Assembly (NCBI RefSeq): GCF_001425055.1
Contig: NZ_LMDK01000006.1
Span: 1 to 64,000 of the forward strand
Direction: 5' to 3'
Origin: Pelomonas sp. Root1237
Lineage (GTDB): Bacteria; Pseudomonadota; Gammaproteobacteria; Burkholderiales; Burkholderiaceae_C
DNA: 64,000 bases
The notes under the pieces were generated by a model. That model was given only the letters and a program-made list of their open reading frames with translations, did no database searches and was not told the DNA's origin. Below are positions 1 through 64,000 of this stretch, piece after piece. The translations under genes and the position numbers were made by a program. Numbering within the stretch: the stretch's first letter is position 1; every line of letters starts with the position of its first letter.

Positions 1-271
1 CCAGCTCGCCATCCAGACCTTTCAGCCCAGCTCCACCAACCACCTCACAACCATCCGCCGTTCCCGACAAGCGCTGCGTTGTGATCAGCGAAGCCCACGA
101 CTGTAGCATAGGTTTTTCTGTGTTCGCAAGATCGTCTGGCAATTTGATCTGGCGCGGCCATTCCCAGCGATTGAGGTAATCAGCAACCTGTACGCCTAAC
201 TCGGAACCAGGCAGCCATCCGTGGCGGTTGCCCTCGGCAGCCGAGCGGCCCGGCGCAAATAGCCATCGCAG
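1..271 (-). other. Open reading frame remnant running off the left edge
   Basis: On the minus strand one frame is open across all 271 bases, in frame after the TGA of ptsI, and leaves the window at base 1. The translation looks protein-like (for example RHGWLPGSELGVQVADYLNR, then WASLITTQRLSG). The only in-frame ATG is at 107-109, so either a short protein starts there or this is an N-terminally truncated remnant. Its codons end in A or T far more often than those of neighbouring genes, which hints at foreign origin. I do not recognise the family. The rest of the reading frame lies outside the window. Confidence 0.25.
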
Positions 272-2047
272 TCAATGCACAGCTACTGCGCTGCGAGCAA
301 CGACCAGCTCCTTCTCGGCGGTGGCCTGAGGATCGTCGCTGTCCAGGATGTGCGGCAGGGCCGTAGCAAGGCGCTGCGCGTCAGCGCGCAGGATGCGCTG
401 CTTGACGGCAGGAATCTGTGACGGGTGCATGGAGAAACTGCGCAGGCCCATGGCCAACAGCAGTTCGGTAAAGACGGGGTCGCCCGCCATCTCGCCGCAA
501 ACGCTGACGCCCTTGCCCGCCGCGCGCGCCTGGGCGATGGCTTGGCTGATCAGCTGCAGCACTGCCGGATGCCAGGGATCGTAGAGATGGGCAACTGCTT
601 CATCGGCACGGTCGATGGCCAAGGTGTACTGGATCAGGTCGTTGGTTCCTATGGAGACGAAATCCACATGCCGCAGCAGCAGCGGCAGCATGACCGCTGC
701 GGCCGGGATCTCGATCATGACGCCCAGCTCGACGCGCGTGTAGGCATGGCCGGCATCGGTCAACTGCTGCTGCACCTTGCGCACCGTCTCGACGATTTGC
801 CGAACTTCCGACAGATGCGCCACCATCGGGATCAATAGTCTGACCTTGCCGAAGGCGCTCGCTCTATAGATGGCGCGCAGTTGCTGACGGAACATGCTCG
901 GCTCGGCCAAGCTCCAACGGATGGCACGCAGGCCCATCGCCGGGTTGAGCACATGCTCGTGGCGCAGTTCGTTGACCGTCAACCGATCCAGCGGCTTGTC
1001 CGCCCCCACGTCGACGGTGCGAATCGTGACCGGCATGCCCTTCATCGCCACGACGGCGGCCTTGTAGGCAGCGAACTGTTCTTCCTCACTGGGCAGTTCG
1101 CCCTCACGGTTCATGAACAGAAACTCGCTGCGGAACAGCCCGACGCCCGTGGCCCCCGATTCCACTGCCGCCTCCGCGTCGGCAGGCATCTCGATGTTGG
1201 CGTGCAATTCGATGTGCTCGCCATCCAGCGTGACGGCCGGCGTGTGCCGCAGGCGCCCCAGCCGCGCGCGCTCCAGTTCGCTCTGGCGCTGGCGGAAGCG
1301 GTACTCCTCCAGGACGATGGGCGAAGGATTGACGATGACCGTGCCCGCGTCGCCATCGATGATGACCCAGTCATCCTGCCTGATGAGGCGCGAGGCCTCG
1401 CGAGTGCCCACCACCGCCGGGATATCCATGCTGCGCGCGACGATGGCGGTGTGGGAGGTCTTGCCGCCAATGTCGGTGATGAAGCCGCGGAAGACGCTGC
1501 GCTTGAACTGGATCATGTCGGCCGGCGCAATGTCGGCGGCCACCAGCAGCAGCGGATCCTCGCCCGCAAAGTCGCGTGGCGTGACGGGCGCAGGCGTGTC
1601 ACCCCGCTCCTGGGACAGCGCACGCAACACACGCTCGACGACCTGCTCCAGGTCAGCCTTGCGCTCGCGCAGGTAGTCATCTTCCATCTCGTCGAACTGG
1701 CGTGCCAGCACCTCGAGCTGGGCAGACAGCGCCCATTCCGCGTTGTAGTGCCGCTCGACGATCCACTGGCTGGCGCTCCCGGTCAGGGCCTCGTCGTGCA
1801 GCAGCATCAGGTGCACGTCCAGCAAGGCCGCGAGTTCGTGGGGCGCGTCGCCTGGCAGTTCATCCCTCAACGTCTCCAGCTCCAGCACGACGGCGTCGCG
1901 TGCGCGCAGCAGTCGCCCAATCTCGGGCTGGACCTCGTCGGGCGTCACGAAATAGTGGGCGACGTCGACGCGGCTGGAGGCGATCAGCACCGCGCGACCG
2001 ATGGCCACACCACGTGAGACCGCAATGCCGAACACCTGAAAACTCAT
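272..2047 (-). CDS. ptsI: Phosphoenolpyruvate-protein phosphotransferase (PTS Enzyme I)
   Basis: Enzyme I takes phosphate from phosphoenolpyruvate onto a histidine and passes it to HPr; it is cytoplasmic. The 591-residue protein has the usual family length. The phospho-histidine lies in GGKTSHTAIVARS (His about 199), followed by the PEP-binding TIM-barrel part with GATGVGLFRSEFLFM and the C-terminal SIGTNDLIQYTLAIDR and CGEMAGDP motifs. I chose the ATG at 2047 because GGAGGG stands just upstream; an upstream extension of 14 codons lacks this. There is no GAF domain, so it is a classical EI rather than the nitrogen-type PtsP, although databases often label this family ptsP. HPr and EIIA lie upstream on the same strand but are separated from it by an acyltransferase gene on the other strand. 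Confidence 0.95.
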   Translation of the reverse strand: MSFQVFGIAVSRGVAIGRAVLIASSRVDVAHYFVTPDEVQPEIGRLLRARDAVVLELETLRDELPGDAPHELAALLDVHLMLLHDEALTGSASQWIVERHYNAEWALSAQLEVLARQFDEMEDDYLRERKADLEQVVERVLRALSQERGDTPAPVTPRDFAGEDPLLLVAADIAPADMIQFKRSVFRGFITDIGGKTSHTAIVARSMDIPAVVGTREASRLIRQDDWVIIDGDAGTVIVNPSPIVLEEYRFRQRQSELERARLGRLRHTPAVTLDGEHIELHANIEMPADAEAAVESGATGVGLFRSEFLFMNREGELPSEEEQFAAYKAAVVAMKGMPVTIRTVDVGADKPLDRLTVNELRHEHVLNPAMGLRAIRWSLAEPSMFRQQLRAIYRASAFGKVRLLIPMVAHLSEVRQIVETVRKVQQQLTDAGHAYTRVELGVMIEIPAAAVMLPLLLRHVDFVSIGTNDLIQYTLAIDRADEAVAHLYDPWHPAVLQLISQAIAQARAAGKGVSVCGEMAGDPVFTELLLAMGLRSFSMHPSQIPAVKQRILRADAQRLATALPHILDSDDPQATAEKELVVARSAVAVH

Positions 2048-2161
2048 CAGCACCCTCCGCAGATCAATCCCCAATGTAGCTTGAGCCACAGGGCTGCCGC
2101 GTCATGGTTTTTTCATAGGGCCTTCACCGCTGCGTCAAACCGCCGCCCCAGCATACCGGGC

Positions 2162-2965
2162 ATGAACCGCAGTTTGATCGTCACGCATGCACAGCCGCAT
2201 GCCCCCGCCCTGCACCGCCCGGCGCGCACCTCTTCCCCCCGCCTCAGCGTCAGCTGGGCACGCAGCGAAACGGAAGTTCGCGAAGCCCAGGCGCTGCGCT
2301 ACCAGGTCTTCGCCGTCGAGATGGGCGCCCGCCTGCCCACACCCAAGGGTTCACCGGCCGGGCTGGACGTCGACCTCTTCGACGCCTATTGCGAGCATGT
2401 CCTGGTGCGCGCCGGGGGCGAGGACGACGAGCCCGGCCCTGTCGTCGGCACCTACCGCGTGCTGACGCCGTCCGCCGCCAAACGCGCCGGCGGCCTGTAC
2501 AGCGACACCGAGTTCGACCTGACGCGCCTGCGCGGCCTGCGTTCCCGGGTCGCCGAGATCGGCCGCTCCTGCGTGCATGCCGACCACCGCAGCGGCGGCG
2601 CCATCATTGCGTTGTGGGGCGCGCTGGCCGAGTTCATGGCCCGCAACGGTCTGGATACCGTCATCGGCTGCGCCAGCGTCAGCATGCGCGATGGCGGCCA
2701 CTTCGCGGCCAGTCTGTGGAAGCAGATCGCCGCCAACCACCTCGCGCCCATCGACTGCCGGGTGCGCCCGCGCCTGCCGCTGCCCATCGAGCACCTGCGC
2801 CAGGACCTGGTGGTGGAACCGCCGGCCTTGATCCGCGGCTATCTGCGCTGCGGCGCCAAGTTGATGGGCGAGCCGGCCTGGGACCCCGACTTCAACACCG
2901 CCGACCTGCCGCTGCTGCTGCGCACGGCCGATCTGCCGGCGCGCTTCAAGCGCATCCTCGGCTGA
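2162..2965 (+). CDS. GNAT-type acyltransferase of the OlsB/hemolysin-like family
   Basis: The 267-residue protein has the Acetyltransf_5 pattern: an early R-YQVFAVEMGA segment, a central VVGTYRVLTP strand and EIGRSCVHADHRSGGAI as the acyl-donor-binding region. Members include ornithine lipid synthase OlsB, which puts a 3-hydroxyacyl chain from ACP onto ornithine; others acylate unknown amines. No OlsA partner gene is visible nearby, so the substrate is unresolved. The start at 2162 (MNRSLIV) is preferred; the open frame extends further upstream. Its TGA abuts the end of ptsH on the other strand with no gap. It sits between ptsH and ptsI, which are usually adjacent in this order. Confidence 0.75.
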   Translation: MNRSLIVTHAQPHAPALHRPARTSSPRLSVSWARSETEVREAQALRYQVFAVEMGARLPTPKGSPAGLDVDLFDAYCEHVLVRAGGEDDEPGPVVGTYRVLTPSAAKRAGGLYSDTEFDLTRLRGLRSRVAEIGRSCVHADHRSGGAIIALWGALAEFMARNGLDTVIGCASVSMRDGGHFAASLWKQIAANHLAPIDCRVRPRLPLPIEHLRQDLVVEPPALIRGYLRCGAKLMGEPAWDPDFNTADLPLLLRTADLPARFKRILG

Positions 2966-3235
2966 TCACTGGCCTTCGCCGAACTTGTCGTTGACGAGGG
3001 CGGTGATCTGATCCTGCGCGGCTTGTTCGTCCTCGCCATCAGTCTCCAGTTCGACTGTCGCGCCGATGCCGGCGGCCAGCATCATGACGCCCATGATGCT
3101 CTTGGCGTTCACGCGCCGGCCGTTGCGGCTCATATAGACCTCGCACTTGAAGCTGCCGGCCAACTTGGTTAACTTGGCCGAGGCGCGCGCGTGAAGACCC
3201 AGCTTGTTGCTGATGGTGAGGGTGGACTTGATCAT
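2966..3235 (-). CDS. ptsH: Phosphocarrier protein HPr
   Basis: An 89-residue HPr. It carries the active-site histidine in KLGLHARASAK (His15), which accepts phosphate from EI, and the regulatory serine motif NAKSIMGVMML (Ser46), which HPr kinase can phosphorylate. Its ATG overlaps the stop of the EIIA gene by four bases (ATGA), so translation of the pair is probably coupled. No sugar-specific EIIB/EIIC permease genes are seen here, which suggests a regulatory role, as in other betaproteobacteria (inference). Confidence 0.95.
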   Translation of the reverse strand: MIKSTLTISNKLGLHARASAKLTKLAGSFKCEVYMSRNGRRVNAKSIMGVMMLAAGIGATVELETDGEDEQAAQDQITALVNDKFGEGQ

Positions 3236-3630
3236 TCGTCGGGGGGCAAGGGAGGCATGGCGACGATGCCGGTGACCGCGCCCTGCATGGCGCGCCGTGC
3301 CAGCTCGGTCAAAGGCTTCTGGCTGGCATAGCAGAGGGTGCGCCACAGCATGGGCACGCTGACACCGCTGAGCACCTGCACCTGCTCTCCCGCCAGGCGC
3401 TGAGCACCGTTGCTCGGCGTGGCGCCGAACACATCGGTCAGCACCAACCACTCGGGCTGGTCGGCCCGGGCCATCAGCGCGCGGGCAGCTGTCTCGACGT
3501 CGTCCGCGCTCATGCCAGCATCAACATCCAGCACGGTCAGCGTCGGCGCACAGTCGGGGAAGGTGTGTTCGGCCACCTGCCGCAGGGCGGAGGCCAGCGG
3601 TGCGTGGGCGATCACAAGCAGGTTGGGCAT
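3232..3630 (-). CDS. PTS EIIA component, mannose family
   Basis: A 132-residue single-domain EIIA of the mannose/sorbose family. The N-terminus MPNLLVIAHAPLASAL carries the probable phosphorylated histidine (His9), and VLTDVFGATPSNGAQRLAG is the conserved second motif. It accepts phosphate from HPr. In Burkholderiales a stand-alone EIIA(Man) with HPr and EI forms a signalling relay rather than a transporter. It is first in the EIIA-HPr pair and overlaps ptsH by four bases. Confidence 0.88.
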   Translation of the reverse strand: MPNLLVIAHAPLASALRQVAEHTFPDCAPTLTVLDVDAGMSADDVETAARALMARADQPEWLVLTDVFGATPSNGAQRLAGEQVQVLSGVSVPMLWRTLCYASQKPLTELARRAMQGAVTGIVAMPPLPPDE

Positions 3631-3641
3631 GGGGCAGGATG

Positions 3642-4151
3642 TTAGCGGGCGGTCTCCATGGCCAGCCCGGCACGGAAGCTTTCCCACGCGGCCGGGTCGT
3701 CCTGCGGCAGCGTCATCAGCGCCTGGTAGACACGGCCACCGTGAGCGAACACGGCCACGCGAGTGATCCCGCCCGCACCGGTCAGGCGGTACTCGGCAGC
3801 CTCCGGCAGCGGCGTCATGCCCGGCACCAGCAGCGGCTGGGCCGGCGGCAGCGGCTGGCCGAGCTTGGTGGCCAAGGCCTGGGGCATGGCCTTGAGGGCT
3901 GGGCCGGCCTGGGTCGGGTCGGGCCCATCAGCCCAGGACAGCGCGAAGCGCCCGCCGCCCGCTTCGCACTGGGCCAGGCCCATCGCACCCTGGCCGGCGT
4001 GAGCGGGGCGCTGCTCGATGTCGGGCTTGCAAGGGAAGAGGGCCACGGCGCCCGATCCGGTCGGCCTGACCTCGCGCCAGTTCAGCGTCGGCTGGCAAGC
4101 CGCCAGCAAGCTCAGCATTAGGGCAAATCCGGCAGTCGTGCGGCAGGGCAT
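3642..4151 (-). CDS. Putative lipoprotein of unknown function
   Basis: A 169-residue protein starting MPCRTTAGFALMLSLLAACQ, a lipoprotein signal peptide with a lipobox-like LLAAC. The mature part contains VALFPCKPDIEQR and a C-terminal region ending LMTLPQDDPAAWESFRAGL, reminiscent of small betaproteobacterial lipoproteins encoded upstream of EIIA. I know of no biochemical function. It ends 11 bases before the EIIA start and is probably cotranscribed with EIIA-HPr. The ATG at 4151 is chosen because the signal peptide begins there. Confidence 0.65.
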   Translation of the reverse strand: MPCRTTAGFALMLSLLAACQPTLNWREVRPTGSGAVALFPCKPDIEQRPAHAGQGAMGLAQCEAGGGRFALSWADGPDPTQAGPALKAMPQALATKLGQPLPPAQPLLVPGMTPLPEAAEYRLTGAGGITRVAVFAHGGRVYQALMTLPQDDPAAWESFRAGLAMETAR

Positions 4152-4189
4152 GGGCGAATTATCGACAGCGGCCCGAGGACAATTCCGCA

Positions 4190-5428
4190 ATGCAAGAAAT
4201 GCCCTCTCCCCAAGCCCTGGCAGGCGTGCGCGTGCTGGACCTGTCGCGCGTGCTGGCCGGCCCCTGGTGCACCCAGACCCTGGCCGACCTCGGCGCCGAC
4301 GTCATCAAGATCGAACGCCCCGGCAGTGGCGACGACACACGTGCCTGGGGCCCGCCCTATCTGAAGGATGCCGACGGCCAGGACACGTCCGAGGCCGCCT
4401 ACTTCCTCGGCGCCAACCGCAACAAGCGCTCGCTGGCCGTGGATCTGGCCACGCCCGAAGGTCAGGCCATCGTCCGCAAGCTGGCGGCCCAGGTCGATGT
4501 GCTGGTGGAGAACTTCAAGGTCGGCGACCTGGCTCGCTATGGCCTGGACGCGCAAACCCTGCTCGCCGAGCACCCCGGCCTCGTCATCTGCTCCATCACC
4601 GGCTTCGGCCAGACCGGGCCCTATGCCGAGCGCGCCGGTTATGACTACGCCGTCCAGGGCATGGGCGGGCTGATGAGCGTGACCGGCGAGCGCGACGACC
4701 TGCCCGGCGGCGGGCCGCAGAAGGTGGGCGTGGCCGTGGCCGACCTGTTCACCGGCATGTATGCCACCGTCGCCATCCTGGCCGCGCTGCGCCACCGCGA
4801 TGCCACCGGCCAGGGCCAGGTCATCGACATGGCCCTGCTGGACACCCAGCTCGCCATGCTGGCCAACCTCGGCAGCAACTACCTGTGCAGCGGCAAGGCG
4901 CCGGGCCGCATGGGCAACGCCCACCAGAACATCGTGCCCTATCAGGTCTTCGAGGCCAGCGACGGCTATCTGATCCTGGCTGTCGGCAACGACCGCCAAT
5001 TCGCCAAGTTCTGCGACATCGCCGGCCAGCCGGGATGGGCCACCGACCCACGCTTTGCGACCAACTCCGAGCGCGTGCGCCACCGCGCCCTCCTCGTGCC
5101 TCAGTTGGAGGAAGCCATGCGGCAGCGCCCACGCGCCGACTGGCTCGCGGCGCTGGAGGCTGCCAAAGTGCCCTGCGGCTCAATCAACTCTATTGGTGAG
5201 GCGCTGGCCGACCCGCAGGCGCAAGCTCGCGGGGCCGTGGTCCCCATGCCTCACCCCCTGACGCCCGATCTGCGCCTCATCGCCAGCCCGATGAAGCTGT
5301 CGGCCACGCCCGTGGCCTATCGCCACGCGCCGCCGTTGCTGGGCCAGCACAGCGACGAGTTGCTGCAAGAAGCCGGCTGTTCTGCGGAAGAAATCACAAA
5401 CTGGCGCAACAGTGGTGTCATTGCGTGA
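4190..5428 (+). CDS. CaiB/BaiF family CoA-transferase (class III)
   Basis: A 412-residue type III CoA-transferase, which moves CoA between carboxylic acids by way of an enzyme aspartyl-CoA intermediate. The N-terminal GVRVLDLSRVLAGPWCTQTLADLGADVIKIERP signature, cited here only in part, is clear (LADLGADVIKIERPGSGD). The later IDMALLDTQLAML segment contains the catalytic aspartate. NRNKRSLAVDL and ICSITGFGQTGPYAERAGYD are further family motifs. It starts with ATG at 4190 and is divergent from the lipoprotein gene. The substrate cannot be told from sequence. It stands alone as a transcription unit. Confidence 0.88.
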   Translation: MQEMPSPQALAGVRVLDLSRVLAGPWCTQTLADLGADVIKIERPGSGDDTRAWGPPYLKDADGQDTSEAAYFLGANRNKRSLAVDLATPEGQAIVRKLAAQVDVLVENFKVGDLARYGLDAQTLLAEHPGLVICSITGFGQTGPYAERAGYDYAVQGMGGLMSVTGERDDLPGGGPQKVGVAVADLFTGMYATVAILAALRHRDATGQGQVIDMALLDTQLAMLANLGSNYLCSGKAPGRMGNAHQNIVPYQVFEASDGYLILAVGNDRQFAKFCDIAGQPGWATDPRFATNSERVRHRALLVPQLEEAMRQRPRADWLAALEAAKVPCGSINSIGEALADPQAQARGAVVPMPHPLTPDLRLIASPMKLSATPVAYRHAPPLLGQHSDELLQEAGCSAEEITNWRNSGVIA

Positions 5429-5439
5429 GGGCTAACCCA

Positions 5440-5472
5440 CCCCCAAACCCAGGGTTTCCCCCTGGGTGGGGG
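5440..5472. repeat. Strong GC hairpin after the CoA-transferase gene
   Basis: ACCCAGGG at 5447-5454 pairs with CCCTGGGT at 5460-5467 across a TTTCC loop. The stem is extended by flanking runs of C and G. It lies 11 bases after the stop codon. There is no T-run, so it is not a canonical intrinsic terminator; it may stabilise the 3' end of the transcript. Confidence 0.5.
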
Positions 5473-5568
5473 ATGGAGATGGCGGCGCGCTGTCCGCAGC
5501 ATGCGCTCACGCACCGAGGCGGGCCAACCACCTAGAACCATCCGCCTCGGGTCCGCAGCCACCGGGTC

Positions 5569-6717
5569 ATGTCCACACCGCCTTCTTCCGCGCCAGCAAG
5601 TGCCGCCAACGATGTCATGCCTGAGCCTTCACCGGTCCAGTGGGCGGACATCGTCCAGCAGCTGGGCGCCGAGATCGCCGGGCCGCTGAGCGCGGCGCTA
5701 GAGCAGATCCAGAACCTCGCCACCACCGGCCAGATCGACCGCCGCGGCCTGCGCCTGTTGAAGCGCAGCGTGGACGACGCTCGCACGGCCGGCATGCTGG
5801 GCCAGCAGCTCTCCCGGCTGGCCTCCGGCCGCCTGCGCCTGAACCGCGAGCGCCAGCACCTGACGCAGATGCTGCGCAGCGTGCTCGCCCAGCGCAGCCG
5901 CGAGACCCAGGCGCGCGGCGTGCAGGTTCGCCAGTCGCTCAAGCCTGTCGAGATCTGGGCCGATGGCGCTCTGCTCTTCGGTCTGCTGAACGCGCTGATG
6001 GACTGGGCGCTGGCCAATACGCACTCCTCCGTCGACCTGCGACTGGATCTGACGCCCTGGCCGGTCAAGGCGCGCCTGAGCTGCCGCTTCGCCCACCGCT
6101 CGCTGGAATTGCTCAGCGACGACGCCGACCCGCACGCACCGACGCCCGGGCTGGACTCGCTGGCCTGGCGGCTGCTGGAGCAAACGGCCATCACGCTGGG
6201 TGTGCTGCCACTGCGCGAGCAGGAGGCCGGCATCACGCTGCTGACGCTGGAGTTCAACCAGCTCGCGCCGGACGAAGCGCCGCCGCCGGACAGCACCAAT
6301 GCCCGGTTGGAAGCCGAGGCCGAACGCATGGGCGGCAATTCGCGGCCGCTGGCGGGCTGCCAGTTGCTGATCGTGTCGGCGCACCGCGACATGCGCACCG
6401 AGGCCCAGGCCGCCGTGCGCCACATGGGCATGCTGGTGGATGTGGTCGGCAGCGTGGCCGAGGCCGAGCAGTTCTGCCGGGAAGGCCTGCCCCATGCCAT
6501 GCTGTTCGACGCGGCACAGATGAGCGAGCCGCTGCTGCAGCTGATCGCCGGCGTCATGCGCGACGCGCCGGACTTCGCCTTCGTCGAGATGTTCGATGGC
6601 GAGCACCGCACCCAGCTGTCCACCGCCACCGGTGACGGCGTGGCCCGCATCTCGCGCCGCCACCTGCCCGACGCCCTGCCCTCGCTGCTGATGTTCGAGC
6701 TGGCCAAAAGGGTTTAG
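5569..6717 (+). CDS. Degenerate histidine-kinase/receiver-like protein
   Basis: A 382-residue protein I place by pattern only. Residues about 20-130 are helical (QQLGAEIAGPLSAALEQIQN) like a dimerisation domain, but no phospho-accepting histidine box is visible. LFGLLNALMDWALANTHSS resembles the N-box of a kinase ATPase domain, yet the later glycine-rich G1/G2 boxes are missing. From about residue 260 a receiver-like fold follows (CQLLIVSAHRDMRTEAQAAV, then HAMLFDAAQM with a possible aspartate). It looks like a pseudo-kinase or scaffold. It is followed at 22 bases by a thioredoxin-like lipoprotein gene. Confidence 0.6.
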   Translation: MSTPPSSAPASAANDVMPEPSPVQWADIVQQLGAEIAGPLSAALEQIQNLATTGQIDRRGLRLLKRSVDDARTAGMLGQQLSRLASGRLRLNRERQHLTQMLRSVLAQRSRETQARGVQVRQSLKPVEIWADGALLFGLLNALMDWALANTHSSVDLRLDLTPWPVKARLSCRFAHRSLELLSDDADPHAPTPGLDSLAWRLLEQTAITLGVLPLREQEAGITLLTLEFNQLAPDEAPPPDSTNARLEAEAERMGGNSRPLAGCQLLIVSAHRDMRTEAQAAVRHMGMLVDVVGSVAEAEQFCREGLPHAMLFDAAQMSEPLLQLIAGVMRDAPDFAFVEMFDGEHRTQLSTATGDGVARISRRHLPDALPSLLMFELAKRV

Positions 6718-6738
6718 CGGCTTCTCTAGAATCCGGGC

Positions 6739-7224
6739 ATGCTGACCCGCCGTGCCCTTGCCTCTGCCCTGATCTGCGCCGCCGCGCTGACGGGCTGTGC
6801 CCGCGAGCAGGCACCCGCCGTCGACTATGTGCTGCTGAACGGCCAGAAGGCCAGCTCGCGGGACTGGACCGGCAAGGTCATGCTGGTCAACTTCTGGGCC
6901 ACCAGCTGCGCGACCTGCGTGAAGGAGATGCCGCAGATCGTCGCCACCCACGACAAGTTCAAGGCCCGCGGCCTGGATACCGTGGCCGTGGCCATGAGCT
7001 ACGACCCACCGGCCTTCGTCGCCAAGTACGCCGAGACGCGCAAGCTGCCCTTTGGCGTGGCCATCGACAACACCGGCAGCGTCGCCCAGGCCTTTGGCTC
7101 GGTGCAGATGACGCCGACCACCTTCCTCATCAACAAGCGCGGCGAGATCGTCAAGCGCTTTGTCGGCGAACCCGACTTCGCCGCCCTGCACGGCCTCATC
7201 GAGCAGCTGCTGGCTGAGGCGTAA
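6739..7224 (+). CDS. TlpA/ResA-like thioredoxin-fold lipoprotein
   Basis: A 161-residue protein with a lipoprotein signal (LICAAALTGC, Cys20) and a thioredoxin fold. The redox motif is CATC within NFWATSCATCVKEMPQI (Cys57 and Cys60), and TPTTFLINKRGEIV contains the cis-proline. Such proteins reduce disulfides in the periplasm, for example on apocytochromes c. The partner is not evident. Its last 29 bases overlap the end of the convergent hydrolase gene. Confidence 0.85.
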   Translation: MLTRRALASALICAAALTGCAREQAPAVDYVLLNGQKASSRDWTGKVMLVNFWATSCATCVKEMPQIVATHDKFKARGLDTVAVAMSYDPPAFVAKYAETRKLPFGVAIDNTGSVAQAFGSVQMTPTTFLINKRGEIVKRFVGEPDFAALHGLIEQLLAEA

Positions 7225-8077
7225 GCCCGTCGATGAAGACGGCCATGCGCGCCGCGATGAAATCGACCTCTTCCTCCAAAGCGAAGTGCCCCGTGTCGAG
7301 CAGATGCAGCTCGGCCTCGGGCAGGTCGCGCAGATAGGCCTCGGCGCCCGCCGCCGGGAAGAAGGCGTCGTTGCGACCCCAGACGATCAGCGCCGGCGGC
7401 CGATGTTCGCGCAGCCAGGCCTGCCAGGCCGGGTAGCGCGCCACGTTGCGGTGGTAGTCCAGCGCCAGGTCGACCTGGATGGCCTTGCGGCCGGGCAGGT
7501 CCAGGAAATGCTGGTCCAGCAGCCAGCCCTCGGGGGCGATGCGCGCCGGCTCGCGGGTGCCGCCCTCGTACTGCATGCGCGTGACCTCGGCCGTCAGGAT
7601 GCCCATGACGGCCTCCACAGCACCCGGCCGGCCGGGCTGCAGCGCCACCATGTCGCGTGCCATCGCGCTCAATCCCTCCTCGTAGGCATTGCCATTCTGG
7701 ATGACGAGGCCGGCGATCCATTCCGGATGGCGTTCGGCGACGCGCAGGCCGATGGGCGCGCCGAAGTCGAACAGGTAGGCGACGAAGCGGTCCAGGCCCA
7801 GCGCCTCGCAGAACCCCTCGACGACATCGGCCAGGCGGTCGAAGCTGTAGCCAAACTCGGCGGCCGGCGGCGCATCACTGAGGCCGAAACCCGGATAGTC
7901 CGGGGCAATGAGGTGGTAGCGGTCCGCCAGCGCCTCCATCAGCTTCACATACTGGCGCGACGATGACGGGAAGCCGTGCAGCAGCAGCAACGTCGGCGCA
8001 TCCACCGGGCCGGCCTCACGGTAGAAGATGTTCAACCCGTCGATTTGGATGTTGCGATGGAAGATGGGGTGATTCAT
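7196..8077 (-). CDS. Alpha/beta hydrolase with an aspartate at the nucleophile elbow
   Basis: A 293-residue alpha/beta hydrolase. The oxyanion motif is LLLHGFPSSSRQY, and DYPGFGLSD follows. At the nucleophile elbow the sequence is AYLFDFGAPIG, giving Asp104 instead of serine, as in haloalkane dehalogenases and epoxide hydrolases. A later acid and LLDTGHFALEEE (catalytic histidine) complete the triad. The start at 8077 has AGGAG upstream. It is divergent from a LysR regulator, the classic arrangement for a regulated catabolic gene. The substrate is unknown. Confidence 0.85.
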   Translation of the reverse strand: MNHPIFHRNIQIDGLNIFYREAGPVDAPTLLLLHGFPSSSRQYVKLMEALADRYHLIAPDYPGFGLSDAPPAAEFGYSFDRLADVVEGFCEALGLDRFVAYLFDFGAPIGLRVAERHPEWIAGLVIQNGNAYEEGLSAMARDMVALQPGRPGAVEAVMGILTAEVTRMQYEGGTREPARIAPEGWLLDQHFLDLPGRKAIQVDLALDYHRNVARYPAWQAWLREHRPPALIVWGRNDAFFPAAGAEAYLRDLPEAELHLLDTGHFALEEEVDFIAARMAVFIDGLTPQPAAAR

Positions 8078-8167
8078 GGCGATCTCCTCTGGGATGGCTC
8101 CAGTGTGCCCGGGCAGACCGCCCGGTAGCCGCGCTATCCTGCAAACACCTTGCACTTTGAGTGGAAG

Positions 8168-9079
8168 ATGGCCATCAACGCCCTCGCCAACGTCAACCTC
8201 AACCGCCTGGCCGTCTTCGTCGCCGTCGTCGAAACCGGCTCGCTGAGCGCAGCCGCCCGCCGGCTGGGTATCGCGACGACCATGGTCAGCGCCCACATGC
8301 AGCGCCTGGAGCGCGAGGTCGGCGCCAGCCTGCTGTTGCGCACCACACGCTCCCTGCGCATGACCGAGGCGGGTGAGGGCTTTTTCGATGCTGCGCGCCA
8401 GATCGTGGCCGACACCGAGCGGGCCATCGCCGCTGCCGCCGGAAACACGGCCGAGCCACGTGGCCGGCTGCGCGTGACGGCGCCGGTGGACTATGCCGAG
8501 CGCGTGCTGGCGCCCGTCGCCGTCGCACTGACGCAGCGCCACCCGCAACTGCAGATCGATGTGCTGGCTGTCGACCGGCCGCTGGACCTTGTGGCCGAGC
8601 AGATCGACGTGGCCATCCGCATCGGCCAACTGGCCGACTCCGAGCTGCGCGCGACGCGCATCCGGTCCTTCAGCGCCTACGTCGTTGCCAGCCCGAGCCT
8701 GCTCGAGGGACGCGCCGCACCCGCTCATCCGGGCGAGCTGGCAGCCCTGCCGCTGATTGCGCTGACCGTGCTTCCCCAGCCGCTGCAATGCCGCTTCAAC
8801 GCCGACGGCGAGGCCGAACAGGCGGTGCGCTTGCAGTCCGTGCTGTCCTTCAACACCGCCTCGGCGCTGCGCAGCGCGGCATTGGCGGGTGGCGGCATGG
8901 CCATGCTGCCGGACTATCTCGTTGCCGACGACCTCGCCGCCGGCCGCCTCGTGCGCCTGCTGCCGGGCTGGCATCTGCCCGAAGGCGGCATCCACGCCCT
9001 CTATCCGGCCGCCCAGCAGCCACCTCGCAAGACGCGCCTGCTCATCGAGACGCTGCGCGCCCAGGCCGGCGAATCCTGA
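8168..9079 (+). CDS. LysR-family transcriptional regulator
   Basis: A 303-residue LysR-type regulator. The N-terminal winged helix-turn-helix reads NRLAVFVAVVETGSLSAAAR, followed by LGIATTMVSAHMQRLEREVG and the dimerisation helix. The C-terminal effector-binding domain ends at RAQAGES. I chose the ATG at 8168 (MAINALANVNL) over a TTG at 8150. It is divergent from the alpha/beta hydrolase gene with about 90 bases between them, so it probably controls that gene and itself from the shared intergenic region (inference). Confidence 0.92.
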   Translation: MAINALANVNLNRLAVFVAVVETGSLSAAARRLGIATTMVSAHMQRLEREVGASLLLRTTRSLRMTEAGEGFFDAARQIVADTERAIAAAAGNTAEPRGRLRVTAPVDYAERVLAPVAVALTQRHPQLQIDVLAVDRPLDLVAEQIDVAIRIGQLADSELRATRIRSFSAYVVASPSLLEGRAAPAHPGELAALPLIALTVLPQPLQCRFNADGEAEQAVRLQSVLSFNTASALRSAALAGGGMAMLPDYLVADDLAAGRLVRLLPGWHLPEGGIHALYPAAQQPPRKTRLLIETLRAQAGES

Positions 9080-9141
9080 CGTTATGGACGTCCCACAAGC
9101 TCTCATGACCACCGAGGCGCCGCTGGACTGACACTGCGGCG

Positions 9142-10125
9142 ATGCAAAAGACGCTTGCCGCCCTCGCCATATCCCTGCTGCTGGCTGGCTGCGCCCACCA
9201 GCCCCCGCCGCCACCGTCGCCACCCCGCATCGAGCCCACGGCCACACAGCTGGATGCCGCTCGCCGCGCCAGCCTGGACGCCACCGAACTGGCCAGCCTG
9301 CTCAACAAGCCGCTCTACCAGATGCAGCCGCGCGAGCTGGGCCGCTACCTGGCCTGGCAACAGCAGGACCAGCCGGCCCTGCGCCAGCGCATCGCGGCGC
9401 TGGCACGCAAAAACATCGGCCAGCCCTACGAGCTCTTCTTGCTGGGCGAGTTCCCCTACGAGACCTACGACGCCCAGCCGCTGTTCGACCTGAGCAAAAG
9501 CGACTGCGTCGTCTTCGTGGAACATACCTATGCGATGGCATTGAGCGCATCCTGGGAAGAGTTCTTCTGGATGCTGCAGCGCATTCGCTACCGCGACGGG
9601 GTCATCGGCACCGCCACGCGCAACCACTACACCGAAGCCGACTGGAATGTCGCCAACCGCTGGTTGGTGCAGGACGTCACCGCCACCCTGGGCGCGCCGA
9701 CCCAGCCCTACCACCAGCGCATCGACCGTCAGGCCTTCCTGCTCAAGCAGTTCAAGATCCGCCGCGACATCCCGGTGCAGAACTTCGACGATGTCTACGT
9801 TGCCAAGCAGGACGTGGCCGCTGTCGAGGCCCAGTTGCAGGACGGCGATTTCGTCAACGTCATCTCCAGCCGCGGCGGCGAGTCCTGGGCATCGCATGTC
9901 GGCCTCATCGTCACCAGCGCGGATGGCTCTCGTCGCCTGCTGCATTCAGCCGAGCCGCAGGTGCGCGAGGAGACGCTGCAGGGCTTCATCGCCCGCATGG
10001 CCGAACGCGATGCGCGCCAGGCGGGGCAGAACAAGGCGCAGCTGGCGGGCTTCAAGTTCCTGCGCCTGAACGAGGCGCCAGAAGTGCCGCCGATGGCGCC
10101 CCAGCCCCGCCCTGGGCGGTCCTGA
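9142..10125 (+). CDS. DUF1460 amidase-like lipoprotein
   Basis: A 327-residue lipoprotein (SLLLAGCAHQ, Cys17) with a proline-rich linker and a DUF1460 domain. DUF1460 belongs to the NlpC/P60 cysteine peptidase superfamily and includes N-acetylmuramoyl-alanine amidase-like enzymes. The likely nucleophile is Cys122 in LSKSDCVVFVEHTYAMAL, and the likely histidine is in SWASHVGLIV. It presumably acts on peptidoglycan at the outer membrane. It ends at the base before lipA ends on the other strand. Confidence 0.82.
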   Translation: MQKTLAALAISLLLAGCAHQPPPPPSPPRIEPTATQLDAARRASLDATELASLLNKPLYQMQPRELGRYLAWQQQDQPALRQRIAALARKNIGQPYELFLLGEFPYETYDAQPLFDLSKSDCVVFVEHTYAMALSASWEEFFWMLQRIRYRDGVIGTATRNHYTEADWNVANRWLVQDVTATLGAPTQPYHQRIDRQAFLLKQFKIRRDIPVQNFDDVYVAKQDVAAVEAQLQDGDFVNVISSRGGESWASHVGLIVTSADGSRRLLHSAEPQVREETLQGFIARMAERDARQAGQNKAQLAGFKFLRLNEAPEVPPMAPQPRPGRS

Positions 10126-11103
10126 TCAGGCCGCCGTCGGGCTGACCGTCGGATTGAGGGCCGCGTGGGCCTGCTCGTCCGCGTGGTAGCTGGAGCGCAC
10201 CATGGCGCCGACGGCCGCGTGCGTGAAGCCCAGCTCGTAGGCTTCCTTCTCGAACTGCTTGAAGGCGTCGGGCGTCACATAGCGGCGCACCGGCAGGTGA
10301 TGGCCCGATGGCGCCAGGTACTGCCCGATGGTGATCATGTCGATGTCGTGCGCCCGCATGTCGCGCATGACCTGGCGGATCTCGTCGTCCGTCTCGCCCA
10401 GGCCGACCATGATGCCGCTCTTGGTCGGCACGCCCGGCACTTCCTGCTTGAAGCGCTTGAGCAGGTCCAGGCTGAACTGGTAGTCGGAACCCGGGCGCGC
10501 TTCCTTGTACAGGCGCGGCGCGGTTTCCAGGTTGTGGTTCATCACATCCGGCGGCGCGGCCTTCAGGATATTCAGCGCGCGATCGGCGCGGCCGCGGAAG
10601 TCGGGCACCAGCACTTCGATCTGGGTCGTCGGCGACAGCTCGCGCGTCTTAGTGATGCATTCGGCGAAATGGCCGGCGCCGCCGTCCTTCAGGTCGTCGC
10701 GGTCGACGCTGGTGATGACGACGTACTTGAGCTTCAGCGCCGCAATCGTCTTGGCCAGGTTCAGCGGCTCGTCGACGTCCAGCGGGTCGGGCCGGCCGTG
10801 GCCGACGTCGCAGAACGGGCAGCGGCGCGTGCACTTGTCACCCATGATCATGAAGGTGGCCGTGCCCTTGCCGAAGCATTCGCCGATATTGGGGCAGCTG
10901 GCTTCCTCGCAGACCGTGTGCAGCTTGTGCTCACGAAGGATCTGCTTGATCTCGTAGAAGCGGGTGGTCGGCGAGCCGGCCTTGACGCGGATCCAGTCTG
11001 GCTTCTTCAGCACCTCGGCCGGCACGATCTTGATCGGAATGCGCGAGGTCTTGGCCTCGGCCTTTTGCTTGATCGTCGGGTCGTAGGTGGTCGTGTCGGG
11101 CAT
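10126..11103 (-). CDS. lipA: Lipoyl synthase
   Basis: A 325-residue radical SAM enzyme that inserts two sulfurs into protein-bound octanoyl groups. The auxiliary cluster cysteines are visible at [12 protein letters not shown] (Cys65, 70, 76) and the radical SAM motif at CTRRCPFC (Cys91, 95, 98). The C-terminal RSSYHADEQ contains the conserved serine. The ATG at 11103 is used; a TTG two codons upstream is also possible. It starts two bases after the lipB stop codon, so lipB-lipA form an operon. Confidence 0.97.
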
Positions 11104-11105
11104 GG

Positions 11106-11783
11106 TCAAGGCGTCGAGACTTCAAATTGTGCCGAGAGCCGCTCGGCGAGCCGCCCGGCCGCGGTCGGCCAGTCGGTGAAAACCCCGATTTTATCGAGGG
11201 ATGTGGTTTCCAGCCCTTCGTATCCGCACGGGTTGATGCGCAGGAAGGGTTCCAGGTCCATCGCGACATTCAGCGCGAGGCCGTGATAGGTGCAGTGGCG
11301 GCTGACCTTGATGCCCAGGGCGGCGATCTTGGCCAGGCCCTTGAAGGCGTCCGCCGGATCGGCCGGGCCGGCCAGGGCCGCATGGCTGCCAGGGTCGGCC
11401 GGGCGCACATAGATGCCGGGCGCGCCGCCGACGCGCAGGCCGGTCACCGCATAGCTGTCCAAGGTTTGGATGAGGGCCGTCTCCAGGCGGAAAACGTATT
11501 CCTTGACGAAGATACCCAGGCGTCGCAGGTCCACGAGGGGGTAAGCCGTCACCTGGCCGGGGCCGTGATACGTCACCTGGCCGCCGCGCTCGGTCGCGAC
11601 GACGGGGATGTCGCCGGGCAGCAGCAGGTGCTCGGGCTTCCCGGCCAGGCCCTGGGTGAAGGTGGGCGGGTGCTCGCAGAGCCAGAGCTCGTCCGGCGTA
11701 TCTGCATCGCGCGCCGCCGTGAAGGCGCGCATGGCCTCCAGCGTGGGCAGGTAATCGACCCGCCCGAGGGTCTTGACGATCAT
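11106..11783 (-). CDS. lipB: Octanoyltransferase LipB
   Basis: A 225-residue lipoyl(octanoyl) transferase, which moves octanoate from ACP to lipoyl domains and makes the substrate for LipA. Family motifs are [29 protein letters not shown] and the catalytic region [15 protein letters not shown] with the lysine and cysteine (FLRINPCGY). The length is typical. The ATG at 11783 begins [11 protein letters not shown]. It lies immediately upstream of lipA. The DUF493 gene that usually precedes it is separated by a Sel1-repeat gene on the other strand. Confidence 0.97.
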
Positions 11784-11839
11784 GCGGGCATCATAGGCAG
11801 CCACTGTAAGCCTTCGCTTAGCCAGGACGACTCGACCCG

Positions 11840-12472
11840 ATGAAGACGCCACTGATTGCCGTTGCCCTGCTGCTCGCCGCCTCCCTGGCCCGGGCCGTCT
11901 CACTGCCCGACGCGCTGGCCGCCTACGACGAGGGCGACCTCAAGGCTGCGGCCAAGGGCTTTGCCGAATCAGCCCGGCGCGGCGAGGCGCTCGGCCAGTT
12001 CAACCTCGCGATGATGAATCTGCGCAAGGAGCTGCCCGGCGCCAGCGACGCGAAGGCCTGGCAGTGGCTGCAGCGTGCGGCGGCGCAGAAGCTGGCACTG
12101 GCCGAGAACGCCCTGGGCGAAATGATCGAGCAGGGGCGCCACGGCAAGCCCGACGCGAAGGCCGCCTGCGGCTGGTTTGAGCGCGCCGCGCAGCAGGGCA
12201 ACGGCGACGGTGCCCTCGCCACCGCCACCTGCTACTACCTCGGCCGCGGCCGGTCCCAGGACCTGGCCCAGGCCCACCGCTGGTATCTGGAAGCGGCCAA
12301 GGCAGGCGACGTCGGCGCCCAATACATCGTCGCGTCGATGTTCGAGACGGGGTCGGGCGTCGAGGCCGACGCGCGCCTGGCGCGCTATTGGTACGACATC
12401 GCCGCCAAGAACGGCGACGACGCGGCCAAGGCCAAGATCAAGGCCATGCAGGCCGGCGACGCGGCGACCTGA
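11840..12472 (+). CDS. Sel1-repeat (TPR-like) exported protein
   Basis: A 210-residue protein with a signal peptide ([20 protein letters not shown]) and four to five Sel1-like repeats, for example [36 protein letters not shown] and [15 protein letters not shown], each followed by a WY/WL helix. Such solenoids bind other proteins; the function here is unknown. It is on the plus strand between DUF493 and lipB, and it ends at the base before the DUF493 gene ends on the other strand. Confidence 0.85.
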
Positions 12473-12757
12473 TCAGAGCACGACCTTGACCATGGGATGC
12501 GTGGTCAGCGTGCGGTAGATCTCGTCTAGCTGCTCGCGGCTGGTGGCCGTGATGGTGATGGTCAGGCCGAGGTAGTTGCCGCCCTTGCTCGGGCGCTGCT
12601 CGATGGTGGCGGCATCAAAGGCTGGGTCGAACTGTCGCGCCACATGGGCGATGGCCTCGACGAAGCCCTCGACATGGGCGCCCATGACCTTGATCGGAAA
12701 CTGCGAGGGGTATTCGATGAGCGATTGCTCGGGCGGAATGTCGGGCGGCAGGTTCAT
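12473..12757 (-). CDS. DUF493 (YbeD-like) protein
   Basis: A 94-residue protein of the DUF493/YbeD family (YPSQFPIKVMGAHVEGF, then RPSKGGNYLGLTITITATSR), a small ferredoxin-like ACT-type fold. In Escherichia coli ybeD lies between dacA and lipB, and the same order is kept here. It starts seven bases after the end of the dac gene, so the two are cotranscribed. The role is not settled; a regulatory role is often assumed. Confidence 0.88.
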   Translation of the reverse strand: MNLPPDIPPEQSLIEYPSQFPIKVMGAHVEGFVEAIAHVARQFDPAFDAATIEQRPSKGGNYLGLTITITATSREQLDEIYRTLTTHPMVKVVL

Positions 12758-12764
12758 CGTGACC

Positions 12765-13910
12765 TCACTTGATCCACAGGCGCAGCGAATCCCAGGCACG
12801 ACCGAGCAGGCCGGAGCCGGGCACGGCTTCCTGCACGATCAGCGGCACCTCGGCCACCGGCGCGCCGGCCGTCGTCGTCACGCGCAGGGTGCCGACGCGC
12901 TGGCCCTTGCTGAGCGGCGCCACCAGGGGGTCGGTGCGCTCGACCTGGGTTTGCAGCTTGGTGCCGTCGCCATGCGGCACGGCGACGAAGATGGCGTCAG
13001 CCGCACCGAGCCTGGCTTCCTTGGCCTCGCCCTTCCAGACCGGCACGGTCGCAATCGCCTTGCCGGCGTCAAAGATCTTGACCGCATCGAAGGCCGTGTA
13101 GCCCCAGTTCAGCAGCTTCTGGCTCTCGCTGGCGCGAGCTTCCTTTGACGCCGTGCCCATGACAACGGACAACAGGCGGCGCTTGCCGTTGGGGAAATCG
13201 CGGTTGGCACTGGACACCAGGCAGTAGCCGGCGGCCTCGGTGAAACCGGTCTTCATGCCATCCACCGTCGGGTCGCGACGCAGCAGCAGGTTGCGGTTGT
13301 CCTGGCGGATCTTGTTGAAGGTGTAGTCGCGCTGCGAGTAGTAGACGTAGTACTCGGGGAAGTCCGTGATGATGTGTGAAGCCACCACCGCGATGTCGCG
13401 CGCACTGCTCTTGTGGCCGGGCTCGGACGTGCCGGTCACGTTCTTGAACTCGGTGTTCTTCAGGCCCCAGGCCTGGGCCTGGCGGTTCATCAGCTGCACG
13501 AAGTTCTCGACCGAGCCGGCGGCGCCTTCGGCCAGGGCCACGGCGGCGTCGTTGCCGCTCTGGATGATGAGGCCGTGCAGCAGCTCATCGACCTTGGGCG
13601 TCATCGTCGTGTCGATGAACATCAGCGAAGGATCACCCTTGCGCTCGTCCCAGGCGCGCTTGGACACGGGCAGCGTCTGCTCCAGCGTCAGCTTTTTCTC
13701 CCGCAGCGCGCCGAAGACGACATAGGCCGTCATCAGCTTGGTCAGGGACGCCGGGTCATTGGCCGTGTCGGCATCACGCTCGGCCAGGGTCTTGTGCGTG
13801 GTCAGGTCGATCAGCACATAGTTGCGCGCCGCGAGTTCCGGTGGCTGGGGGGCCTGGGCCAGGGCAGTCAGCGAGAGCGCGGCGAGGAGGAAAGCAAGCA
13901 GTCGTTTCAT
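12765..13910 (-). CDS. dacC: D-alanyl-D-alanine carboxypeptidase (PBP5/6 family)
   Basis: A 381-residue penicillin-binding protein that trims the terminal D-alanine of peptidoglycan pentapeptides in the periplasm. It has a signal peptide (ending SLTALAQA), the SxxK motif in DPASLTKLMTAY (Ser55, Lys58), SGN in IIQSGNDAAV (Ser118) and KTG in DGMKTGFTEAAGYC (Lys220). The C-terminal LGRAWDSLRLWIK is the amphipathic membrane anchor of the family. It is the first gene of dac-DUF493. Choosing dacA or dacC as symbol is conventional only. Confidence 0.93.
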   Translation of the reverse strand: MKRLLAFLLAALSLTALAQAPQPPELAARNYVLIDLTTHKTLAERDADTANDPASLTKLMTAYVVFGALREKKLTLEQTLPVSKRAWDERKGDPSLMFIDTTMTPKVDELLHGLIIQSGNDAAVALAEGAAGSVENFVQLMNRQAQAWGLKNTEFKNVTGTSEPGHKSSARDIAVVASHIITDFPEYYVYYSQRDYTFNKIRQDNRNLLLRRDPTVDGMKTGFTEAAGYCLVSSANRDFPNGKRRLLSVVMGTASKEARASESQKLLNWGYTAFDAVKIFDAGKAIATVPVWKGEAKEARLGAADAIFVAVPHGDGTKLQTQVERTDPLVAPLSKGQRVGTLRVTTTAGAPVAEVPLIVQEAVPGSGLLGRAWDSLRLWIK

Positions 13911-13931
13911 GGATCTGTTCAGACGCAGCGA

Positions 13932-14564
13932 CTAGATCTTCGTGGGATCGAACGCGCGCACCACAAGGGACTTGAGCAGCGGCAACTGCCCGTGGAAGAA
14001 ATGGCCCACGCCGGGGACGACGGTCACGGGAAGGCCTTGCGGCCGCGCCCAGTCGAGCACGGCGGCGAGCGGCACAACGTCGTCGACCTCGCCATGGATG
14101 ACCACGGTGTCGGCAGGCACCGGGGCGGTGTCAAAACGACTGGTCGCCGGGCCGACGAGGACGAGGCGCCGGGCCGGTTCGGCCAGGCGTTGGGCAGCGC
14201 GGGAGGCCACGTAGCCGCCAAAGGAGAAGCCAGACAGGATCAATGCCTCGCCGGGCGCGCGAACAGCGTCGAGCACGGCCAGCGCGTCATCAACTTCGCC
14301 ACGGCCTTCGTCCCAGCCACCTGCCGATTGGCCGATGCCACGGAAGTTGAAGCGCACGGCCCGCCAGCCGAGTTGAATGAAAGCCCGCGCCAGTGTCTGC
14401 ACGACCTTGTTGTCCATGGTCCCGCCCTGGGTCGGGTTGGGATGGCAGATCAGGGCCGTGCCCAGCGGCGGCGTGCCTGAATTGGAACCAGGCGGCAGGT
14501 CGATGGCAACTTCAATCTGCCCGGCCGGGCCGGGGACGAGGCGCTTCTCGGTCTGCGAATTCAT
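13932..14564 (-). CDS. Alpha/beta hydrolase (DUF1749/dienelactone-like)
   Basis: A 210-residue hydrolase with the catalytic serine in LILSGFSFGGYVASR (Ser114), an acid in VVIHGEVDDVVPL and histidine in VVPGVGHFFHGQLP. ALICHPNPTQGGTMDNKVV is typical of a conserved proteobacterial family of small hydrolases. The substrate is unknown. It overlaps the upstream ferredoxin gene by four bases, and this hydrolase/ferredoxin pairing is common in Burkholderiales. It lies just upstream of dac. Confidence 0.85.
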   Translation of the reverse strand: MNSQTEKRLVPGPAGQIEVAIDLPPGSNSGTPPLGTALICHPNPTQGGTMDNKVVQTLARAFIQLGWRAVRFNFRGIGQSAGGWDEGRGEVDDALAVLDAVRAPGEALILSGFSFGGYVASRAAQRLAEPARRLVLVGPATSRFDTAPVPADTVVIHGEVDDVVPLAAVLDWARPQGLPVTVVPGVGHFFHGQLPLLKSLVVRAFDPTKI

Positions 14565-14887
14565 CGGCCGACGGAATCCGGCAGCACCAGGCGCTCGACC
14601 ACCTGGCCGTCGCGCAAATGGCGCTCAACGATCTCGTCCAGGTCGCTCTTGTCGACCCAGGAATACCAGATGGCTTCCGGGTAGACGACAGCCACCGGGC
14701 CGCCGGCGCAGCGGTCCAGGCAACCGGCCTTGTTGACGCGCACGCCGCCCTTACCTGCCAGGCCGAGTTGCTTGACGCGCGACTTGCAGTGGTCGAAGCC
14801 GCCTTGCGCGTCATGGTCAGCGCAACTGGCCTCGCCATTGGTGCGCTGGTTCAGGCAGAAGAAGACGTGGCGCTCGTAGTAACTCAT
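14561..14887 (-). CDS. Thioredoxin-like [2Fe-2S] ferredoxin
   Basis: A 108-residue ferredoxin of the NuoE-like fold. Cysteines likely to bind the cluster are in HVFFCLNQR, ASCADHDAQGGFDHC and VRVNKAGCLDRCAGGPVAVV. It starts MSYYERHVFFCLNQRTNG, as its relatives do. It is an electron carrier of unknown partner. It overlaps the downstream hydrolase by four bases and follows the VanZ-like gene at 14 bases. Confidence 0.88.
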   Translation of the reverse strand: MSYYERHVFFCLNQRTNGEASCADHDAQGGFDHCKSRVKQLGLAGKGGVRVNKAGCLDRCAGGPVAVVYPEAIWYSWVDKSDLDEIVERHLRDGQVVERLVLPDSVGR

Positions 14888-14901
14888 CGCCGCGGATTGT
14901 C

Positions 14902-16002
14902 TCACTGGGGCTTTTGCACCAGCCGGGCGGCGAGCCAGACGAGGGCAATGAACGGCCAGGTCCAGGCCACCCAGCGCGTCAGCCCATAGAGGTTGATGAA
15001 GCGGCCCTGCTCCCAGGCCTGCATGTTCAAGGCCAAGTAGGGGTCGCTGGGCGCCAAGCTGATGAGGCCGATCAAGGCGCACAGCACGAACAGGCCCAGG
15101 GCCGCCGCGACACGCGAGGGCAGCAAGCAGGCCACCAAGGCCAGCACGACGCCCAGGCCCACGCCGGGGCGTGTGGCATCGCTGAGCCAGGCCCATGCAT
15201 GGTCGGGCCCGAAGGCCATCGCGGTTGACGTCGCCGTGCCCAGCAGGCCCAGCAGCACCGCCCCCCCGGCCAGCGCCAGCCGGCGCAGGCCGGAGCGAGC
15301 GACGGTGATCATCAACAGCACCGGCGCTAGCAGCCCGAGGGCGATGGCCAGCGCCTCCAGGCCAGGCGGCAGCTCATGCTCGACGGTGACCGCGTCGCCC
15401 CAGTTCAGCGCCCAGGGCGTGCCGGTCAGGGCATCCAGCAACATTCCCCGCCACCAGGGCAGCCATTGACCAAGGCCGAAAGGCAGCGGCGTCGGGTACA
15501 GCAGTGCCAGCGGCCACAGCGCCAGCAGAGCGAGGGCCGGTGCGCTGCTGGCGCCAAACCAGTGGTCGCGCACGTCCTCCCAGCGCTCCAGGCCCCCGAG
15601 GGCGCTGAGCACCAGGCCCAGGGCGGTACCGAGCAGGCTGCCGGCCGAGTTCAGGACCCAGTCAGACAGGGAGGGCACGCGGCCCGGCACGAAGAACTGC
15701 AGGGTCTCCATCGCAAACGAAAGCGCCGGCCCGGGCAGCAGGCCGAGCAGCAGCCCGCCGCGCACCCCCCAGCCCGAGCGCATCGCCGCAGCAAAACCGA
15801 GCAGGCCCAGGGGGATGTAGCCAATCAGGTTGGCCTCGACGTCGAAGGCCCAGAAGCGGGCCGGCCAGGGCAGGCTGAACAACCAGGGCAGGCCCATGCC
15901 GGGCGGCCAGCGCCAGGGCCAGAAGGGGTAGAGGCTGGCATAGGTGACCAGCCCCATATGGGCCAACAACAGCCAGGTGGCGGAGCTTTGACGGCGACGC
16001 AC
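14902..16002 (-). CDS. VanZ-family integral membrane protein
   Basis: A 366-residue membrane protein with about ten hydrophobic segments. The VanZ signature lies near the N-terminus: YASLYPFWPWRW, then FDVEANLIGYIPLGLLGF and SFAMETLQFFVPGRVPSLSD. VanZ of enterococci gives low-level teicoplanin resistance; the role of chromosomal relatives is unknown. I chose a GTG at 16002 (reads RRRQSSATWLLLAH) since an AGGTCGGAA stretch precedes it and the frame upstream runs into the previous gene. It ends 14 bases before the ferredoxin gene. Confidence 0.8.
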   Translation of the reverse strand: MRRRQSSATWLLLAHMGLVTYASLYPFWPWRWPPGMGLPWLFSLPWPARFWAFDVEANLIGYIPLGLLGFAAAMRSGWGVRGGLLLGLLPGPALSFAMETLQFFVPGRVPSLSDWVLNSAGSLLGTALGLVLSALGGLERWEDVRDHWFGASSAPALALLALWPLALLYPTPLPFGLGQWLPWWRGMLLDALTGTPWALNWGDAVTVEHELPPGLEALAIALGLLAPVLLMITVARSGLRRLALAGGAVLLGLLGTATSTAMAFGPDHAWAWLSDATRPGVGLGVVLALVACLLPSRVAAALGLFVLCALIGLISLAPSDPYLALNMQAWEQGRFINLYGLTRWVAWTWPFIALVWLAARLVQKPQ

Positions 16003-16010
16003 TTCCGACC

Positions 16011-16439
16011 TCAGAAGGGCTTGACGGTCACCAGCACGACGATCGCCGCGAAGAGCAGCACGGCCGTCTCGTTGTAGACGCGGAACCAGCGGTGGCTGCG
16101 CTTGTTGGACAGCGTCTCGAAGCTGCGCAGCAGGCGTCGGTTCATGTGGTGATAGCCGATGACGCCGACGACCAGCAGCATCTTGACGTGCAGCCAATAG
16201 CTGCCGGCGAAGCGGCTGGCGCCCCAGCCCACCAGCACCCAGATGCCGAGCAGCAGGGCCACGCCCATCAGGATGCTGCTGAAGCGGTGCAGCTTGTGCG
16301 CCATCAAAAGCAGGCGCTCACGTTCGGCATGGCTGTCGGCCGGCACCATGGCCAGGTTCACAAAGATGCGCGGCAAATAGAAAAGGCCGGCAAACCAGGC
16401 GGCGACGAAGACGATGTGAAAGGCTTTGACCCAGAGCAT
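16011..16439 (-). CDS. hemJ: HemJ/CopD-like membrane protein (protoporphyrinogen oxidase candidate)
   Basis: A 142-residue four-helix membrane protein starting MLWVKAFHIVFVAAWFAGLF, with MAHKLHRFSS in the middle and YWLHVKMLLV and YHHMNRRLLR further on. These histidine-bearing helices match the HemJ (UPF0093) family, which oxidises protoporphyrinogen IX in many bacteria lacking HemG and HemY. Sequence alone does not separate HemJ from other CopD-domain proteins. Its position next to the divergent hemB supports a haem role. Confidence 0.78.
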   Translation of the reverse strand: MLWVKAFHIVFVAAWFAGLFYLPRIFVNLAMVPADSHAERERLLLMAHKLHRFSSILMGVALLLGIWVLVGWGASRFAGSYWLHVKMLLVVGVIGYHHMNRRLLRSFETLSNKRSHRWFRVYNETAVLLFAAIVVLVTVKPF

Positions 16440-16578
16440 GCAGCCATTATGGGCAGCACCGGCGTCAAGCACGGCCGCAGCGCGGACGGGCTTGGGGGAG
16501 AGTCGGACATGGGCCGCAGGCACACCGCACGAAGGTGCGGGTTGGGTCGCTCCGCGACACAACAGTCCGGTGAACACC

Positions 16579-16607
16579 AAAAAAAAGCCCCGGTTCAAGA
16601 CCGGGGC
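16579..16607 (-). terminator. Intrinsic terminator reading leftwards
   Basis: An 8-bp GC-rich stem (16587-16594 with 16600-16607), loop TCAAG, and on the minus strand a run of eight T. It is oriented to stop transcription coming from the hemB side, not that of hemB itself. Confidence 0.75.
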
Positions 16608-16700
16608 CGAGAAAGCCTTATCGCTGTCATCACGCTAAGGCTCCTGCTCAGGGAGGAAAAGCAGGGAACGACCACCTTGCGGCTATCATTCAAAAACAAG
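16579..16700 (-). ncRNA. Candidate small RNA ending in an intrinsic terminator
   Basis: Reading the minus strand, GCCCCGGT at 16607-16600 (complement) and ACCGGGGC form an 8-bp stem with a 5-base loop, followed directly by eight T residues (the A-run at 16579-16586). No minus-strand gene ends here: the nearest upstream region is the hemJ-hemB intergenic space. Upstream of the terminator a second hairpin (GCCTTA at 16635-16640 region pairing with TAAGGC) is visible. Hence an independent short transcript is likely. The 5' end is not defined; a TTGACA on the minus strand at 16753-16748 could be a distant -35 box. Confidence 0.45.
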
Positions 16701-16788
16701 TTTAGCGCGCTTGAGCGGTGACGTCAGGAATAAATGACGTCTGGATGTGTCAACCATCACGCGCCGGGCCGCACCCCCCGCAGCCTGA

Positions 16789-17814
<1,026 letters not shown>

Positions 17815-17818
17815 GCCG

Positions 17819-18925
17819 GTGCGGGTCTTCCACATCGAGACCGACAGTTTTCGCGAGCTTGCGGCCCTGCCCGAAGCGCTGCCGGAGCGTGGCTTCCTGT
17901 GGGTGGGCTATGGCCGGCGCGAGTTCGAAGTGGGCGAGCCGGCCGTGCAGCAGGCACTGGCGCGATGGGGCTGCGGCAATATCGTCGACCTGCATGTGTC
18001 AGATCTGATCAACAACCAGTTGCCCTCGCATTTCGACTACACGTCCTGGTACGACATGCTGGTTTTCCGGCGCCTCGCCGCGGCGCCGGGCAGCCAGGAT
18101 CTCTTCGTCGATGACGAGCACGGCACGCTGGCCTCGGCCCAGCGCGCGCTGCGGGCCATCGACACCAGTCCGGTCGGCTTCGCCGTTTTCGACCGCGTGC
18201 TGATCACTGTGCACCCGACCGACTGCCAGGTGCGCGAGTTCTTCGCCCAGAAGCTCGACCGCCTGACCGAAGGCCGCGAGAAGCGCGATGCGCGTGGCGG
18301 CGCCCGCCTGCCAGCCAGCCCGGCCGACCTGATGCTGCGCATGGTCAACCACATGGTGGACAGCTATCTGGAGCTGCGGCGCCTGCTGACCCGCCAGCTC
18401 GGCACGCTGCAGCGCGTGCTGCTGGACCAGAGCAGCGAGTTCGATGACTGGCCGCTGCTGCTGGAGAGCCGCGATGCCCTGCACCGGCTGGAGGACACCT
18501 GCGAAGACCAGCGCGCCGCTATCCAGGAGTGGATAGACGCGCTGGACGAATGGCCGGTCGACGGCGACCCGCAGGTGACGCGCGAACGCGAGCTGCTGCG
18601 GGTGCGCTCACGCGACGTGCTGGAGCATGTGGAGCGGGTGCTGACCCATGTGCGCCGGCTGGAGTCCTCGGCCGAGTCGGCCGTGCAGATGCACTTCAGC
18701 GCCCTGGGGCATCGCACCAACAGCATCATGCGCACGCTGACGGTGCTGACGGCCATCTTCCTGCCGCTGAACCTGATCACCGGCATCTTCGGCATGAATT
18801 TCGAATGGATGCCGTTGATCAAGAACGCCAACGGTTTCTGGGATGCCGCCCTGCTGATGCTGGCCGTGGCGCTCGGGCTTTGGTTCCTGTTCCGTCGCAA
18901 GCGCTACCTGAGCAGCAGCCGGTAG
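17819..18925 (+). CDS. corA: CorA-family magnesium/divalent cation transporter
   Basis: A 368-residue CorA-type channel. The long N-terminal cytoplasmic domain is followed by two C-terminal membrane helices, with the signature GMN between them (LITGIFGMNFEWMPL) and a basic tail (FRRKRYLSSSR). It starts with GTG at 17819, four bases after hemB, so it is probably translated from the hemB transcript. Supplying Mg2+ next to a magnesium-type HemB is a tempting link but only inference. Confidence 0.88.
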   Translation: MRVFHIETDSFRELAALPEALPERGFLWVGYGRREFEVGEPAVQQALARWGCGNIVDLHVSDLINNQLPSHFDYTSWYDMLVFRRLAAAPGSQDLFVDDEHGTLASAQRALRAIDTSPVGFAVFDRVLITVHPTDCQVREFFAQKLDRLTEGREKRDARGGARLPASPADLMLRMVNHMVDSYLELRRLLTRQLGTLQRVLLDQSSEFDDWPLLLESRDALHRLEDTCEDQRAAIQEWIDALDEWPVDGDPQVTRERELLRVRSRDVLEHVERVLTHVRRLESSAESAVQMHFSALGHRTNSIMRTLTVLTAIFLPLNLITGIFGMNFEWMPLIKNANGFWDAALLMLAVALGLWFLFRRKRYLSSSR

Positions 18926-18932
18926 GTCGACC

Positions 18933-19715
18933 TCAGCGCAGGCGGCGGCGCGCCACCGTCAGGATGACGCCCAGGCCGCCGAGCAGCAATGCGGCCGTCT
19001 CGGGCTCGGGCACGGCTGCCACCGTTGCAAGAACGCTGGAACTTCCGCGCAGGCAGGCCGAACCGCCGGGGCACTCGGACGGATACAGCGGCGCCAGGGC
19101 GGAGAAGGAAGAACCGAGCTGCGCATCGGCCGCACCGCCACCGAACAGGGCCGCCACGCCATTGCTGTTGAAGTAGGCGTTGGCCGCGCCGCCGGCCGCC
19201 GTGTCCACATCCAGCAGGCCCGTGCTGAAGCCGGTCGGGCTGGCCGTGCCGATGCCCAGGCCGGTGGCGATAAAGGTGTTGCCTGCGGCGTCGACGGCAT
19301 GGCCCATGAGGGACAGGAAGAGCGTGCCATTGGACGCTTCGGCCAGGTCACCCGCCGAACCCCCGGCGTTGCCGGTCGTGAAGTCGTTGTTGGCGCCAAA
19401 GCCGGCATAGACCTTGAGCCAGCCACCGCTGAAGCGCACTTCGCTGGCGCTGATCGACGAGACCGCGTAGCCGCCGAAGACGTACGTCAGCTCGCAGCCC
19501 GAGCACAGGCCGGAGACCGCCGCAGAGTTGATGGAATCGATCTTGCCGTAGCCGCTCAGCGTGTCGCCGACGGCCAGTGGCACGTTCTGGTAGGTCTGGG
19601 TGACCGCGAAGATCTGGCCCAGCGGGATGTCGACGCCGGCAATCGACACGGCGCCCGCGCTTCCTGCGCAAATCAGCGCGGCGGCGGTCGCAAGGGCGCG
19701 GATCGACTTCAGCAT
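18933..19715 (-). CDS. PEP-CTERM sorting-domain protein
   Basis: A 260-residue secreted protein: signal peptide (LATAAALICAGSAGAVS), a glycine/alanine/serine-rich middle of unknown function, and a C-terminal VPEPETAALLLGGLGVILTV followed by ARRRLR, the PEP-CTERM sorting signal. Such proteins are cut and anchored by exosortase and linked with exopolysaccharide. No exosortase or EPS genes occur in the window. Two cysteine pairs (CSGC and CPGGSAC) may form disulfides. GGAG stands just upstream of the ATG at 19715. Confidence 0.85.
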   Translation of the reverse strand: MLKSIRALATAAALICAGSAGAVSIAGVDIPLGQIFAVTQTYQNVPLAVGDTLSGYGKIDSINSAAVSGLCSGCELTYVFGGYAVSSISASEVRFSGGWLKVYAGFGANNDFTTGNAGGSAGDLAEASNGTLFLSLMGHAVDAAGNTFIATGLGIGTASPTGFSTGLLDVDTAAGGAANAYFNSNGVAALFGGGAADAQLGSSFSALAPLYPSECPGGSACLRGSSSVLATVAAVPEPETAALLLGGLGVILTVARRRLR

Positions 19716-19780
19716 GGGAGCCTCCGATGACAGGCGAAGTACAAAAATACTCGCCACCGCCGCCGGTTTCCACAGCGAAA

Positions 19781-19797
19781 TACCCCTAGAAGGGGTA
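19781..19797. promoter_or_regulatory. Inverted heptamer pair upstream of the PEP-CTERM gene
   Basis: TACCCCT at 19781-19787 and AGGGGTA at 19791-19797 form a perfect 7-3-7 inverted repeat between ybeY and the PEP-CTERM gene, 66 bases upstream of the latter's start. The half-site fits the NarL heptamer consensus TACYYMT, although NarL pairs are normally 7-2-7. It could equally be a weak hairpin at the end of ybeY. Confidence 0.4.
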
Positions 19798-19803
19798 GCA
19801 GCC

Positions 19804-20247
19804 TCAGCCGCGTCGGTAGGGGTCGGAGAAGCCCAGGCCGATCAGGATTTCCGCCTCGCGCGTTTCCATCGCCTCGGCCTCGTCGTCGGCCTCGTGGTCA
19901 TAGCCCTGGGCATGCAGGGTGCCGTGCACGAGCATGTGGGCGTAGTGGTCGAGCAGCGGGACGCCCATCTCGGCCGCCTCACGTTCGACGACCTCGGCGC
20001 AGATGACCAGGTCGGCGCCGACGACGGGCTCGTGAGCGTAGTCGAAGGTCAGCACATTGGTGGCGTAGTCCTTGCCACGGTACTCGCGGTTCAGTGCCTG
20101 CCCTTCCTCGGCGTCGACGATGCGCACGGCGATCTCGCCCGGCAGCTCCAGCGCCGCGCGGATGAATCGCTGCACCTTGTGGCGCGGCAGCAGCGCGCGG
20201 TGGCGCGGGTCGGCAAATTGCAGGGACAGGCTCAGCTCTGGTTTCAT
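19804..20247 (-). CDS. ybeY: Endoribonuclease YbeY (rRNA maturation factor)
   Basis: A 147-residue metal-dependent RNase used in 16S rRNA 3' processing and ribosome quality control. The zinc motif [11 protein letters not shown] is present, as is [17 protein letters not shown]. Its ATG overlaps the phoH stop by four bases, the conserved phoH-ybeY arrangement. Confidence 0.95.
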
Positions 20248-21212
20248 AGGTCGCGTGCTTCGCGCTTGGCGCGCGCTTCGTAGGCCTCGACGATGCGCGC
20301 CACCAGCGGGTGGCGAACGACGTCGGCGCTGGTGAAGCGCGTCATCGCAATGCCCTTGACCCGGGCCAGCACATGCTCGGCGTCGATGAGGCCGGATTGC
20401 GTTCCCCGCGGCAGATCGATCTGGCTGGTGTCGCCGGTGACGACGCAGCGGCTGCCGAAGCCGATGCGGGTCAGGAACATCTTCATCTGCTCGGGCGTCG
20501 TGTTCTGCGCCTCGTCGAGGATGACGAAGGCGTGGTTGAGCGTGCGCCCGCGCATGAAGGCCAGCGGCGCGACCTCGAGCTGGCCCTTCTCGAAGGCCTT
20601 GGTCACCCGATCGAAGCCCAGCAGGTCGTAGAGGGCGTCGTACAGGGGGCGCAGATAGGGGTCGACCTTTTGCGTCAGGTCGCCGGGCAGGAAGCCCAGG
20701 CGCTCCCCGGCCTCGACGGCGGGCCGGGTCAGGATGATCCGCTGCACCGTCGAGCGCTCCAACGCGTCCACCGCACACGCCACGGCCAGGAAAGTCTTGC
20801 CGGTGCCCGCCGGGCCGAGGCCGAAAGTGATGTCGTGCGACAGGATCTGCTGCAGGTACTGGTGCTGGCGCGGTGTGCGGGCCGACAGGTCGGCGCGGCG
20901 GGTACGCAGCACCAGCGCATCGCCGTCGCCCGGGCTAGCGGCCGAAACAGGATCTGGCGCCTTGGCCTCGACGAGGGCCAATTGCAGCGTTTCGGCTGAC
21001 AGCGGCCGCCTGGCGCGCTCGTAAAGTCCTTCGAGCAGGGTCCTGGCGCGCTCGGCAGCTGTCTTGGGCCCGTCGACGCGGAACTCGGCGTCGCGGCGCG
21101 AGATCTTCACGCCGATGGCCGCCTCGATCTCACGCAGGTGGGTGTCCAAGCTGCCACAGACGCGGGCCAGGCGCGTGTTGTCGACCGGTTCAAGGGTGAA
21201 GCGCAGGATCAC
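20244..21212 (-). CDS. phoH: PhoH-family ATPase
   Basis: A 322-residue PhoH-like protein (the PhoL/YbeZ branch). Walker A is [15 protein letters not shown], Walker B is [11 protein letters not shown], and a PIN-like/KH N-terminal region precedes them. It is a putative RNA helicase/ATPase that works with YbeY. I chose a GTG at 21212 because the family begins with ILR-like residues; an ATG at 21281 would add 23 residues. It forms an operon with ybeY. Confidence 0.9.
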
Positions 21213-21324
21213 GATGGGGCTGAAAAGAAGTGGACGGGGATTGTCGCCGGCTCCGTGCAAAGAGGCTGGCCGCTGGTGCATTCCCGGCCTGCGCAGAACA
21301 GGCGCTCACGCACAATGCCGCTCC

Positions 21325-22737
21325 ATGACGTCACCGATTGCGCCGAGGGCCTCCAGGGCTCGGCGCCTGCCTCTTTTTTTGCTGCTTTCAGCCGCCCTGC
21401 TCTGCCCGGCCGTAGCGCAGGCTCAAGGCTTCGCCGGGCCGGACTGGACGGCCACCTTGCGCGGCTGGCTTGCTGCCATGCTGGCCCTGATGGCGACCGT
21501 CATCGGCCTCGTCTCCAGCCTGCACCACCGCGAACGGCCGGCGAGTTTTCTCATCGGCATGATGCTGAGCTGGGTCGTGCTGCGCGCCGCCGCCGCCCCC
21601 AGCGCCGCGGGCTTGCGGCCGCTGCTGCTGACCCTGCTCGTGCTGTGCGGCGTTCAATACCTGCTGCGGCAGATGAACTGGAAACGCAGCTGGATCGACC
21701 ATGCGCTGTTGATCCAATGCCTCGTTGTGCCGGCCAGCCTGCTGCTCGCGGGTGGCCAGGTCGGCATCCTCGGCTCGGTCTGGCAGGCGGTGTTGAGCCT
21801 GGAGCTGGTGGCCGCCATGGGTTGGGCGCTGTGGCTGCGCCGCGAGCGCCTGAAGACGAGCGCCGACGAGGCCCTGTCGCGGGAGTTCGTGCTGATGGCC
21901 GCCCTGCTGTTGCCGACCATGGCTGCCCTGGTCGCCGAGCGGTTGCTGGCCGCTGCCAGTGAACCGCTGTGGTCATCCGCCGCGCCCTGGCTGAACCTGA
22001 TGCTGCCGGTGCTGATGCTGGGCCTGGGACTGCAACTGGTGAACAGCGTCGCCCATGCGCGACTGGACGCCGAGAAGCGCATCGCAGCCATCGAGCAGCG
22101 CATGTCCGAGCGCATCGCCGAGGTCGAGCGCAGCCACGCCCAGCTCGCCGAGCAAAAGCTCGAGCAGGTCACCGAGCGCGAACGCAAGCGCATCGCCGCC
22201 GATCTGCACGACGATCTCGGCGCCAAGCTGCTGACCATCGTGCACACCAGCGAGTCCGACCGTATCTCCACGCTGGCGCGCGAGGCACTGGAGGAGATGC
22301 GCCTGTCGGTGCGCGGCCTGACCGGCAAGCCGGTGCATCTCATCGACGCCCTGGGTGACTGGCGCGCGGAGGTCGTTTCACGCCTGGGCCAGGCCAATAT
22401 CCTGGCCGAATGGAAGTCGCCGGCCGAGGACATCGAGCACACCTTCCAGGCCCGCTCCTACGTGCAGACGACGCGCATCCTGCGCGAGTCGGTGTCCAAC
22501 ATCATCAAACACAGCGGCGCCACCCATGCGACGATTTCCAGCGCGGTACAGGACGGCGATTTCATCCTGACCATCCAGGACAACGGCCAGGGCATTCCGT
22601 CCGAACTGGATGGAAGGTTGGACAGAGGCCACGGCATGGCGAGCATGAAATCACGCGCCAAGCAGATGCATGGCCAATGCCTGGTTGAATCCGGCCCTGG
22701 GTGGGGTACTGTCATCCGTCTGACGATTCCGCTCTGA
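21325..22737 (+). CDS. Membrane sensor histidine kinase, NarL-partner type (HisKA_3)
   Basis: A 470-residue kinase. It has a signal-like first helix and about seven hydrophobic segments up to residue 245, then a coiled coil (IAAIEQRMSERIAEVERSHA). The HisKA_3 histidine is His295 in ERKRIAADLHDDLGAKLL, and the ATPase domain contains the N-box RESVSNIIKHSGA and DNGQGIP. The final GWGTVIRLTIPL is typical. It autophosphorylates and passes phosphate to the response regulator that starts 14 bases downstream. The stimulus is unknown; no periplasmic sensing domain is visible. Confidence 0.9.
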   Translation: MTSPIAPRASRARRLPLFLLLSAALLCPAVAQAQGFAGPDWTATLRGWLAAMLALMATVIGLVSSLHHRERPASFLIGMMLSWVVLRAAAAPSAAGLRPLLLTLLVLCGVQYLLRQMNWKRSWIDHALLIQCLVVPASLLLAGGQVGILGSVWQAVLSLELVAAMGWALWLRRERLKTSADEALSREFVLMAALLLPTMAALVAERLLAAASEPLWSSAAPWLNLMLPVLMLGLGLQLVNSVAHARLDAEKRIAAIEQRMSERIAEVERSHAQLAEQKLEQVTERERKRIAADLHDDLGAKLLTIVHTSESDRISTLAREALEEMRLSVRGLTGKPVHLIDALGDWRAEVVSRLGQANILAEWKSPAEDIEHTFQARSYVQTTRILRESVSNIIKHSGATHATISSAVQDGDFILTIQDNGQGIPSELDGRLDRGHGMASMKSRAKQMHGQCLVESGPGWGTVIRLTIPL

Positions 22738-22751
22738 ATGCCGAGGCTCCC

Positions 22752-23405
22752 ATGAACCACATCCTGCTGCTCGAAGACATCCCGGAGATCCGCGCCTGGC
22801 TCAAGGCGCTGGTCAAGCAGGTGTTCGCCAACGCCCAGATCACCGAGTGCTCGCGGGTGCAGGACGCGCTGGCCCTGGTCAATGGCCAGCGCTTCACGCT
22901 GGCCCTGCTGGACCTGGGCCTGCCCGACGGTTCGGGCGTCGAGGTCATCGCGGCGCTGCGCGAGAAGCAGCCCGAAGTGCAGTCGGTCATCGTCACCATC
23001 CACGACGACGACGAGCATCTCTTCCCTGCCTTGCAGGCCGGTGCCTTCGGCTATCTGTTGAAGGAACAGTCCCGCGAGCTGCTGGTGGAGCAGCTGCAGC
23101 GCATGAGCGGCGGCGAGCCGCCGCTGTCGCCGTCCATCGCGCGCAAGGTCATCGCCTACTTCGCGGCTCAGAAAAAGCCCAGTTCGCAGGCGTTGCTGCA
23201 CGAGGTGTCGCTGACCGACCGCGAGACCGAGGTGCTGCTGCGCGTGGCCAAGGGCTACACGCTGCCGGAGATCGGCGTGCAGCTGGGCCTGAGCCGCCAC
23301 ACCATTGCCGACTATGTGAAGCAGATCTACCGCAAGCTCAATGTGAGCTCGCGTGCCGAGGCGGCGCTGGAAGCTCAACGACTCGGGTTGTTCGGCAGGA
23401 ACTGA
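22752..23405 (+). CDS. NarL/FixJ-family response regulator
   Basis: A 217-residue regulator: receiver domain with acidic residues LLLEDIPEIR and phosphorylated Asp54 in LALLDLGLPDGSG, then a LuxR-type helix-turn-helix (LTDRETEVLLRVAKGYTLPE, GLSRHTIADYVKQIYRKL). It is paired with the kinase directly upstream. The ATG at 22752 was chosen because the receiver begins MNHILLLED; the frame extends further up inside the kinase gene. It lies 27 bases ahead of ruvA. Confidence 0.93.
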   Translation: MNHILLLEDIPEIRAWLKALVKQVFANAQITECSRVQDALALVNGQRFTLALLDLGLPDGSGVEVIAALREKQPEVQSVIVTIHDDDEHLFPALQAGAFGYLLKEQSRELLVEQLQRMSGGEPPLSPSIARKVIAYFAAQKKPSSQALLHEVSLTDRETEVLLRVAKGYTLPEIGVQLGLSRHTIADYVKQIYRKLNVSSRAEAALEAQRLGLFGRN

Positions 23406-23432
23406 TCGCCCTTCGGCCCAGATAATGGGCCG

Positions 23433-24002
23433 ATGATTGGAAGACTGACAGGCGTCATCGCCGAGAAATCACCGCCGCAGGTCGTCATCGACGTGGCGGG
23501 CGTGGGCTACGAGGTGGACGTGCCGATGAGCACCTTCTTCAACCTCGGCGGCCTGGGCGAGCGGGCCGTGCTGCTGACCCACCTGACCGTGCGCGAGGAC
23601 GCGCACCAGCTGTTCGGCTTCCTCACCCACGAAGAGCGCGCCACCTTCCGCCAGCTCATCAAGATCAGTGGCGTCGGGCCGAAGATGGCCCTGGGCTTGT
23701 TGTCGGGCCTGTCGGTTTCAGAACTCGCCCAGGCCGTGTCGCGCCAGGATGCGGGTCGGCTGACCAAGGTGCCGGGCATTGGCAAGAAGACGGCCGAGCG
23801 GCTGCTGCTGGAGCTGAAGGGCAAGCTCGGCGCCGACCTGGCTCTGCCCGCCGCCGTCACCAACGACACGCAGGCCGACATCCTGCAAGCACTGGTCGCG
23901 CTGGGCTACAGCGAGAAAGACGCCGCCGCCGCGCTGAAGGTGCTGCCCCCTGATGTCGGCGTCAGCGACGGCATCAAGCTGGCGTTGAAGAAGCTGACAT
24001 GA
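23433..24002 (+). CDS. ruvA: Holliday junction branch migration protein RuvA
   Basis: A 189-residue RuvA with the N-terminal OB fold ([20 protein letters not shown]), two helix-hairpin-helix motifs ([18 protein letters not shown] and [18 protein letters not shown]) and the C-terminal domain that touches RuvB ([13 protein letters not shown]). It binds Holliday junctions as tetramers. It overlaps ruvB by four bases. ruvC is not adjacent. Confidence 0.97.
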
Positions 24003-25057
24003 GCATCCAGACCGACGACTTCGCTCCGGCGCCCCGCGTCGTCAGCGCCGCGCCCGAGTCCAGCCGCGAGGAGGCGATGGAGCGTGCACTGCGGCCCAAG
24101 CATCTCGATGACTACGTCGGCCAGGTCAAGGCCCGCGAGCAGTTGGAGATCTTCATCGGCGCAGCCCGCAAGCGCCGCGAGGCGCTGGACCATGTGCTGC
24201 TGTTCGGCCCGCCGGGCCTGGGCAAGACGACGCTGTCCCACATCATCGCGGCCGAGCTGGGCGTCAACCTGCGCCAGACCTCCGGGCCGGTGCTCGAGAA
24301 GCCCAAGGACCTGGCCGCCATCCTGACCAACCTCGAGAAGAACGACGTCCTCTTCATCGACGAGATCCACCGCCTGAGCCCCGTCGTCGAGGAAATCCTC
24401 TACCCGGCGCTGGAGGACTACCAGATCGACATCATGATTGGCGAGGGCCCCGCGGCGCGCTCGATCAAGCTGGACCTGCAGCCGTTCACGCTCGTGGGTG
24501 CAACGACGCGCGCCGGCATGCTGACCAACCCGCTGCGCGACCGTTTCGGCATCGTCGCCCGGCTGGAGTTCTATACGCCGGCCGAGTTGCAGCGCATCGT
24601 GACGCGGTCCGCCGGGCTGCTCGGTGCACCCATCGACGCCGACGGCGCGCTGGAGATCGCCCGCCGCTCACGCGGCACGCCGCGCATCGCCAACCGCCTT
24701 CTGCGCCGCGTGCGCGACTACGCCGAGGTCAAGGCTGACGGCCGCATCGTTGCCGGCATCGCCGACAGGGCGCTGGCCATGCTCGACGTCGATCCACAGG
24801 GCTTCGACCTGATGGACCGCAAGCTGCTGGAAGCCATCGTGCATCGCTTCGATGGTGGTCCGGTCGGTTTGGAGAACGTCGCCGCCGCCATCGGCGAAGA
24901 GGCCGGCACCATCGAGGACGTCATCGAGCCCTATCTGATCCAGCAGGGCTTTCTGCAGCGCACGCCCCGCGGCCGCATCGCGACACTGGCGGCCTACCGG
25001 CATCTGGGCCTGACGCCACCGGGCGGCAAGACGGCACCCGATCTGTTCGGGGAATGA
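23999..25057 (+). CDS. ruvB: Holliday junction branch migration ATPase RuvB
   Basis: A 352-residue hexameric AAA+ motor. Walker A is [17 protein letters not shown] and Walker B is [12 protein letters not shown]; sensor 1 lies in [20 protein letters not shown], and the C-terminal winged helix contains [14 protein letters not shown]. The length is typical. It is the second gene of ruvAB and is followed by a bidirectional terminator. Confidence 0.98.
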
Positions 25058-25061
25058 AAAC

Positions 25062-25110
25062 GGCGCCGCAAGGCGCCAATAAAAAAGCGCCCCGAGGGGC
25101 GCTTTCTTCG
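25062..25110. terminator. Bidirectional terminator between ruvB and the porin gene
   Basis: Two hairpins. GGCGCC (25062-25067) with GGCGCC (25072-25077) has loop GCAA; then AAAGCGCCCC at 25084-25093 pairs with GGGGCGCTTT at 25096-25105. The second has A residues before it and TTTCTT after it, so it can end both ruvAB (plus) and the porin transcript (minus). Confidence 0.85.
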
Positions 25111-25126
25111 TTCCGGTCCCGAAGGA

Positions 25127-26077
25127 TCAGAAGTTGTGGCGGATACCAGCAGCCAGCGAGCTGAAGTCCTGACCAGCGACGCCGGTCTGGTAGTTGCCCT
25201 TGGACTGGTTGTCGACCTTGGTCCAGAAGCCGTAGACCTTGGTGCGCTTGCTCAGGTTGTAGTTGTAGCCAACCGTCAGCTGCTTGGCGCCGTCGTCGGC
25301 CACCATCTTGTCGGCCTTGCCGAAGTTCAGGTGGAACTCGGACTGGCCCATAACGTACATACCGGAAGCGCGCCAGACGTTCCAGTCCTTCTTGCCGACG
25401 CCGGCAAAGGTGTTCTCGGCGCGCTGCACATAGCCGCCGATGACGACGGGGCCAAACTCGTACAGGCCGCGGATGGCGATCTGGGTGAAGTCACCCTTCT
25501 TTTCGTAGCCGAGGCCGGCATGGGCGGGGCCCATGTCGTAGTTCACAGCGACGTCGAAAGCGCGAGTCGTCGCGTTTTCACCTGCGGCTGCCGAAAGTTC
25601 GGCGGAGAAGCCACCAGCGGTCGGGGTGAAGTAGGAGACCTTATTGTTCGTGTAGAACTGGGTCGCGTACAGCGCATCGGCCGAGGTGCCCGTGTCGTGG
25701 TTGTGATTGCTGACGTAGTCGGCAGTCGCGAAATACGAGCCCGGGAACCACTTGCCGAGGCGGATGCCACCGAAGCCACCTTCCAGCTGAACCCAGGAAG
25801 CGCGGTTCCAGAAAGTCGTGCCGCCAGTAGCCGCACCGGTGTCGCTGTTCAGGCCGTGTTCCAGCGAGAAGGAAGCCTTCAGGCCGCCGCCGAGGTCTTC
25901 ACTGCCCTTGAGGCCCAGGCGCGACGAGTTGTTTTGCACAACGACCTTGCGGTCTTGCGAGCCGAACTTCTGGCTTTCGACGGTGGTGTTGATGCGGCCC
26001 CACAGGGTCACGCTTTGTGCGAAAGCCGGCGCGGCGGCGGTGGCGGCCAGAGCGGCGACGAGTGCAATCTTCTTCAT
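25127..26077 (-). CDS. General outer-membrane porin (Burkholderia type)
   Basis: A 316-residue trimeric-porin type protein. The signal peptide is MKKIALVAALAATAAAPAFA; the mature protein starts QSVTLWGRINTTVES and ends AAGIRHNF with the terminal phenylalanine needed for outer-membrane insertion. Motifs SSRLGLKGSEDLGGGLKASF and NRASWVQLEGGFGGIRLGKW are diagnostic of the gram-negative porin family, where the latter leads into constriction loop L3. It is monocistronic. It probably allows diffusion of small solutes. Confidence 0.93.
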   Translation of the reverse strand: MKKIALVAALAATAAAPAFAQSVTLWGRINTTVESQKFGSQDRKVVVQNNSSRLGLKGSEDLGGGLKASFSLEHGLNSDTGAATGGTTFWNRASWVQLEGGFGGIRLGKWFPGSYFATADYVSNHNHDTGTSADALYATQFYTNNKVSYFTPTAGGFSAELSAAAGENATTRAFDVAVNYDMGPAHAGLGYEKKGDFTQIAIRGLYEFGPVVIGGYVQRAENTFAGVGKKDWNVWRASGMYVMGQSEFHLNFGKADKMVADDGAKQLTVGYNYNLSKRTKVYGFWTKVDNQSKGNYQTGVAGQDFSSLAAGIRHNF

Positions 26078-26233
26078 CGTTTTGCCTTTGTAGAGAGGTT
26101 GGGCGGGGCCATGGGCCCTGCCTTGAAGGACCAGTGGCGGCCAGTATAGGAGCGGCTTTTGCCGCGCCCGACCGCAGCGACGCGTGGATGCAACAGTGGG
26201 CCTAGGGACCTTGAAAAGCCCGCCCTGCCTGCA

Positions 26234-26875
26234 TCAAGCCGCGATGTCGTCGGCGCTCAGCCCGGCCAAGTGGCGGTCGTCGTTCCAGCCGATCAGCGTG
26301 AATCCTTCGGCTGTTGCCAGCAATCGGTTGATGGTGGCATTGCCCAGCTGCCAGCTGCGCGGCGCGTCCAGGGCGGACCGGGTCGCAGCCCTGTAGAGGC
26401 AGTCCAGCACGCCGCCATGGGCGACGAGCGCAATGCTCTGCCCCGGGTGGGCCGCGGCGGCGCGGCGGGCCGCAGCGACGCAGCGCGCGCTAAAGACGGT
26501 CAGGCTCTCGCCGCCGCCGACGGCGAAATCGGGCTCACGACGCCGCCATCGGGCGGCATCCTCGGGATAACCCCTATCAATCTCTTCCCAGCTCAACCCC
26601 TCGAACCGGCCGAAGGCGCGCTCGCGCAGGGCAGCGTCGAAGTGGATGGCCAGGCCTTGGACGCCGGCCACGGCCTCGGCGGTCTGGCGGGCACGGCTGA
26701 GATCACTGGAATAGATGGCCGCCAACGGCTCGTCGGCCATGGCCTCGGCCAGGCGCTGAGCCTGGGCCAGACCCAGCGGGCTCAAGGGGATGTCGGTATG
26801 CCCCTGGATTCGCGTGGCGCGGTTCCAGGCAGTCTCGCCGTGGCGGATCAGGATCAGTCGAGTGACTTCTTCCAT
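26234..26875 (-). CDS. Histidine phosphatase (phosphoglycerate mutase-like)
   Basis: A 213-residue histidine phosphatase. The RHG motif LILIRHGETAWNRATRIQGH carries the phospho-accepting histidine, ERAFGRFEGLSWEEID is the acid/base region and SIALVAHGGVLDCLYRA holds the second histidine. The family includes cofactor-dependent phosphoglycerate mutases and CobC-like phosphatases; the substrate is undetermined. Five bases separate its start from the stop of the DUF1840 gene, so it probably relies on coupled translation: no clear ribosome-binding site is seen. A GTG one codon earlier is possible. Confidence 0.88.
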   Translation of the reverse strand: MEEVTRLILIRHGETAWNRATRIQGHTDIPLSPLGLAQAQRLAEAMADEPLAAIYSSDLSRARQTAEAVAGVQGLAIHFDAALRERAFGRFEGLSWEEIDRGYPEDAARWRRREPDFAVGGGESLTVFSARCVAAARRAAAAHPGQSIALVAHGGVLDCLYRAATRSALDAPRSWQLGNATINRLLATAEGFTLIGWNDDRHLAGLSADDIAA

Positions 26876-26880
26876 CACAA

Positions 26881-27204
26881 CTAGACACCCCAGACGACGT
26901 CGGCCTTTTCCTTCATGCTGCGCTGCATCAACTCGTGCAGCGGCCAGGCGCGCTGGCGCAGGGACACGCCCTGGCGGCGCGGCACGGCCTCGCCGGCGGC
27001 CTTGGCTTCGTCGACGCTGCGCTGGAATTGCGCCTCATCGGCCGCCACGCCGGCTTCCAGCGCCTGGATCAGGCCCGGCAGTGCAGCCACTTCGAGGATG
27101 CCTTGTTGGGCGGGTTCGCGCCCCATCAGGCGCAGCACGGCATCGGCCGAATCGGCCATCATGATGACGTCGGCGCCAGCCTTGGATTTGAAGCGGTAGA
27201 GCAT
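26881..27204 (-). CDS. DUF1840 protein
   Basis: A 107-residue protein starting MLYRFKSKAGADVIMMADSA, with LRLMGREP and a C-terminal RAWPLHELMQRSMKEKADVVWGV. This is the DUF1840 family, confined mainly to beta- and gammaproteobacteria and without a known role. It is cotranscribed with the histidine phosphatase. Confidence 0.85.
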   Translation of the reverse strand: MLYRFKSKAGADVIMMADSADAVLRLMGREPAQQGILEVAALPGLIQALEAGVAADEAQFQRSVDEAKAAGEAVPRRQGVSLRQRAWPLHELMQRSMKEKADVVWGV

Positions 27205-27286
27205 GGCGGCATTGTGCGCGTGTACTTGCGCGGGCCGAGCGCCGGGCCGCTCCCAAGCCGGCCCGCCTTGGGCGAGGGGTGCCGTC

Positions 27287-29434
27287 TCAGGCGCTGGCCA
27301 ACCCCAGCCAGCCGGACACAGGCGAGTCGACAACATGGCGGCGCGGGCGCACGCGCTGCTCGAATTCGTCGGGCGGCAGCGGCCTGGCAAACAGATAGCC
27401 CTGGAACTCGTGGCACCCGGCCTGGGCCAGGAAGTCGCGCTGGGCCTCAGTCTCGACACCTTCGGCGATGACTTGCAGGCCCAGGGCCCGGCCCATCTGC
27501 ACGATGGCGTTGGCGATGCCGACATCGCTGGCGTCGCTGGGCAGGCCCTGCACAAAGCTGCGGTCGATCTTCAGGCGTTGGATGGGGAAGCGCTTGAGAT
27601 AGCCCAGGGAGGAGTAGCCGGTGCCGAAGTCGTCGATGGACAGCGTGACGCCCAGGGCCGCCAGCGCGCGCATGCGCTTGAGAGCCTCCTCGGCATCACC
27701 GAGCAGCACGCCCTCGGTCAATTCCAGTTCGAGCAGGCTGGCCGGCAGCGTGGCCTCGCGCAGGACTGCAGCCACCGTCTCGACGAAATGGGCCTGCTGG
27801 AACTGCAGGGCCGACACGTTGACGGCGACCGGCATGCGCAGGCCGCGGCCCAACCAGTAGGCGGCCTGGCCGACGGCCTCGCGCAGCACCCACTCGCCGA
27901 TGGCGACAACAAAGCCACTCTCCTCGGCCAGGGGGATGAATTCGGCGGGCGAAATGTCGCCACGCTGGGGGTCTCGCCAGCGGATCAGCGCCTCGGCACC
28001 GATGACGCGGTCGCTGCCCAGCTCGACCTGGGGTTGATAGTGGAGCCGAAAGCGCCCCTCGGCCAGGGCCTGGCGCATGTCGTGGTCCAGGCGCATGCGC
28101 GACAGCAGGTCGACTTCCTTGCGCGGCACGTGGAAGCGAAAGCCCGCGCGGCCGCTTTCCTTGACCCAGTGCATGGCGCGTTCGGCGCTGGCCATCAGCT
28201 CGTCGGGCGAACTGCCGTCGCCGGGGTGCAGGGCGATGCCGCAACTGGCCGTGACGGTGAAGCTCAACGTGTCGAAGCTGAAGGGCTGGGCCAGCAGTTG
28301 CTGCACATGGCGGGCGGCGGCCTCGGCCTCGAACATCTGGGCGCCGTCGATCAGCAGCGCGAATTCATCGCCGCCCAGTCGGGCCAAGGTGTCATTGGCA
28401 CCGACGGCGCCGCGCAGGCGCTCGACGACCTCGCGCAGCACGCGGTCGCCATAGCTGTGGCCCAGGGTGTCGTTGATCTGCTTGAAACGGTCCAGGTCGA
28501 GATGCAGCAGCGCAAAAGTGGGAGATTCAGCAGGCGCCGGTTGGCCAGTCTCGACGGCGGCCATCTGCTGCACGATGCGGTCGGCCAGCGCGCGGCGGTT
28601 GGGCGCGCCGGTCAGCACGTCGGAACGGCCAAGCTCCTCGATGCGTTGGTGCGCAGCCAGCTTCTCACTCAGGTCGCGGAATGAAAAGACCCGGCCGATA
28701 GGCTCGCCGCGACTCATCTGCGGCAGCGAGACCTGCTCCAGCACGCGGCCATCGGCCAGGCGCAGCATGTCACTGGAGCGCATCAGCGGCGCGTCCAGCA
28801 GTGACTCGATGCGCAGGCGGTACTGCTCGCCGTCGCGCATGACGCGCTGCAGGCTCAGCCACAGGCCGGCGTCGCCGGGCTCATGCAGCAGCCCGCCGGG
28901 CAGGCCCCAGAGCTTGGCAAAGCGGCGGTTGAAACTGCGCACGCGGCCACCCAGGTCGACGACGAGGATGCCGTCGGCGGTGGACTCCAGCGTCGCGCGC
29001 AGTTCGGCCAGCAGGGTCTCGCGCTCGGCCTCGGCGCGCCGGCGCCGGGTCTGGTCGTGCAGCAGCACCAGCCAGTAGCGCCCGCCGTCGGGCGTGTGGA
29101 CGGGGCTGATGCTGCGGCTGACCCAGCGCGGCTGGCCGTCGCTGTGGGTCAGCACCGTGTCGGAGCGGATTCGGGCGAAAGGATCGCGGGCGGCACCCTG
29201 CCAGAAGGCCTCGTCCTCCAGCGAGCCGCACAACAGGGCCGGCGGCTGGCCCAGCGCCCGTTCGGGCTTGAGACCGAGCAGGCGCAACGCGGCGCGGTTG
29301 ACGGCGTTGACGGTCAGACTTTCACCATCCACCAGCCAGGCCGGCTCGGGCAGACCTTCCAGCAGCGCACCGATCACGGACGGCGCCTCCGAGACGCGGG
29401 GCAAGGCTGAGTTCGCCTCGCGGCCGGCGTTCAC
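27287..29434 (-). CDS. PAS-GGDEF-EAL cyclic-di-GMP protein
   Basis: A 715-residue protein with two PAS-like sensory segments (about 20-130 and 145-260), a GGDEF domain with an intact active site (LARLGGDEFALLI, about residue 360) and an EAL domain (VIGAEALIRWRDPQ, SIDDFGTGYSSLGYL, VIAEGVETEAQ). Both catalytic signatures look intact, so synthesis and hydrolysis of cyclic-di-GMP are both possible. The GTG start overlaps the stop of the HD-GYP gene (GTGA), so the two are translationally coupled. No membrane helix is seen, so it is cytoplasmic. Confidence 0.92.
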   Translation of the reverse strand: MNAGREANSALPRVSEAPSVIGALLEGLPEPAWLVDGESLTVNAVNRAALRLLGLKPERALGQPPALLCGSLEDEAFWQGAARDPFARIRSDTVLTHSDGQPRWVSRSISPVHTPDGGRYWLVLLHDQTRRRRAEAERETLLAELRATLESTADGILVVDLGGRVRSFNRRFAKLWGLPGGLLHEPGDAGLWLSLQRVMRDGEQYRLRIESLLDAPLMRSSDMLRLADGRVLEQVSLPQMSRGEPIGRVFSFRDLSEKLAAHQRIEELGRSDVLTGAPNRRALADRIVQQMAAVETGQPAPAESPTFALLHLDLDRFKQINDTLGHSYGDRVLREVVERLRGAVGANDTLARLGGDEFALLIDGAQMFEAEAAARHVQQLLAQPFSFDTLSFTVTASCGIALHPGDGSSPDELMASAERAMHWVKESGRAGFRFHVPRKEVDLLSRMRLDHDMRQALAEGRFRLHYQPQVELGSDRVIGAEALIRWRDPQRGDISPAEFIPLAEESGFVVAIGEWVLREAVGQAAYWLGRGLRMPVAVNVSALQFQQAHFVETVAAVLREATLPASLLELELTEGVLLGDAEEALKRMRALAALGVTLSIDDFGTGYSSLGYLKRFPIQRLKIDRSFVQGLPSDASDVGIANAIVQMGRALGLQVIAEGVETEAQRDFLAQAGCHEFQGYLFARPLPPDEFEQRVRPRRHVVDSPVSGWLGLASA

Positions 29435-30732
29435 GCGGCCAACTCCCCTGGTCCCGTACTCGCGGCGTCGAAGAAGTAGGCGATGCGCGCCCGGGGGCTG
29501 AGGTAGTCGAGCGACGCTCGCGGCAGGAACTGGGGCTTGAGGCTGCGCCGGATGCCGAGGTCGGGCATCTCTTCGAGGTTGAGGATCAGCGCCTCTTCCT
29601 TGACCACCTTGACGTCATGGACCATGACGCGAGGCTTCAGCGGACGCGCCGAGTTGACCGAAACGACCAGCGCATAGCGGTCATCGGTGAGCTGCACGGT
29701 GGAACCCGGCGGGTAGACACCCATCATGCGGATGAAGGCGTTCAGCATGGTCGCGTCGAAGCGATTGCGGCCCTGCGCAAACATCAGCGACAGCGCCTCG
29801 TGGGGCGTCATCGCCTTGGACGTGATCAGCGGATTGCACAAGCCATCAAAGCGGTTGACCAGCGCAACGATGCGCGCGCCGGTGCTCATGCGGTCCATGT
29901 TGATCTTTTGCGGGAAGCCGCTGCCGTCGGCATGCTCATGATGCTGGGCAACGATGAGCAGCGGGCCGGGTGCCAGGCCCATGGTCTGGGCGATGGCCAC
30001 GCCCTTGACGACGTGCTGCTGGTAGGCCTGGGTCTCGGCCGCCGTGAAGCTTTCGTCGCGGTGGCGCAGGCGCGCAGCGACCTCGAGCTTGCCGACGTCG
30101 TGCAGCAGCGAGCCGACGCCCAGGTCCATCATCTCGTCGCGACCGAGGCCGAAAGCGCGGCCGAGCAGCAGGGCAATGATGCAGACGTTCAGCGCATGGG
30201 CCGTGCTGCGGTCACCCGCGGCCTCATTGAGCAGCCGCATATTGAGATCACCCTCGACCAGCATCTTGTCGAGCAGTGCGGCGGTCAGGCTCTCGGCCTG
30301 GGTACGGGCGGCATGGGGATCGGGCTGGACCAGGTCCATGACACCGCGAAAGCCTTTGGCCGCCTCGCCGTACTGCTCCTCGCACAGACGCAGAGCCTCG
30401 CGTTGGGCGGCCAGAGCGCGGCGGTGGGCTTCGCGAGCCAGATCTTCAGGGCTGGGTTGCGAGGGGGTGGAACTGTCGCTTGCAGCACTGACGTCGCCGG
30501 CATCCGCAGCCACGGCGTCCTCGGACGACTGCAGGTCCAGGTCGCTCTTGGCGGGGCTCCAGCGCACCTGGGTCAAGCCAAGGCGGCGCAGGATCAGCAA
30601 CTGATCGCTGGAGGCGATCTTGAAGCTCGACAAGGGGAAGGGATGCGACATCCAGCCGAGATCCAGATGAATGAACATCCCGACCGCCAACTGGCTGACA
30701 TCGATCAGTGGATCGCTTGTTCTATCCTGCAT
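29431..30732 (-). CDS. HD-GYP domain phosphodiesterase with DUF3391
   Basis: A 433-residue protein. The N-terminal DUF3391 (LAVGMFIHLDLGWMSHPFPL) is followed by a variable linker, an HD domain (LGVGSLLHDVGKLEVA) and the second motif HHEHADGSGFPQ, where GSGFP replaces the usual GxGYP. HD-GYP enzymes hydrolyse cyclic-di-GMP to GMP; metal-binding residues appear present. It is the first gene of a pair with the GGDEF/EAL protein. The start MQDRTSDPLIDVSQ at 30732 is chosen over an upstream extension without conservation. Confidence 0.9.
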   Translation of the reverse strand: MQDRTSDPLIDVSQLAVGMFIHLDLGWMSHPFPLSSFKIASSDQLLILRRLGLTQVRWSPAKSDLDLQSSEDAVAADAGDVSAASDSSTPSQPSPEDLAREAHRRALAAQREALRLCEEQYGEAAKGFRGVMDLVQPDPHAARTQAESLTAALLDKMLVEGDLNMRLLNEAAGDRSTAHALNVCIIALLLGRAFGLGRDEMMDLGVGSLLHDVGKLEVAARLRHRDESFTAAETQAYQQHVVKGVAIAQTMGLAPGPLLIVAQHHEHADGSGFPQKINMDRMSTGARIVALVNRFDGLCNPLITSKAMTPHEALSLMFAQGRNRFDATMLNAFIRMMGVYPPGSTVQLTDDRYALVVSVNSARPLKPRVMVHDVKVVKEEALILNLEEMPDLGIRRSLKPQFLPRASLDYLSPRARIAYFFDAASTGPGELAA

Positions 30733-30982
30733 TCGCTCAAAACCCGTGCGCCGGGCACCCTCGACCCGGCCCGAGCTCCGGCAGCCCTGCCGCAGTGCTC
30801 GAACCGGTCTCCTGTCATACGTCAAATCGGCCGATCGCGCCCGCTACCGGCTGGGAAAAGTACCGGCGGGGCGCAAGTCGGAGCTTAGCGCCTGAACGTG
30901 ACCGATTTCCCGCCGCTTAGTCGGGGCAAACGCGGAGGAATGCATGACCGGCGGCCTGAGTGAGGCCGCGTCGAAGCCCCTC

Positions 30983-32341
30983 TCACCGTCGGGCGTGATG
31001 GAGGGCAACGAAGTCGCGATACCAGTGGGCGCTGTCCTTGAGCAGGCGCTGCTGGCTCGCGTAGTCGACATGGACGAGGCCGAAGCGCTTGTCGTAGCCG
31101 GAGTTCCACTCGAAGTTGTCGAGCAGGCTCCAGTAGAAATAGCCGCGCACGTCGGCGCCCAGGCTCATGGCGGTGGACAACGCCTGGAGGTGGGCCGACA
31201 GGTAGGCGATGCGCTCCTTGTCGGGTACCCGGCCGTCGACGACGCGGTCGGCATTGGCCATGCCGTTTTCGGTGATGAACATCGGCGGCGGGTTGTACTC
31301 GCGCGCCAGGCGCACCAGATGCTGGGCGAAGACCTCGGGCACGATCTCCCAGCCCATGTCGGTGAAGCCGCGCTTGCCCGGGCCCGGGACGGTCTTGCCG
31401 TCCGCGCCGAAGAGGCTGCGCGTGTAGAAATTGATGCCGAGGAAGTCCAGCGGCTGGCGGATGCGGTCCAGATCGCCGGCCTCGACCTGGGGGGCGTCAG
31501 CACCGACGTATTCAACAGCGTCGGCCGGGTAGGCACCGCGGAAGATCGGGTCCATGTACCAGCGCACGTTGAGCCCGTCGTCGATGCGGGCGGCGCGGCG
31601 GTCGGCCTCGTTGGGCGTGGCGGGGAAGGACGGCGTGTGGTTGAGGACGATGCCGAGCTTGGTCTTGGTGACCGCGCGCATCGCGGCGATGGCTTCGCCG
31701 TGGGACAACATCAGGTGGTGGGCCACCTGCAGGCTCTCGGCACGGCTGGTGCGGCCAGGCGCGAACTGTGCGGTCTCGTAGCCCAGGGTCGCCGTGCACC
31801 AGGGCTCGTTGTGCGTCGCGATGCTGGCGAGGCGGTCGCCGAAGCGGCGCGCGATCTCGGCGCCGTAGTCGGCGAAGCGGCTGACGATGCCGCGCGACAG
31901 CCAGCCACCGATGCTTTCGTCCAGGGCCTGCGGAAGGTCCCAGTGATAGAGGGTGCCGTGGGGCTGGATGCCGGCTTCGAGCAGGGCGTCGATGAGACGG
32001 TCATAGAAGGCGAAGCCGGCCTCGTTCCAGGCGCCCTCGCCCAGCGGCTGCACGCGCGGCCAGCTGAAACTGAAGCGGTAGCAGTCCAGGCCCAGACCCT
32101 TCATCAGCGCGACGTCATCGCGGAAGCGGTGGTAGTGGTCGCAGGCGACGTCGATGTTGGACGCATCCTTGATGCGACCCGGCTGGCGGCAGAAATGGTC
32201 CCAGATGGAGGCGGCCTTGCCGTCCTCGAAGGCGGCGCCCTCGATCTGCGCGGCGCTGGTGGCGACGCCCCAGAGAAAGCCGGGCGGGAAGGACTGGGCG
32301 AGTGCAGCGGGGTCGATGCGGTCGAGGTTGGCAAGGCTCAT
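30983..32341 (-). CDS. GH1 beta-glucosidase
   Basis: A 452-residue glycoside hydrolase family 1 enzyme. The acid/base is Glu179 in ATHNEPWCTA, and the nucleophile is Glu358 in MFITENGMAN. FLWGVATSAAQIEGA near the N-terminus and YFYWSLLDNFEWNSGYDKRF near the end are family motifs. It has no signal peptide, so it hydrolyses cellobiose or other beta-glucosides in the cytoplasm. A LacI-type regulator is encoded upstream on the same strand, and two operator-like palindromes lie between. A secreted endoglucanase gene at the right end of the window could supply its substrate. Confidence 0.95.
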   Translation of the reverse strand: MSLANLDRIDPAALAQSFPPGFLWGVATSAAQIEGAAFEDGKAASIWDHFCRQPGRIKDASNIDVACDHYHRFRDDVALMKGLGLDCYRFSFSWPRVQPLGEGAWNEAGFAFYDRLIDALLEAGIQPHGTLYHWDLPQALDESIGGWLSRGIVSRFADYGAEIARRFGDRLASIATHNEPWCTATLGYETAQFAPGRTSRAESLQVAHHLMLSHGEAIAAMRAVTKTKLGIVLNHTPSFPATPNEADRRAARIDDGLNVRWYMDPIFRGAYPADAVEYVGADAPQVEAGDLDRIRQPLDFLGINFYTRSLFGADGKTVPGPGKRGFTDMGWEIVPEVFAQHLVRLAREYNPPPMFITENGMANADRVVDGRVPDKERIAYLSAHLQALSTAMSLGADVRGYFYWSLLDNFEWNSGYDKRFGLVHVDYASQQRLLKDSAHWYRDFVALHHARR

Positions 32342-32607
32342 GGCGGAGAGGCAGGGGCAAAAAGCTGAGCAAGACGGCGGTGGCGCCGCGACGACGGAGC
32401 GAAGGCGGGTCAGGAGGGCGGAACGGCCGAATCCGCAGGGCAGCGGCAGCGACAGCGCTTCATGACGTCTCCTGTGTTGTTTGAATTGGGCGTACCGCTA
32501 CCAGGCCGACCGCTTTGATGGCGGCGAGCGTCGGACCATCAAGCAGCTCGGGCAAACAGGTTTGAAGCGACACATGCCCCCGTGGCGTCGTCATCTTGCC
32601 CGACAAA

Positions 32608-32621
32608 TGACAACGCTGTCA
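32608..32621. promoter_or_regulatory. LacI-type operator candidate 1
   Basis: TGACAACGCTGTCA is a 14-base palindrome with one mismatched pair and a central CG, the usual shape of a LacI-family operator. It lies upstream of the GH1 gene and just downstream of the lacI-type gene. Confidence 0.55.
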
Positions 32622-32629
32622 ATACACTC

Positions 32630-32643
32630 TGTTAGCGGTAACG
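32630..32643. promoter_or_regulatory. LacI-type operator candidate 2
   Basis: TGTTAGCGGTAACG closely resembles the TGTTAGCGCTAACA-like sites bound by many proteobacterial LacI-family sugar regulators. It is centred 22 bases (about two helical turns) from candidate 1. Confidence 0.6.
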
Positions 32644-32698
32644 GCAGCGCTGCGCCGGGCAGATCAAAGCAGGAGGGCCGAGGCGAAAGCGCGCCGGC

Positions 32699-33739
32699 TC
32701 AGCGGGCGCGCGTGGAGTCCCGCACGACAAGTTCGTGCCGCAGCACCTTGTGCAGGTCGGCCTCGTCGGCCGGCCCCGCTGAGGCGTCGGGCCGCTGACC
32801 CGCGACCAGCATTTCCACCGCCGTGCGTGCCATCTCGGCGACCGGCTGGCGCACGGTGGTTAGCGGCGGCCACACCAGGGCGGCGGTCGGCGAATCGTCG
32901 AAGCCAGCCACCGACAGGTCGTTGGGCACTGGCAGGCCCAGGCGTTGGGCAGCAGCCAACACGCCCAGGGCCATGTCGTCATTGCTGGCGAACACGGCAG
33001 TCGGCCTCTGGCGGCGGCTGAGCAATTGATGGGCCGCGTCGCGGCCGCTCTCAAAAGTGAAGGCGCCGGGCTGGATCAGTTCGGGGTCGGGCTCCAGGCC
33101 ATGCGCGCGCAGCGCGTTGACGAAGCCCTGGTAGCGCGCAGCGCTGGCCGACTGGTCCGGCGGCCCCTTGATGAAGGCGATGCGCTGGTGGCCCAGGCTG
33201 AGCAGCAGATTGGTGATCTCTTCGGCCGCATGCACGTCGTCCATGCGCACCGAAGGCACCCCACGCAGGTCGCGCTCGGGCGACATCAGCACGCAGGGCG
33301 TGCCGTTCTCGCGCAGCGCGGCGAGCACCTCGGGGTTGTCGCACAGCGGCGGCGTCAGGATCATGCCGTCGGGGCGCAGTGCCATCACCATGCGGTCGAT
33401 CTGCTGGCGCAGGTCGGGCGCATCGTTGTGAAGTGACTCGACAACGAGGTGATACCCCAGCTCGCGGCATCGCACCGTGGCGCCTTGCTGCACGCTGCCG
33501 ACGAAGATCGCGCTGGGGTCGTAATAGAGCAGGCCGATCAGGAAGGACCGTCCACCTGCGAGGCTGCGCGCCGACTGCTTGGGCCGGTAGCGCAGCGCCT
33601 CCACCACCTTGAGCACCTGATCCCGGGTGCTTTCATGCACGCCGGGCTCATGATTGAGCACGCGCGATACCGTCTTGATCGACACGCCCGCCTCGCGGGC
33701 AACGTCGACGATGGTGGGGGTGGTACCGCGCGGGGTCAT
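32699..33739 (-). CDS. LacI-family transcriptional regulator (beta-glucoside)
   Basis: A 346-residue LacI-type regulator. The helix-turn-helix and hinge read TIVDVAREAGVSIKTVSRVL and YRPKQSARSLAGGRS; the periplasmic-binding-like domain ends SVAGFDDSPTAALVWPPLTT. The ATG at 33739 starts MTPRGTTPTIVDVA. It lies upstream of the GH1 gene on the same strand with a 357-base gap containing operator-like sites, so it probably represses the GH1 gene in the absence of sugar. Confidence 0.93.
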   Translation of the reverse strand: MTPRGTTPTIVDVAREAGVSIKTVSRVLNHEPGVHESTRDQVLKVVEALRYRPKQSARSLAGGRSFLIGLLYYDPSAIFVGSVQQGATVRCRELGYHLVVESLHNDAPDLRQQIDRMVMALRPDGMILTPPLCDNPEVLAALRENGTPCVLMSPERDLRGVPSVRMDDVHAAEEITNLLLSLGHQRIAFIKGPPDQSASAARYQGFVNALRAHGLEPDPELIQPGAFTFESGRDAAHQLLSRRQRPTAVFASNDDMALGVLAAAQRLGLPVPNDLSVAGFDDSPTAALVWPPLTTVRQPVAEMARTAVEMLVAGQRPDASAGPADEADLHKVLRHELVVRDSTRAR

Positions 33740-33740
33740 G

Positions 33741-33929
33741 GAGCCCCTCGTCCAAGGATTACCTTGGCCGGTCTTGCAGACCGCGCTGCGGCTTGCGCCG
33801 CCGCCCTTCGGCAGGCACATCCAGCCCACTGGGCTGTATGTGTCCGGCCGAAGCCCCCGAGGGGACGGCGATGCTTGCCGGATTGACCGGCAAGCACATC
33901 ACCAGCGCGGGCCGGCTCGGGAGCGGCCC
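33741..33929. repeat. Cluster of hairpins between lacI-type and HU genes
   Basis: At least four stems: CCAAGG/CCTTGG (33752-33767); an interrupted 18-bp stem from CTTCGGC (33806) to GCCGAAG (33853); TGCTTGCCGG with CCGGCAAGCA (33872-33896); and GGGCCG/CGGCCC (33909-33929). CCCCTCG (33744-33750) and CGAGGGG (33858-33864) could close the first two. There is no T-run. It resembles the larger palindromic elements at 42447 and 49301 but is less regular. Confidence 0.55.
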
Positions 33930-33979
33930 AGCGCCCGGCCCGGAAATCATCCGAGAAGGGTTCCATGCGACTGCTCTAC

Positions 33980-34321
33980 TTACTTCTTCTTGGCCTTGGC
34001 GGCCGGCTTGGCGGCGGGCTTGGCAGCGGCCTTCTTGGCTGCAGCCTTGGGGTCCACGGCGGCCTTGAAGCCAGCGCCGGCGGTGAACTTGGGCAGCTTG
34101 GCGGCGGCGATCTTGATCTTGGCGCCGGTGCTGGGGTTCACGCCGTTGCGGGCAGCACGTGCGTGCTGCTTGAAGGAGCCGAAGCCCGGGATCGACACCG
34201 CACCACCCTTTTTGACGGTGGTGACGATGGCGTCCAGCAGGGTCTCGAGGACGCGGCCGGCTTCAGCCTTGCTCAGCTCGTGCTTGGCGGCCAGGTGTTC
34301 GATCAGATCGGTCTTGTTCAT
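33980..34321 (-). CDS. HU-family DNA-binding protein with a lysine/alanine-rich tail
   Basis: A 113-residue protein. Residues 1-90 are an HU/IHF fold (MNKTDLIEHLAAKHELSKAE, then GAVSIPGFGSFKQHARAARN and GVNPSTGAKIKI). The remaining 20-odd residues are a PKAAAKKAAAKPAAKPAAKA-like tail similar to eukaryotic histone H1, as found in some Burkholderiales HU proteins. It is a nucleoid-associated protein; the tail should add DNA contacts. The TAA stop lies directly after KAKKK. Confidence 0.9.
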   Translation of the reverse strand: MNKTDLIEHLAAKHELSKAEAGRVLETLLDAIVTTVKKGGAVSIPGFGSFKQHARAARNGVNPSTGAKIKIAAAKLPKFTAGAGFKAAVDPKAAAKKAAAKPAAKPAAKAKKK

Positions 34322-34425
34322 GCGGGGGGTCTCGTCCAAAAACGCGCCCGAACGGCTCGGGCGGGCGCGATTGTGGCTTATCGCGAGAGGCATACAGTCT
34401 CGGCAGAGTCCCGTATCCATCGTTG

Positions 34426-36492
34426 ATGTCAGCCCACGTGCACTTTTCCTCTTTGCTCGATGCCCTGCCCCAGCAAGTGTGGAAGGCCGACGCGCAGGGC
34501 CGGCTGCTGTGGATGAACGCGCGCCTGGCCGAGGCGCTGAACCGCCCCGCCCTGCCGGCTGCCCTCGTCAACTGGTTGCACGAGGAGGACCGCAGCGCCT
34601 TCTCGGCTCAGTGGGCGGCGGCGCAGCGCAGCGGCCGCTTCGAGATGGAGTACCGCCTGGGCAACCAGTGGGTGCTGGCCCAGGCCCAGCGCCTGCCGGA
34701 CTCGCCGCTTTGGCTGGGCACGCACACCGACATCGCCGCGCGCCGCACGGTCGAGGCGCGGCTGCGCGAGGCGGACGAGGTCTGGAAACTGGCGCTTGAG
34801 TGCAGCGGCGACGGCGTCTGGGATTGGCATGTGCAGGCCGGGATCGAATACTTCTCCGAGCGCTATCTGCGCCTCTATGGCTTCGAGCCGGGCGACGTCG
34901 ACGCGACACCGGAGGCCTTCGACGCGCGCACCCATCCCGACGACCTGGCGCAGATGGACAAGGACCGCGAGGACCATTTCGCCGGCCGCACGCCGCTCTA
35001 CCGCAACGAACACCGCGTGCTGGCCAAGGACGGCAGCTGGAAATGGATCCTGAGCCGCGGCATGGTCATCGCGCGGGACACGGCCGGCCGGCCGTTGCGC
35101 ATGGTCGGCACGCACACCGACATCACCGATCGCAAGCGCCAGGAGGCGCTGGTCTGGCAGCAGGCGCGTGTCGACACGCTGACCGGCCTGCCCAACCGCC
35201 GTTCGCTGCGCGAACGCATCGAGCGGGCGCTGGCCCTGCGCGCGCTGCGCGGCGACGAGCTCGCCGTGATGTTCGTCGACCTCGATCATTTCAAGGAGGT
35301 CAACGACTCCCTGGGCCATGACGTCGGTGACGCGCTGCTGGTGCAGGTGGCGGGGCGGCTGCAGGAGCACATGCCCCCGGGCGGCGTGGTCGCGCGCATG
35401 GGTGGCGACGAGTTCACCGTGCTGCTGGCGACGGATCAGGCGGTGCTTGCGGCCGAGCGCGTCGGGCACGATTTGCTGGAAGCCTTGTCCGAAGCCTTCG
35501 AGGTCGCCGGCGAGCGGGTCTATGTATCGGCCAGCATCGGTGTCAGCCTGGCGCCCCGCGATGGCGTCGAGATCGAGGCCCTGTTCAAGCACGCTGATCT
35601 GGCGCTGTATGAAGCCAAGGGCGCGGGCCGCAACCGCATGAGCCTGTTCACGCCGGCCCTGCACGAGGCCGCGCAACGGCGCGCCCGGCTGGTGGCCGAG
35701 TTGCGCGAGGCGCTGCGGTTGTCGCAATTCAGCCTGGTCTATCAGCCCATCCTGTCGCTGCAAGACCCGACCGCGCCGCCGCGCAAGGCTGAGGCGCTGC
35801 TGCGCTGGTCCCACCCGCAACTGGGTGACGTCAGCCCGGCCCAGTTCATCCCGATCGCGGAGACCAGCGGCTTCATCGTCGACATCGGCGACTGGGTCTT
35901 TCGTGAGGCCGCAGCCCAGGTGCTGGCCTGGCGCGCGGCGGGGCACGAGGGCTTCCAGATCAGCGTCAACAAGTCGCCGGTGCAATTTCTCGGCGAACGC
36001 AGCCACCGTGTGCAGCCGGACTGGGTCACGCATCTGCGCGGCCTGGGATTGCCCGGCGACGCGCTGGCGGTGGAGATCACCGAAGGGCTGCTGCTGGAGC
36101 GCGATGAAGCGGTGGCCGAGCGGCTGCGGGCGCTGCGCGAGGCAGGGTTGGCGATCTCGCTGGACGACTTCGGCACAGGCTATTCATCGCTGAGCTATCT
36201 GCAGCATCACGACATCGACACCGTCAAGATCGACCGCAGCTTTGTCGCCGGGCTGGAGAGCGGCGGCAAGGCGCTGGCGCTGTGCCGGGCCATCGTGACG
36301 ATGGCGCATGAGCTGGGGATGGAAGTCGTCGCCGAAGGGGTGGAGACGGAGGCGCAGATGCTGGCGCTGAGGGGGATGGGGTGCGATTGGGGGCAGGGGT
36401 GGTGGTTTGGGAAGGGAGTGCCGGCTGCCGAGTTTGAGGAGCGGTGGTTTGGCGCCATCACCGCAAGCTCGGTTTCCGCCACCACTCGCTGA
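34426..36492 (+). CDS. PAS-GGDEF-EAL cyclic-di-GMP protein
   Basis: A 688-residue protein with two PAS domains (about 10-110 and 115-235; the second has the PAC ending RMVGTHTDITDRKRQE), GGDEF with intact ARMGGDEFTVLLA and EAL with KAEALLRWSHPQ, SLDDFGTGYSSLSYL and VVAEGVETEAQ. The EAL strand that usually reads VNVSP reads VNKSP here. No membrane helix. It starts with ATG at 34426 and is divergent from the HU gene. It is a stand-alone gene. Confidence 0.9.
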   Translation: MSAHVHFSSLLDALPQQVWKADAQGRLLWMNARLAEALNRPALPAALVNWLHEEDRSAFSAQWAAAQRSGRFEMEYRLGNQWVLAQAQRLPDSPLWLGTHTDIAARRTVEARLREADEVWKLALECSGDGVWDWHVQAGIEYFSERYLRLYGFEPGDVDATPEAFDARTHPDDLAQMDKDREDHFAGRTPLYRNEHRVLAKDGSWKWILSRGMVIARDTAGRPLRMVGTHTDITDRKRQEALVWQQARVDTLTGLPNRRSLRERIERALALRALRGDELAVMFVDLDHFKEVNDSLGHDVGDALLVQVAGRLQEHMPPGGVVARMGGDEFTVLLATDQAVLAAERVGHDLLEALSEAFEVAGERVYVSASIGVSLAPRDGVEIEALFKHADLALYEAKGAGRNRMSLFTPALHEAAQRRARLVAELREALRLSQFSLVYQPILSLQDPTAPPRKAEALLRWSHPQLGDVSPAQFIPIAETSGFIVDIGDWVFREAAAQVLAWRAAGHEGFQISVNKSPVQFLGERSHRVQPDWVTHLRGLGLPGDALAVEITEGLLLERDEAVAERLRALREAGLAISLDDFGTGYSSLSYLQHHDIDTVKIDRSFVAGLESGGKALALCRAIVTMAHELGMEVVAEGVETEAQMLALRGMGCDWGQGWWFGKGVPAAEFEERWFGAITASSVSATTR

Positions 36493-36493
36493 A

Positions 36494-36601
36494 GCGCCCA
36501 TTTAGGGCGCATCAGCGGGGACTCGGTCACGTTCCGCGACCCCGGTTCGCAGCACAGCTGCGAACCCTTCGAGTCCTCACGCGATGTCCACTGGACATCG
36601 C
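36494..36601. repeat. Compact multi-hairpin element after the GGDEF/EAL gene
   Basis: Three clean stems in 108 bases: GCGCCC/GGGCGC (36494-36510); GGTTCGCAGC with GCTGCGAACC (36544-36566, 10 of 10); GCGATGTCCA with TGGACATCGC (36581-36601, 10 of 10). GGACTCG (36519-36525) and CGAGTCC (36570-36576) enclose the second stem together with GGTC/GACC. The plan is that of a small branched RNA. It is not a tRNA. Confidence 0.6.
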
Positions 36602-36620
36602 TTCCTGGCCCCCAAACGGC

Positions 36621-36648
36621 GAAGGCCAGCACTTGCGTGCTGGCCTTC
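36621..36648. terminator. Hairpin downstream of tRNA-Leu
   Basis: GAAGGCCAGCA (36621-36631) pairs with TGCTGGCCTTC (36638-36648) around CTTGCG. It lies six bases after the 3' end of the minus-strand tRNA and also after the plus-strand GGDEF/EAL gene. The T-tracts are poor on both sides. Confidence 0.55.
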
Positions 36649-36654
36649 TTCGTT

Positions 36655-36739
<85 letters not shown>

Positions 36740-36794
36740 TTTCAGGGAGGCCGGACTATAGCCTAGTTCTCAGCCCTCCCACGACGAAGTCGAC

Positions 36795-38306
36795 TCAGAT
36801 GTCGAACTTCACTCCCTGAGCAAGAGGCAGCTCGCTCGAGTAATTCACCGTGTTGGTGGTGCGGCGCATATAGGCCTTCCAGGCATCCGAACCGCTCTCG
36901 CGGCCGCCGCCCGTTTCCTTCTCGCCACCAAACGCACCGCCGATCTCCGCACCGGACGTGCCAATGTTGACGTTGGCGATGCCGCAGTCGCTGCCCGAGG
37001 CGCTCATGAAGCGCTCGGCCTCGCGGATGTCGGTTGTGAAGATCGCGCTCGACAAACCTTGCGGCACGCCGTTCTGCAGCTCGATGGCTTCTTCCAGCGT
37101 CTTGTACTTCAGCGTGTACAGGATGGGCGCGAAGGTCTCGTGGCACACCACTTCGGTCTGCGAAGGCATGCGCACCAGAGCCGGCACGGCGTAGTAGGCC
37201 TCGGGGAAGCGATCGGCCAGCGCGCGCTCGCCACCTGACACAAGGCCGCCCTGCTCGCGCGCGGCGCTCAAGGCAAACTGCATCGCGTCGAAGGACTGCG
37301 CGTCGATCAGCGGACCGATCAGCGTGCCCTGCTCAACCGGCGAACCGATGGGCAGCTGGGCGCGGGCGCGGTCCAGGCGCTCGACCAGGGCGTCATGGAT
37401 GCTCTCGTGGGCGATGACGCGGCGCGTCGTCGTGCAGCGCTGGCCGGCCGTGCCGTAGGCGCCGAACAGGATGCCGCGCACCGCCAGCTCCAGGTCGGCG
37501 CTGGGCGTGACGATGATGGCGTTGTTGCCACCCAGCTCCAGCAGCGAACGGCCGAAGCGCGCCGCCACGCGCGGGCCAACGGCGCGGCCCATGCGGGTCG
37601 AGCCGGTGGCGGAGACCAGCGCCACACGGGCGTCGTCGACCATCGCTTCGCCGACATCGGCGCGGCCGATGATCAGCTCGGACAGGCCGTCAGGCGCGGC
37701 GTTACCGGCGGCGCGGTAGGCCTTCAGCGCGCGTTCGAACAGGGCCTGCGTGGCCAGCGCGGTCAGCGGCGTCTTCTCGGACGGCTTCCACACGCAGGTG
37801 TCGCCGGCCACCAGCGCCAGCGCCGAGTTCCAGGCCCAGACGGCCACGGGGAAGTTGAAGGCCGAGATGATGCCAACGACGCCCAGCGGCAGCCACTGTT
37901 CCATCATGCGATGGCCCGGGCGCTCGCTGGCAATGGTCAGGCCATGCAGCTGGCGCGACAGACCGACGGCGAACTCGCAGATGTCGATCATTTCCTGGAC
38001 TTCGCCCAGGCCTTCGCTCGTGACCTTGCCGGCTTCGATGGAGACCAGCTGGGCCAGTTGCACCTTGTGGGTACGCAGCTCTTCGCCGAACAAGCGGATC
38101 AGCTCACCGCGCTTGGGGGCGGGCACGACGCGCCAGGCCTTGAAGGCCTCGGCTGCACGGCCGACGGCCGCCTTCATGTCGGCCGCGCTGGCGGTGGGCA
38201 ACTGGGCCAGCACGCTGCCGTCGATGGGCGAGCGCACGGTCAGGTCGCCCGAACTGGGCAGATGGACGCCGAGGGCGTCGAGGACGGAAAGGGTTTGTTG
38301 CTTCAT
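36795..38306 (-). CDS. amaB: Aldehyde dehydrogenase, ALDH7 type (L-piperidine-6-carboxylate / aminoadipate semialdehyde)
   Basis: A 503-residue aldehyde dehydrogenase. The catalytic cysteine is Cys291 in GTAGQRCTTTRR and the general base Glu257 in LLELGGNNAIIV; NFPVAVWAWNSALALVAGDT binds NAD. The overall sequence, including GAFGGEKETGGGRESGSDAW, matches ALDH7/AmaB, which oxidises the lysine-derived semialdehyde to 2-aminoadipate. An ATG at 38315 would add three residues. It lies 17 bases behind a saccharopine-dehydrogenase-fold gene, which should make the semialdehyde. Confidence 0.9.
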   Translation of the reverse strand: MKQQTLSVLDALGVHLPSSGDLTVRSPIDGSVLAQLPTASAADMKAAVGRAAEAFKAWRVVPAPKRGELIRLFGEELRTHKVQLAQLVSIEAGKVTSEGLGEVQEMIDICEFAVGLSRQLHGLTIASERPGHRMMEQWLPLGVVGIISAFNFPVAVWAWNSALALVAGDTCVWKPSEKTPLTALATQALFERALKAYRAAGNAAPDGLSELIIGRADVGEAMVDDARVALVSATGSTRMGRAVGPRVAARFGRSLLELGGNNAIIVTPSADLELAVRGILFGAYGTAGQRCTTTRRVIAHESIHDALVERLDRARAQLPIGSPVEQGTLIGPLIDAQSFDAMQFALSAAREQGGLVSGGERALADRFPEAYYAVPALVRMPSQTEVVCHETFAPILYTLKYKTLEEAIELQNGVPQGLSSAIFTTDIREAERFMSASGSDCGIANVNIGTSGAEIGGAFGGEKETGGGRESGSDAWKAYMRRTTNTVNYSSELPLAQGVKFDI

Positions 38307-38323
38307 GGTCCGCATTGTCCCGA

Positions 38324-39418
38324 TCAGGAGATGGACTCGACTTGACGGGACTGTTGATACGCCGAGCCGAAGCGGTTGGCAAGGAAGTCAGGCAGGCTGA
38401 CTTCTTCCTGGCGGACAAAGCCCTTCTGCGGCAGCTTGCCTTCGCGGAACAGGTCGACGGCGGCGCAGATGCCGGCGGCGGTCGTGATCTGGATGGCGCT
38501 CAAGGGCTGGGCACCGTCACGCGTGGCGAAGATCTTGCGGGCAAAGACTTCCTGCAGCAGCACACCGTTCTTCTGGCCCGACACGGTCACGAAGACGAGG
38601 ACGACGTCCTGCATCGTCGCGGGCATGCTCTTGCGCATGATGTCCTTCAGCAGGTTCTGGTCGCCCTTCAGGCCCAGGTCGCCCAGCAGGAACTGCATCA
38701 GGTCGCGGTGGCCGGGGTAGCGCACGGTCTTGTAGTCGAGGTTGCGCACCTTGCCCGCCCAGGTCTCGCACAGCGTGCCCAGGCCGCCGGAGGTGTTGAA
38801 GGCCTCGTACTCGGTGCCGTCCAGGCTGAAGTGCTCCAGGCCTTCCAGCGGTAGCGCAGAGATGGTCTCGCCTTCGTGCACGGCCTCGCAGGGGTGGCAG
38901 TACTCGTTGATGAGGCCGTCGACCGACCAGGTCAGGTTGTACTTCAGCGCGTTGGTCGGGAAGGCCGGCAGGGCACCGACGCGCATCTGCACGTCGCGTA
39001 CCGAGTCGAAGCCGCTGGCCAGATGGTGGGCCACGATGCCGATGAAGCCCGGCGCCAGGCCGCACTGCGGCATGAAGGCGGTCTTGGCGCCTTGGGCCAT
39101 CTTCATGATGGCCTTGGTGGCGGCGACGTCTTCGGTCAGGTCGAAGTAGTGGCAGCCGCACTCCAGGGCCAGTTCGGCAGCCGTGATGGCCAGGTGGTAG
39201 GGCAGCGCGTTGACGACGGCGTCCTTGCCGCGCAGCTGGGCAGCCAGGGCGGCGCGGTTGTCGCTGTCGACCTCGGCGGTGGCGATGCCCTCGGTGGCCA
39301 GCACCTTCAGGTAGCCGGGGTTCTTGTCCAGCACCGTCACTTGATAGTCGCCAGTGGCGTGCAGCAGGCGGGCGATGGTCTGGCCGATGTGGCCGGCGCC
39401 AAGCAGGGCGATCTTCAT
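38324..39418 (-). CDS. Saccharopine dehydrogenase-family protein, probable lysine 6-dehydrogenase
   Basis: A 364-residue NAD-binding protein beginning MKIALLGAGHIGQTIARLLH, with the saccharopine dehydrogenase pattern (CGCHYFDLTEDVAATKAIM, MPQCGLAPGFIGIVAHHLA). Proteins of this length next to AmaB resemble lysine 6-dehydrogenase, which deaminates the lysine side chain directly, rather than two-domain saccharopine dehydrogenase. GGAG precedes the ATG at 39418. It forms an operon with amaB and is divergent from an Lrp-type regulator. Confidence 0.82.
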   Translation of the reverse strand: MKIALLGAGHIGQTIARLLHATGDYQVTVLDKNPGYLKVLATEGIATAEVDSDNRAALAAQLRGKDAVVNALPYHLAITAAELALECGCHYFDLTEDVAATKAIMKMAQGAKTAFMPQCGLAPGFIGIVAHHLASGFDSVRDVQMRVGALPAFPTNALKYNLTWSVDGLINEYCHPCEAVHEGETISALPLEGLEHFSLDGTEYEAFNTSGGLGTLCETWAGKVRNLDYKTVRYPGHRDLMQFLLGDLGLKGDQNLLKDIMRKSMPATMQDVVLVFVTVSGQKNGVLLQEVFARKIFATRDGAQPLSAIQITTAAGICAAVDLFREGKLPQKGFVRQEEVSLPDFLANRFGSAYQQSRQVESIS

Positions 39419-39511
39419 GAGGGGCTCCAGGCAGGTGTTTGCGTTGGGCCGAACTCTAGGCAGTGGTGATGACGAAAGAAAGCGCCACTCCGACGAAAGC
39501 AATTGCTGTTT

Positions 39512-39537
39512 CGACGATTCGTCGCGATGATTCGTCG
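39512..39537. promoter_or_regulatory. Tandem inverted-repeat operator upstream of the Lrp-type gene
   Basis: Two adjoining 13-base sites: CGACGATTCGTCG at 39512-39524 (perfect 6-1-6) and CGATGATTCGTCG at 39525-39537 (one mismatch). They end two bases before the regulator's ATG and lie in the divergent region with the lysine operon. This layout fits autoregulation by an Lrp-type protein. Confidence 0.6.
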
Positions 39538-39539
39538 TT

Positions 39540-40004
39540 ATGGATGAATCGCGGGTAAACCCGAATCCCTCGCCAGACGACCTGGACCGACGCCTGATCC
39601 TGCTGCTGCAGGCCAATGCGCGGGAGAGCACGGCGACGCTGGCGCGCAAGCTCGGCGTCGCGCGAACCACCGTCGTCGCACGGCTGGCGCGGCTGGAGGC
39701 CAGCGGCCGCATCGTTGGCTACACGGCCCGCCTGGGCGGCGATGAAGCCGGCCGCAGCGTGCAGGCCTTTGTCGGCATCACCGTCAGCCCCAAGGCCGGT
39801 CGCGAAGTCGTCAAGCGACTAGCAGAACTGCCCGAGCTGCGCCAGCTCGCCTCCGTCAGCGGTGAATTCGATTACATGGCGCTGCTGCGCGCCGACACTA
39901 CGGCCCGACTCGACGCCCTGCTCGACGAGATCGGCGAGATCGACGGCGTGCTGCGCACCAACAGTTCGGTCGTGCTGGCTTTGCGCGTCGACCGACAAAC
40001 CTGA
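39540..40004 (+). CDS. Lrp/AsnC-family regulator
   Basis: A 154-residue regulator with an N-terminal winged helix (DDLDRRLILLLQANARESTA, LGVARTTVVARLARLEASGR) and a C-terminal ligand-sensing RAM/ACT domain (GEFDYMALLRADT). It is divergent from the lysine dehydrogenase/amaB operon, so it probably senses lysine or a catabolite and controls that operon (inference). An NnrU-family gene follows after 23 bases. Confidence 0.92.
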   Translation: MDESRVNPNPSPDDLDRRLILLLQANARESTATLARKLGVARTTVVARLARLEASGRIVGYTARLGGDEAGRSVQAFVGITVSPKAGREVVKRLAELPELRQLASVSGEFDYMALLRADTTARLDALLDEIGEIDGVLRTNSSVVLALRVDRQT

Positions 40005-40027
40005 ACCAGACAGAACTGGAGACCACG

Positions 40028-40597
40028 ATGACCTGGCTTGCCCTCGGCCTCGCCCTCTTTCTCGGCATCCACCTGATTCGCGCGCTGGCGCCGCAATGGC
40101 GCGACGCGCAAATGGCGCGGCTCGGCGAGAAGGGCTGGAAGGGCCTCTACACCCTGGTCTCCCTCATCGGCTTCGGGCTGATCCTCTGGGGCTTCTCGCA
40201 AGCGCGGCTCAATCCCATCGTGCTGTGGCCGCCCATCCACGGCATGAACCACGCGGCCGCATCGCTGATGCTCGTCGCCATGATCCTGATGGCCGCAGCC
40301 TATGTGCCGCGCAATCACATCAAGGCCAAGCTGCAACATCCGATGACGCTCTCGGTCAAGGTCTGGGCCTTTGCTCACCTGATCGCCAACAACACGCTGG
40401 CCGACGTGATGCTGTTCGGCAGCTTCCTCGTCTGGGCCATTCTGGTCTTTCGCGCCGCGCGGCGTCGGCCAGGGCCGGTGCCGGCCGCTGGCACGTTGGC
40501 CGGCACGGCGGCCACCATCGCCGTCGGCGTCGCGCTGTGGGCCTTCTTCGCCTTCTGGGCGCACGCGGCCTGGCTGGGCATCGCACCGTTGGGGTAG
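40028..40597 (+). CDS. NnrU-family membrane protein
   Basis: A 189-residue protein with five to six hydrophobic helices, starting MTWLALGLALFLGIHLIRAL, with GEKGWKGLYTLVSLIGFGLI and HPMTLSVKVWAFAHLIANNT, the NnrU signature. NnrU was named for a denitrification locus; its biochemical role is unclear. There are no denitrification genes nearby. A gene start 23 bases after the Lrp gene suggests cotranscription. Confidence 0.85.
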   Translation: MTWLALGLALFLGIHLIRALAPQWRDAQMARLGEKGWKGLYTLVSLIGFGLILWGFSQARLNPIVLWPPIHGMNHAAASLMLVAMILMAAAYVPRNHIKAKLQHPMTLSVKVWAFAHLIANNTLADVMLFGSFLVWAILVFRAARRRPGPVPAAGTLAGTAATIAVGVALWAFFAFWAHAAWLGIAPLG

Positions 40598-40671
40598 GCG
40601 GCGCACGCCCATGAACCCAGGGCCTCGGCGAGGCGCTGCGCGCGCAGCGGTACGCGTAGACTCGAAGGTAG

Positions 40672-41460
40672 ATGATTCGCCGCTCTTGGATGCGCTTTTT
40701 GGCCTGCCTTCTGGGCCTGGCGGCAACGGTCGCCACCGCGGCAGACGCCCAGGTCAGGCCTCTCACTGCCTGCGGCGAACCCGGCATCGGGCCGCCCTGG
40801 CTGTACCGCACGCCGGGCCTGCCGCAGCAGCTGAACGGCTTCCTCGTCGATCTCTGGCCGCCGCTGTTTGCCAAGCTCGGTGTCGAGCTCAAGTTGATCG
40901 GCGACCTGCCGTTCAAGCGCTGCCTGCGGGCCGTCGCGTCCGGCGAGATCGATTTCGCGCTCGCGGCCTATTACGACGACGAGCGCGGCAAGACGCTGGC
41001 CTTCTCCAAGCCCTACAAGACGTTCACGCCCCAGGTCTTCTTCCGCAAGGCGCAGCCCTTGCAGATTTCCGACCGCGCCGGGCTGAAGCGCTGGCGCGGC
41101 TGTGGCAAGAACGGTTCAACTTATGCCCACTACGGCCTGGGCCCGGGTGACCTGGACCAGGGGGCGCGCAACTACCAGCAGCTGATCGAGAAGCTGCTGC
41201 TCGGCCGCTGCGACTACTTTGTCGAAGAGATCGAAGTCATCGAGCAATGGGAGCTCGGCAAGGTCGACCACCTGGCCACGCCGGGGCTGGCCCATGCGCC
41301 GCTGTCGGACGTCTCACCACCGGCCTTCCATGTGGTCGCCGCACGGGGGAGCGCGGCGGCGGAGCTGCTGCCACGCCTGGATGCCGCCTTCGCCGAGGCC
41401 ACGCGCAAGGGTGAAGTGGCGCGCCACTGGAAGCGCCACGCAGGCAAGCTGCTCTACTGA
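40672..41460 (+). CDS. Periplasmic solute-binding protein (SBP_bac_3-like)
   Basis: A 262-residue protein with a signal peptide (LACLLGLAATVATAADA) and a family 3 binding fold (FLVDLWPPLFAKLGVELKLI, FALAAYYDDERGKTLAFSKP). Such proteins bind polar amino acids for ABC transport or act as sensors; no permease genes are adjacent, so it is an orphan. It ends three bases before panE on the other strand. Confidence 0.8.
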   Translation: MIRRSWMRFLACLLGLAATVATAADAQVRPLTACGEPGIGPPWLYRTPGLPQQLNGFLVDLWPPLFAKLGVELKLIGDLPFKRCLRAVASGEIDFALAAYYDDERGKTLAFSKPYKTFTPQVFFRKAQPLQISDRAGLKRWRGCGKNGSTYAHYGLGPGDLDQGARNYQQLIEKLLLGRCDYFVEEIEVIEQWELGKVDHLATPGLAHAPLSDVSPPAFHVVAARGSAAAELLPRLDAAFAEATRKGEVARHWKRHAGKLLY

Positions 41461-41463
41461 ACC

Positions 41464-42444
41464 TCAGGCGGCCGACTGGCCGCGGCATGCGTCCATCAAC
41501 CTCGTCAACCCCAGCAACGCATCCAGCATCGGCGTCGCCACGCCGAGCTGCTGCGCCAGCTCCCGCGGCGCCGCCAGCAATGCGTCGGTCTCGATAGGCC
41601 GCCCCGCCTCGATGTCCTGCAGCATCGAGGTCTTGAAGGCCCCGAGCGAGCGCGTGATGGTGTGCCGGTCCTGCGGCGTCTGGGCGATCGGGCAGCCCAT
41701 GCCTTCACCGACCTCGGCGGCCTCCGCCATGATGGCCGTCGTGAACTCGCGCACGAGGTCGTCGTCCAGGATGCGGTCCGTCGTGGCGCGGGTCAGCGCC
41801 GAGACCGGGTTGGTCGTCATATTGCCCCAGAGCTTGTACCAGGCGTCACGCTGGATGCTCTCGGCCGCCTTGGCCTCGAAGCCGGCGTCGCCGAGCAGCG
41901 CGATCAGCGCATCGACGGCCAGGCTCGTGCCGCCCGTGGCCTCGCCGATCAGCAGGCCGTTGCCCATCACGTGGTGGACCCAGCCCGGGCCGCGCAGCGC
42001 GCAGCTGGCATGAACGACGCAGCCGATGACGCGCTGGGGCGGGATCAGCGCGGCGATGCGGCCATCGGGGTCCACGCATTTCAGCGTCAGCCCCTGCACG
42101 GGCAAGCCGGCCGTGAACCACCATGGCAGGCCGTTCAGCGCCGTGAGCACGCGCGTGTCCGGCCCGCAAAGCTGGGCGACCTGGGCCGCGACGCCGGCGA
42201 TGGCCGGGCCCTTGACGGCGAGGATGACCAGGTCCTGCAGGCCGAGCTCGGCGGCGTCGCCGGTCACGCGCAGCGGCGCACGCCAGCTGTCCTCGCCGCT
42301 GTCCAGCCGCAGGCCGTGCTCACGCACGGCCGCCAGCGTGTCGCCGCGGGCCAGGGCGCTGACGGCCACACCTTCGACGCGTTGCAGATGCGCGGCCATC
42401 CAGCCGCCGATGGCCCCCAGGCCGACGATACAGACCTTAAACAT
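41464..42444 (-). CDS. panE: 2-dehydropantoate 2-reductase-like enzyme
   Basis: A 326-residue ketopantoate reductase-family protein. The dinucleotide-binding loop is MFKVCIVGLGAIGGWMAAHL; the catalytic lysine lies in IQRDAWYKLWGNMTTNPVSA, and the later NPV and serine-rich DRHTITRSLGAFKTSMLQDIEAGRPIE region, cited here in part as SMLQDIEAGRPIE, is typical. It makes pantoate for coenzyme A, or reduces a related 2-oxo acid; paralogues are common. The ATG at 42444 is followed at once by a large palindromic element upstream. Confidence 0.88.
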   Translation of the reverse strand: MFKVCIVGLGAIGGWMAAHLQRVEGVAVSALARGDTLAAVREHGLRLDSGEDSWRAPLRVTGDAAELGLQDLVILAVKGPAIAGVAAQVAQLCGPDTRVLTALNGLPWWFTAGLPVQGLTLKCVDPDGRIAALIPPQRVIGCVVHASCALRGPGWVHHVMGNGLLIGEATGGTSLAVDALIALLGDAGFEAKAAESIQRDAWYKLWGNMTTNPVSALTRATTDRILDDDLVREFTTAIMAEAAEVGEGMGCPIAQTPQDRHTITRSLGAFKTSMLQDIEAGRPIETDALLAAPRELAQQLGVATPMLDALLGLTRLMDACRGQSAA

Positions 42445-42446
42445 GG

Positions 42447-42716
42447 GGGGGCCTGCTCGCCCTCAGGGGGGCGATGCGAGAGGGGCTGCGCGGGTGCAGG
42501 GCTAGGCGTGGCGCTGAAGCCCGGGCTTGCCGCCCGGGCAAGGCGCCCAACAACGCCATGCGCCCGCGCAGCCCCTCTCCCGAAGGGTTGTCACTCAAAA
42601 GCCCGCGCGCGGCGTTGCGCAGCCTCGCTGGGGACGACCCCAGCTTCGACTTCGCGCCTTGCTCGCGGGTTTTTGAGTGGCAACGCATCCGTTCCCCTGA
42701 GGGTGAGCAGGCCCCC
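42447..42716. repeat. Large three-stem palindromic element A
   Basis: 270 bases. The outer arms are 42447-42469 and 42694-42716 (22 of 23 paired). Inside are two long hairpins: 42478-42494 with 42563-42579 (17 of 17) capped by GCCCGGG/CCCGGGC (519-525 and 533-539), and 42588-42607 with 42664-42683 (18 of 20, both exceptions G-U compatible) capped by GCTGGGG ACGA CCCCAGC (42627-42644). No coding sequence. It separates divergent panE and the protease/hydrolase fusion gene. Confidence 0.85.
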
Positions 42717-42786
42717 AGTCTCGCATGCGGACTTGTCCGTGCGAAAGGCTGCGGCCATCATCCGCCGTCCTCCCGAGGAGACCACC

Positions 42787-45018
42787 ATGGCCACCAAGAC
42801 CCGCAAGCCCGCCGCTGCCAAGAAGGCCGCCGCCAATGCCGTTGCCGCGCCCAAACTGGACGCACGCCCCGATCGCCTGGACCTGCGCGATCTTGTCTAC
42901 CGCTCGCCGCTGCGCTCCCTGCCGCCGCGCTGGCCGATGGACAGCGACCTGAAACGACTGCTGCCCGCCTACGTGAAAGCTGGCCGCATCCTCAACCAGG
43001 GCAATGAAGGCGCCTGCACCGGCTTCGGCCTGGCCTGCGTGACCAACTACCTCTACTGGCTGCGCCACCTCGACGCGCCACGCAGCCGCACGCAGCCCGA
43101 AACCGTCAGCCCGCGCATGTTCTACGAGCTGGCCAAGCTCTACGACGAATGGCCCGGCCAGGACTACGAGGGCTCGTCCTGCCGCGGCGCCCTCAAGGGC
43201 TGGCACAAGCACGGCGTCTGCTCCTTCAAGCTGTGGCCCTATCCGCTGGACAAGAAGGGCAACGGCATCTTCGAGCGCCCCGCGGCGGGCTGGGACGATG
43301 ACGCGACGACGCGAGCGCTCGGCGTCTACTACCGCGTCGACAAGAAGAGCGTCGTCGACATGCAGGCAGCCATCTACGAGATCGGCGCCATCTATGTCTC
43401 GGGCGACGTGCACGACGGTTGGACGCTTGACGAATCGCCCATGCCGGCCAGCCACGACAAGCTGCCGCGCATTGAGCGCATGGCCCGCAAGACCGGTGGG
43501 CACGCCTTTGCGCTGGTGGGCTACAACGAGCGCGGCTTCGTCGTGCAGAACAGCTGGGGCACCGGCTGGGGCGCCAGCGGCTTCGCCGTCCTCAGCTACG
43601 AGGACTGGATCACCAACGGCACCGATGCCTGGGCCGTTGCCCTGGGCGTGCCCCAGGACCTGTCGGACATCAAGAGCCGCCAAGCCGTGGCAGCCAAGAC
43701 GGCAAGAGGCGCCAAGGCCGCGCGCGTGGCCGGCGGGTTTCGCGCCATGGCCGGCCGCGGCCTGTCGGACGTTGGCGCGACGCTGCGTGTCGATGACAAC
43801 CCGCGCGATGACCCCTGGCCCATCAACCACGTCTTCGCCCACAAGCCCTACCAGCCATTGCGCACCGACGAGGCCTACACCCACAGCCTGGTCTCGGGCA
43901 ACGACGGCCAGCTGATGGCGACCGACTTCACCCGCTCCCGCGACGACCGCGAAGGCCTGGCACGCGAGATCGTCGTCGAGCGCCCCGCCGCCTGGTTCAA
44001 GGCCAGCAAGGGCAAGACCGTCAAGCTCGCCATCTACGCCCATGGCGGGCTGAACTCGGAGATCGGCTCCGTCCAGCGCATCCGCGTGATGGCGCCCTAC
44101 TTCCTGGCCAACGACATCTACCCGCTGTTCTTCACGTGGAAGACAGGCCCCGGCGAGACGCTGACGGACATGCTCGAGGATCTCAAGCACCGCATCGTCG
44201 ACTCGGCCGACGTCAGCACCGGCACGCTGGACCGCCTGCGTGAGGTCGCCGCCGAGGCCAAGGACCGCGCCATCGAGGCCGTCGGTCGCCAGTTCGCGCG
44301 CGGCATCTGGAGCGAGATGCGCGAAAACGCCGAGGGCGGCGCGACGGCCGACCATGTGCTGGACCTGGCCGCACGCATGCTGCGCGAGCTGCGTGACGGG
44401 CTGGCCAAGAGCGGCAAGACGCTGGAAGTCCATCTCATCGGCCATTCGGCCGGCTCCATCCTGATCGGCCATCTGCTCGGCCGCCTGGGCGGCGCCAACG
44501 TCGTGCAGGCTGCCAGCTGCGAGCTTTACGCCGCCGCCTGCTCCAGCGGCTTCGCCGTGCAGCACTACGGTGCGGCAGCCCAGGCTGGCGTGCTGTCGCT
44601 GGACCGCCTGCGCCTGCACGTGCTGACCGATGCCAACGAGCGCGCCGACGGCCTGCCCAACGCCGAGCGCGACATCTACGGAAAGTCCCTGCTCTACCTC
44701 GTGTCGCGCGCGCTGGACGACATCCGCAAGCAGCCGCTGCTCGGCATGGAACGCGCCCTGGTGCCGCCGGACGCGGCGTGGCTGGACGACCAGTGGGCCG
44801 GCCCGCCGAATGGCGATGTTGCCGCCTGGCTCAAGCTCTGGCCCGGCGGCACCCTGCTGAACCGCGTCACGACGCCCAAGGTCCGCACGACCAAGGCCGG
44901 CGACCAGATCGATGCCAGCCACGGCAGCTTCGACAACAACATCGACGTCCTGACCGGCACGCTGGAGCGCATCCGCGGCGACGCCCTCGTCGCCCCGATG
45001 GAGTGGCTGGACTACTGA
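42787..45018 (+). CDS. Papain-like cysteine protease fused to a serine alpha/beta hydrolase
   Basis: A 743-residue protein. Residues 1-25 are Lys/Ala-rich with no signal peptide. Residues 35-290 form a C1A peptidase: oxyanion Gln71 and Cys77 (ILNQGNEGACTGFGLACVTN), His239 (TGGHAFALVGYNERG), Asn255 (VVQNSWGTGWGASGF). Residues 395-743 are an alpha/beta hydrolase: VKLAIYAHGGLNSE at the oxyanion strand, nucleophile Ser554 in HLIGHSAGSILI and His712 in DASHGSFDNN. The ATG at 42787 has a GAGGAGACC stretch before it. The protein is probably cytoplasmic. The partner or substrate is unknown. It is followed by an SRPBCC gene. Confidence 0.82.
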   Translation: MATKTRKPAAAKKAAANAVAAPKLDARPDRLDLRDLVYRSPLRSLPPRWPMDSDLKRLLPAYVKAGRILNQGNEGACTGFGLACVTNYLYWLRHLDAPRSRTQPETVSPRMFYELAKLYDEWPGQDYEGSSCRGALKGWHKHGVCSFKLWPYPLDKKGNGIFERPAAGWDDDATTRALGVYYRVDKKSVVDMQAAIYEIGAIYVSGDVHDGWTLDESPMPASHDKLPRIERMARKTGGHAFALVGYNERGFVVQNSWGTGWGASGFAVLSYEDWITNGTDAWAVALGVPQDLSDIKSRQAVAAKTARGAKAARVAGGFRAMAGRGLSDVGATLRVDDNPRDDPWPINHVFAHKPYQPLRTDEAYTHSLVSGNDGQLMATDFTRSRDDREGLAREIVVERPAAWFKASKGKTVKLAIYAHGGLNSEIGSVQRIRVMAPYFLANDIYPLFFTWKTGPGETLTDMLEDLKHRIVDSADVSTGTLDRLREVAAEAKDRAIEAVGRQFARGIWSEMRENAEGGATADHVLDLAARMLRELRDGLAKSGKTLEVHLIGHSAGSILIGHLLGRLGGANVVQAASCELYAAACSSGFAVQHYGAAAQAGVLSLDRLRLHVLTDANERADGLPNAERDIYGKSLLYLVSRALDDIRKQPLLGMERALVPPDAAWLDDQWAGPPNGDVAAWLKLWPGGTLLNRVTTPKVRTTKAGDQIDASHGSFDNNIDVLTGTLERIRGDALVAPMEWLDY

Positions 45019-45106
45019 CGCACTGGCGACGGTTGGAGATGTCCGGTTCCGGCCGGCGCAGCGCTGGACAAGCGGCCACCATGAGCCATCACTTCAGGAG
45101 ACGGCC

Positions 45107-45529
45107 ATGGCCTCCATCCACCGCGAAATCGTTGTCGACACCCCCGCCGCCGTGCTCTGGGACGCGATGCGCGACCCCGGCGCCCTGCACACCCGCCTCG
45201 CGCCCACCTTCATCACCGAGTGCCGGATGGACGGCAATACGAGTGGTGAGCAGGCCCGCGAGCTCCGCTTCGCCAATGGCATGACGGTGCGCGAACTCAT
45301 CATCGACATCGACGACGACCGCCGCCGCATCGCCTGGTCGGCCGTGGGCGGGCAGCTGACCCACCACAACGCCTCGACGCATATCTTTGAAGAAGGCAGC
45401 TCACGCTGCCGCGTCGTGTGGGTCGCCGACCTGCTGCCGCATGCACTGGCGCCGGCCATCGCCGGCATGATCGAGGAGGGGCTGCAGGCGATGAAGACCC
45501 ACGCCGAAAGGGTGGCATCGGGCCTCTGA
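45107..45529 (+). CDS. SRPBCC-fold (START-like) protein
   Basis: A 140-residue START/Bet v1-like protein beginning IHREIVVDTPAAVLWDAMRD, with DGNTSGEQARELRFANGMTV and a long C-terminal helix (AGMIEEGLQAMKTHAERV). The family binds hydrophobic ligands; a function cannot be assigned. AGGAG precedes the ATG. It is 88 bases downstream of the protease/hydrolase fusion and may share its transcript. Confidence 0.8.
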   Translation: MASIHREIVVDTPAAVLWDAMRDPGALHTRLAPTFITECRMDGNTSGEQARELRFANGMTVRELIIDIDDDRRRIAWSAVGGQLTHHNASTHIFEEGSSRCRVVWVADLLPHALAPAIAGMIEEGLQAMKTHAERVASGL

Positions 45530-45549
45530 GCTCGGCATACTGCGCCGCC

Positions 45550-45966
45550 ATGCGCCTGCCCAAGCTCACCTCGCCTGCCCGCTGGCATGCCGGCGTCAGC
45601 GTCATTCTGGCGCTGGCCGCTGCGGCCTACAGCGCCGTCGAATTCGGCGAGCCGGCGCCCTTGTCGACCGCCCCGCCCAACGCCGCCGTCCACGAGCGCA
45701 TCCTTGCCTTCGAGGCCGATGCCCGCCCGCGCGCTCTGGACGTGACGTCCTTCGTGGGCCCAGACGACCGGCCGGTGTATCTCTTCACGCCGCTGTGCTG
45801 CGACCAGTTCAACCAGCTCTACGACGCCGAAGGCCGCTTCATCTGCGCGCCCTCCGGCGGCTTCGGCGGTGCGGGCGACGGCAAGTGCCCGGCATGGGCA
45901 CATGGTCTGGAGCGCAAGCTGCGCCTGCCCAAGCCCCCGGGCGAACAACCCCAGCCGCCGCGCTGA
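45550..45966 (+). CDS. Exported hypothetical protein (DUF6970-like)
   Basis: A 138-residue protein with an N-terminal hydrophobic segment (WHAGVSVILALAAAAYSAV), probably an anchor or signal. Its core PLCCDQFNQLYDAEGRFICA followed by PSGGFGGAGDGKCPAW resembles the small cysteine-containing domain known as DUF6970. The C-terminus is proline-rich. The start at 45550 (MRLPKLTSPAR) is chosen since upstream residues are those of the SRPBCC antiphase frame. The function is unknown. Confidence 0.65.
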   Translation: MRLPKLTSPARWHAGVSVILALAAAAYSAVEFGEPAPLSTAPPNAAVHERILAFEADARPRALDVTSFVGPDDRPVYLFTPLCCDQFNQLYDAEGRFICAPSGGFGGAGDGKCPAWAHGLERKLRLPKPPGEQPQPPR

Positions 45967-46062
45967 CGGGCGGAGCGTCGAGAATCCCGCGCATGCCCGC
46001 GTTCCTGACCTGCCGCAACGCTCGCTGGCCTGACCTCGACATCTAGGCTGCCCCGGCGACCG

Positions 46063-46266
46063 ATGGACACCTCCGCCCTCCTCTGGGGACTCCTGTTCGG
46101 CGCCATCGGCGCCGGCTTCTTCATCTATGGCAAGAAGCAGCGGGCCTGGGTGCCGCTGTGTTGCGGCCTGGCGCTGATGGTGTTCCCCTACTTCATCGCC
46201 AACCTCTGGCTGCTGGTCGGCATGGGCGTTCTGTTCTGCAGCATCCCGTATTTCTACCGGCCCTGA
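46063..46266 (+). CDS. Small membrane protein
   Basis: A 67-residue protein with two hydrophobic helices (ALLWGLLFGAIGAGFFIYGK and NLWLLVGMGVLFCSIPYF) and the tail YFYRP. Similar short proteins are widespread in betaproteobacteria without known role. It is 32 bases ahead of gloA. Confidence 0.72.
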   Translation: MDTSALLWGLLFGAIGAGFFIYGKKQRAWVPLCCGLALMVFPYFIANLWLLVGMGVLFCSIPYFYRP

Positions 46267-46298
46267 CGCGGGCAGCGGCCAGCCGTGAAAATGCGTGC

Positions 46299-46733
46299 AT
46301 GAAATACCTGCACACCATGGTCCGCGTCGAAAACCTCGACGCGTCGATACGCTTCTACCGCGACGCCCTCGGCCTGCACGAGGTCAAGCGCTCGGAGCAT
46401 GCCGCCGGCCGCTTCACGCTCATCTACCTCGCCGCGCCAGGCGACGAAGACGCCCAGGTCGAGCTGACCTACAACTGGCCGGACGCCGACGGCAAGGCAG
46501 AGACCTACACCGGCGGCCGCAACTTCGGCCACCTGGCCTACGCCGTGGAAGACATCTACGCCGCCTGCCAGAAGCTGATGGACCACGGCGTGACGATCAA
46601 CCGCCCGCCGCGCGACGGCCGCATGGCGTTTGTGCGCTCGCCGGACGGCATCTCCATCGAGCTGCTGCAGGCCGGCCCGTCGCTGGCGCCGGCCGAGCCC
46701 TGGGCGTCGATGCCCAACACCGGCAGTTGGTAA
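46299..46733 (+). CDS. gloA: Lactoylglutathione lyase (glyoxalase I)
   Basis: A 144-residue metal enzyme that converts the methylglyoxal-glutathione adduct to lactoylglutathione. The ligands are visible: His5 (MKYLHTMVRVENLDASIRFY), Glu in AQVELTYNW, His in NFGHLAYAVEDI and Glu in GISIELLQAG. The length matches Ni-type bacterial GloA. The start at 46299 is supported by the conserved N-terminus. Confidence 0.92.
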   Translation: MKYLHTMVRVENLDASIRFYRDALGLHEVKRSEHAAGRFTLIYLAAPGDEDAQVELTYNWPDADGKAETYTGGRNFGHLAYAVEDIYAACQKLMDHGVTINRPPRDGRMAFVRSPDGISIELLQAGPSLAPAEPWASMPNTGSW

Positions 46734-46746
46734 GCCCGCGCCGGGC

Positions 46747-49304
46747 GTGGTGCAGGCTGAAGCGGGCGACGCCGCGACGTTGACCGGCCTGCGGCTGGGT
46801 GCCTGGGTGCTGTGGCGGCGCATCGGCCGCGGCGGCCTCGGCGAGGTCTGGGAGGCCGAGCGCGCCGACGGCCTCTACCAGGCCAGCGCCGCCATCAAGC
46901 TGCTGCACGGCGACAGCGCGACGCCTGCCGTCGCGCGGCGCTTCCTGCGCGAGCGTGCAGCGCTGGGCCGCCTCACGCACACCGGCGTCGCCGCCCTGCT
47001 GGACGCCGGCGTGCAGGCGCCCCATGCCTACCTGGTGCTGGAGCTCGTCGACGGCCTGCCGCTGGCCGAGCATGCGCGCGCCCAGCTCCCCACCGTGGCG
47101 GACCGCGTCACGCTGCTGCTGCGCGTGGCCGAGGCGGTGGAATACGTTCATGCGCGCCTGGTCGTGCATCGCGACCTCAAGCCCGCCAATGTGATGGTCA
47201 CGGCCGCAGGCCTGCCCAAGCTGCTGGACTTCGGCCTGGCGGCCTCTCCCGGTCAGGCCGTGGACGAGGCCCGCGCCGGCCTGACACCGGCCTACGCAGC
47301 CCCCGAGCTCATCGAGAGCGGCGACGCCGGCACGGCGGTGGACGTCTTCGCCCTGGGCGTCATGCTTTTCGAGCTGCTGACGGGCCGGCTGCCCTTCGGT
47401 GCGCGTGGCGACAGCCGCGCGGCGCTGGAACACGCAGTGCTGCACCAGCCCCCGCATCGCTTCGCCGCGTTGCTGGGCGCGCCCGATGACGAGGACGGCC
47501 CCGGACGCCCGCGCGACGCGCAGCGCGCCCGCGGCGACCTCGAGGCCATCGCCGCCAAGGCCCTGCACAAGAACCCGGCCGAGCGCTATGTCGGCGTGCA
47601 TGCCTTCATCGAGGACCTGCGGCGCTGGCAGACCCAGCGCCCCGTGATGGCCAGGCGCCGCCTCAGCCTGCGGCACCGCACCGCCCTGCTGCTGCGCCGC
47701 CACACGCTGCTGGCCGGCCTGTCCGTCCTGCTGCTGGCCACCCTGACGGCCGGCATCGCCGCCAGCCGCTGGCAATGGCGCGAGGCCGAGTTGGCACGCC
47801 AGCGTAACGACAGCGTCGCGCGCTTCATCACCGAGCTGCTCGCCGGCGGCAGCCTGCCCCGCCAGGGCCGCATGCCGTCGGTGCTTGAACTGCTGGACGA
47901 CAGCCGCGGCCGCCTGGACGAGTTCGCCAACGACCCCGCGACGCGGCAACGGCTGCTGGAGGTGCTGTCGCGCACCTACATGGCCCTGAACCGCTTCGAC
48001 CATGCCCTGCCGCTGGGCGAGCAATGGCTGGCGCTGGCTCGCCAGCAGCATGGCGAGGACGAAGTGGCGGTGCTGCAGGCCCGGCTGAGCCTGGGCCAGG
48101 TGCACCAGATCATGGGCAACCACGACGATGCCATCGCGCTGCTGGAGCCGATCGCGGCGCCGCTGGCACGCCGTTTCGGCCCCGACAGCGAGGCGGTGCG
48201 CCAGCAGCAGTTCATCCTGGCCGCCGACTACATGCACGTCCGCCGCCTGGACGACGCCGAACGCGCGCTGGAACGCGTGCGCGTGCTGACCGACAGGCTC
48301 CACCCCGGCGACGACTACGAACGCGCCGACTACCTGCAGAACCTCGGCGTATTGCGCCAGCGCCAGGGCCGCCTGGCCGAGGCGCTGGACCTCGTACGGG
48401 CGACGCAGCCGATGTGGGCCAGCACCGACCCGCGGCTGACCCTGCCCGTGCTGGTGCTGCGCACAGCGAGATTTCAATGCTGACGCTGAACGCGCTGTTC
48501 GACGGCATCGACACACGCGCCGCGCCGCTGCTTGCCGACATCCGCAGCAAGCTCGGCCCCGGCAACGACCTCGCGCTGCAAGCCGCTACCGGCAGGGCCG
48601 AGGCGCTGCAGCTGCAGGGCCGCCATGCCCAGGAGGTGCGCACCCGCCAGGCGCTGCTGGACGGCGCAAGTGCCGACGGCCTGGCCCCGGACTCGCTGCT
48701 GATCTACCGCGCCGAACTGCTGCTCGCGCAGGCGCGTCTGGGCCAGCCCGACCTGAATGCCCTGCGCGCGCTGATGACCGAGGCCGCCGCGCTGGACGGC
48801 GGCCCGCGCGGCCGCAGCCTGCTGCTGGTGGCCGATGCCGCCCTGGCCGCCGGCAACCCGGCCCTGGCCGCCGAGGCCGTGCAACACGTGCGCGACAAGC
48901 CACTGTCCCCCGCCCTCGCCCTGCCCGGCAGCCGGCTGGCCAAGGTCGAGGGCCGGCTGGCCCGCACCCGGGGCGAGCTGGCCCGCAGCGCCGAGCTGCT
49001 GAGCCAGGTGCGCGGCGTCGGGCGCGTCCATGCCTGGGGCTCGCGCCTGGATGCGGCACTGACCGCCGTGCTGCGAGGCTCGCCCGAGGCGCCTGCCCTG
49101 CTCGCACAGGCGCGCCAGGCCCGGCCCGCCAGCCTGCCCGACAGGCACCCGCTCGACCTCGTCAGCCATTGGCTGGAGGCGCGCCAGGCCGCGGGTCGTG
49201 ACGACGACCCTGCCGTGCGTGCCGCCTGGGCGGCGCTGGCCGGCGCACGCGGCCCTGGCGCGGCAGCACCCACGCTGGGCAACCTCGGCGGGCTTTTCCC
49301 CTAG
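46747..49304 (+). pseudogene. Frameshifted Ser/Thr protein kinase with TPR-like C-terminus
   Basis: The first frame (46747-48483, about 578 residues) encodes a kinase: loop RIGRGGLGEVWEAE, Lys in AAIKLL, HRDLKPANVMV, DFGLA and APE, then a membrane helix (LLAGLSVLLLATLTAGIAA) and the start of a repeat-rich sensor part. It stops at 48481-48483 after VLRTARFQC. The second frame carries on from EISMLTLNALFDGI to 49304 with the same composition. One added base, or removal of one CA from CGCACAGC near 48463-48470, would join them. It may be a real inactivation, a sequencing slip or a programmed shift. The GTG start is uncertain. Confidence 0.75.
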
Positions 49305-49566
49305 GAGTCTGCGCGACAGAGGCGTGGCCCGCGCCGGGGCGAGTTGCGGGGCGATGCAAGGCGCCGGCGAGGCGTGGGTCGGGACCCACAACGAGCCGGC
49401 AACGCCGCAGCGCCCTGCAAATCGCCCCGGCCCTTCGGGTTGAGGCAGGCAGGGGCGCATGCGGCGTTGCTCGTCGTTGCGGGCGCGAGCCCGCGGCCTC
49501 CTCGCGCCTTGCCTGCGCCCCTGCCTGCCTCAACGCGGGCCACGCCTCTGCCGCGCAGACTCCTAG
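49301..49566. repeat. Large three-stem palindromic element B between convergent genes
   Basis: 266 bases. The outer arms are 49301-49333 and 49534-49566 (32 of 33 paired) and each includes the TAG stop of the flanking gene. Inside, one stem pairs 49348-49368 with 49395-49428 imperfectly and is capped by GTGGGTC/GACCCAC (49374-49389); a second pairs 49439-49459 with 49514-49534 (21 of 21). No T-run and no coding sequence. Same plan as element A. Confidence 0.88.
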
Positions 49567-50813
49567 CCAAGCGCCAGCGTGTCGGCCCAGATGTTCTCGG
49601 CCCAGGCCAGCGCGATCCCAGCCTCGGCCGACGTCGCGGCCGGCGACACGCCCCCGGCACCGGGCACCGCCTTCATCGTCTTTTCTGCCGCGTCGTACTG
49701 ATGGACGGAAGCCACATGCATGGCCTCGGTCGGCGTGACAAAGCTGTAGCAGGTGTTCATCACCACCGGCGCCGGGTTCACCGCCTCACCCTTGAGCAAC
49801 TGCAGCACGGCCGCCGCCGCGAGCTTGGCCTGCTGGTTGGCGAGATGGCCCGACTTGGGCATGCCCGGCGCCGAGAAAATCGCGTCGCCGACGACATGCA
49901 CGCCCTGCGCGGCCTGCGCCTGCATCGTCAGCCAGTCGACGCCGACCCAGCGGCGGTTCACGTTGGCAAAGTCGCGCGCCAGATCGCCGGCACGCTGCGG
50001 CGGGATCAGGTTCAGCACATCGGCCTTGACGTCCTCGAACTCGAAGCGCGCCGTGCCGTCGGCCAGCACTTCCTTCAGCTCGGCATTCGGCCGGTACTCG
50101 AGCACGCCGGCGTGGTGCTGCGCAAAGGCGCGCTCGAACAGCGCCTTTTTGCTCTGGATCTCTGGGTTGGCGTCCAGCACCAGCAGCTTGGCGCGCGGCT
50201 TGGCGCGACGCAGATACGAGGCGATCAGGCAGGCCCGCTCATAGGGCCCTGGCGGGCAGCGATAGGGCGCCTTGGGAATGCTCATCAGCACGACACCGCC
50301 ATCGGGCAGGGCTTGCAGCTGGCGGCGCAGCGCCAGCGTCTGGGCGCCGGCCTTCCAGGCATGCACGGCACGGCCGCTGTCGAAGGCGGCGGCGAGGCCG
50401 GGCACGGCGTCGTTCATGAAGTCGATGCCGGGCGACAGGATCAAGCGGTCCCAGCCCAGGGTGCCGCGGTCGGCCAGCTGCAGGGTCCTGGCCGCGGGGT
50501 CGATGCCCACGACCTCGCCGCGCAGGCGCTTGACGCCCTGGGCCTCCAGGCCCGCATAGCCATGGCTGATGCTGAGCGGGTCGCGCACGCCGGCGAGTAC
50601 GAGGTTGGACATCGGGCAGGAGATGAAGCCTTCGTTGCGCTCGACCAGGGTGACGTCGACCGCCGCGCCGCCCCAGAGCTTGAGATAGCGGGCCGCGGTC
50701 GCGCCGCCAAAGCCGCCGCCGACGACAACGACTCGGGCAGTCGGGCCCGATGGCGTTGCACAACCCGCCAGCGCCAAGCCACCGGCCACGACCAACTGGC
50801 GCCGCGCAATCAT
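49563..50813 (-). CDS. fccB: Flavocytochrome c sulfide dehydrogenase, flavoprotein subunit
   Basis: A 416-residue FAD protein with a Tat-like or lipoprotein signal (MIARRQLVVAGGLALAGCAT). The FAD loop is ARVVVVGGGFGGATAARYLK; the redox cysteines are in GFISCPMSN and in PKAPYRCPPGPYERACL; the C-terminal FCSD flavin-binding domain contains CYSFVTPTEAMHVASVH. FccAB oxidises sulfide to sulfur and feeds electrons to cytochrome c. It overlaps the cytochrome gene by four bases. Its stop codon lies inside the arm of palindromic element B. Confidence 0.88.
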   Translation of the reverse strand: MIARRQLVVAGGLALAGCATPSGPTARVVVVGGGFGGATAARYLKLWGGAAVDVTLVERNEGFISCPMSNLVLAGVRDPLSISHGYAGLEAQGVKRLRGEVVGIDPAARTLQLADRGTLGWDRLILSPGIDFMNDAVPGLAAAFDSGRAVHAWKAGAQTLALRRQLQALPDGGVVLMSIPKAPYRCPPGPYERACLIASYLRRAKPRAKLLVLDANPEIQSKKALFERAFAQHHAGVLEYRPNAELKEVLADGTARFEFEDVKADVLNLIPPQRAGDLARDFANVNRRWVGVDWLTMQAQAAQGVHVVGDAIFSAPGMPKSGHLANQQAKLAAAAVLQLLKGEAVNPAPVVMNTCYSFVTPTEAMHVASVHQYDAAEKTMKAVPGAGGVSPAATSAEAGIALAWAENIWADTLALG

Positions 50814-51100
50814 GGCTTGGCCTGCACGGCGAAGTAGGCGGCGACGAGGCGCAACTGCTCCTCGGTAAAACCCTTGACGATCTGCGGCATGACGGTGCCG
50901 GCCTGCCTACCGCTGCGGTAGTCGGCCAGCAGCTCCAGCATCACGTCGGCCTTCATGCCAGCCAGCGGCGGTATCGCCTGGCTGCGTGGCCGGCCATTGT
51001 GGCCATGGCAGTTGGCGCAGGTGGCCGCCAGACTGCGGCCGACATTGAGGTCTTGCGCCAGCGCCGGGGCGCAGAGCAACAGCAGCAACCAAGCCTTCAT
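50810..51100 (-). CDS. Small c-type cytochrome, partner of the flavoprotein
   Basis: A 96-residue periplasmic cytochrome c: signal peptide MKAWLLLLLCAPALAQ, one haem motif CANCH, and the axial methionine probably in GTVMPQIVKGF. It is a monohaem class I protein, shorter than the dihaem FccA of Allochromatium. GGAG precedes the ATG. A four-base overlap with fccB implies a stoichiometric complex that takes electrons from the flavoprotein. Confidence 0.88.
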   Translation of the reverse strand: MKAWLLLLLCAPALAQDLNVGRSLAATCANCHGHNGRPRSQAIPPLAGMKADVMLELLADYRSGRQAGTVMPQIVKGFTEEQLRLVAAYFAVQAKP

Positions 51101-51110
51101 TCACAACTCC

Positions 51111-52202
51111 TCAGAGTTTGTGCGAGCGGTCTCCGCGACTGAATCCGAGCGCATCGAAAGTACCGCTCAGCGGCGCGAAGCCGATCACCTTGAACAGCTC
51201 GCCCATCTCATGCTCGGCCAGCAGGCGGTGGGCCATGGCGCGCTCGCCCAGGCTCGCCCCGTGCAGCAGATCGGCGATACCGCAGTTGAGCAGGAAATTG
51301 GCCTGGCTGGTGTAGCCCAGCACGACAAGGCCGGCGTCCTGGCCGGCCAGCGCAATGCCGGTGAAGTTGACGTGGGCCGTGATGTCCTTGTCGCCCACGG
51401 CCACCAGCGGATCGGCATCGGCGAGGTGGCCCTGGTGGCACATCAGCGTGCCGCCGTGGCGCTGCGGGTGGTAGTACTCGGTTTCGGGGAAGCCGTAGTC
51501 GATGAAGAAGGCGGCGCCGCGTTTCAGGGTCCGGGCGAGGGTCGCAATGAAGGCCTCGCCCTGCGGGTGGATCTCGGTGACGGTGCCCGGCACCATGCCC
51601 GCCTCCAGCGGCGGGCGCAACATGCTGGCGCGGTCTTCAAAGGCAAAGCCCTCGCCCGCCGAGACCACGCCGCGCTCGCGCCAGACCTGGCCGTCGAAGG
51701 CAAGGAGCTGGACCGGCATCGCATCCAGCACCTCGTTGCCGATGACGACGGCCTCCAGTTCGGCGGGCAACGCGTCCAGCCAGTCGACGCGCCCCCCCCA
51801 ATGCGAAAGGCGTTCGCGCTGGCGCTCGCGCAGTTCGGCCGACAGCTCGACTATTGCGTAGCGTGCCAGGCCCGCGCCCAGTGCATCCAGCTCCGCGATC
51901 AACTGGGCCGCCAGTGCACCCGAGCCGGCACCGAACTCGATGACATCGCGGCAACCGCTGGCGTCCATGGCCTGAGCGAGCTGGCGGGCCAGCGCCCGAC
52001 CGAACAGCGGCGACATCTCGGGTGCCGTGACGAAGTCCGAGCCCTCGCTGGGCATCTGGCCGAACTTGCGCCGGCCGCCGGCGTAATAGCCCAGGCCCGG
52101 CTCGTACAAGGCCATGCTCATGAAACGGTCGAAGCCCAGCCAGCCGCCGGCTGCGGCGATCTCGGCATGGATCTTGTCGGCGAGCTTCACCGCGCCATTC
52201 AT
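51111..52202 (-). CDS. MidA/NDUFAF7-like SAM-dependent methyltransferase
   Basis: A 363-residue class I methyltransferase of the COG1565 family (FMSMALYEPGLGYYAGGRRK, FVTAPEMSPLFGRALA, VIEFGAGSGALAAQL, EVLDAMPVQLL). The eukaryotic relative NDUFAF7 methylates a respiratory complex I arginine; bacterial targets are unknown. Its ATG overlaps the stop of the GGDEF/EAL gene by four bases. It ends ten bases before the cytochrome start. Confidence 0.88.
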   Translation of the reverse strand: MNGAVKLADKIHAEIAAAGGWLGFDRFMSMALYEPGLGYYAGGRRKFGQMPSEGSDFVTAPEMSPLFGRALARQLAQAMDASGCRDVIEFGAGSGALAAQLIAELDALGAGLARYAIVELSAELRERQRERLSHWGGRVDWLDALPAELEAVVIGNEVLDAMPVQLLAFDGQVWRERGVVSAGEGFAFEDRASMLRPPLEAGMVPGTVTEIHPQGEAFIATLARTLKRGAAFFIDYGFPETEYYHPQRHGGTLMCHQGHLADADPLVAVGDKDITAHVNFTGIALAGQDAGLVVLGYTSQANFLLNCGIADLLHGASLGERAMAHRLLAEHEMGELFKVIGFAPLSGTFDALGFSRGDRSHKL

Positions 52203-54274
52203 CGAGCTTTCACCCAGGCTTCGAACTCGGCCAGCGGCATCGGCGCGCCGACCAGCTCGCCCTGGAACTGCTGGCAGCCCCAGCCAGCCAGCAGCTGCCA
52301 CTGGGCCGCGGTGCGCACGCCTTCGGCCGTGACGGTCAGGCCCAGGCCGACGGCCATCTGCACGATGGCCCGCGTGATGGCCTGAGCACCGACATCGTCG
52401 GGCAAGCGGGCGACGAAGCCCTGGTCGATCTTGAGCTTGTCCAGCGGCAGCTCGGTCAGGTGGGCCAGCGAGGTGTAGCCGGTGCCGAAGTCGTCGACCG
52501 ACACCGTCAGCCCGAGAGCACGCAGCTGGGCCAGTGTGGCCGGCGCATGCGTGATGTCGTCGATGAGCATGCGCTCGGTCAGCTCCAGCTCCAGCCATTG
52601 GCCTTGCGCGCCGGACTCCTGCAACACGCGCTTGACCGTGTCGGCAAAGCCATCGAGATGGAACTGGATGCGCGACAGGTTGACGGCGATGCGCATGGCG
52701 CCATGGCCGCGGGTCAGGCCGTTCTCGCGCCAACGCCGTGCCGTTGCGGCGGCTTCGCGCAGCACCCATTCGCCGAGATTGAGCATCAGGCGGTGGCGCT
52801 CGGCAACGAAGATGAAAGCGTCCGGCGCCAGCAGGCCACGCCGCGGGTGGCGCCAGCGCAGCAGCGCCTCGGCGCCCGACAGCTGGCCCGTCGTCGCCTC
52901 GACCTGGGGCTGGAAGAAGAGTTCGAACTCGTTGCGCGTCAGGCCTTGGGCCAGCTCGGCTTCGAGCACGATGTCGGCGTAGGCAGCCTCGGCCAGCGAG
53001 GATTCGAAGAACTGGTAGGTCGCGCGGCCGCGGGCCTTGGCGAGGTACATGGCCGTGTCGGCATGCTGGATGAGGTCATCCGCCTGCCGGCCATCGTCCG
53101 GGTAGACGGCCACGCCGATGGAGGGCGTGACCGACAGCGCCCGGCCATCGGCCTTGACGGGCACTTCGACGACCGACAGCAGGGCCTCCAGCACGACGAC
53201 GATGTCGGCGCGACTGGTCAGGTCGCTCAGCAGCACGATGAACTCGTCGCCACCGAAGCGGCCGACGAGGTCGCTGTCGCGCAGCGCACCGACGATGCGC
53301 TCGGACACCGTCGTCAGCACCTGGTCGCCCTCGAGATGTCCCAGGGAGTCGTTGACGCGCTTGAAGTTGTCCAGGTCGATGAAGAGCAGGGCCAGCATCT
53401 CGCCCTTGCGCTCGGCGCGGCGCATCTGCAGGGCCATGCGGTCCATGAAGGCCGCGCGGTTGAGCAGGCCGGTCAGGACATCGTGATGGGCCAGGTGCTG
53501 GATGCGCGCCTCGTTGGCGAGGCGGTCGCTGATGTCGCGCACGACGGCCATGCGCAGCTGCTCGCCGTCGCGCTCCATCGTGCGCATGATGAGCTCGACC
53601 GGAATGCGTGAGCCGTTGCAGTGCGTGACGGCGGTCTCGTAGCGAAGCTCCTGCCCTCGCAACATGACCTCGCGGACCTTGGGCAGTTCGTCGGCGTCGA
53701 CATAGGACAGCACGTGCTTGCCGATCAGTTCGTCCGCCGACCAGCCCAACATCTTGCACAGGGGCTGGTTGACGTCGGTCATGATGCCGTCGCGGTGGAA
53801 GAGGATGCCCTCCACCGTGGCCTGCATGAACTTGTCGAGCCTGGCCTCCGATTCCCGCAGCCGGCGCTCGGCCAGGCGATGGCGCGTGATGTCGTAGACC
53901 AGGACCCAGCTGCCCAGCAGCGTGCCCTGGCTGTCGAACTGCGGAATCAGGTGGATCTCGAGGAAGGACAGCTTGCCGCCGGGCTGGATCAGCTCGCGCT
54001 CGTAGACGACCGGCTTGAGATCGCGCACCAGTTGTTCGACCGACACGCGCACATGCTCGTAGGCCTCGGATCCGACGATCTCGCTGAAGTGCTTGCCGAC
54101 GATGGAGTCCTGCGTCAGCTTGAAGGCCTCGGCATAGCCACGGTTGGCAAAGAGGCAACGATGGTCGGCGGCACCGTACAGCGCGATCCAGGCCGGCACA
54201 TGATCGGCCAGCATGCGAAAGCGCGCCGCGTCCAGGGCCTGGCGCTCGAGGTCGAGTTCCCTGGGTGAGCTCAC
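52199..54274 (-). CDS. PAS-PAS-GGDEF-EAL cyclic-di-GMP protein
   Basis: A 691-residue protein: PAS (about 15-130, ending GSWVLVYDITRHRLAERRLR), PAS (about 140-255, ending AVVRDISDRLANEARI), GGDEF with VGRFGGDEFIVLLS and EAL with SGAEALLRWRHP, SVDDFGTGYTSLAHL and VTAEGVRTAAQ, where the usual EGVET is EGVRT. No membrane helix. A GTG at 54274 is the best start, with GAAGGG upstream. It is the fourth cyclic-di-GMP protein in the window. Confidence 0.9.
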   Translation of the reverse strand: MSSPRELDLERQALDAARFRMLADHVPAWIALYGAADHRCLFANRGYAEAFKLTQDSIVGKHFSEIVGSEAYEHVRVSVEQLVRDLKPVVYERELIQPGGKLSFLEIHLIPQFDSQGTLLGSWVLVYDITRHRLAERRLRESEARLDKFMQATVEGILFHRDGIMTDVNQPLCKMLGWSADELIGKHVLSYVDADELPKVREVMLRGQELRYETAVTHCNGSRIPVELIMRTMERDGEQLRMAVVRDISDRLANEARIQHLAHHDVLTGLLNRAAFMDRMALQMRRAERKGEMLALLFIDLDNFKRVNDSLGHLEGDQVLTTVSERIVGALRDSDLVGRFGGDEFIVLLSDLTSRADIVVVLEALLSVVEVPVKADGRALSVTPSIGVAVYPDDGRQADDLIQHADTAMYLAKARGRATYQFFESSLAEAAYADIVLEAELAQGLTRNEFELFFQPQVEATTGQLSGAEALLRWRHPRRGLLAPDAFIFVAERHRLMLNLGEWVLREAAATARRWRENGLTRGHGAMRIAVNLSRIQFHLDGFADTVKRVLQESGAQGQWLELELTERMLIDDITHAPATLAQLRALGLTVSVDDFGTGYTSLAHLTELPLDKLKIDQGFVARLPDDVGAQAITRAIVQMAVGLGLTVTAEGVRTAAQWQLLAGWGCQQFQGELVGAPMPLAEFEAWVKAR

Positions 54275-54300
54275 TGGTGCACCCTTCGGCCTACGGCCTG

Positions 54301-54315
54301 TCCCGCCAAGCGGGA
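54301..54315. repeat. Short hairpin upstream of the GGDEF/EAL gene
   Basis: TCCCGC CAA GCGGGA lies in the 76-base gap between udg and the GGDEF/EAL gene. It is small and lacks a T-run; it may be a weak terminator or leader stem. Confidence 0.35.
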
Positions 54316-54350
54316 GCGAGCTTGCTTGGGGCGGCCCGGCGCGGCGCTCA

Positions 54351-55088
54351 TCAGTCGTTCACCGTCCGCAGGGCCAGACACAGGTCGTCCCAGGCGCCGG
54401 CCTTGTCCGCAGGCGAGCGCAGCAGGTAGGCCGGGTGATAGGTGACGATGACGGGCAGGTCGCGCCAACGGTGCACGCGGCCGCGCAGCTTGCCCAGGGG
54501 TTCGGTCAGGCCAGTCAGCCGGCGCGCCGCCTGCAGGCCCATGGCCAGCACGACGCGCGGGCGCAGCAGTTCGGCCTGGCGTGCCAGCACGGCCTCGCAG
54601 GCATCCAGCTCGGCGGGCTGGGGGGCGCGGCCGCGCGGCGGGCGGCACTTGACGATCGGGGTCACGAAGGCGGTCGCTTCATCACCCGTGCGGCGTTGGC
54701 CGGCGGCGCTCAGCATGCGGTCCAGCAGCCGGCCGGCATCACCGCCGAGCGCTTCGCCGGAGGCGTCGTCGCCTTCATCGGGCGGATCGGCGACGACCAG
54801 CCATTGCGCCTGCTGCAGGGCGCCGTTGCCGAAGACGGCGTTGCGGCGCTGCTCGCACAGGCCGCATGCCCGGCAACTCGAGACGGCCTCGCGCAGCGCC
54901 GGCATATCCAGGTTGGCGAAGCTCGACGGCGCCGACGGCGCTGCCACACGCACGATGACAGGCGGCGGCGCGGCAACGACGATGGGCTCCGGCTCGGCTT
55001 CGACGACTTCGGCGGCCACTGCCGAAGCAGCCGGCAGCCGATAACCCATCTCGGCCAACATGGCCCGCTGGCGCTGGTCCCAGCTCAT
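54351..55088 (-). CDS. Uracil-DNA glycosylase, iron-sulfur (family 4-like)
   Basis: A 245-residue UDG. After a variable N-terminal region, REAVSSCRACGLCEQRRNAV gives two cluster cysteines and VKCRPPRGRAPQPAELDAC the other two; VTYHPAYLLR is the C-terminal motif. In this protein the usual GEAPG motif reads ADPPDEGD, so the substrate pocket may differ from canonical enzymes. It removes uracil from DNA. It is the third gene of tsaB-rimI-udg, overlapping rimI by four bases. Confidence 0.85.
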   Translation of the reverse strand: MSWDQRQRAMLAEMGYRLPAASAVAAEVVEAEPEPIVVAAPPPVIVRVAAPSAPSSFANLDMPALREAVSSCRACGLCEQRRNAVFGNGALQQAQWLVVADPPDEGDDASGEALGGDAGRLLDRMLSAAGQRRTGDEATAFVTPIVKCRPPRGRAPQPAELDACEAVLARQAELLRPRVVLAMGLQAARRLTGLTEPLGKLRGRVHRWRDLPVIVTYHPAYLLRSPADKAGAWDDLCLALRTVND

Positions 55089-55567
55089 ACCGTCACCGAG
55101 AAACTCATCAGGATGGCATCCTCGCGCGGCCCCTGCTGCACCGGGTAATACGCGCGGCGCCTGCCAACCTCTGCGAAGCCGTAGCGGCGGTAGACCTCGC
55201 GAGCGCGCTCGTTGCCGACGCGCACCTCCAGCCACAGCTGCGTCAGGCCGCGGCGGCGGCATTCGCCCACCAGCCGGTCCAGCATGGCCACCGCCAGGCC
55301 GCGCCCCTGCCAGGCCGGCACAACGGTGATGTTGAGCAGGTGCATCTCGTCCACGCCCGGCATGGCGACCCAATAACCGAAAAGCTCGGCGCGCGGCCCG
55401 CGCAGCACCTCGGCCGGGTAGGCGGCCGCCAGCGAGTCGACGAAATTGCCATGCGTCCACGGCACCGGGTAGGCCTGGCGCTCGACGGCGATGATCTCGG
55501 TCAGGTCGGGCACCCGCATGGCCTCGGCCTCGAAGGGCGGCAGGCTGCGCTCCAGCAACGCGCTCAT
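55085..55567 (-). CDS. rimI: Ribosomal protein S18-alanine N-acetyltransferase RimI
   Basis: A 160-residue GNAT enzyme (AVERQAYPVPWTHGNFVDSL, acetyl-CoA loop VVPAWQGRGLAVAML, LWLEVRVGNERAREVYRRYG). RimI acetylates the N-terminal alanine of S18. It overlaps tsaB upstream and udg downstream by four bases each, the conserved tsaB-rimI order. Confidence 0.93.
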   Translation of the reverse strand: MSALLERSLPPFEAEAMRVPDLTEIIAVERQAYPVPWTHGNFVDSLAAAYPAEVLRGPRAELFGYWVAMPGVDEMHLLNITVVPAWQGRGLAVAMLDRLVGECRRRGLTQLWLEVRVGNERAREVYRRYGFAEVGRRRAYYPVQQGPREDAILMSFSVTV

Positions 55568-56247
55568 GACTTGAGTTCTCGCTCGGCCGTCGTCAGCGCG
55601 ACCTTGTCGCGCACATAGACGGGCAGGGCCTCGGCCGCGTCGCGCATCTCGCCACGCTGCCAGGCGGCCAGGGCCAAGGTACCCAGGGCTTCAGCGCGCG
55701 AACGGGCCTGCGGCCAGGTCTGCGGCAACACGCCCAGGGCCACGGCATATTCGGTCAGGGCCGTGCCGGCGACGGCCGCGGGCGTACCCCAATGCGCGGC
55801 CAGCGCCTCGGGCTTGTAGAGGGCGGGAGCTTCGACGACGACCCAGGCGCCATCGGCCCAGCGGTAGCGGGCCGCATAGATCTCGCCGATACGCGCGTCC
55901 ATCGCCACCCAGAGGTCGTCGCCGGCGCCTTGCGCACGGGCGTCCTCGGCGACCAGCATCAGGCTGTCAATGGCCAGCACCGGCCGGTCCAGCCCGAAGG
56001 CCAGGCCCTGCGCGACGGCGCAGGCGGTGCGCAGCCCGGTGAAGGCGCCGGGGCCCTGCCCGAAAGCGATGGCGTCCAGGTCGGCCATCGCGATGCCAGC
56101 GCCGGCCAGCAGGGCCTTGACCTCGGGCAGCATGCGTGCCGACGCCTGCGCCCCGCCCGGGGCCTCGAAAACCCGAGTCTGCCCCTCGGCCACGAGGGCC
56201 AGGGCCATCGTGTCGGTGGAGCTGTCGAGAGCCAGGAGGGAGGGCAT
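55564..56247 (-). CDS. tsaB: tRNA t6A-modification protein TsaB
   Basis: A 227-residue ASKHA-fold protein (SLLALDSSTDTMALALV, AIAFGQGPGAFTGLRTACAV, VAMDARIGEIYAARY). TsaB works with TsaD and TsaE in threonylcarbamoyl transfer to A37 of tRNAs. A TTG one codon before the ATG at 56247 exists. It is first in the tsaB-rimI-udg operon and divergent from dacB, leaving only 23 bases between the two starts. Confidence 0.94.
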   Translation of the reverse strand: MPSLLALDSSTDTMALALVAEGQTRVFEAPGGAQASARMLPEVKALLAGAGIAMADLDAIAFGQGPGAFTGLRTACAVAQGLAFGLDRPVLAIDSLMLVAEDARAQGAGDDLWVAMDARIGEIYAARYRWADGAWVVVEAPALYKPEALAAHWGTPAAVAGTALTEYAVALGVLPQTWPQARSRAEALGTLALAAWQRGEMRDAAEALPVYVRDKVALTTAERELKS

Positions 56248-56270
56248 CAACCCAGTGTAACTTTCGGGTC

Positions 56271-57656
56271 ATGCGCAGACAGGCGATGGGATGGGTGTTG
56301 GCGGGTTGGATCCTGGGGGTACAGGCGGCGGAACCATTGCCGCTGTCGGTCCAGGTCGCGCTGCGCCAGGCCCAGGTGCCGGCCACCGCTCTGGGCGTGT
56401 TCGTGCAGGCCCTGGATGAACCCCGGCCCCGCCTGGCCTGGCAGCCAGACATGCCACTGAACCCCGCCTCACTGACCAAGCTCGTCACCAGCATGGCGGC
56501 GCTGGACACCCTGGGCTCGGCCTGGCAATGGCAGACGCCGGTCTGGCTGACTGAGGACGGCGGCCTGGCCATCCAGGGCAGCGGCGACCCGCGCCTGTCC
56601 ACCGAGCGCGTCTGGGGGGTGCTGAAGCGCCTGGGCATCAGCGAATTGCGCGGACCGCTGCGCCTGGACCGCAGCGCCTTCACGCCCGGCGCCGCCGAGC
56701 CCGGCGACTTCGACAACGAGCCCTGGCGCGTCGGCAATGCGCTGCCCGAGGCCTTGCTGCTGAACTTCAAGGCGGTCAGCTACACGATCCGCGTCGAAGG
56801 CATGCAGGCCCGCATCAGCGCCGACCCGGCGTTGGACCCACCCCAGACCGTGCCGACGACGGCCGGGCCCTGCGGCGACTGGCGCGGCGCGCTGAAGCTG
56901 CAATGGGCCGCCGGCCAGCGCCCGCGCTTTGCCGGCAGCTATGCGGCGGCCTGCGGCGACCTGACCTGGACCCTGGCCGATCCCGACCCGGCCACCTACC
57001 CGGCGCGGCTGCTGGCGCTGATGCTGCGCGAAGCCGGCATCGCCTGGCGCGGCGAGGCCATCGTCGACGCACCAGCGCCCGCCAGCGCGCCCACGCTGCT
57101 GTGGCCCGGCCCGACGCTGGCCGAGGCGCTGCGCGATATGAACAAGGCCAGCAGCAATCTCACGGCCCAGCAGGTGTTGCTCAGCACCGCGCGCGCCGCT
57201 GGCGTGCCCGCGCCCTCACCCGACGCGGCGGCAACCTGGCTGCAGGCCTGGCTGGACGCGCATGCCGGCACGACGCCACCGACCCGCGTGGTCAACGGCT
57301 CCGGCCTGGCCCGCGAGACGCGCATGAGCCCGGCCCAGCTGGCAGCGCTGCTGCGCTGGGCCTGGGGCCAGCCCTGGATGCCTGAGCTGTTGGCCTCGCT
57401 ACCGGTGGCCGGGCTGGACGGTACGCTGTCACGCCAGCCCGGGCGCTTTGGCGCTGCGGCCGGGCGGGCGCATCTCAAGACCGGTTCGCTGCGCGACGTC
57501 GTCGCGCTGGCCGGCATCGTTGATGCGCCCTCGGGCAAGCGCTGGGTGCTGGTTGCCATCGTCAACCACCCACAGGCCCAGGCCGCGCGCGGAGTGCTGG
57601 ATGCAGTATTGCGCTGGGTGGCGCAGGACGCGCCGGAGGGCAAGGCCGGGCGCTGA
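56271..57656 (+). CDS. dacB: D-alanyl-D-alanine carboxypeptidase/endopeptidase PBP4
   Basis: A 461-residue class C PBP. The signal peptide covers residues 1-20. The SxxK motif is NPASLTKLVTS (Ser67, Lys70), SxN is in MNKASSNLTAQQVL and KTG in GRAHLKTGSLRDVVAL. A large insert domain after the first motif (LAIQGSGDPRLSTE) is typical of DacB. It cleaves peptidoglycan cross-links or terminal D-alanine in the periplasm. The start at 56271 follows the conserved N-terminus. Confidence 0.92.
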   Translation: MRRQAMGWVLAGWILGVQAAEPLPLSVQVALRQAQVPATALGVFVQALDEPRPRLAWQPDMPLNPASLTKLVTSMAALDTLGSAWQWQTPVWLTEDGGLAIQGSGDPRLSTERVWGVLKRLGISELRGPLRLDRSAFTPGAAEPGDFDNEPWRVGNALPEALLLNFKAVSYTIRVEGMQARISADPALDPPQTVPTTAGPCGDWRGALKLQWAAGQRPRFAGSYAAACGDLTWTLADPDPATYPARLLALMLREAGIAWRGEAIVDAPAPASAPTLLWPGPTLAEALRDMNKASSNLTAQQVLLSTARAAGVPAPSPDAAATWLQAWLDAHAGTTPPTRVVNGSGLARETRMSPAQLAALLRWAWGQPWMPELLASLPVAGLDGTLSRQPGRFGAAAGRAHLKTGSLRDVVALAGIVDAPSGKRWVLVAIVNHPQAQAARGVLDAVLRWVAQDAPEGKAGR

Positions 57657-57664
57657 CGCGCAGG

Positions 57665-58102
57665 TCAGGCGTCGCTCTCAGCGGCGTAGGGCTCGACGCC
57701 CTGGCCCGTGAACCAGGTGTCCCGCTCAGACACATGGCCGCCGCCGACGGCGTTGTAGTTCACCGTGAGTTCCTCATCGGCGGCAATGTCGCGGATGGCC
57801 ACGAAGCGCAACAGCCGCAGCTCAACATCGGCCTCGTAGCGCATATTGGCCGGGTTCTCATGGTTGTACATGCTGCCATAGCCGAGAGCCAGGCAATGGC
57901 CGCTTGTGGTGTGAGCCAGCACGCCCCAGTTGAAGAGCAGTTTTCTGACCTCCTCGGGAATCGACGTGTAGGAGCCGGTGAACAGCACGACAGGGCAGGC
58001 CTCGACGGTCTCCCCCTTGGCATGAGGCCGTGACGCATAGGCGCCGCGGCCTTTGGTCGTGCCCGTGTCCTTGATGTAGACGCTGGGGGATTGGATGGTC
58101 AT
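57665..58102 (-). CDS. SET-domain protein
   Basis: A 145-residue protein made almost wholly of a SET domain (KDTGTTKGRGAYASRPHAKG, LALGYGSMYNHENPANMRYE, IAADEELTVNYNAVGGG). SET domains methylate lysines with SAM; in bacteria they are rarer and their targets mostly unknown. The NHxxxPN segment and final ELTxNY are intact, which suggests activity. It converges with dacB. Confidence 0.85.
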   Translation of the reverse strand: MTIQSPSVYIKDTGTTKGRGAYASRPHAKGETVEACPVVLFTGSYTSIPEEVRKLLFNWGVLAHTTSGHCLALGYGSMYNHENPANMRYEADVELRLLRFVAIRDIAADEELTVNYNAVGGGHVSERDTWFTGQGVEPYAAESDA

Positions 58103-58270
58103 GAGGCGGATTCTCGCTATCCCCGCGCCCGAGCTTGTGCAGCGAGAGCCGCGCCGCGGTAGGAGGCCACCTACCGGCAGCTTCAACGGCGTCCGACCAT
58201 CCGCGACGGGCCGCCTCACTAAAGTGCACTGACGAGGTGGGGCGCCGCTCCATCCCTGACAGGAGCTGCT

Positions 58271-58444
58271 ATGTCCTTCCTGCTCTATATCGTCGGCTTG
58301 GCCGTGCTGCTGGGCGGCTTGGCCTGGGCCCTGATCACGGCCGGCCTGGCGGCCACCTATGTCGCCATCGCCTGTCTCATCGTCGCCGGTGTCGGCATCA
58401 TGATGGCCGTGTCCCGCACCCGGGCCAAGGATCCGCCGGCCTGA
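58271..58444 (+). CDS. Small two-helix membrane protein
   Basis: A 57-residue protein with two hydrophobic stretches: LLYIVGLAVLLGGLAWALIT and ATYVAIACLIVAGVGIMMAV, ending in RTRAKDPPA. It has AGGAGCTGCT immediately upstream of the ATG, which supports real translation. No function is known. Confidence 0.65.
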   Translation: MSFLLYIVGLAVLLGGLAWALITAGLAATYVAIACLIVAGVGIMMAVSRTRAKDPPA

Positions 58445-58627
58445 CGTCAGGGCGCCGCCGGCGGGCAGCCGAAGGCATCAGGCCGCGGAATCGGCAGATT
58501 TCCATCGACGCGCCCGGCCACGCTCGTGCCTGCCGCGCCCGCCATTCGCGCAGCGCCGCTGCCATTCGCCCACTTCAGCCGGCCATTCGCCCGCCGGCCG
58601 GGTCGAAGCCAGGAGATCGGCCCGAGC

Positions 58628-59323
58628 ATGGCCGTCATGAACCTCCGACGCACCCTCCGCGACAACCGCGGCTTCATCCTCTTCCTGCTCAGCTTCGCGC
58701 TGTTCCGCACCGCGGTGGCCGATTGGAACCCCATCCCCTCGGGCTCGATGCGGCCGACGCTGCTGGAAGGCGATGTCGTGCTCGTCAACCGCCTGGCATA
58801 TGACCTCAAGCTGCCGCTGACCGACGTCGTGCTGCTGCCGCTGGGTGAGCCCCAGCGCGGCGATGTCGTCACGCTGAGTTCGCCGGCCGGCGGCACGCGG
58901 CTGATCAAGCGCATCGTCGGCCTGCCGGGCGATCGCGTCGAGATGCGCGACGACGTGCTGATCCTCAATGGAACGCCGCTGAGCTACAGCGGCAACCAGT
59001 CTCATGGCGAGGCGGTGGCGCCCGGCTGGGTCGTTGACGCGGTGCGCGCCACCGAGGACCTTGACGGCCGGCCCCATGCTGTCCAGTTCCTGCCGGCCCT
59101 CAGCGCGCGGCGCAACTTCGCCGAGCTCACCGTGCCGGCAGGGCAGTATTTCCTGCTCGGCGACAACCGCGACAACAGTGAGGACTCGCGCTTCATCGGC
59201 ACGGTGCCGCGCGAGAAGCTGATCGGTCGGGCCCATCACGTCATCGTGGCGGCGGACTGGTTGGGCGAGGACGGATGGCGGATGGCGCCGCGCTTCGAAC
59301 GCTGGGTGTCGGCGATCCGCTGA
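58628..59323 (+). CDS. lepB: Signal peptidase I
   Basis: A 231-residue signal peptidase with a single N-terminal helix (GFILFLLSFALFRTAVADW). The nucleophile is Ser40 in IPSGSMRPTLLEGD and the base Lys94 in TRLIKRIVGLPGD; GQYFLLGDNRDNSEDSRFIG is box E. It cleaves secretory signal peptides at the outer face of the inner membrane. It is shorter than the main LepB of Burkholderiales and stands away from lepA and rnc, so it may be a second copy. The ATG at 58628 is used. Confidence 0.88.
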   Translation: MAVMNLRRTLRDNRGFILFLLSFALFRTAVADWNPIPSGSMRPTLLEGDVVLVNRLAYDLKLPLTDVVLLPLGEPQRGDVVTLSSPAGGTRLIKRIVGLPGDRVEMRDDVLILNGTPLSYSGNQSHGEAVAPGWVVDAVRATEDLDGRPHAVQFLPALSARRNFAELTVPAGQYFLLGDNRDNSEDSRFIGTVPREKLIGRAHHVIVAADWLGEDGWRMAPRFERWVSAIR

Positions 59324-59454
59324 GTGCATGCTTGTCGCAGGCCGTGACCAAGCCCACACCTTTTGCGCCGCCCATCGACCGGCGCCCGTCGAAAGCCGAA
59401 GAAGCGGTGTTTTTCGGCACGGGTTTGAGGTGCGGCGGTTCTATCTTCGCGGCC

Positions 59455-59790
59455 ATGACATCCCGCCGCCACCGCCGCTCGCTCCCGCTGCCCAGCTTCG
59501 GCCCACGCCGCGTCAGCTGCCCCGAGGGGTCGGTGCGGCTGGTGATCGAGGAGCAGTGGACCTGCGAGGAACGCCCGATGCAGGCCGAGCTGCAGCTGCT
59601 GGAGCGCTTCTCGGCGCTGATGGCCGCCCAGGGCTGGCCCGCGCATGTGTCACGCATGGCCTATGACCGCATCTACGCTGGCGAGCGCTTCGGCTTCGCC
59701 AAGCGAGCCGGCCGAGGCGAACTCCCTGCCCTGGCACGAGAGCTGATCCTGTGCTGGCGCGCCAACCGCAGCGAGCCAGTGCAGGGCTGA
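59455..59790 (+). CDS. Hypothetical protein, 111 residues
   Basis: Starts MTSRRHRRSLPLPSFGPRRV and ends ILCWRANRSEPVQG. It has a basic N-terminus, then a helical middle (QAELQLLERFSALMAAQGWP, ARELILCWRAN). No recognised domain. The preceding 131 bases after lepB hold a GCCGAA/TTCGGC pairing but no gene. Its composition matches neighbouring genes. Confidence 0.55.
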   Translation: MTSRRHRRSLPLPSFGPRRVSCPEGSVRLVIEEQWTCEERPMQAELQLLERFSALMAAQGWPAHVSRMAYDRIYAGERFGFAKRAGRGELPALARELILCWRANRSEPVQG

Positions 59791-59862
59791 GTCTCAGGCC
59801 GCTCGCGTGCCCTGCGGGGGCTGCTGGTCAAGCACCTGCGCAACATGGGTCTATGCCCGTCG

Positions 59863-59926
59863 CGCCGTAGCGCCGTAGCGCCGTAGCGCCGTAGCGCCGT
59901 AGCGCCGTAGCGCCGTAGCGCCGTAG
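59863..59926. repeat. Eight exact tandem copies of an octamer
   Basis: CGCCGTAG occurs eight times in direct succession (64 bases) in the gap between the hypothetical gene and the OmpA-like lipoprotein gene, ending 120 bases before that gene's ATG. Slippage here would change spacing in a promoter region. It is not a CRISPR: there are no spacers. Confidence 0.9.
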
Positions 59927-60046
59927 CGCAGAACGGTAAGGCTTTGTTCAGCCCGGTTAACGGCGCAAGGATTGCTCACAGCTCGGTACGTTTGTCCGTG
60001 AAGGACTGCCTACATTCGCACCACTTTCTTATCCACGAGACTACCG

Positions 60047-60661
60047 ATGTCGAGACTTTCGCCCCTGATCGTCGCCAGCAGCGTCATGTTGCTGAGCGCT
60101 TGCGCCACCAAGGATTTCGTCAAAGAGACAGTCGCTCCGGTGCAGACCAGCGTGGACGGCCTCGGCACCCGGGTGCAGGCGCATGACGAGGGCCTCAAGG
60201 CCCTGGATGGGCGGCTGCAGGGCAGCGAGGCACGCATGCTGGCCCTTCTGCAGCAGGAGGCTGCAGCGCGAACCCAGGCCTTCAACAACCTGCCCAAGCC
60301 GCCCGGCCTGCTGATGAGTACCGTGCTGACCGATGACAAGGTCAAATTCAAGTCGGGCCGCTTCCAGCTCACCGAGCAGGCTGGCCAGGAACTCGATCAA
60401 CTCGTCGCCAAGCTCAAGGCCGACAACCAGCCGGTGTTCATCGAAATCCAGGGCCACACCGACGCGACCGGCAGCGACACGATCAACCAGCAACTGGGCC
60501 TCAAGCGAGCCGAAGCCGTGCGCCTGCACCTGTCTCGCGCCGGCCTGCCGCTGGCGCGCATGGCTACGATCAGCTACGGCGAATCTGCGCCCCTGGCCGA
60601 CAACAACACCCGCGAAGGCCGCAGCACGAACCGGCGGGTTCAGCTGATCGTGATGCGCTGA
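60047..60661 (+). CDS. OmpA-family lipoprotein
   Basis: A 204-residue lipoprotein (VMLLSACATKDF, lipobox LSAC) with a coiled region up to about residue 80, then an OmpA/MotB peptidoglycan-binding domain (VFIEIQGHTDATGSDTINQQ, RAEAVRLHLSRAGLP, EGRSTNRRVQLIVM). It should tether the outer membrane to the cell wall. It stands alone. Upstream, the octamer array and TTGTTCA-like sequence may belong to its promoter region. Confidence 0.88.
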   Translation: MSRLSPLIVASSVMLLSACATKDFVKETVAPVQTSVDGLGTRVQAHDEGLKALDGRLQGSEARMLALLQQEAAARTQAFNNLPKPPGLLMSTVLTDDKVKFKSGRFQLTEQAGQELDQLVAKLKADNQPVFIEIQGHTDATGSDTINQQLGLKRAEAVRLHLSRAGLPLARMATISYGESAPLADNNTREGRSTNRRVQLIVMR

Positions 60662-60853
60662 GCTGGAGGGGAAGCCGCAACGCGATTGCGGCACTACAGC
60701 TGGACAACGACCAAGCCGCAGGCAGAAGCGACGCTTGAGCGCATCACGCTCCCTTCCTGCGGCTGAACTGTTCCTGAAGCGGTGGCCAGACTGAAGAGGC
60801 ATTGGGCGTTGATACCGCGTCCCGGCCCACTGTGTCGTCCGCCGCGGACGAGA
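60662..60853. other. Intergenic stretch with one hairpin
   Basis: 192 bases between convergent genes. GCCGCAA with TTGCGGC (60674-60692) makes a 7-bp stem soon after the OmpA-like gene; no T-run follows. I see no gene. Confidence 0.4.
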
Positions 60854-61186
60854 CTATTTCGCAGGCGAGAAAGAGGTTGGCGCCAAGAACGAGTTGTCCA
60901 TCTTCGCAACAATCGGTCCTGCTGCCTCGCTCGCCTTTCTGACCTCGACCCATTCGGGATCGGCGACAAACTTGCTCCACTTGACCTCACGATCGGCCAT
61001 GCTCTCCCAGACAAGCATGTAGGTGAGCGCGTTGCTGTCAGGTCCGACTGCCGTCGTCCAATATCCGAGTTGATGAATTCCCAGCCGGTTCCAGATGCCC
61101 ACGGTGTGATCGCGAAATCTTGCAAGAACGTCGGGTAGCCGGCCAGGCATTGCCGTATAGACGCGCAGTTCGTAGATCATCGACAT
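60854..61186 (-). CDS. NIPSNAP family protein
   Basis: A 110-residue protein with the NIPSNAP (dimeric alpha-beta barrel) pattern: MIYELRVYTAMPGRLPDVLA, LGYWTTAVGPDSNALTYMLV and WSKFVADPEWVEVRKASE. Members act as small ligand-binding or enzymatic barrel proteins; function is unknown in bacteria. AGGA precedes the ATG at 61186; a second ATG two codons in is possible. It is divergent from the LacI-type gene. Confidence 0.87.
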   Translation of the reverse strand: MSMIYELRVYTAMPGRLPDVLARFRDHTVGIWNRLGIHQLGYWTTAVGPDSNALTYMLVWESMADREVKWSKFVADPEWVEVRKASEAAGPIVAKMDNSFLAPTSFSPAK

Positions 61187-61418
61187 CAGTCCTGGGAAGA
61201 TTGTTGCGAGTTGACGGGGTGGCGGGCGTGACCGCCAGGCTCACATTGTGCTGTCCAAGCGCGCGTGCTGGCGTCGCCAGGAAGACGCCTGCCAAGAAAG
61301 CGGGCAAGTTGAAGGGGCGTCCTGGACCGGGTTGCTGCCGACTTCCAGCCGTGGCGACGCCGAGCTTGCGGACGGCCCGGTGCTACAGTGCGCCGCTCGT
61401 TCACCCCGCCGCCGGTCA

Positions 61419-62528
61419 GTGTCCGCCTCGACACCCAAGCCTTCCCAGCCGACGAAAAGTCGTCGTCACAGATTGCCCACGCTCGCTGACGTCGCGCGAG
61501 AAGCTGGCGTGTCGGATGTCGCGGCCTCCTGCGCGCTCAACGCCGGCAAAGGCTCGACGCGCGTATCCATGGAGACGCGCGAACGGGTGCTGGCGGCGGC
61601 GGAGCGCCTGCGCTACCGGCCAAACGCGACGGCACGCGCACTCAGCCGTCAACGGGCCAACGCCATCGGCTTCGTCGCGAACATTGCCAATGAGGAACCC
61701 AACCTCTACTTCCTGGAGGTGTTCAATGGCGTCGTGCGGGGCGCGACCGAGGCCGAGCAGGCGACATGCGTCTTCCCGCTCAGCGGCTGGGAAGAAGCGC
61801 CCAAGCGCATCCCCGCGCTGTGCGACGGCCGCGTCGACGGGCTGGTCGTTCTGGCGCCGTATCTGGAAGATGACAGCACGAGCTGGCTGCCTCCCCATAC
61901 GCCCTTGGTCACGATCCATGCGGGCATGCAGCTGCAGGGCCAGGTGAACGTCGAGGCGGACGACGAGGCGGGCGGCTTTGGCATCGTGCGCCACATGCTT
62001 GAACTCGGCCATCGCCATATCCTGTGCGTGGGCGGGCCGCCGCACACCAAGGGTGCGGACCGCCGTGTCGAGGGCTTCTTGCGCGCGCATGCCGAAACCG
62101 GCGTAGAGGTCGCTGCCGACCATGTGATCCGTACCTGGTTCACCGTGCAGGGCGGCCGACAGGCGATGGAGACGTGGCTGCAGGGCCACCGCGGTGAACG
62201 CTTGCCCGAGGCCATCTTCTGTGGCAACGACGCCATCGCGTTCGGTTGCATGGAAGCGCTGGAGGCGCGAGGGCTGAGCGTGCCTCGGGATATTTCGATC
62301 GCTGGCTTTGACGATACCTTGCTGGCCCGCACCCTGCGCATGACGACCGTGCGCCAGCCCCTGCTCGAAATGGGTCGTCAGGCGGTCAACGTCCTCATGC
62401 AATTGATCGAGGCGCAGCGCAGTGGACAGATGTACGAGGGCCCGCGCAATATCGTCCTGCCCGTCGAGATCCTTCCCGGCCGGACTTTGATCGCCCCTGC
62501 GCGCGGCGCGATGCTGACGATCTCCTGA
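61419..62528 (+). CDS. LacI-family transcriptional regulator
   Basis: A protein of about 369 residues with a LacI helix-turn-helix (LPTLADVAREAGVSDVAASC, YRPNATARALSRQRANAIGF) and a sugar-binding domain (DGRVDGLVVLAPYLEDD, SIAGFDDTLLARTLRMTTVR). The start is uncertain; I chose a GTG at 61419, and a GTG at 61380 is also open. The 5' flank to the NIPSNAP gene (232 bases) shows no other gene. It is the regulator next to the endoglucanase gene. Confidence 0.88.
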   Translation: MSASTPKPSQPTKSRRHRLPTLADVAREAGVSDVAASCALNAGKGSTRVSMETRERVLAAAERLRYRPNATARALSRQRANAIGFVANIANEEPNLYFLEVFNGVVRGATEAEQATCVFPLSGWEEAPKRIPALCDGRVDGLVVLAPYLEDDSTSWLPPHTPLVTIHAGMQLQGQVNVEADDEAGGFGIVRHMLELGHRHILCVGGPPHTKGADRRVEGFLRAHAETGVEVAADHVIRTWFTVQGGRQAMETWLQGHRGERLPEAIFCGNDAIAFGCMEALEARGLSVPRDISIAGFDDTLLARTLRMTTVRQPLLEMGRQAVNVLMQLIEAQRSGQMYEGPRNIVLPVEILPGRTLIAPARGAMLTIS

Positions 62529-62573
62529 AGCTGTAAGCAGGTGCAGCGGCGCCGATGGGTTTCCCCTAATTAG

Positions 62574-62590
62574 TTCGGTTGTCGACCGAA
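62574..62590. promoter_or_regulatory. Palindrome 1 upstream of the endoglucanase gene
   Basis: TTCGGT TGTCG ACCGAA, a perfect 6-5-6 inverted repeat in an A/T-rich context (AATTAG before, TTAAG after), just after the LacI-type gene. A candidate regulator site. Confidence 0.45.
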
Positions 62591-62625
62591 TTAAGATGAC
62601 CTCGCGGCACTGCTGCAATTTTTTT

Positions 62626-62642
62626 CGCCGAATGATTCGGCG
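62626..62642. promoter_or_regulatory. Palindrome 2 upstream of the endoglucanase gene
   Basis: CGCCGAA TGA TTCGGCG, a perfect 7-3-7 inverted repeat, centred about five helical turns (52 bases) from palindrome 1 and sharing the half-site TTCGG. Confidence 0.45.
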
Positions 62643-62929
62643 TCGAATCAATCCTCGCATGGTGCTCACGCCGACCTGCCAAGCCTCCGACCGACCGGAT
62701 CGACCGGCGGCGGTCGCCATGCACGCCCACACCACGTCGAGCAGCCGCGGGCCATCCTGCCCGCGCCGTTTTGAGCCCAGCCTGGCCCGCAGGACCTGGT
62801 GCTGGCACTGCCTCCGGCAGTCCATCGATGTCGTCGGGATGTAGCCATGCATTGAAGCTGCATCTTTCACAACGCTCGTGACCGGAGGAGACAACCGGCC
62901 GAGCACTTTTCAACCTTGAAAGGTAGAAC

Positions 62930-64000
62930 ATGAGAACCTTGATACCCGCACTGCTGCTCGCCTTCGGCGCGAGCGCAGGCACCCTCGCGCAGGCGCAAAG
63001 CTGCGGCAGCGGCGGCGGCGCCACCGTCTGCCTGAGCGCCAACGGCTCGGCCAACGACAACCAACTCAGCTGGACCGTCAGCGGCAACGTCTCTCGCCTG
63101 GAGGTCTACCGCGACACGGACAGCGACCCCAACGGCCGCACCCGCATCGCCGTACCCGCCACCAACGCCAGGAGCTACGCCGACGGCTCGGCCAACACCG
63201 GCACGCCCTACTGGTACTGGGTCAAGTTCACGACCAGCGCCGGCAGCTACAACTCCGGCTCGGCCTCCGCCACGCGCGGCAGCAGTTGCGCGCCGACCGC
63301 CGTCACGCCGTGGGTCAACGTCAATGGCACGTGGACGCAGACCGCCTCGGGCACCGTCACCGCCGGCAGCTCGGCCATCCTGGGGCCGCAACCGATCTCC
63401 GGCGGCATGTGGACGTGGAGCGGCTGCGGCACCGCGGGCGGCTCGCGCGAGCAGACCATCACGCCTACTGCCAGCTGCACGGCCACCGCCACGTATACCA
63501 ACAGCTGCGGCGCCAAGAGCAATCAGGCGTTCGTGATCACCGTGCCAGGCTCCATGCGCGACCTGACGAGCGTCCAGCTGTCGCAGCAGATGTCCCCCGC
63601 CTGGAACCTCGGCAACACGCTGGACGCGGTGCCGGCTGAAACGTCCTGGGGCAACCCCGTGGCGAGCCAGCAGTTGCTCAACGCGGTGAAGGCGGCCGGC
63701 TTCAAGACCGTGCGTATTCCCGTCACCTGGAACCAGTACGCCGACGCCGACGGCAACATCAACCCGAGCTGGATGGCGCGCGTCACCCAGGTCGTCGGTT
63801 ACGCCCGCAACGCCGGCCTGTATGTCGTGCTGAACACCCATCACGAAGGCGACTGGCTGATTCCGACCTACGCCCGCCAAGCCAGTGCCAACGCGCGCCT
63901 GGCCCGGATGTGGACGCAGATCGCCAACAACTTCAAGGACTACGACGACTACCTGCTGTTCGCCGGCACCAACGAGATCATGGTCGCTGGCGACTACAAC
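62930..64000 (+). CDS. Secreted GH5 endoglucanase (5' part)
   Basis: Reads open for 357 codons to the window edge. A signal peptide (MRTLIPALLLAFGASAGTLA) is followed by two Ser/Thr/Gly-rich Ig-like segments (about 25-110 and 115-205, each with paired cysteines) and a GH5 catalytic domain from about residue 208 (SPAWNLGNTLDAVPAETSWG, TVRIPVTWNQYADADGNINP, NTHHEGDWLI). AGTNEI carries the acid/base Glu349. The nucleophile and C-terminus lie beyond the window. The enzyme should cut cellulose or related beta-glucans outside the cell. GAAAGG precedes the ATG. It lies downstream of a LacI-type regulator. Confidence 0.9.
   Translation, partial: MRTLIPALLLAFGASAGTLAQAQSCGSGGGATVCLSANGSANDNQLSWTVSGNVSRLEVYRDTDSDPNGRTRIAVPATNARSYADGSANTGTPYWYWVKFTTSAGSYNSGSASATRGSSCAPTAVTPWVNVNGTWTQTASGTVTAGSSAILGPQPISGGMWTWSGCGTAGGSREQTITPTASCTATATYTNSCGAKSNQAFVITVPGSMRDLTSVQLSQQMSPAWNLGNTLDAVPAETSWGNPVASQQLLNAVKAAGFKTVRIPVTWNQYADADGNINPSWMARVTQVVGYARNAGLYVVLNTHHEGDWLIPTYARQASANARLARMWTQIANNFKDYDDYLLFAGTNEIMVAGDYN

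Follow-up and report, generated by a model that had tools for sequence, protein, structure and literature searches.

The 64,000-nucleotide stretch of Pelomonas sp. Root1237 DNA analysed here (the window) carries a 266-bp palindrome at 49301-49566, lying between the convergent ends of a kinase-TPR gene and a flavocytochrome c sulfide dehydrogenase-like gene (Table 1). The kinase-TPR gene is divided near ~48460 into two frames, 46630-48483 and 48024-49304, and is a single frame in four relatives; the split probably reflects a frameshift, real or from assembly. The flavocytochrome protein is matched at E <= 1e-60 in 27 of the 40 genomes searched for it.

The outer arms of the palindrome, CTAGGAGTCTGCGCGACAGAGGCGTGGCCCGCG and its partner, agree at 32 of 33 positions, and ungapped extension gives 40 nt at 90%. 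Two inner stems, 49333-49357/49407-49431 with an 88% match and 49436-49462/49511-49537 with a 93% match, are enclosed by these arms, and the inner part contains a GTGGGTC/GACCCAC cap. Thus the near-perfect 33-bp inverted repeat, the two further stems with their cap, the TAG stops of both flanking genes within the arms and the absence of a T-run beside the palindrome, all drawn from the letters in a preliminary description of this DNA, are borne out. Folding, which that description had advised, yields energies far below those of shuffled sequences for RNA of the + strand (-225.5 kcal/mol, z = -15.2), RNA of the - strand (-219.4 kcal/mol, z = -13.6) and DNA of the + strand (-133.1 kcal/mol, z = -15.1), with 0 of 200 shuffles as low in each case. 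The small central CCC/GGG hairpin has two pairs when folded as RNA and three when folded as DNA, the family consensus also giving three; together with the outer stem and the two inner stems it would form the fourth arm of a predicted four-way junction.

Table 1. Positions in the window of the palindrome, its flanking genes and a second related element (R1 is a covariance model of one stem; 66 stems, the window's own included, went into building it)
Feature	Position	Strand	Remarks
Kinase-TPR gene, 3' part	48024..49304	+	convergent; stop in left CTAG
Flavocytochrome c sulfide dehydrogenase-like gene	49563..50813	-	convergent; PF21706, PF09242; stop in right CTAG
Left CTAG	49301..49304	.	putative target-site copy; TAG 49302-49304 is the stop of the + gene
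Right CTAG	49563..49566	.	putative target-site copy; CTA 49563-49565, reverse complement TAG, is the stop of the - gene
Left outer arm	49301..49333	+	terminal inverted repeat spans the first ~20 nt and differs at one position from the end of the IS1182-family insertion sequence (L080 1878-3433)
Right outer arm	49534..49566	-	first 20 nt inwards identical to the IS1182-family insertion sequence end
Inner stem with core motif	49334..49430	+	R1: 49333-49430, 74.2 bits, E 4.9e-14
Motif parts, + inner stem	AAGGCG 49358-49363; GCAACGCCG 49399-49407	+	
Central mini-hairpin CCC-TTC-GGG	49431..49439	.	AACCC-NNN-GGGCC on - strand
Second inner stem, same motif	49440..49533	-	R1: 49440-49534, 74.9 bits, E 3.5e-14
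Second core-family element	42447..42716	.	different terminal repeat, GGGGGCCTGCTCRCCCTCAGGGG
Core stem, second element	42479..42577	+	R1: E 2.8e-9
Core stem, second element	42588..42684	-	R1: E 5.6e-11

Insertion site and cognate insertion sequence

Four relatives (G016, G010, G018, G005) carry the C-terminal part of the kinase gene adjoining the flavocytochrome gene with no element between them, and the window flanks, when joined at one CTAG, align with all four; the empty site is a single CTAG in G016 and G010 and has no CTAG in G018 and G005. This comparison of the convergent pair for presence or absence, which the preliminary description had proposed, overturns its suggestion of an element fixed between the genes, at least across the genus. 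Its proposal of a miniature inverted-repeat element (MITE) has fared better, inasmuch as ends of a cognate insertion sequence (IS), CTAG on both sides, insertion-free relatives and many copies are all found. Since CTAG is its own reverse complement, the duplication is argued from the empty site. Before insertion one CTAG would have held both overlapping stop codons, and its 4-bp duplication would leave each convergent gene with a TAG; a MITE that duplicates CTAG would thus place the TAG stops of both genes within its arms.

The cognate IS was found by way of the 20-nt end, which was sought in 60 genomes with up to 2 mismatches and is present in 15 of them, including a pair 1.55 kb apart in the same-genus genome G010. 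This pair bounds an IS (L080 1878-3433, ends CTAGGAGTCTGCGCGGCAGAAC) whose ORF 1947-3260 encodes a transposase of the IS1182 family (E 2.4e-113; 379.6 bits, cut-off 270). Like the window element the IS starts and finishes in CTAG and shares with its right arm an exact run of 20 nt, and it likewise supplies stops on both sides. Ends of the same class, CTAG-GAGNCTG, enclose IS1182 transposases in Cyanobium (L279, L291) and adjoin IS1182 fragments in Massilia and in the same-genus genomes G004 and G018. Likeness to L080 stops after ~20 nt and R1 does not match that IS; an internal-deletion derivative of IS1182 was rejected because the interior is not homologous to the IS. A MITE of IS5 alone, whose target is given as YTAR and would fit CTAG, was dropped for the window element when IS1182 emerged as the family of its cognate IS. 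In the window's own genome, G000, the A-type end (one of four end labels, A to D, set by eye or by loose patterns) has no further occurrence at up to 2 mismatches, so that mobility there would be past or would need a diverged transposase.

The palindrome thus shows terminal repeats in common with an autonomous transposon, a precise insertion bounded by CTAG and lacking in four relatives, an interior with no capacity for a transposase (266 bp being at most 88 codons) and multiple dispersed copies. On the strength of the cognate IS ends, the CTAG on both sides, the empty site and the many copies, it is probably a MITE, which an IS1182-type transposase would have moved into CTAG in trans, with what would be an inherited core and ends that can be exchanged.

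Among the matches listed, 52 of 129 CTAG-ended elements have one side or both where a coding-like frame stops at the terminal TAG. Counted by side, such a frame ends there on 59 of 258 sides, versus 5 and 3 in the other registers; the set comprises 118 listed pattern matches, with and without the core described below, plus 11 hand-picked elements (the window element, copies from its own genus and family, and the IS), and the frames counted are of at least 100 codons. Since disruptive insertions would presumably be lost, this excess appears to show compatibility rather than target choice alone. CTAG is scarce in the whole window, with 19 occurrences where trinucleotides predict 70. The tRNA-Leu gene 36655-36739 contains two of them, and a third lies 24 bases beyond it. 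In same-genus genomes, several copies have CTAG on one side or on neither.

A host-domesticated bidirectional terminator, or an mRNA 3'-end stabiliser whose fold is kept by selection, would account for a very stable fold that begins at both stop codons, for the many listed elements that start at a coding-like stop, and for short palindromes with the same ends (58 bp in L092, 53 bp in L093). This reading is nevertheless unlikely, for a T-run is absent, presence of the element at the locus varies among relatives, one core with several transposon ends across phyla is left unexplained, and the second window element lies directly beside the ATG of the - strand ORF 41464-42444 and not at a stop. The MITE reading accommodates a terminator role, or an RNA role, as what could be a secondary benefit.

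The conserved core and its copies

By blastn, the 6.43-Mb genome to which the window belongs contains two more copies that are nearly complete, along with several partial ones. Of 60 genomes searched, this one included, 33 match at E <= 0.01; the search of the genome and its relatives that had been advised thus turned up copies in both. Blastn with the window element of plasmid and phage collections gave no match. A pattern scan of named genomes for CTAGGAGNCTG...CAGNCTCCTAG at set spacing found at least 118 stretches, and among the matches listed 70 of 118 are complementary at 16 or more of 22 further arm positions. A central hairpin of the CCC-NNN-GGG type is present in 65 of these 70 good-arm matches versus 6 of the 48 others, again among the matches listed; the 42 weak-arm matches without the centre may be MITEs of the same end class lacking the core, or chance. 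The listed taxa include Rubrivivax, Ramlibacter, Roseateles, Piscinibacter, Inhella, Variovorax and Sulfuriferula, together with MAGs of Alphaproteobacteria, Acidobacteria and Eremiobacterota, for which single assignments may be wrong. A related element is inserted at orthologous positions in two species (L070 in G006 and L074 in G003), a pair that reflects vertical inheritance of one copy. An assembly artefact or a chance inverted repeat is scarcely credible in the face of this orthologous pair, of at least 118 pattern matches with 70 having good arms, and of 0 of 200 shuffles in each of the three folds.

The interior is organized as two ~97-nt stems that are mirror images of one motif around an AA-CCC-NNN-GGG centre. 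In an alignment (A1) of 56 elements, i.e. 41 good-arm matches, the window element and 14 copies from its own, same-genus and same-family genomes, the A-CCC-NNN-GGG centre is invariant and AGG/ACG motifs are near-invariant in each stem, on opposite strands. RNAalifold on A1 gives 83 pairs, of which 75 show two-sided changes. Paired cells amount to 89.4%, whereas 500 shuffles give 64.3 (sd 0.5) and sliding the structure gives 36-43%, and 0 of 500 shuffles reach the observed value on any of five measures, the consensus structure being derived from the tested alignment itself and so favouring the pairing score to a degree. A lack of covariation in relatives and confinement to one assembly had been named as counting against a structured element, and neither is the case: covariation is present and the element occurs in many genomes. 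The interior constitutes a conserved core of mirror symmetry, with a predicted four-way junction.

R1, a model of 101 positions, was built from 66 of 78 listed stems, none of them from elements with C- or D-type ends. It finds at least 74 stem matches in the own genome, corresponding to at least 55 elements, 19 of them with both stems, these counts being lower bounds from scoring the best 150 of 12,782 candidates. In the phylum at least 88 of 398 sampled genomes, this one included, match at E <= 1e-4, also a lower bound since stricter filters were applied and 10 candidates were scored per genome. At E <= 0.001, 14 of the 16 genomes behind the named loci match; in a MAG assigned to Acidobacteria the matches number at least 123, in one assigned to Elusimicrobia at least 18. 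Thiorhodococcus and Cyanobium are the two remaining genomes, where R1 detects nothing; both carry core-less elements of the same end class. The second window element has a core 94% identical to that of L345 in the same genome. An alphaproteobacterial MAG (G067, locus L201) has at least 89 core-stem matches; the same MAG holds 99 partial NF033551 matches, many of them near-identical frames of 329 codons.

Whether the symmetry is kept at the level of DNA or of RNA is reflected in the kinds of mismatch, as RNA of a given strand should be enriched in G-T over A-C. In the outer arms of the 56 elements, aligned with Watson-Crick pairing only, 1801 of 1870 pairs (96%) are Watson-Crick and the mismatches include 18 G-T versus 30 A-C; since G-T does not exceed A-C, the outer-arm pairing looks to be DNA-level. 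The inner stems, read in motif orientation, give G-T versus A-C of 20 to 11 and of 37 to 5. A G-A mismatch recurs. Adjoining the motif, in columns 19-37 of alignment A2, 11 pairs sum to 62 G-T versus 13 A-C, with a structure that counts G-U as a pair, and the other 16 pairs of the model alignment have 37 versus 45. The inner motif may thus matter as a single strand, of DNA or RNA.

These counts bear on the possibility that the core specifies a functional non-coding RNA and owes its spread to transposition. The two-sided changes at 75 of 83 pairs, the conserved internal motif and the G-T excess in the 11 motif-adjoining pairs would suit such an RNA, but the nearly perfect Watson-Crick outer arms, the balance of G-T and A-C in the other 16 pairs, the presence of the motif on opposite strands of the two stems and the lack of an Rfam match within elements (15 loci at gathering, 5 loci at E 0.05) speak against it, and it seems slightly less probable still than a terminator. 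One Rfam search gives only five sub-gathering microRNA matches, E 0.056 to 0.33. A known Rfam RNA family was rejected, as no curated model matches within the elements of the loci searched and other matches fall outside them; an RNA junction as the primary product was set aside because the outer-arm mismatches do not favour it. Of the RNA three-way junction put forward in the preliminary description the junction itself stands, conserved by two-sided changes, although it becomes four-way with the CCC/GGG hairpin and RNA as its substance is not specifically supported.

Probably exchangeable ends

Outer arms around R1 matches are of about a dozen types as judged by eye, and 40 loci resolve into 32 distinct elements with an arm pair, 7 repeats of another locus and 1 without arms. 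An IS has been identified for three end types: A (IS1182), C (IS5) and D (IS1380-like). C-type ends, GGGCCTGTTAACACTACGG and variants, belong to an IS5-family IS of 825-826 bp in G000 and G023 whose transposase is split over two frames (NF033580, cut-off 110; 100.7 and 135.1 bits in G000, 107.7 and 102.8 in G023). Elements with C-type ends share the run TAGGGCCTGTTAACACTAC with this IS, as read off the sequences, and R1 finds both stems in 7 of 7 such elements, with the matching IS5-family IS in the same genome. D-type ends, CCTAGATCCGGCAGTTG and variants, are those of a Rubrivivax IS flanked by TTCAG on both sides; it is called IS1380-like at E 9.4e-48 and 162.8 bits, below the NCBIfam cut-off of 180, and has Pfam DDE_Tnp_1_4. 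R1 finds one stem each in 9 of 9 D-like elements (E 9.6e-9 to 1.6e-4), six of which start with CCTAG and three (L013, L044, L050) only with CCT; exact 5-bp duplications flank 4 of the 9 (TTCAA three times, ATAAT once).

B-end MITEs of ~90-190 bp with another palindromic interior occur in G023 and G032 (L081-L091), and in the comparison of 34 sources with R1 that also covered the C- and D-type elements there was no match in five of these (L081, L082, L084, L086, L089), in three core-less pattern matches or in the three ISs. In shorter B-end palindromes without the core (L092 350-407, L093 310-362) an open frame terminates in TAG at each of the two ends; these palindromes could be core deletions or precursors.

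In a quick tree of 84 cores, made without bootstrap, the A, B and C labels of 65 need 8 changes, the minimum being 2 and the shuffled mean 29.6, with the 19 cores that have other ends left uncounted; end type is thus clustered yet switching, and well-supported branches force at least 2 changes each for A and B. Because the A, B and C ends loosely resemble one another (CTAG-GRGNCTGT), some of the variety of ends may have arisen as related transposases diverged; the D type is the only one clearly distinct in both end and duplication, and R1 fits just one of its two stems.

From these comparisons of sequence the core family is best read as a superfamily of MITEs, wide in distribution, that keeps its core while its terminal repeats can be exchanged. 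The core would be the inherited unit, its terminal repeats being exchanged or rebuilt, and one core family would thereby exploit several transposases. A change of ends might come about by template-switch correction between the arms, a process described for quasipalindromes, or by insertion of the core into short end-to-end palindromes such as the 53-58 bp examples. The least certain step is that the fold would act as a DNA hairpin or cruciform when strands separate, either bringing both ends together or templating the correction of one arm from the other; correction of arm from arm would keep the arms matched and spread a change of end to both sides. A more tentative proposal, which we consider somewhat less probable than not, is that selection acts on the core itself: a palindromic DNA module of ~200 nt, inherited across phyla, would have repeatedly acquired or remodelled the ends of unrelated transposases, at least those of IS1182, IS5 and IS1380-like type, perhaps through insertion into, or templating of, palindromic transposon ends. 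If so, the core would parasitise whichever transposase is present, and the element class would be defined by its core and not by its ends.

Relation to known elements

Bacterial MITE families are as a rule defined by their ends, with interiors that vary, and each is usually tied to one insertion sequence. The window element resembles the MITEs of bacterial IS families in being short and transposase-free, with ~20-bp ends common to an IS, a duplication and many copies; unlike them its family keeps an interior core across several end types and phyla. A conserved non-coding core with the ends of several transposase families clashes with the picture of one IS per MITE, and makes it testable how short elements change transposase and what palindromic structure adds to mobility or to host tolerance. 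ERIC, NEMIS/Correia and RUP elements are, like the window element, palindromic and RNA-folding near genes (70-300 bp), and none of them is known to have more than one end type or a wide host range. The box order of an integron attC site presumably makes that a poor fit.

Likeness between MITE and IS at the borders alone is reported as common (PMC3852290, PMC3119063) and some structured MITEs are also named (PMC3733652). The window element has a 20-nt identical end and CTAG flanks in common with the IS1182 family, and differs from it in lacking a transposase and in an interior unrelated beyond the end. ISPse1 of that family is entered as 16/16 and 4 in a table of PMC3281130, which we take as the repeat and duplication length. 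REPs and REPINs and the GTAG/CGTC palindromes, according to PMC3733652, are often inverted pairs and often lie between convergent genes, REP dimers being found inside longer palindromes in a few species and CGTC repeats having no dedicated transposase. Two inverted hairpin units, high copy number and a frequent position beside gene ends would fit a REPIN-like pair of REP hairpins mobilised by a HUH/RAYT enzyme, yet this is a very improbable reading for ~97-nt units, not of 20-40 bp, set inside terminal repeats that match DDE insertion sequences and with target duplications indicated. The PATEs of Haloquadratum, as described in PMC3119063, also bear palindromes and no transposase, and 52-bp forms that have lost the core occur. 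They have neither terminal inverted repeats nor duplications, and their kinship is with IS605 elements; identity with PATEs was rejected, the window element having terminal inverted repeats of IS1182 type and a putative CTAG duplication.

No description of the core was found in the literature searched, where six core sequence strings gave zero matches. CTAG with its double stop suggests a simple rule for entry between convergent genes in compact genomes with the stops kept. A covariance model of ~100 nt suffices to annotate copies, none of which Rfam matched in the loci examined. Elsewhere in the window Rfam does recognize RF02837 anti-hemB (Burkholderia RNA 7), at 16579-16667 on the - strand with 67.6 bits.
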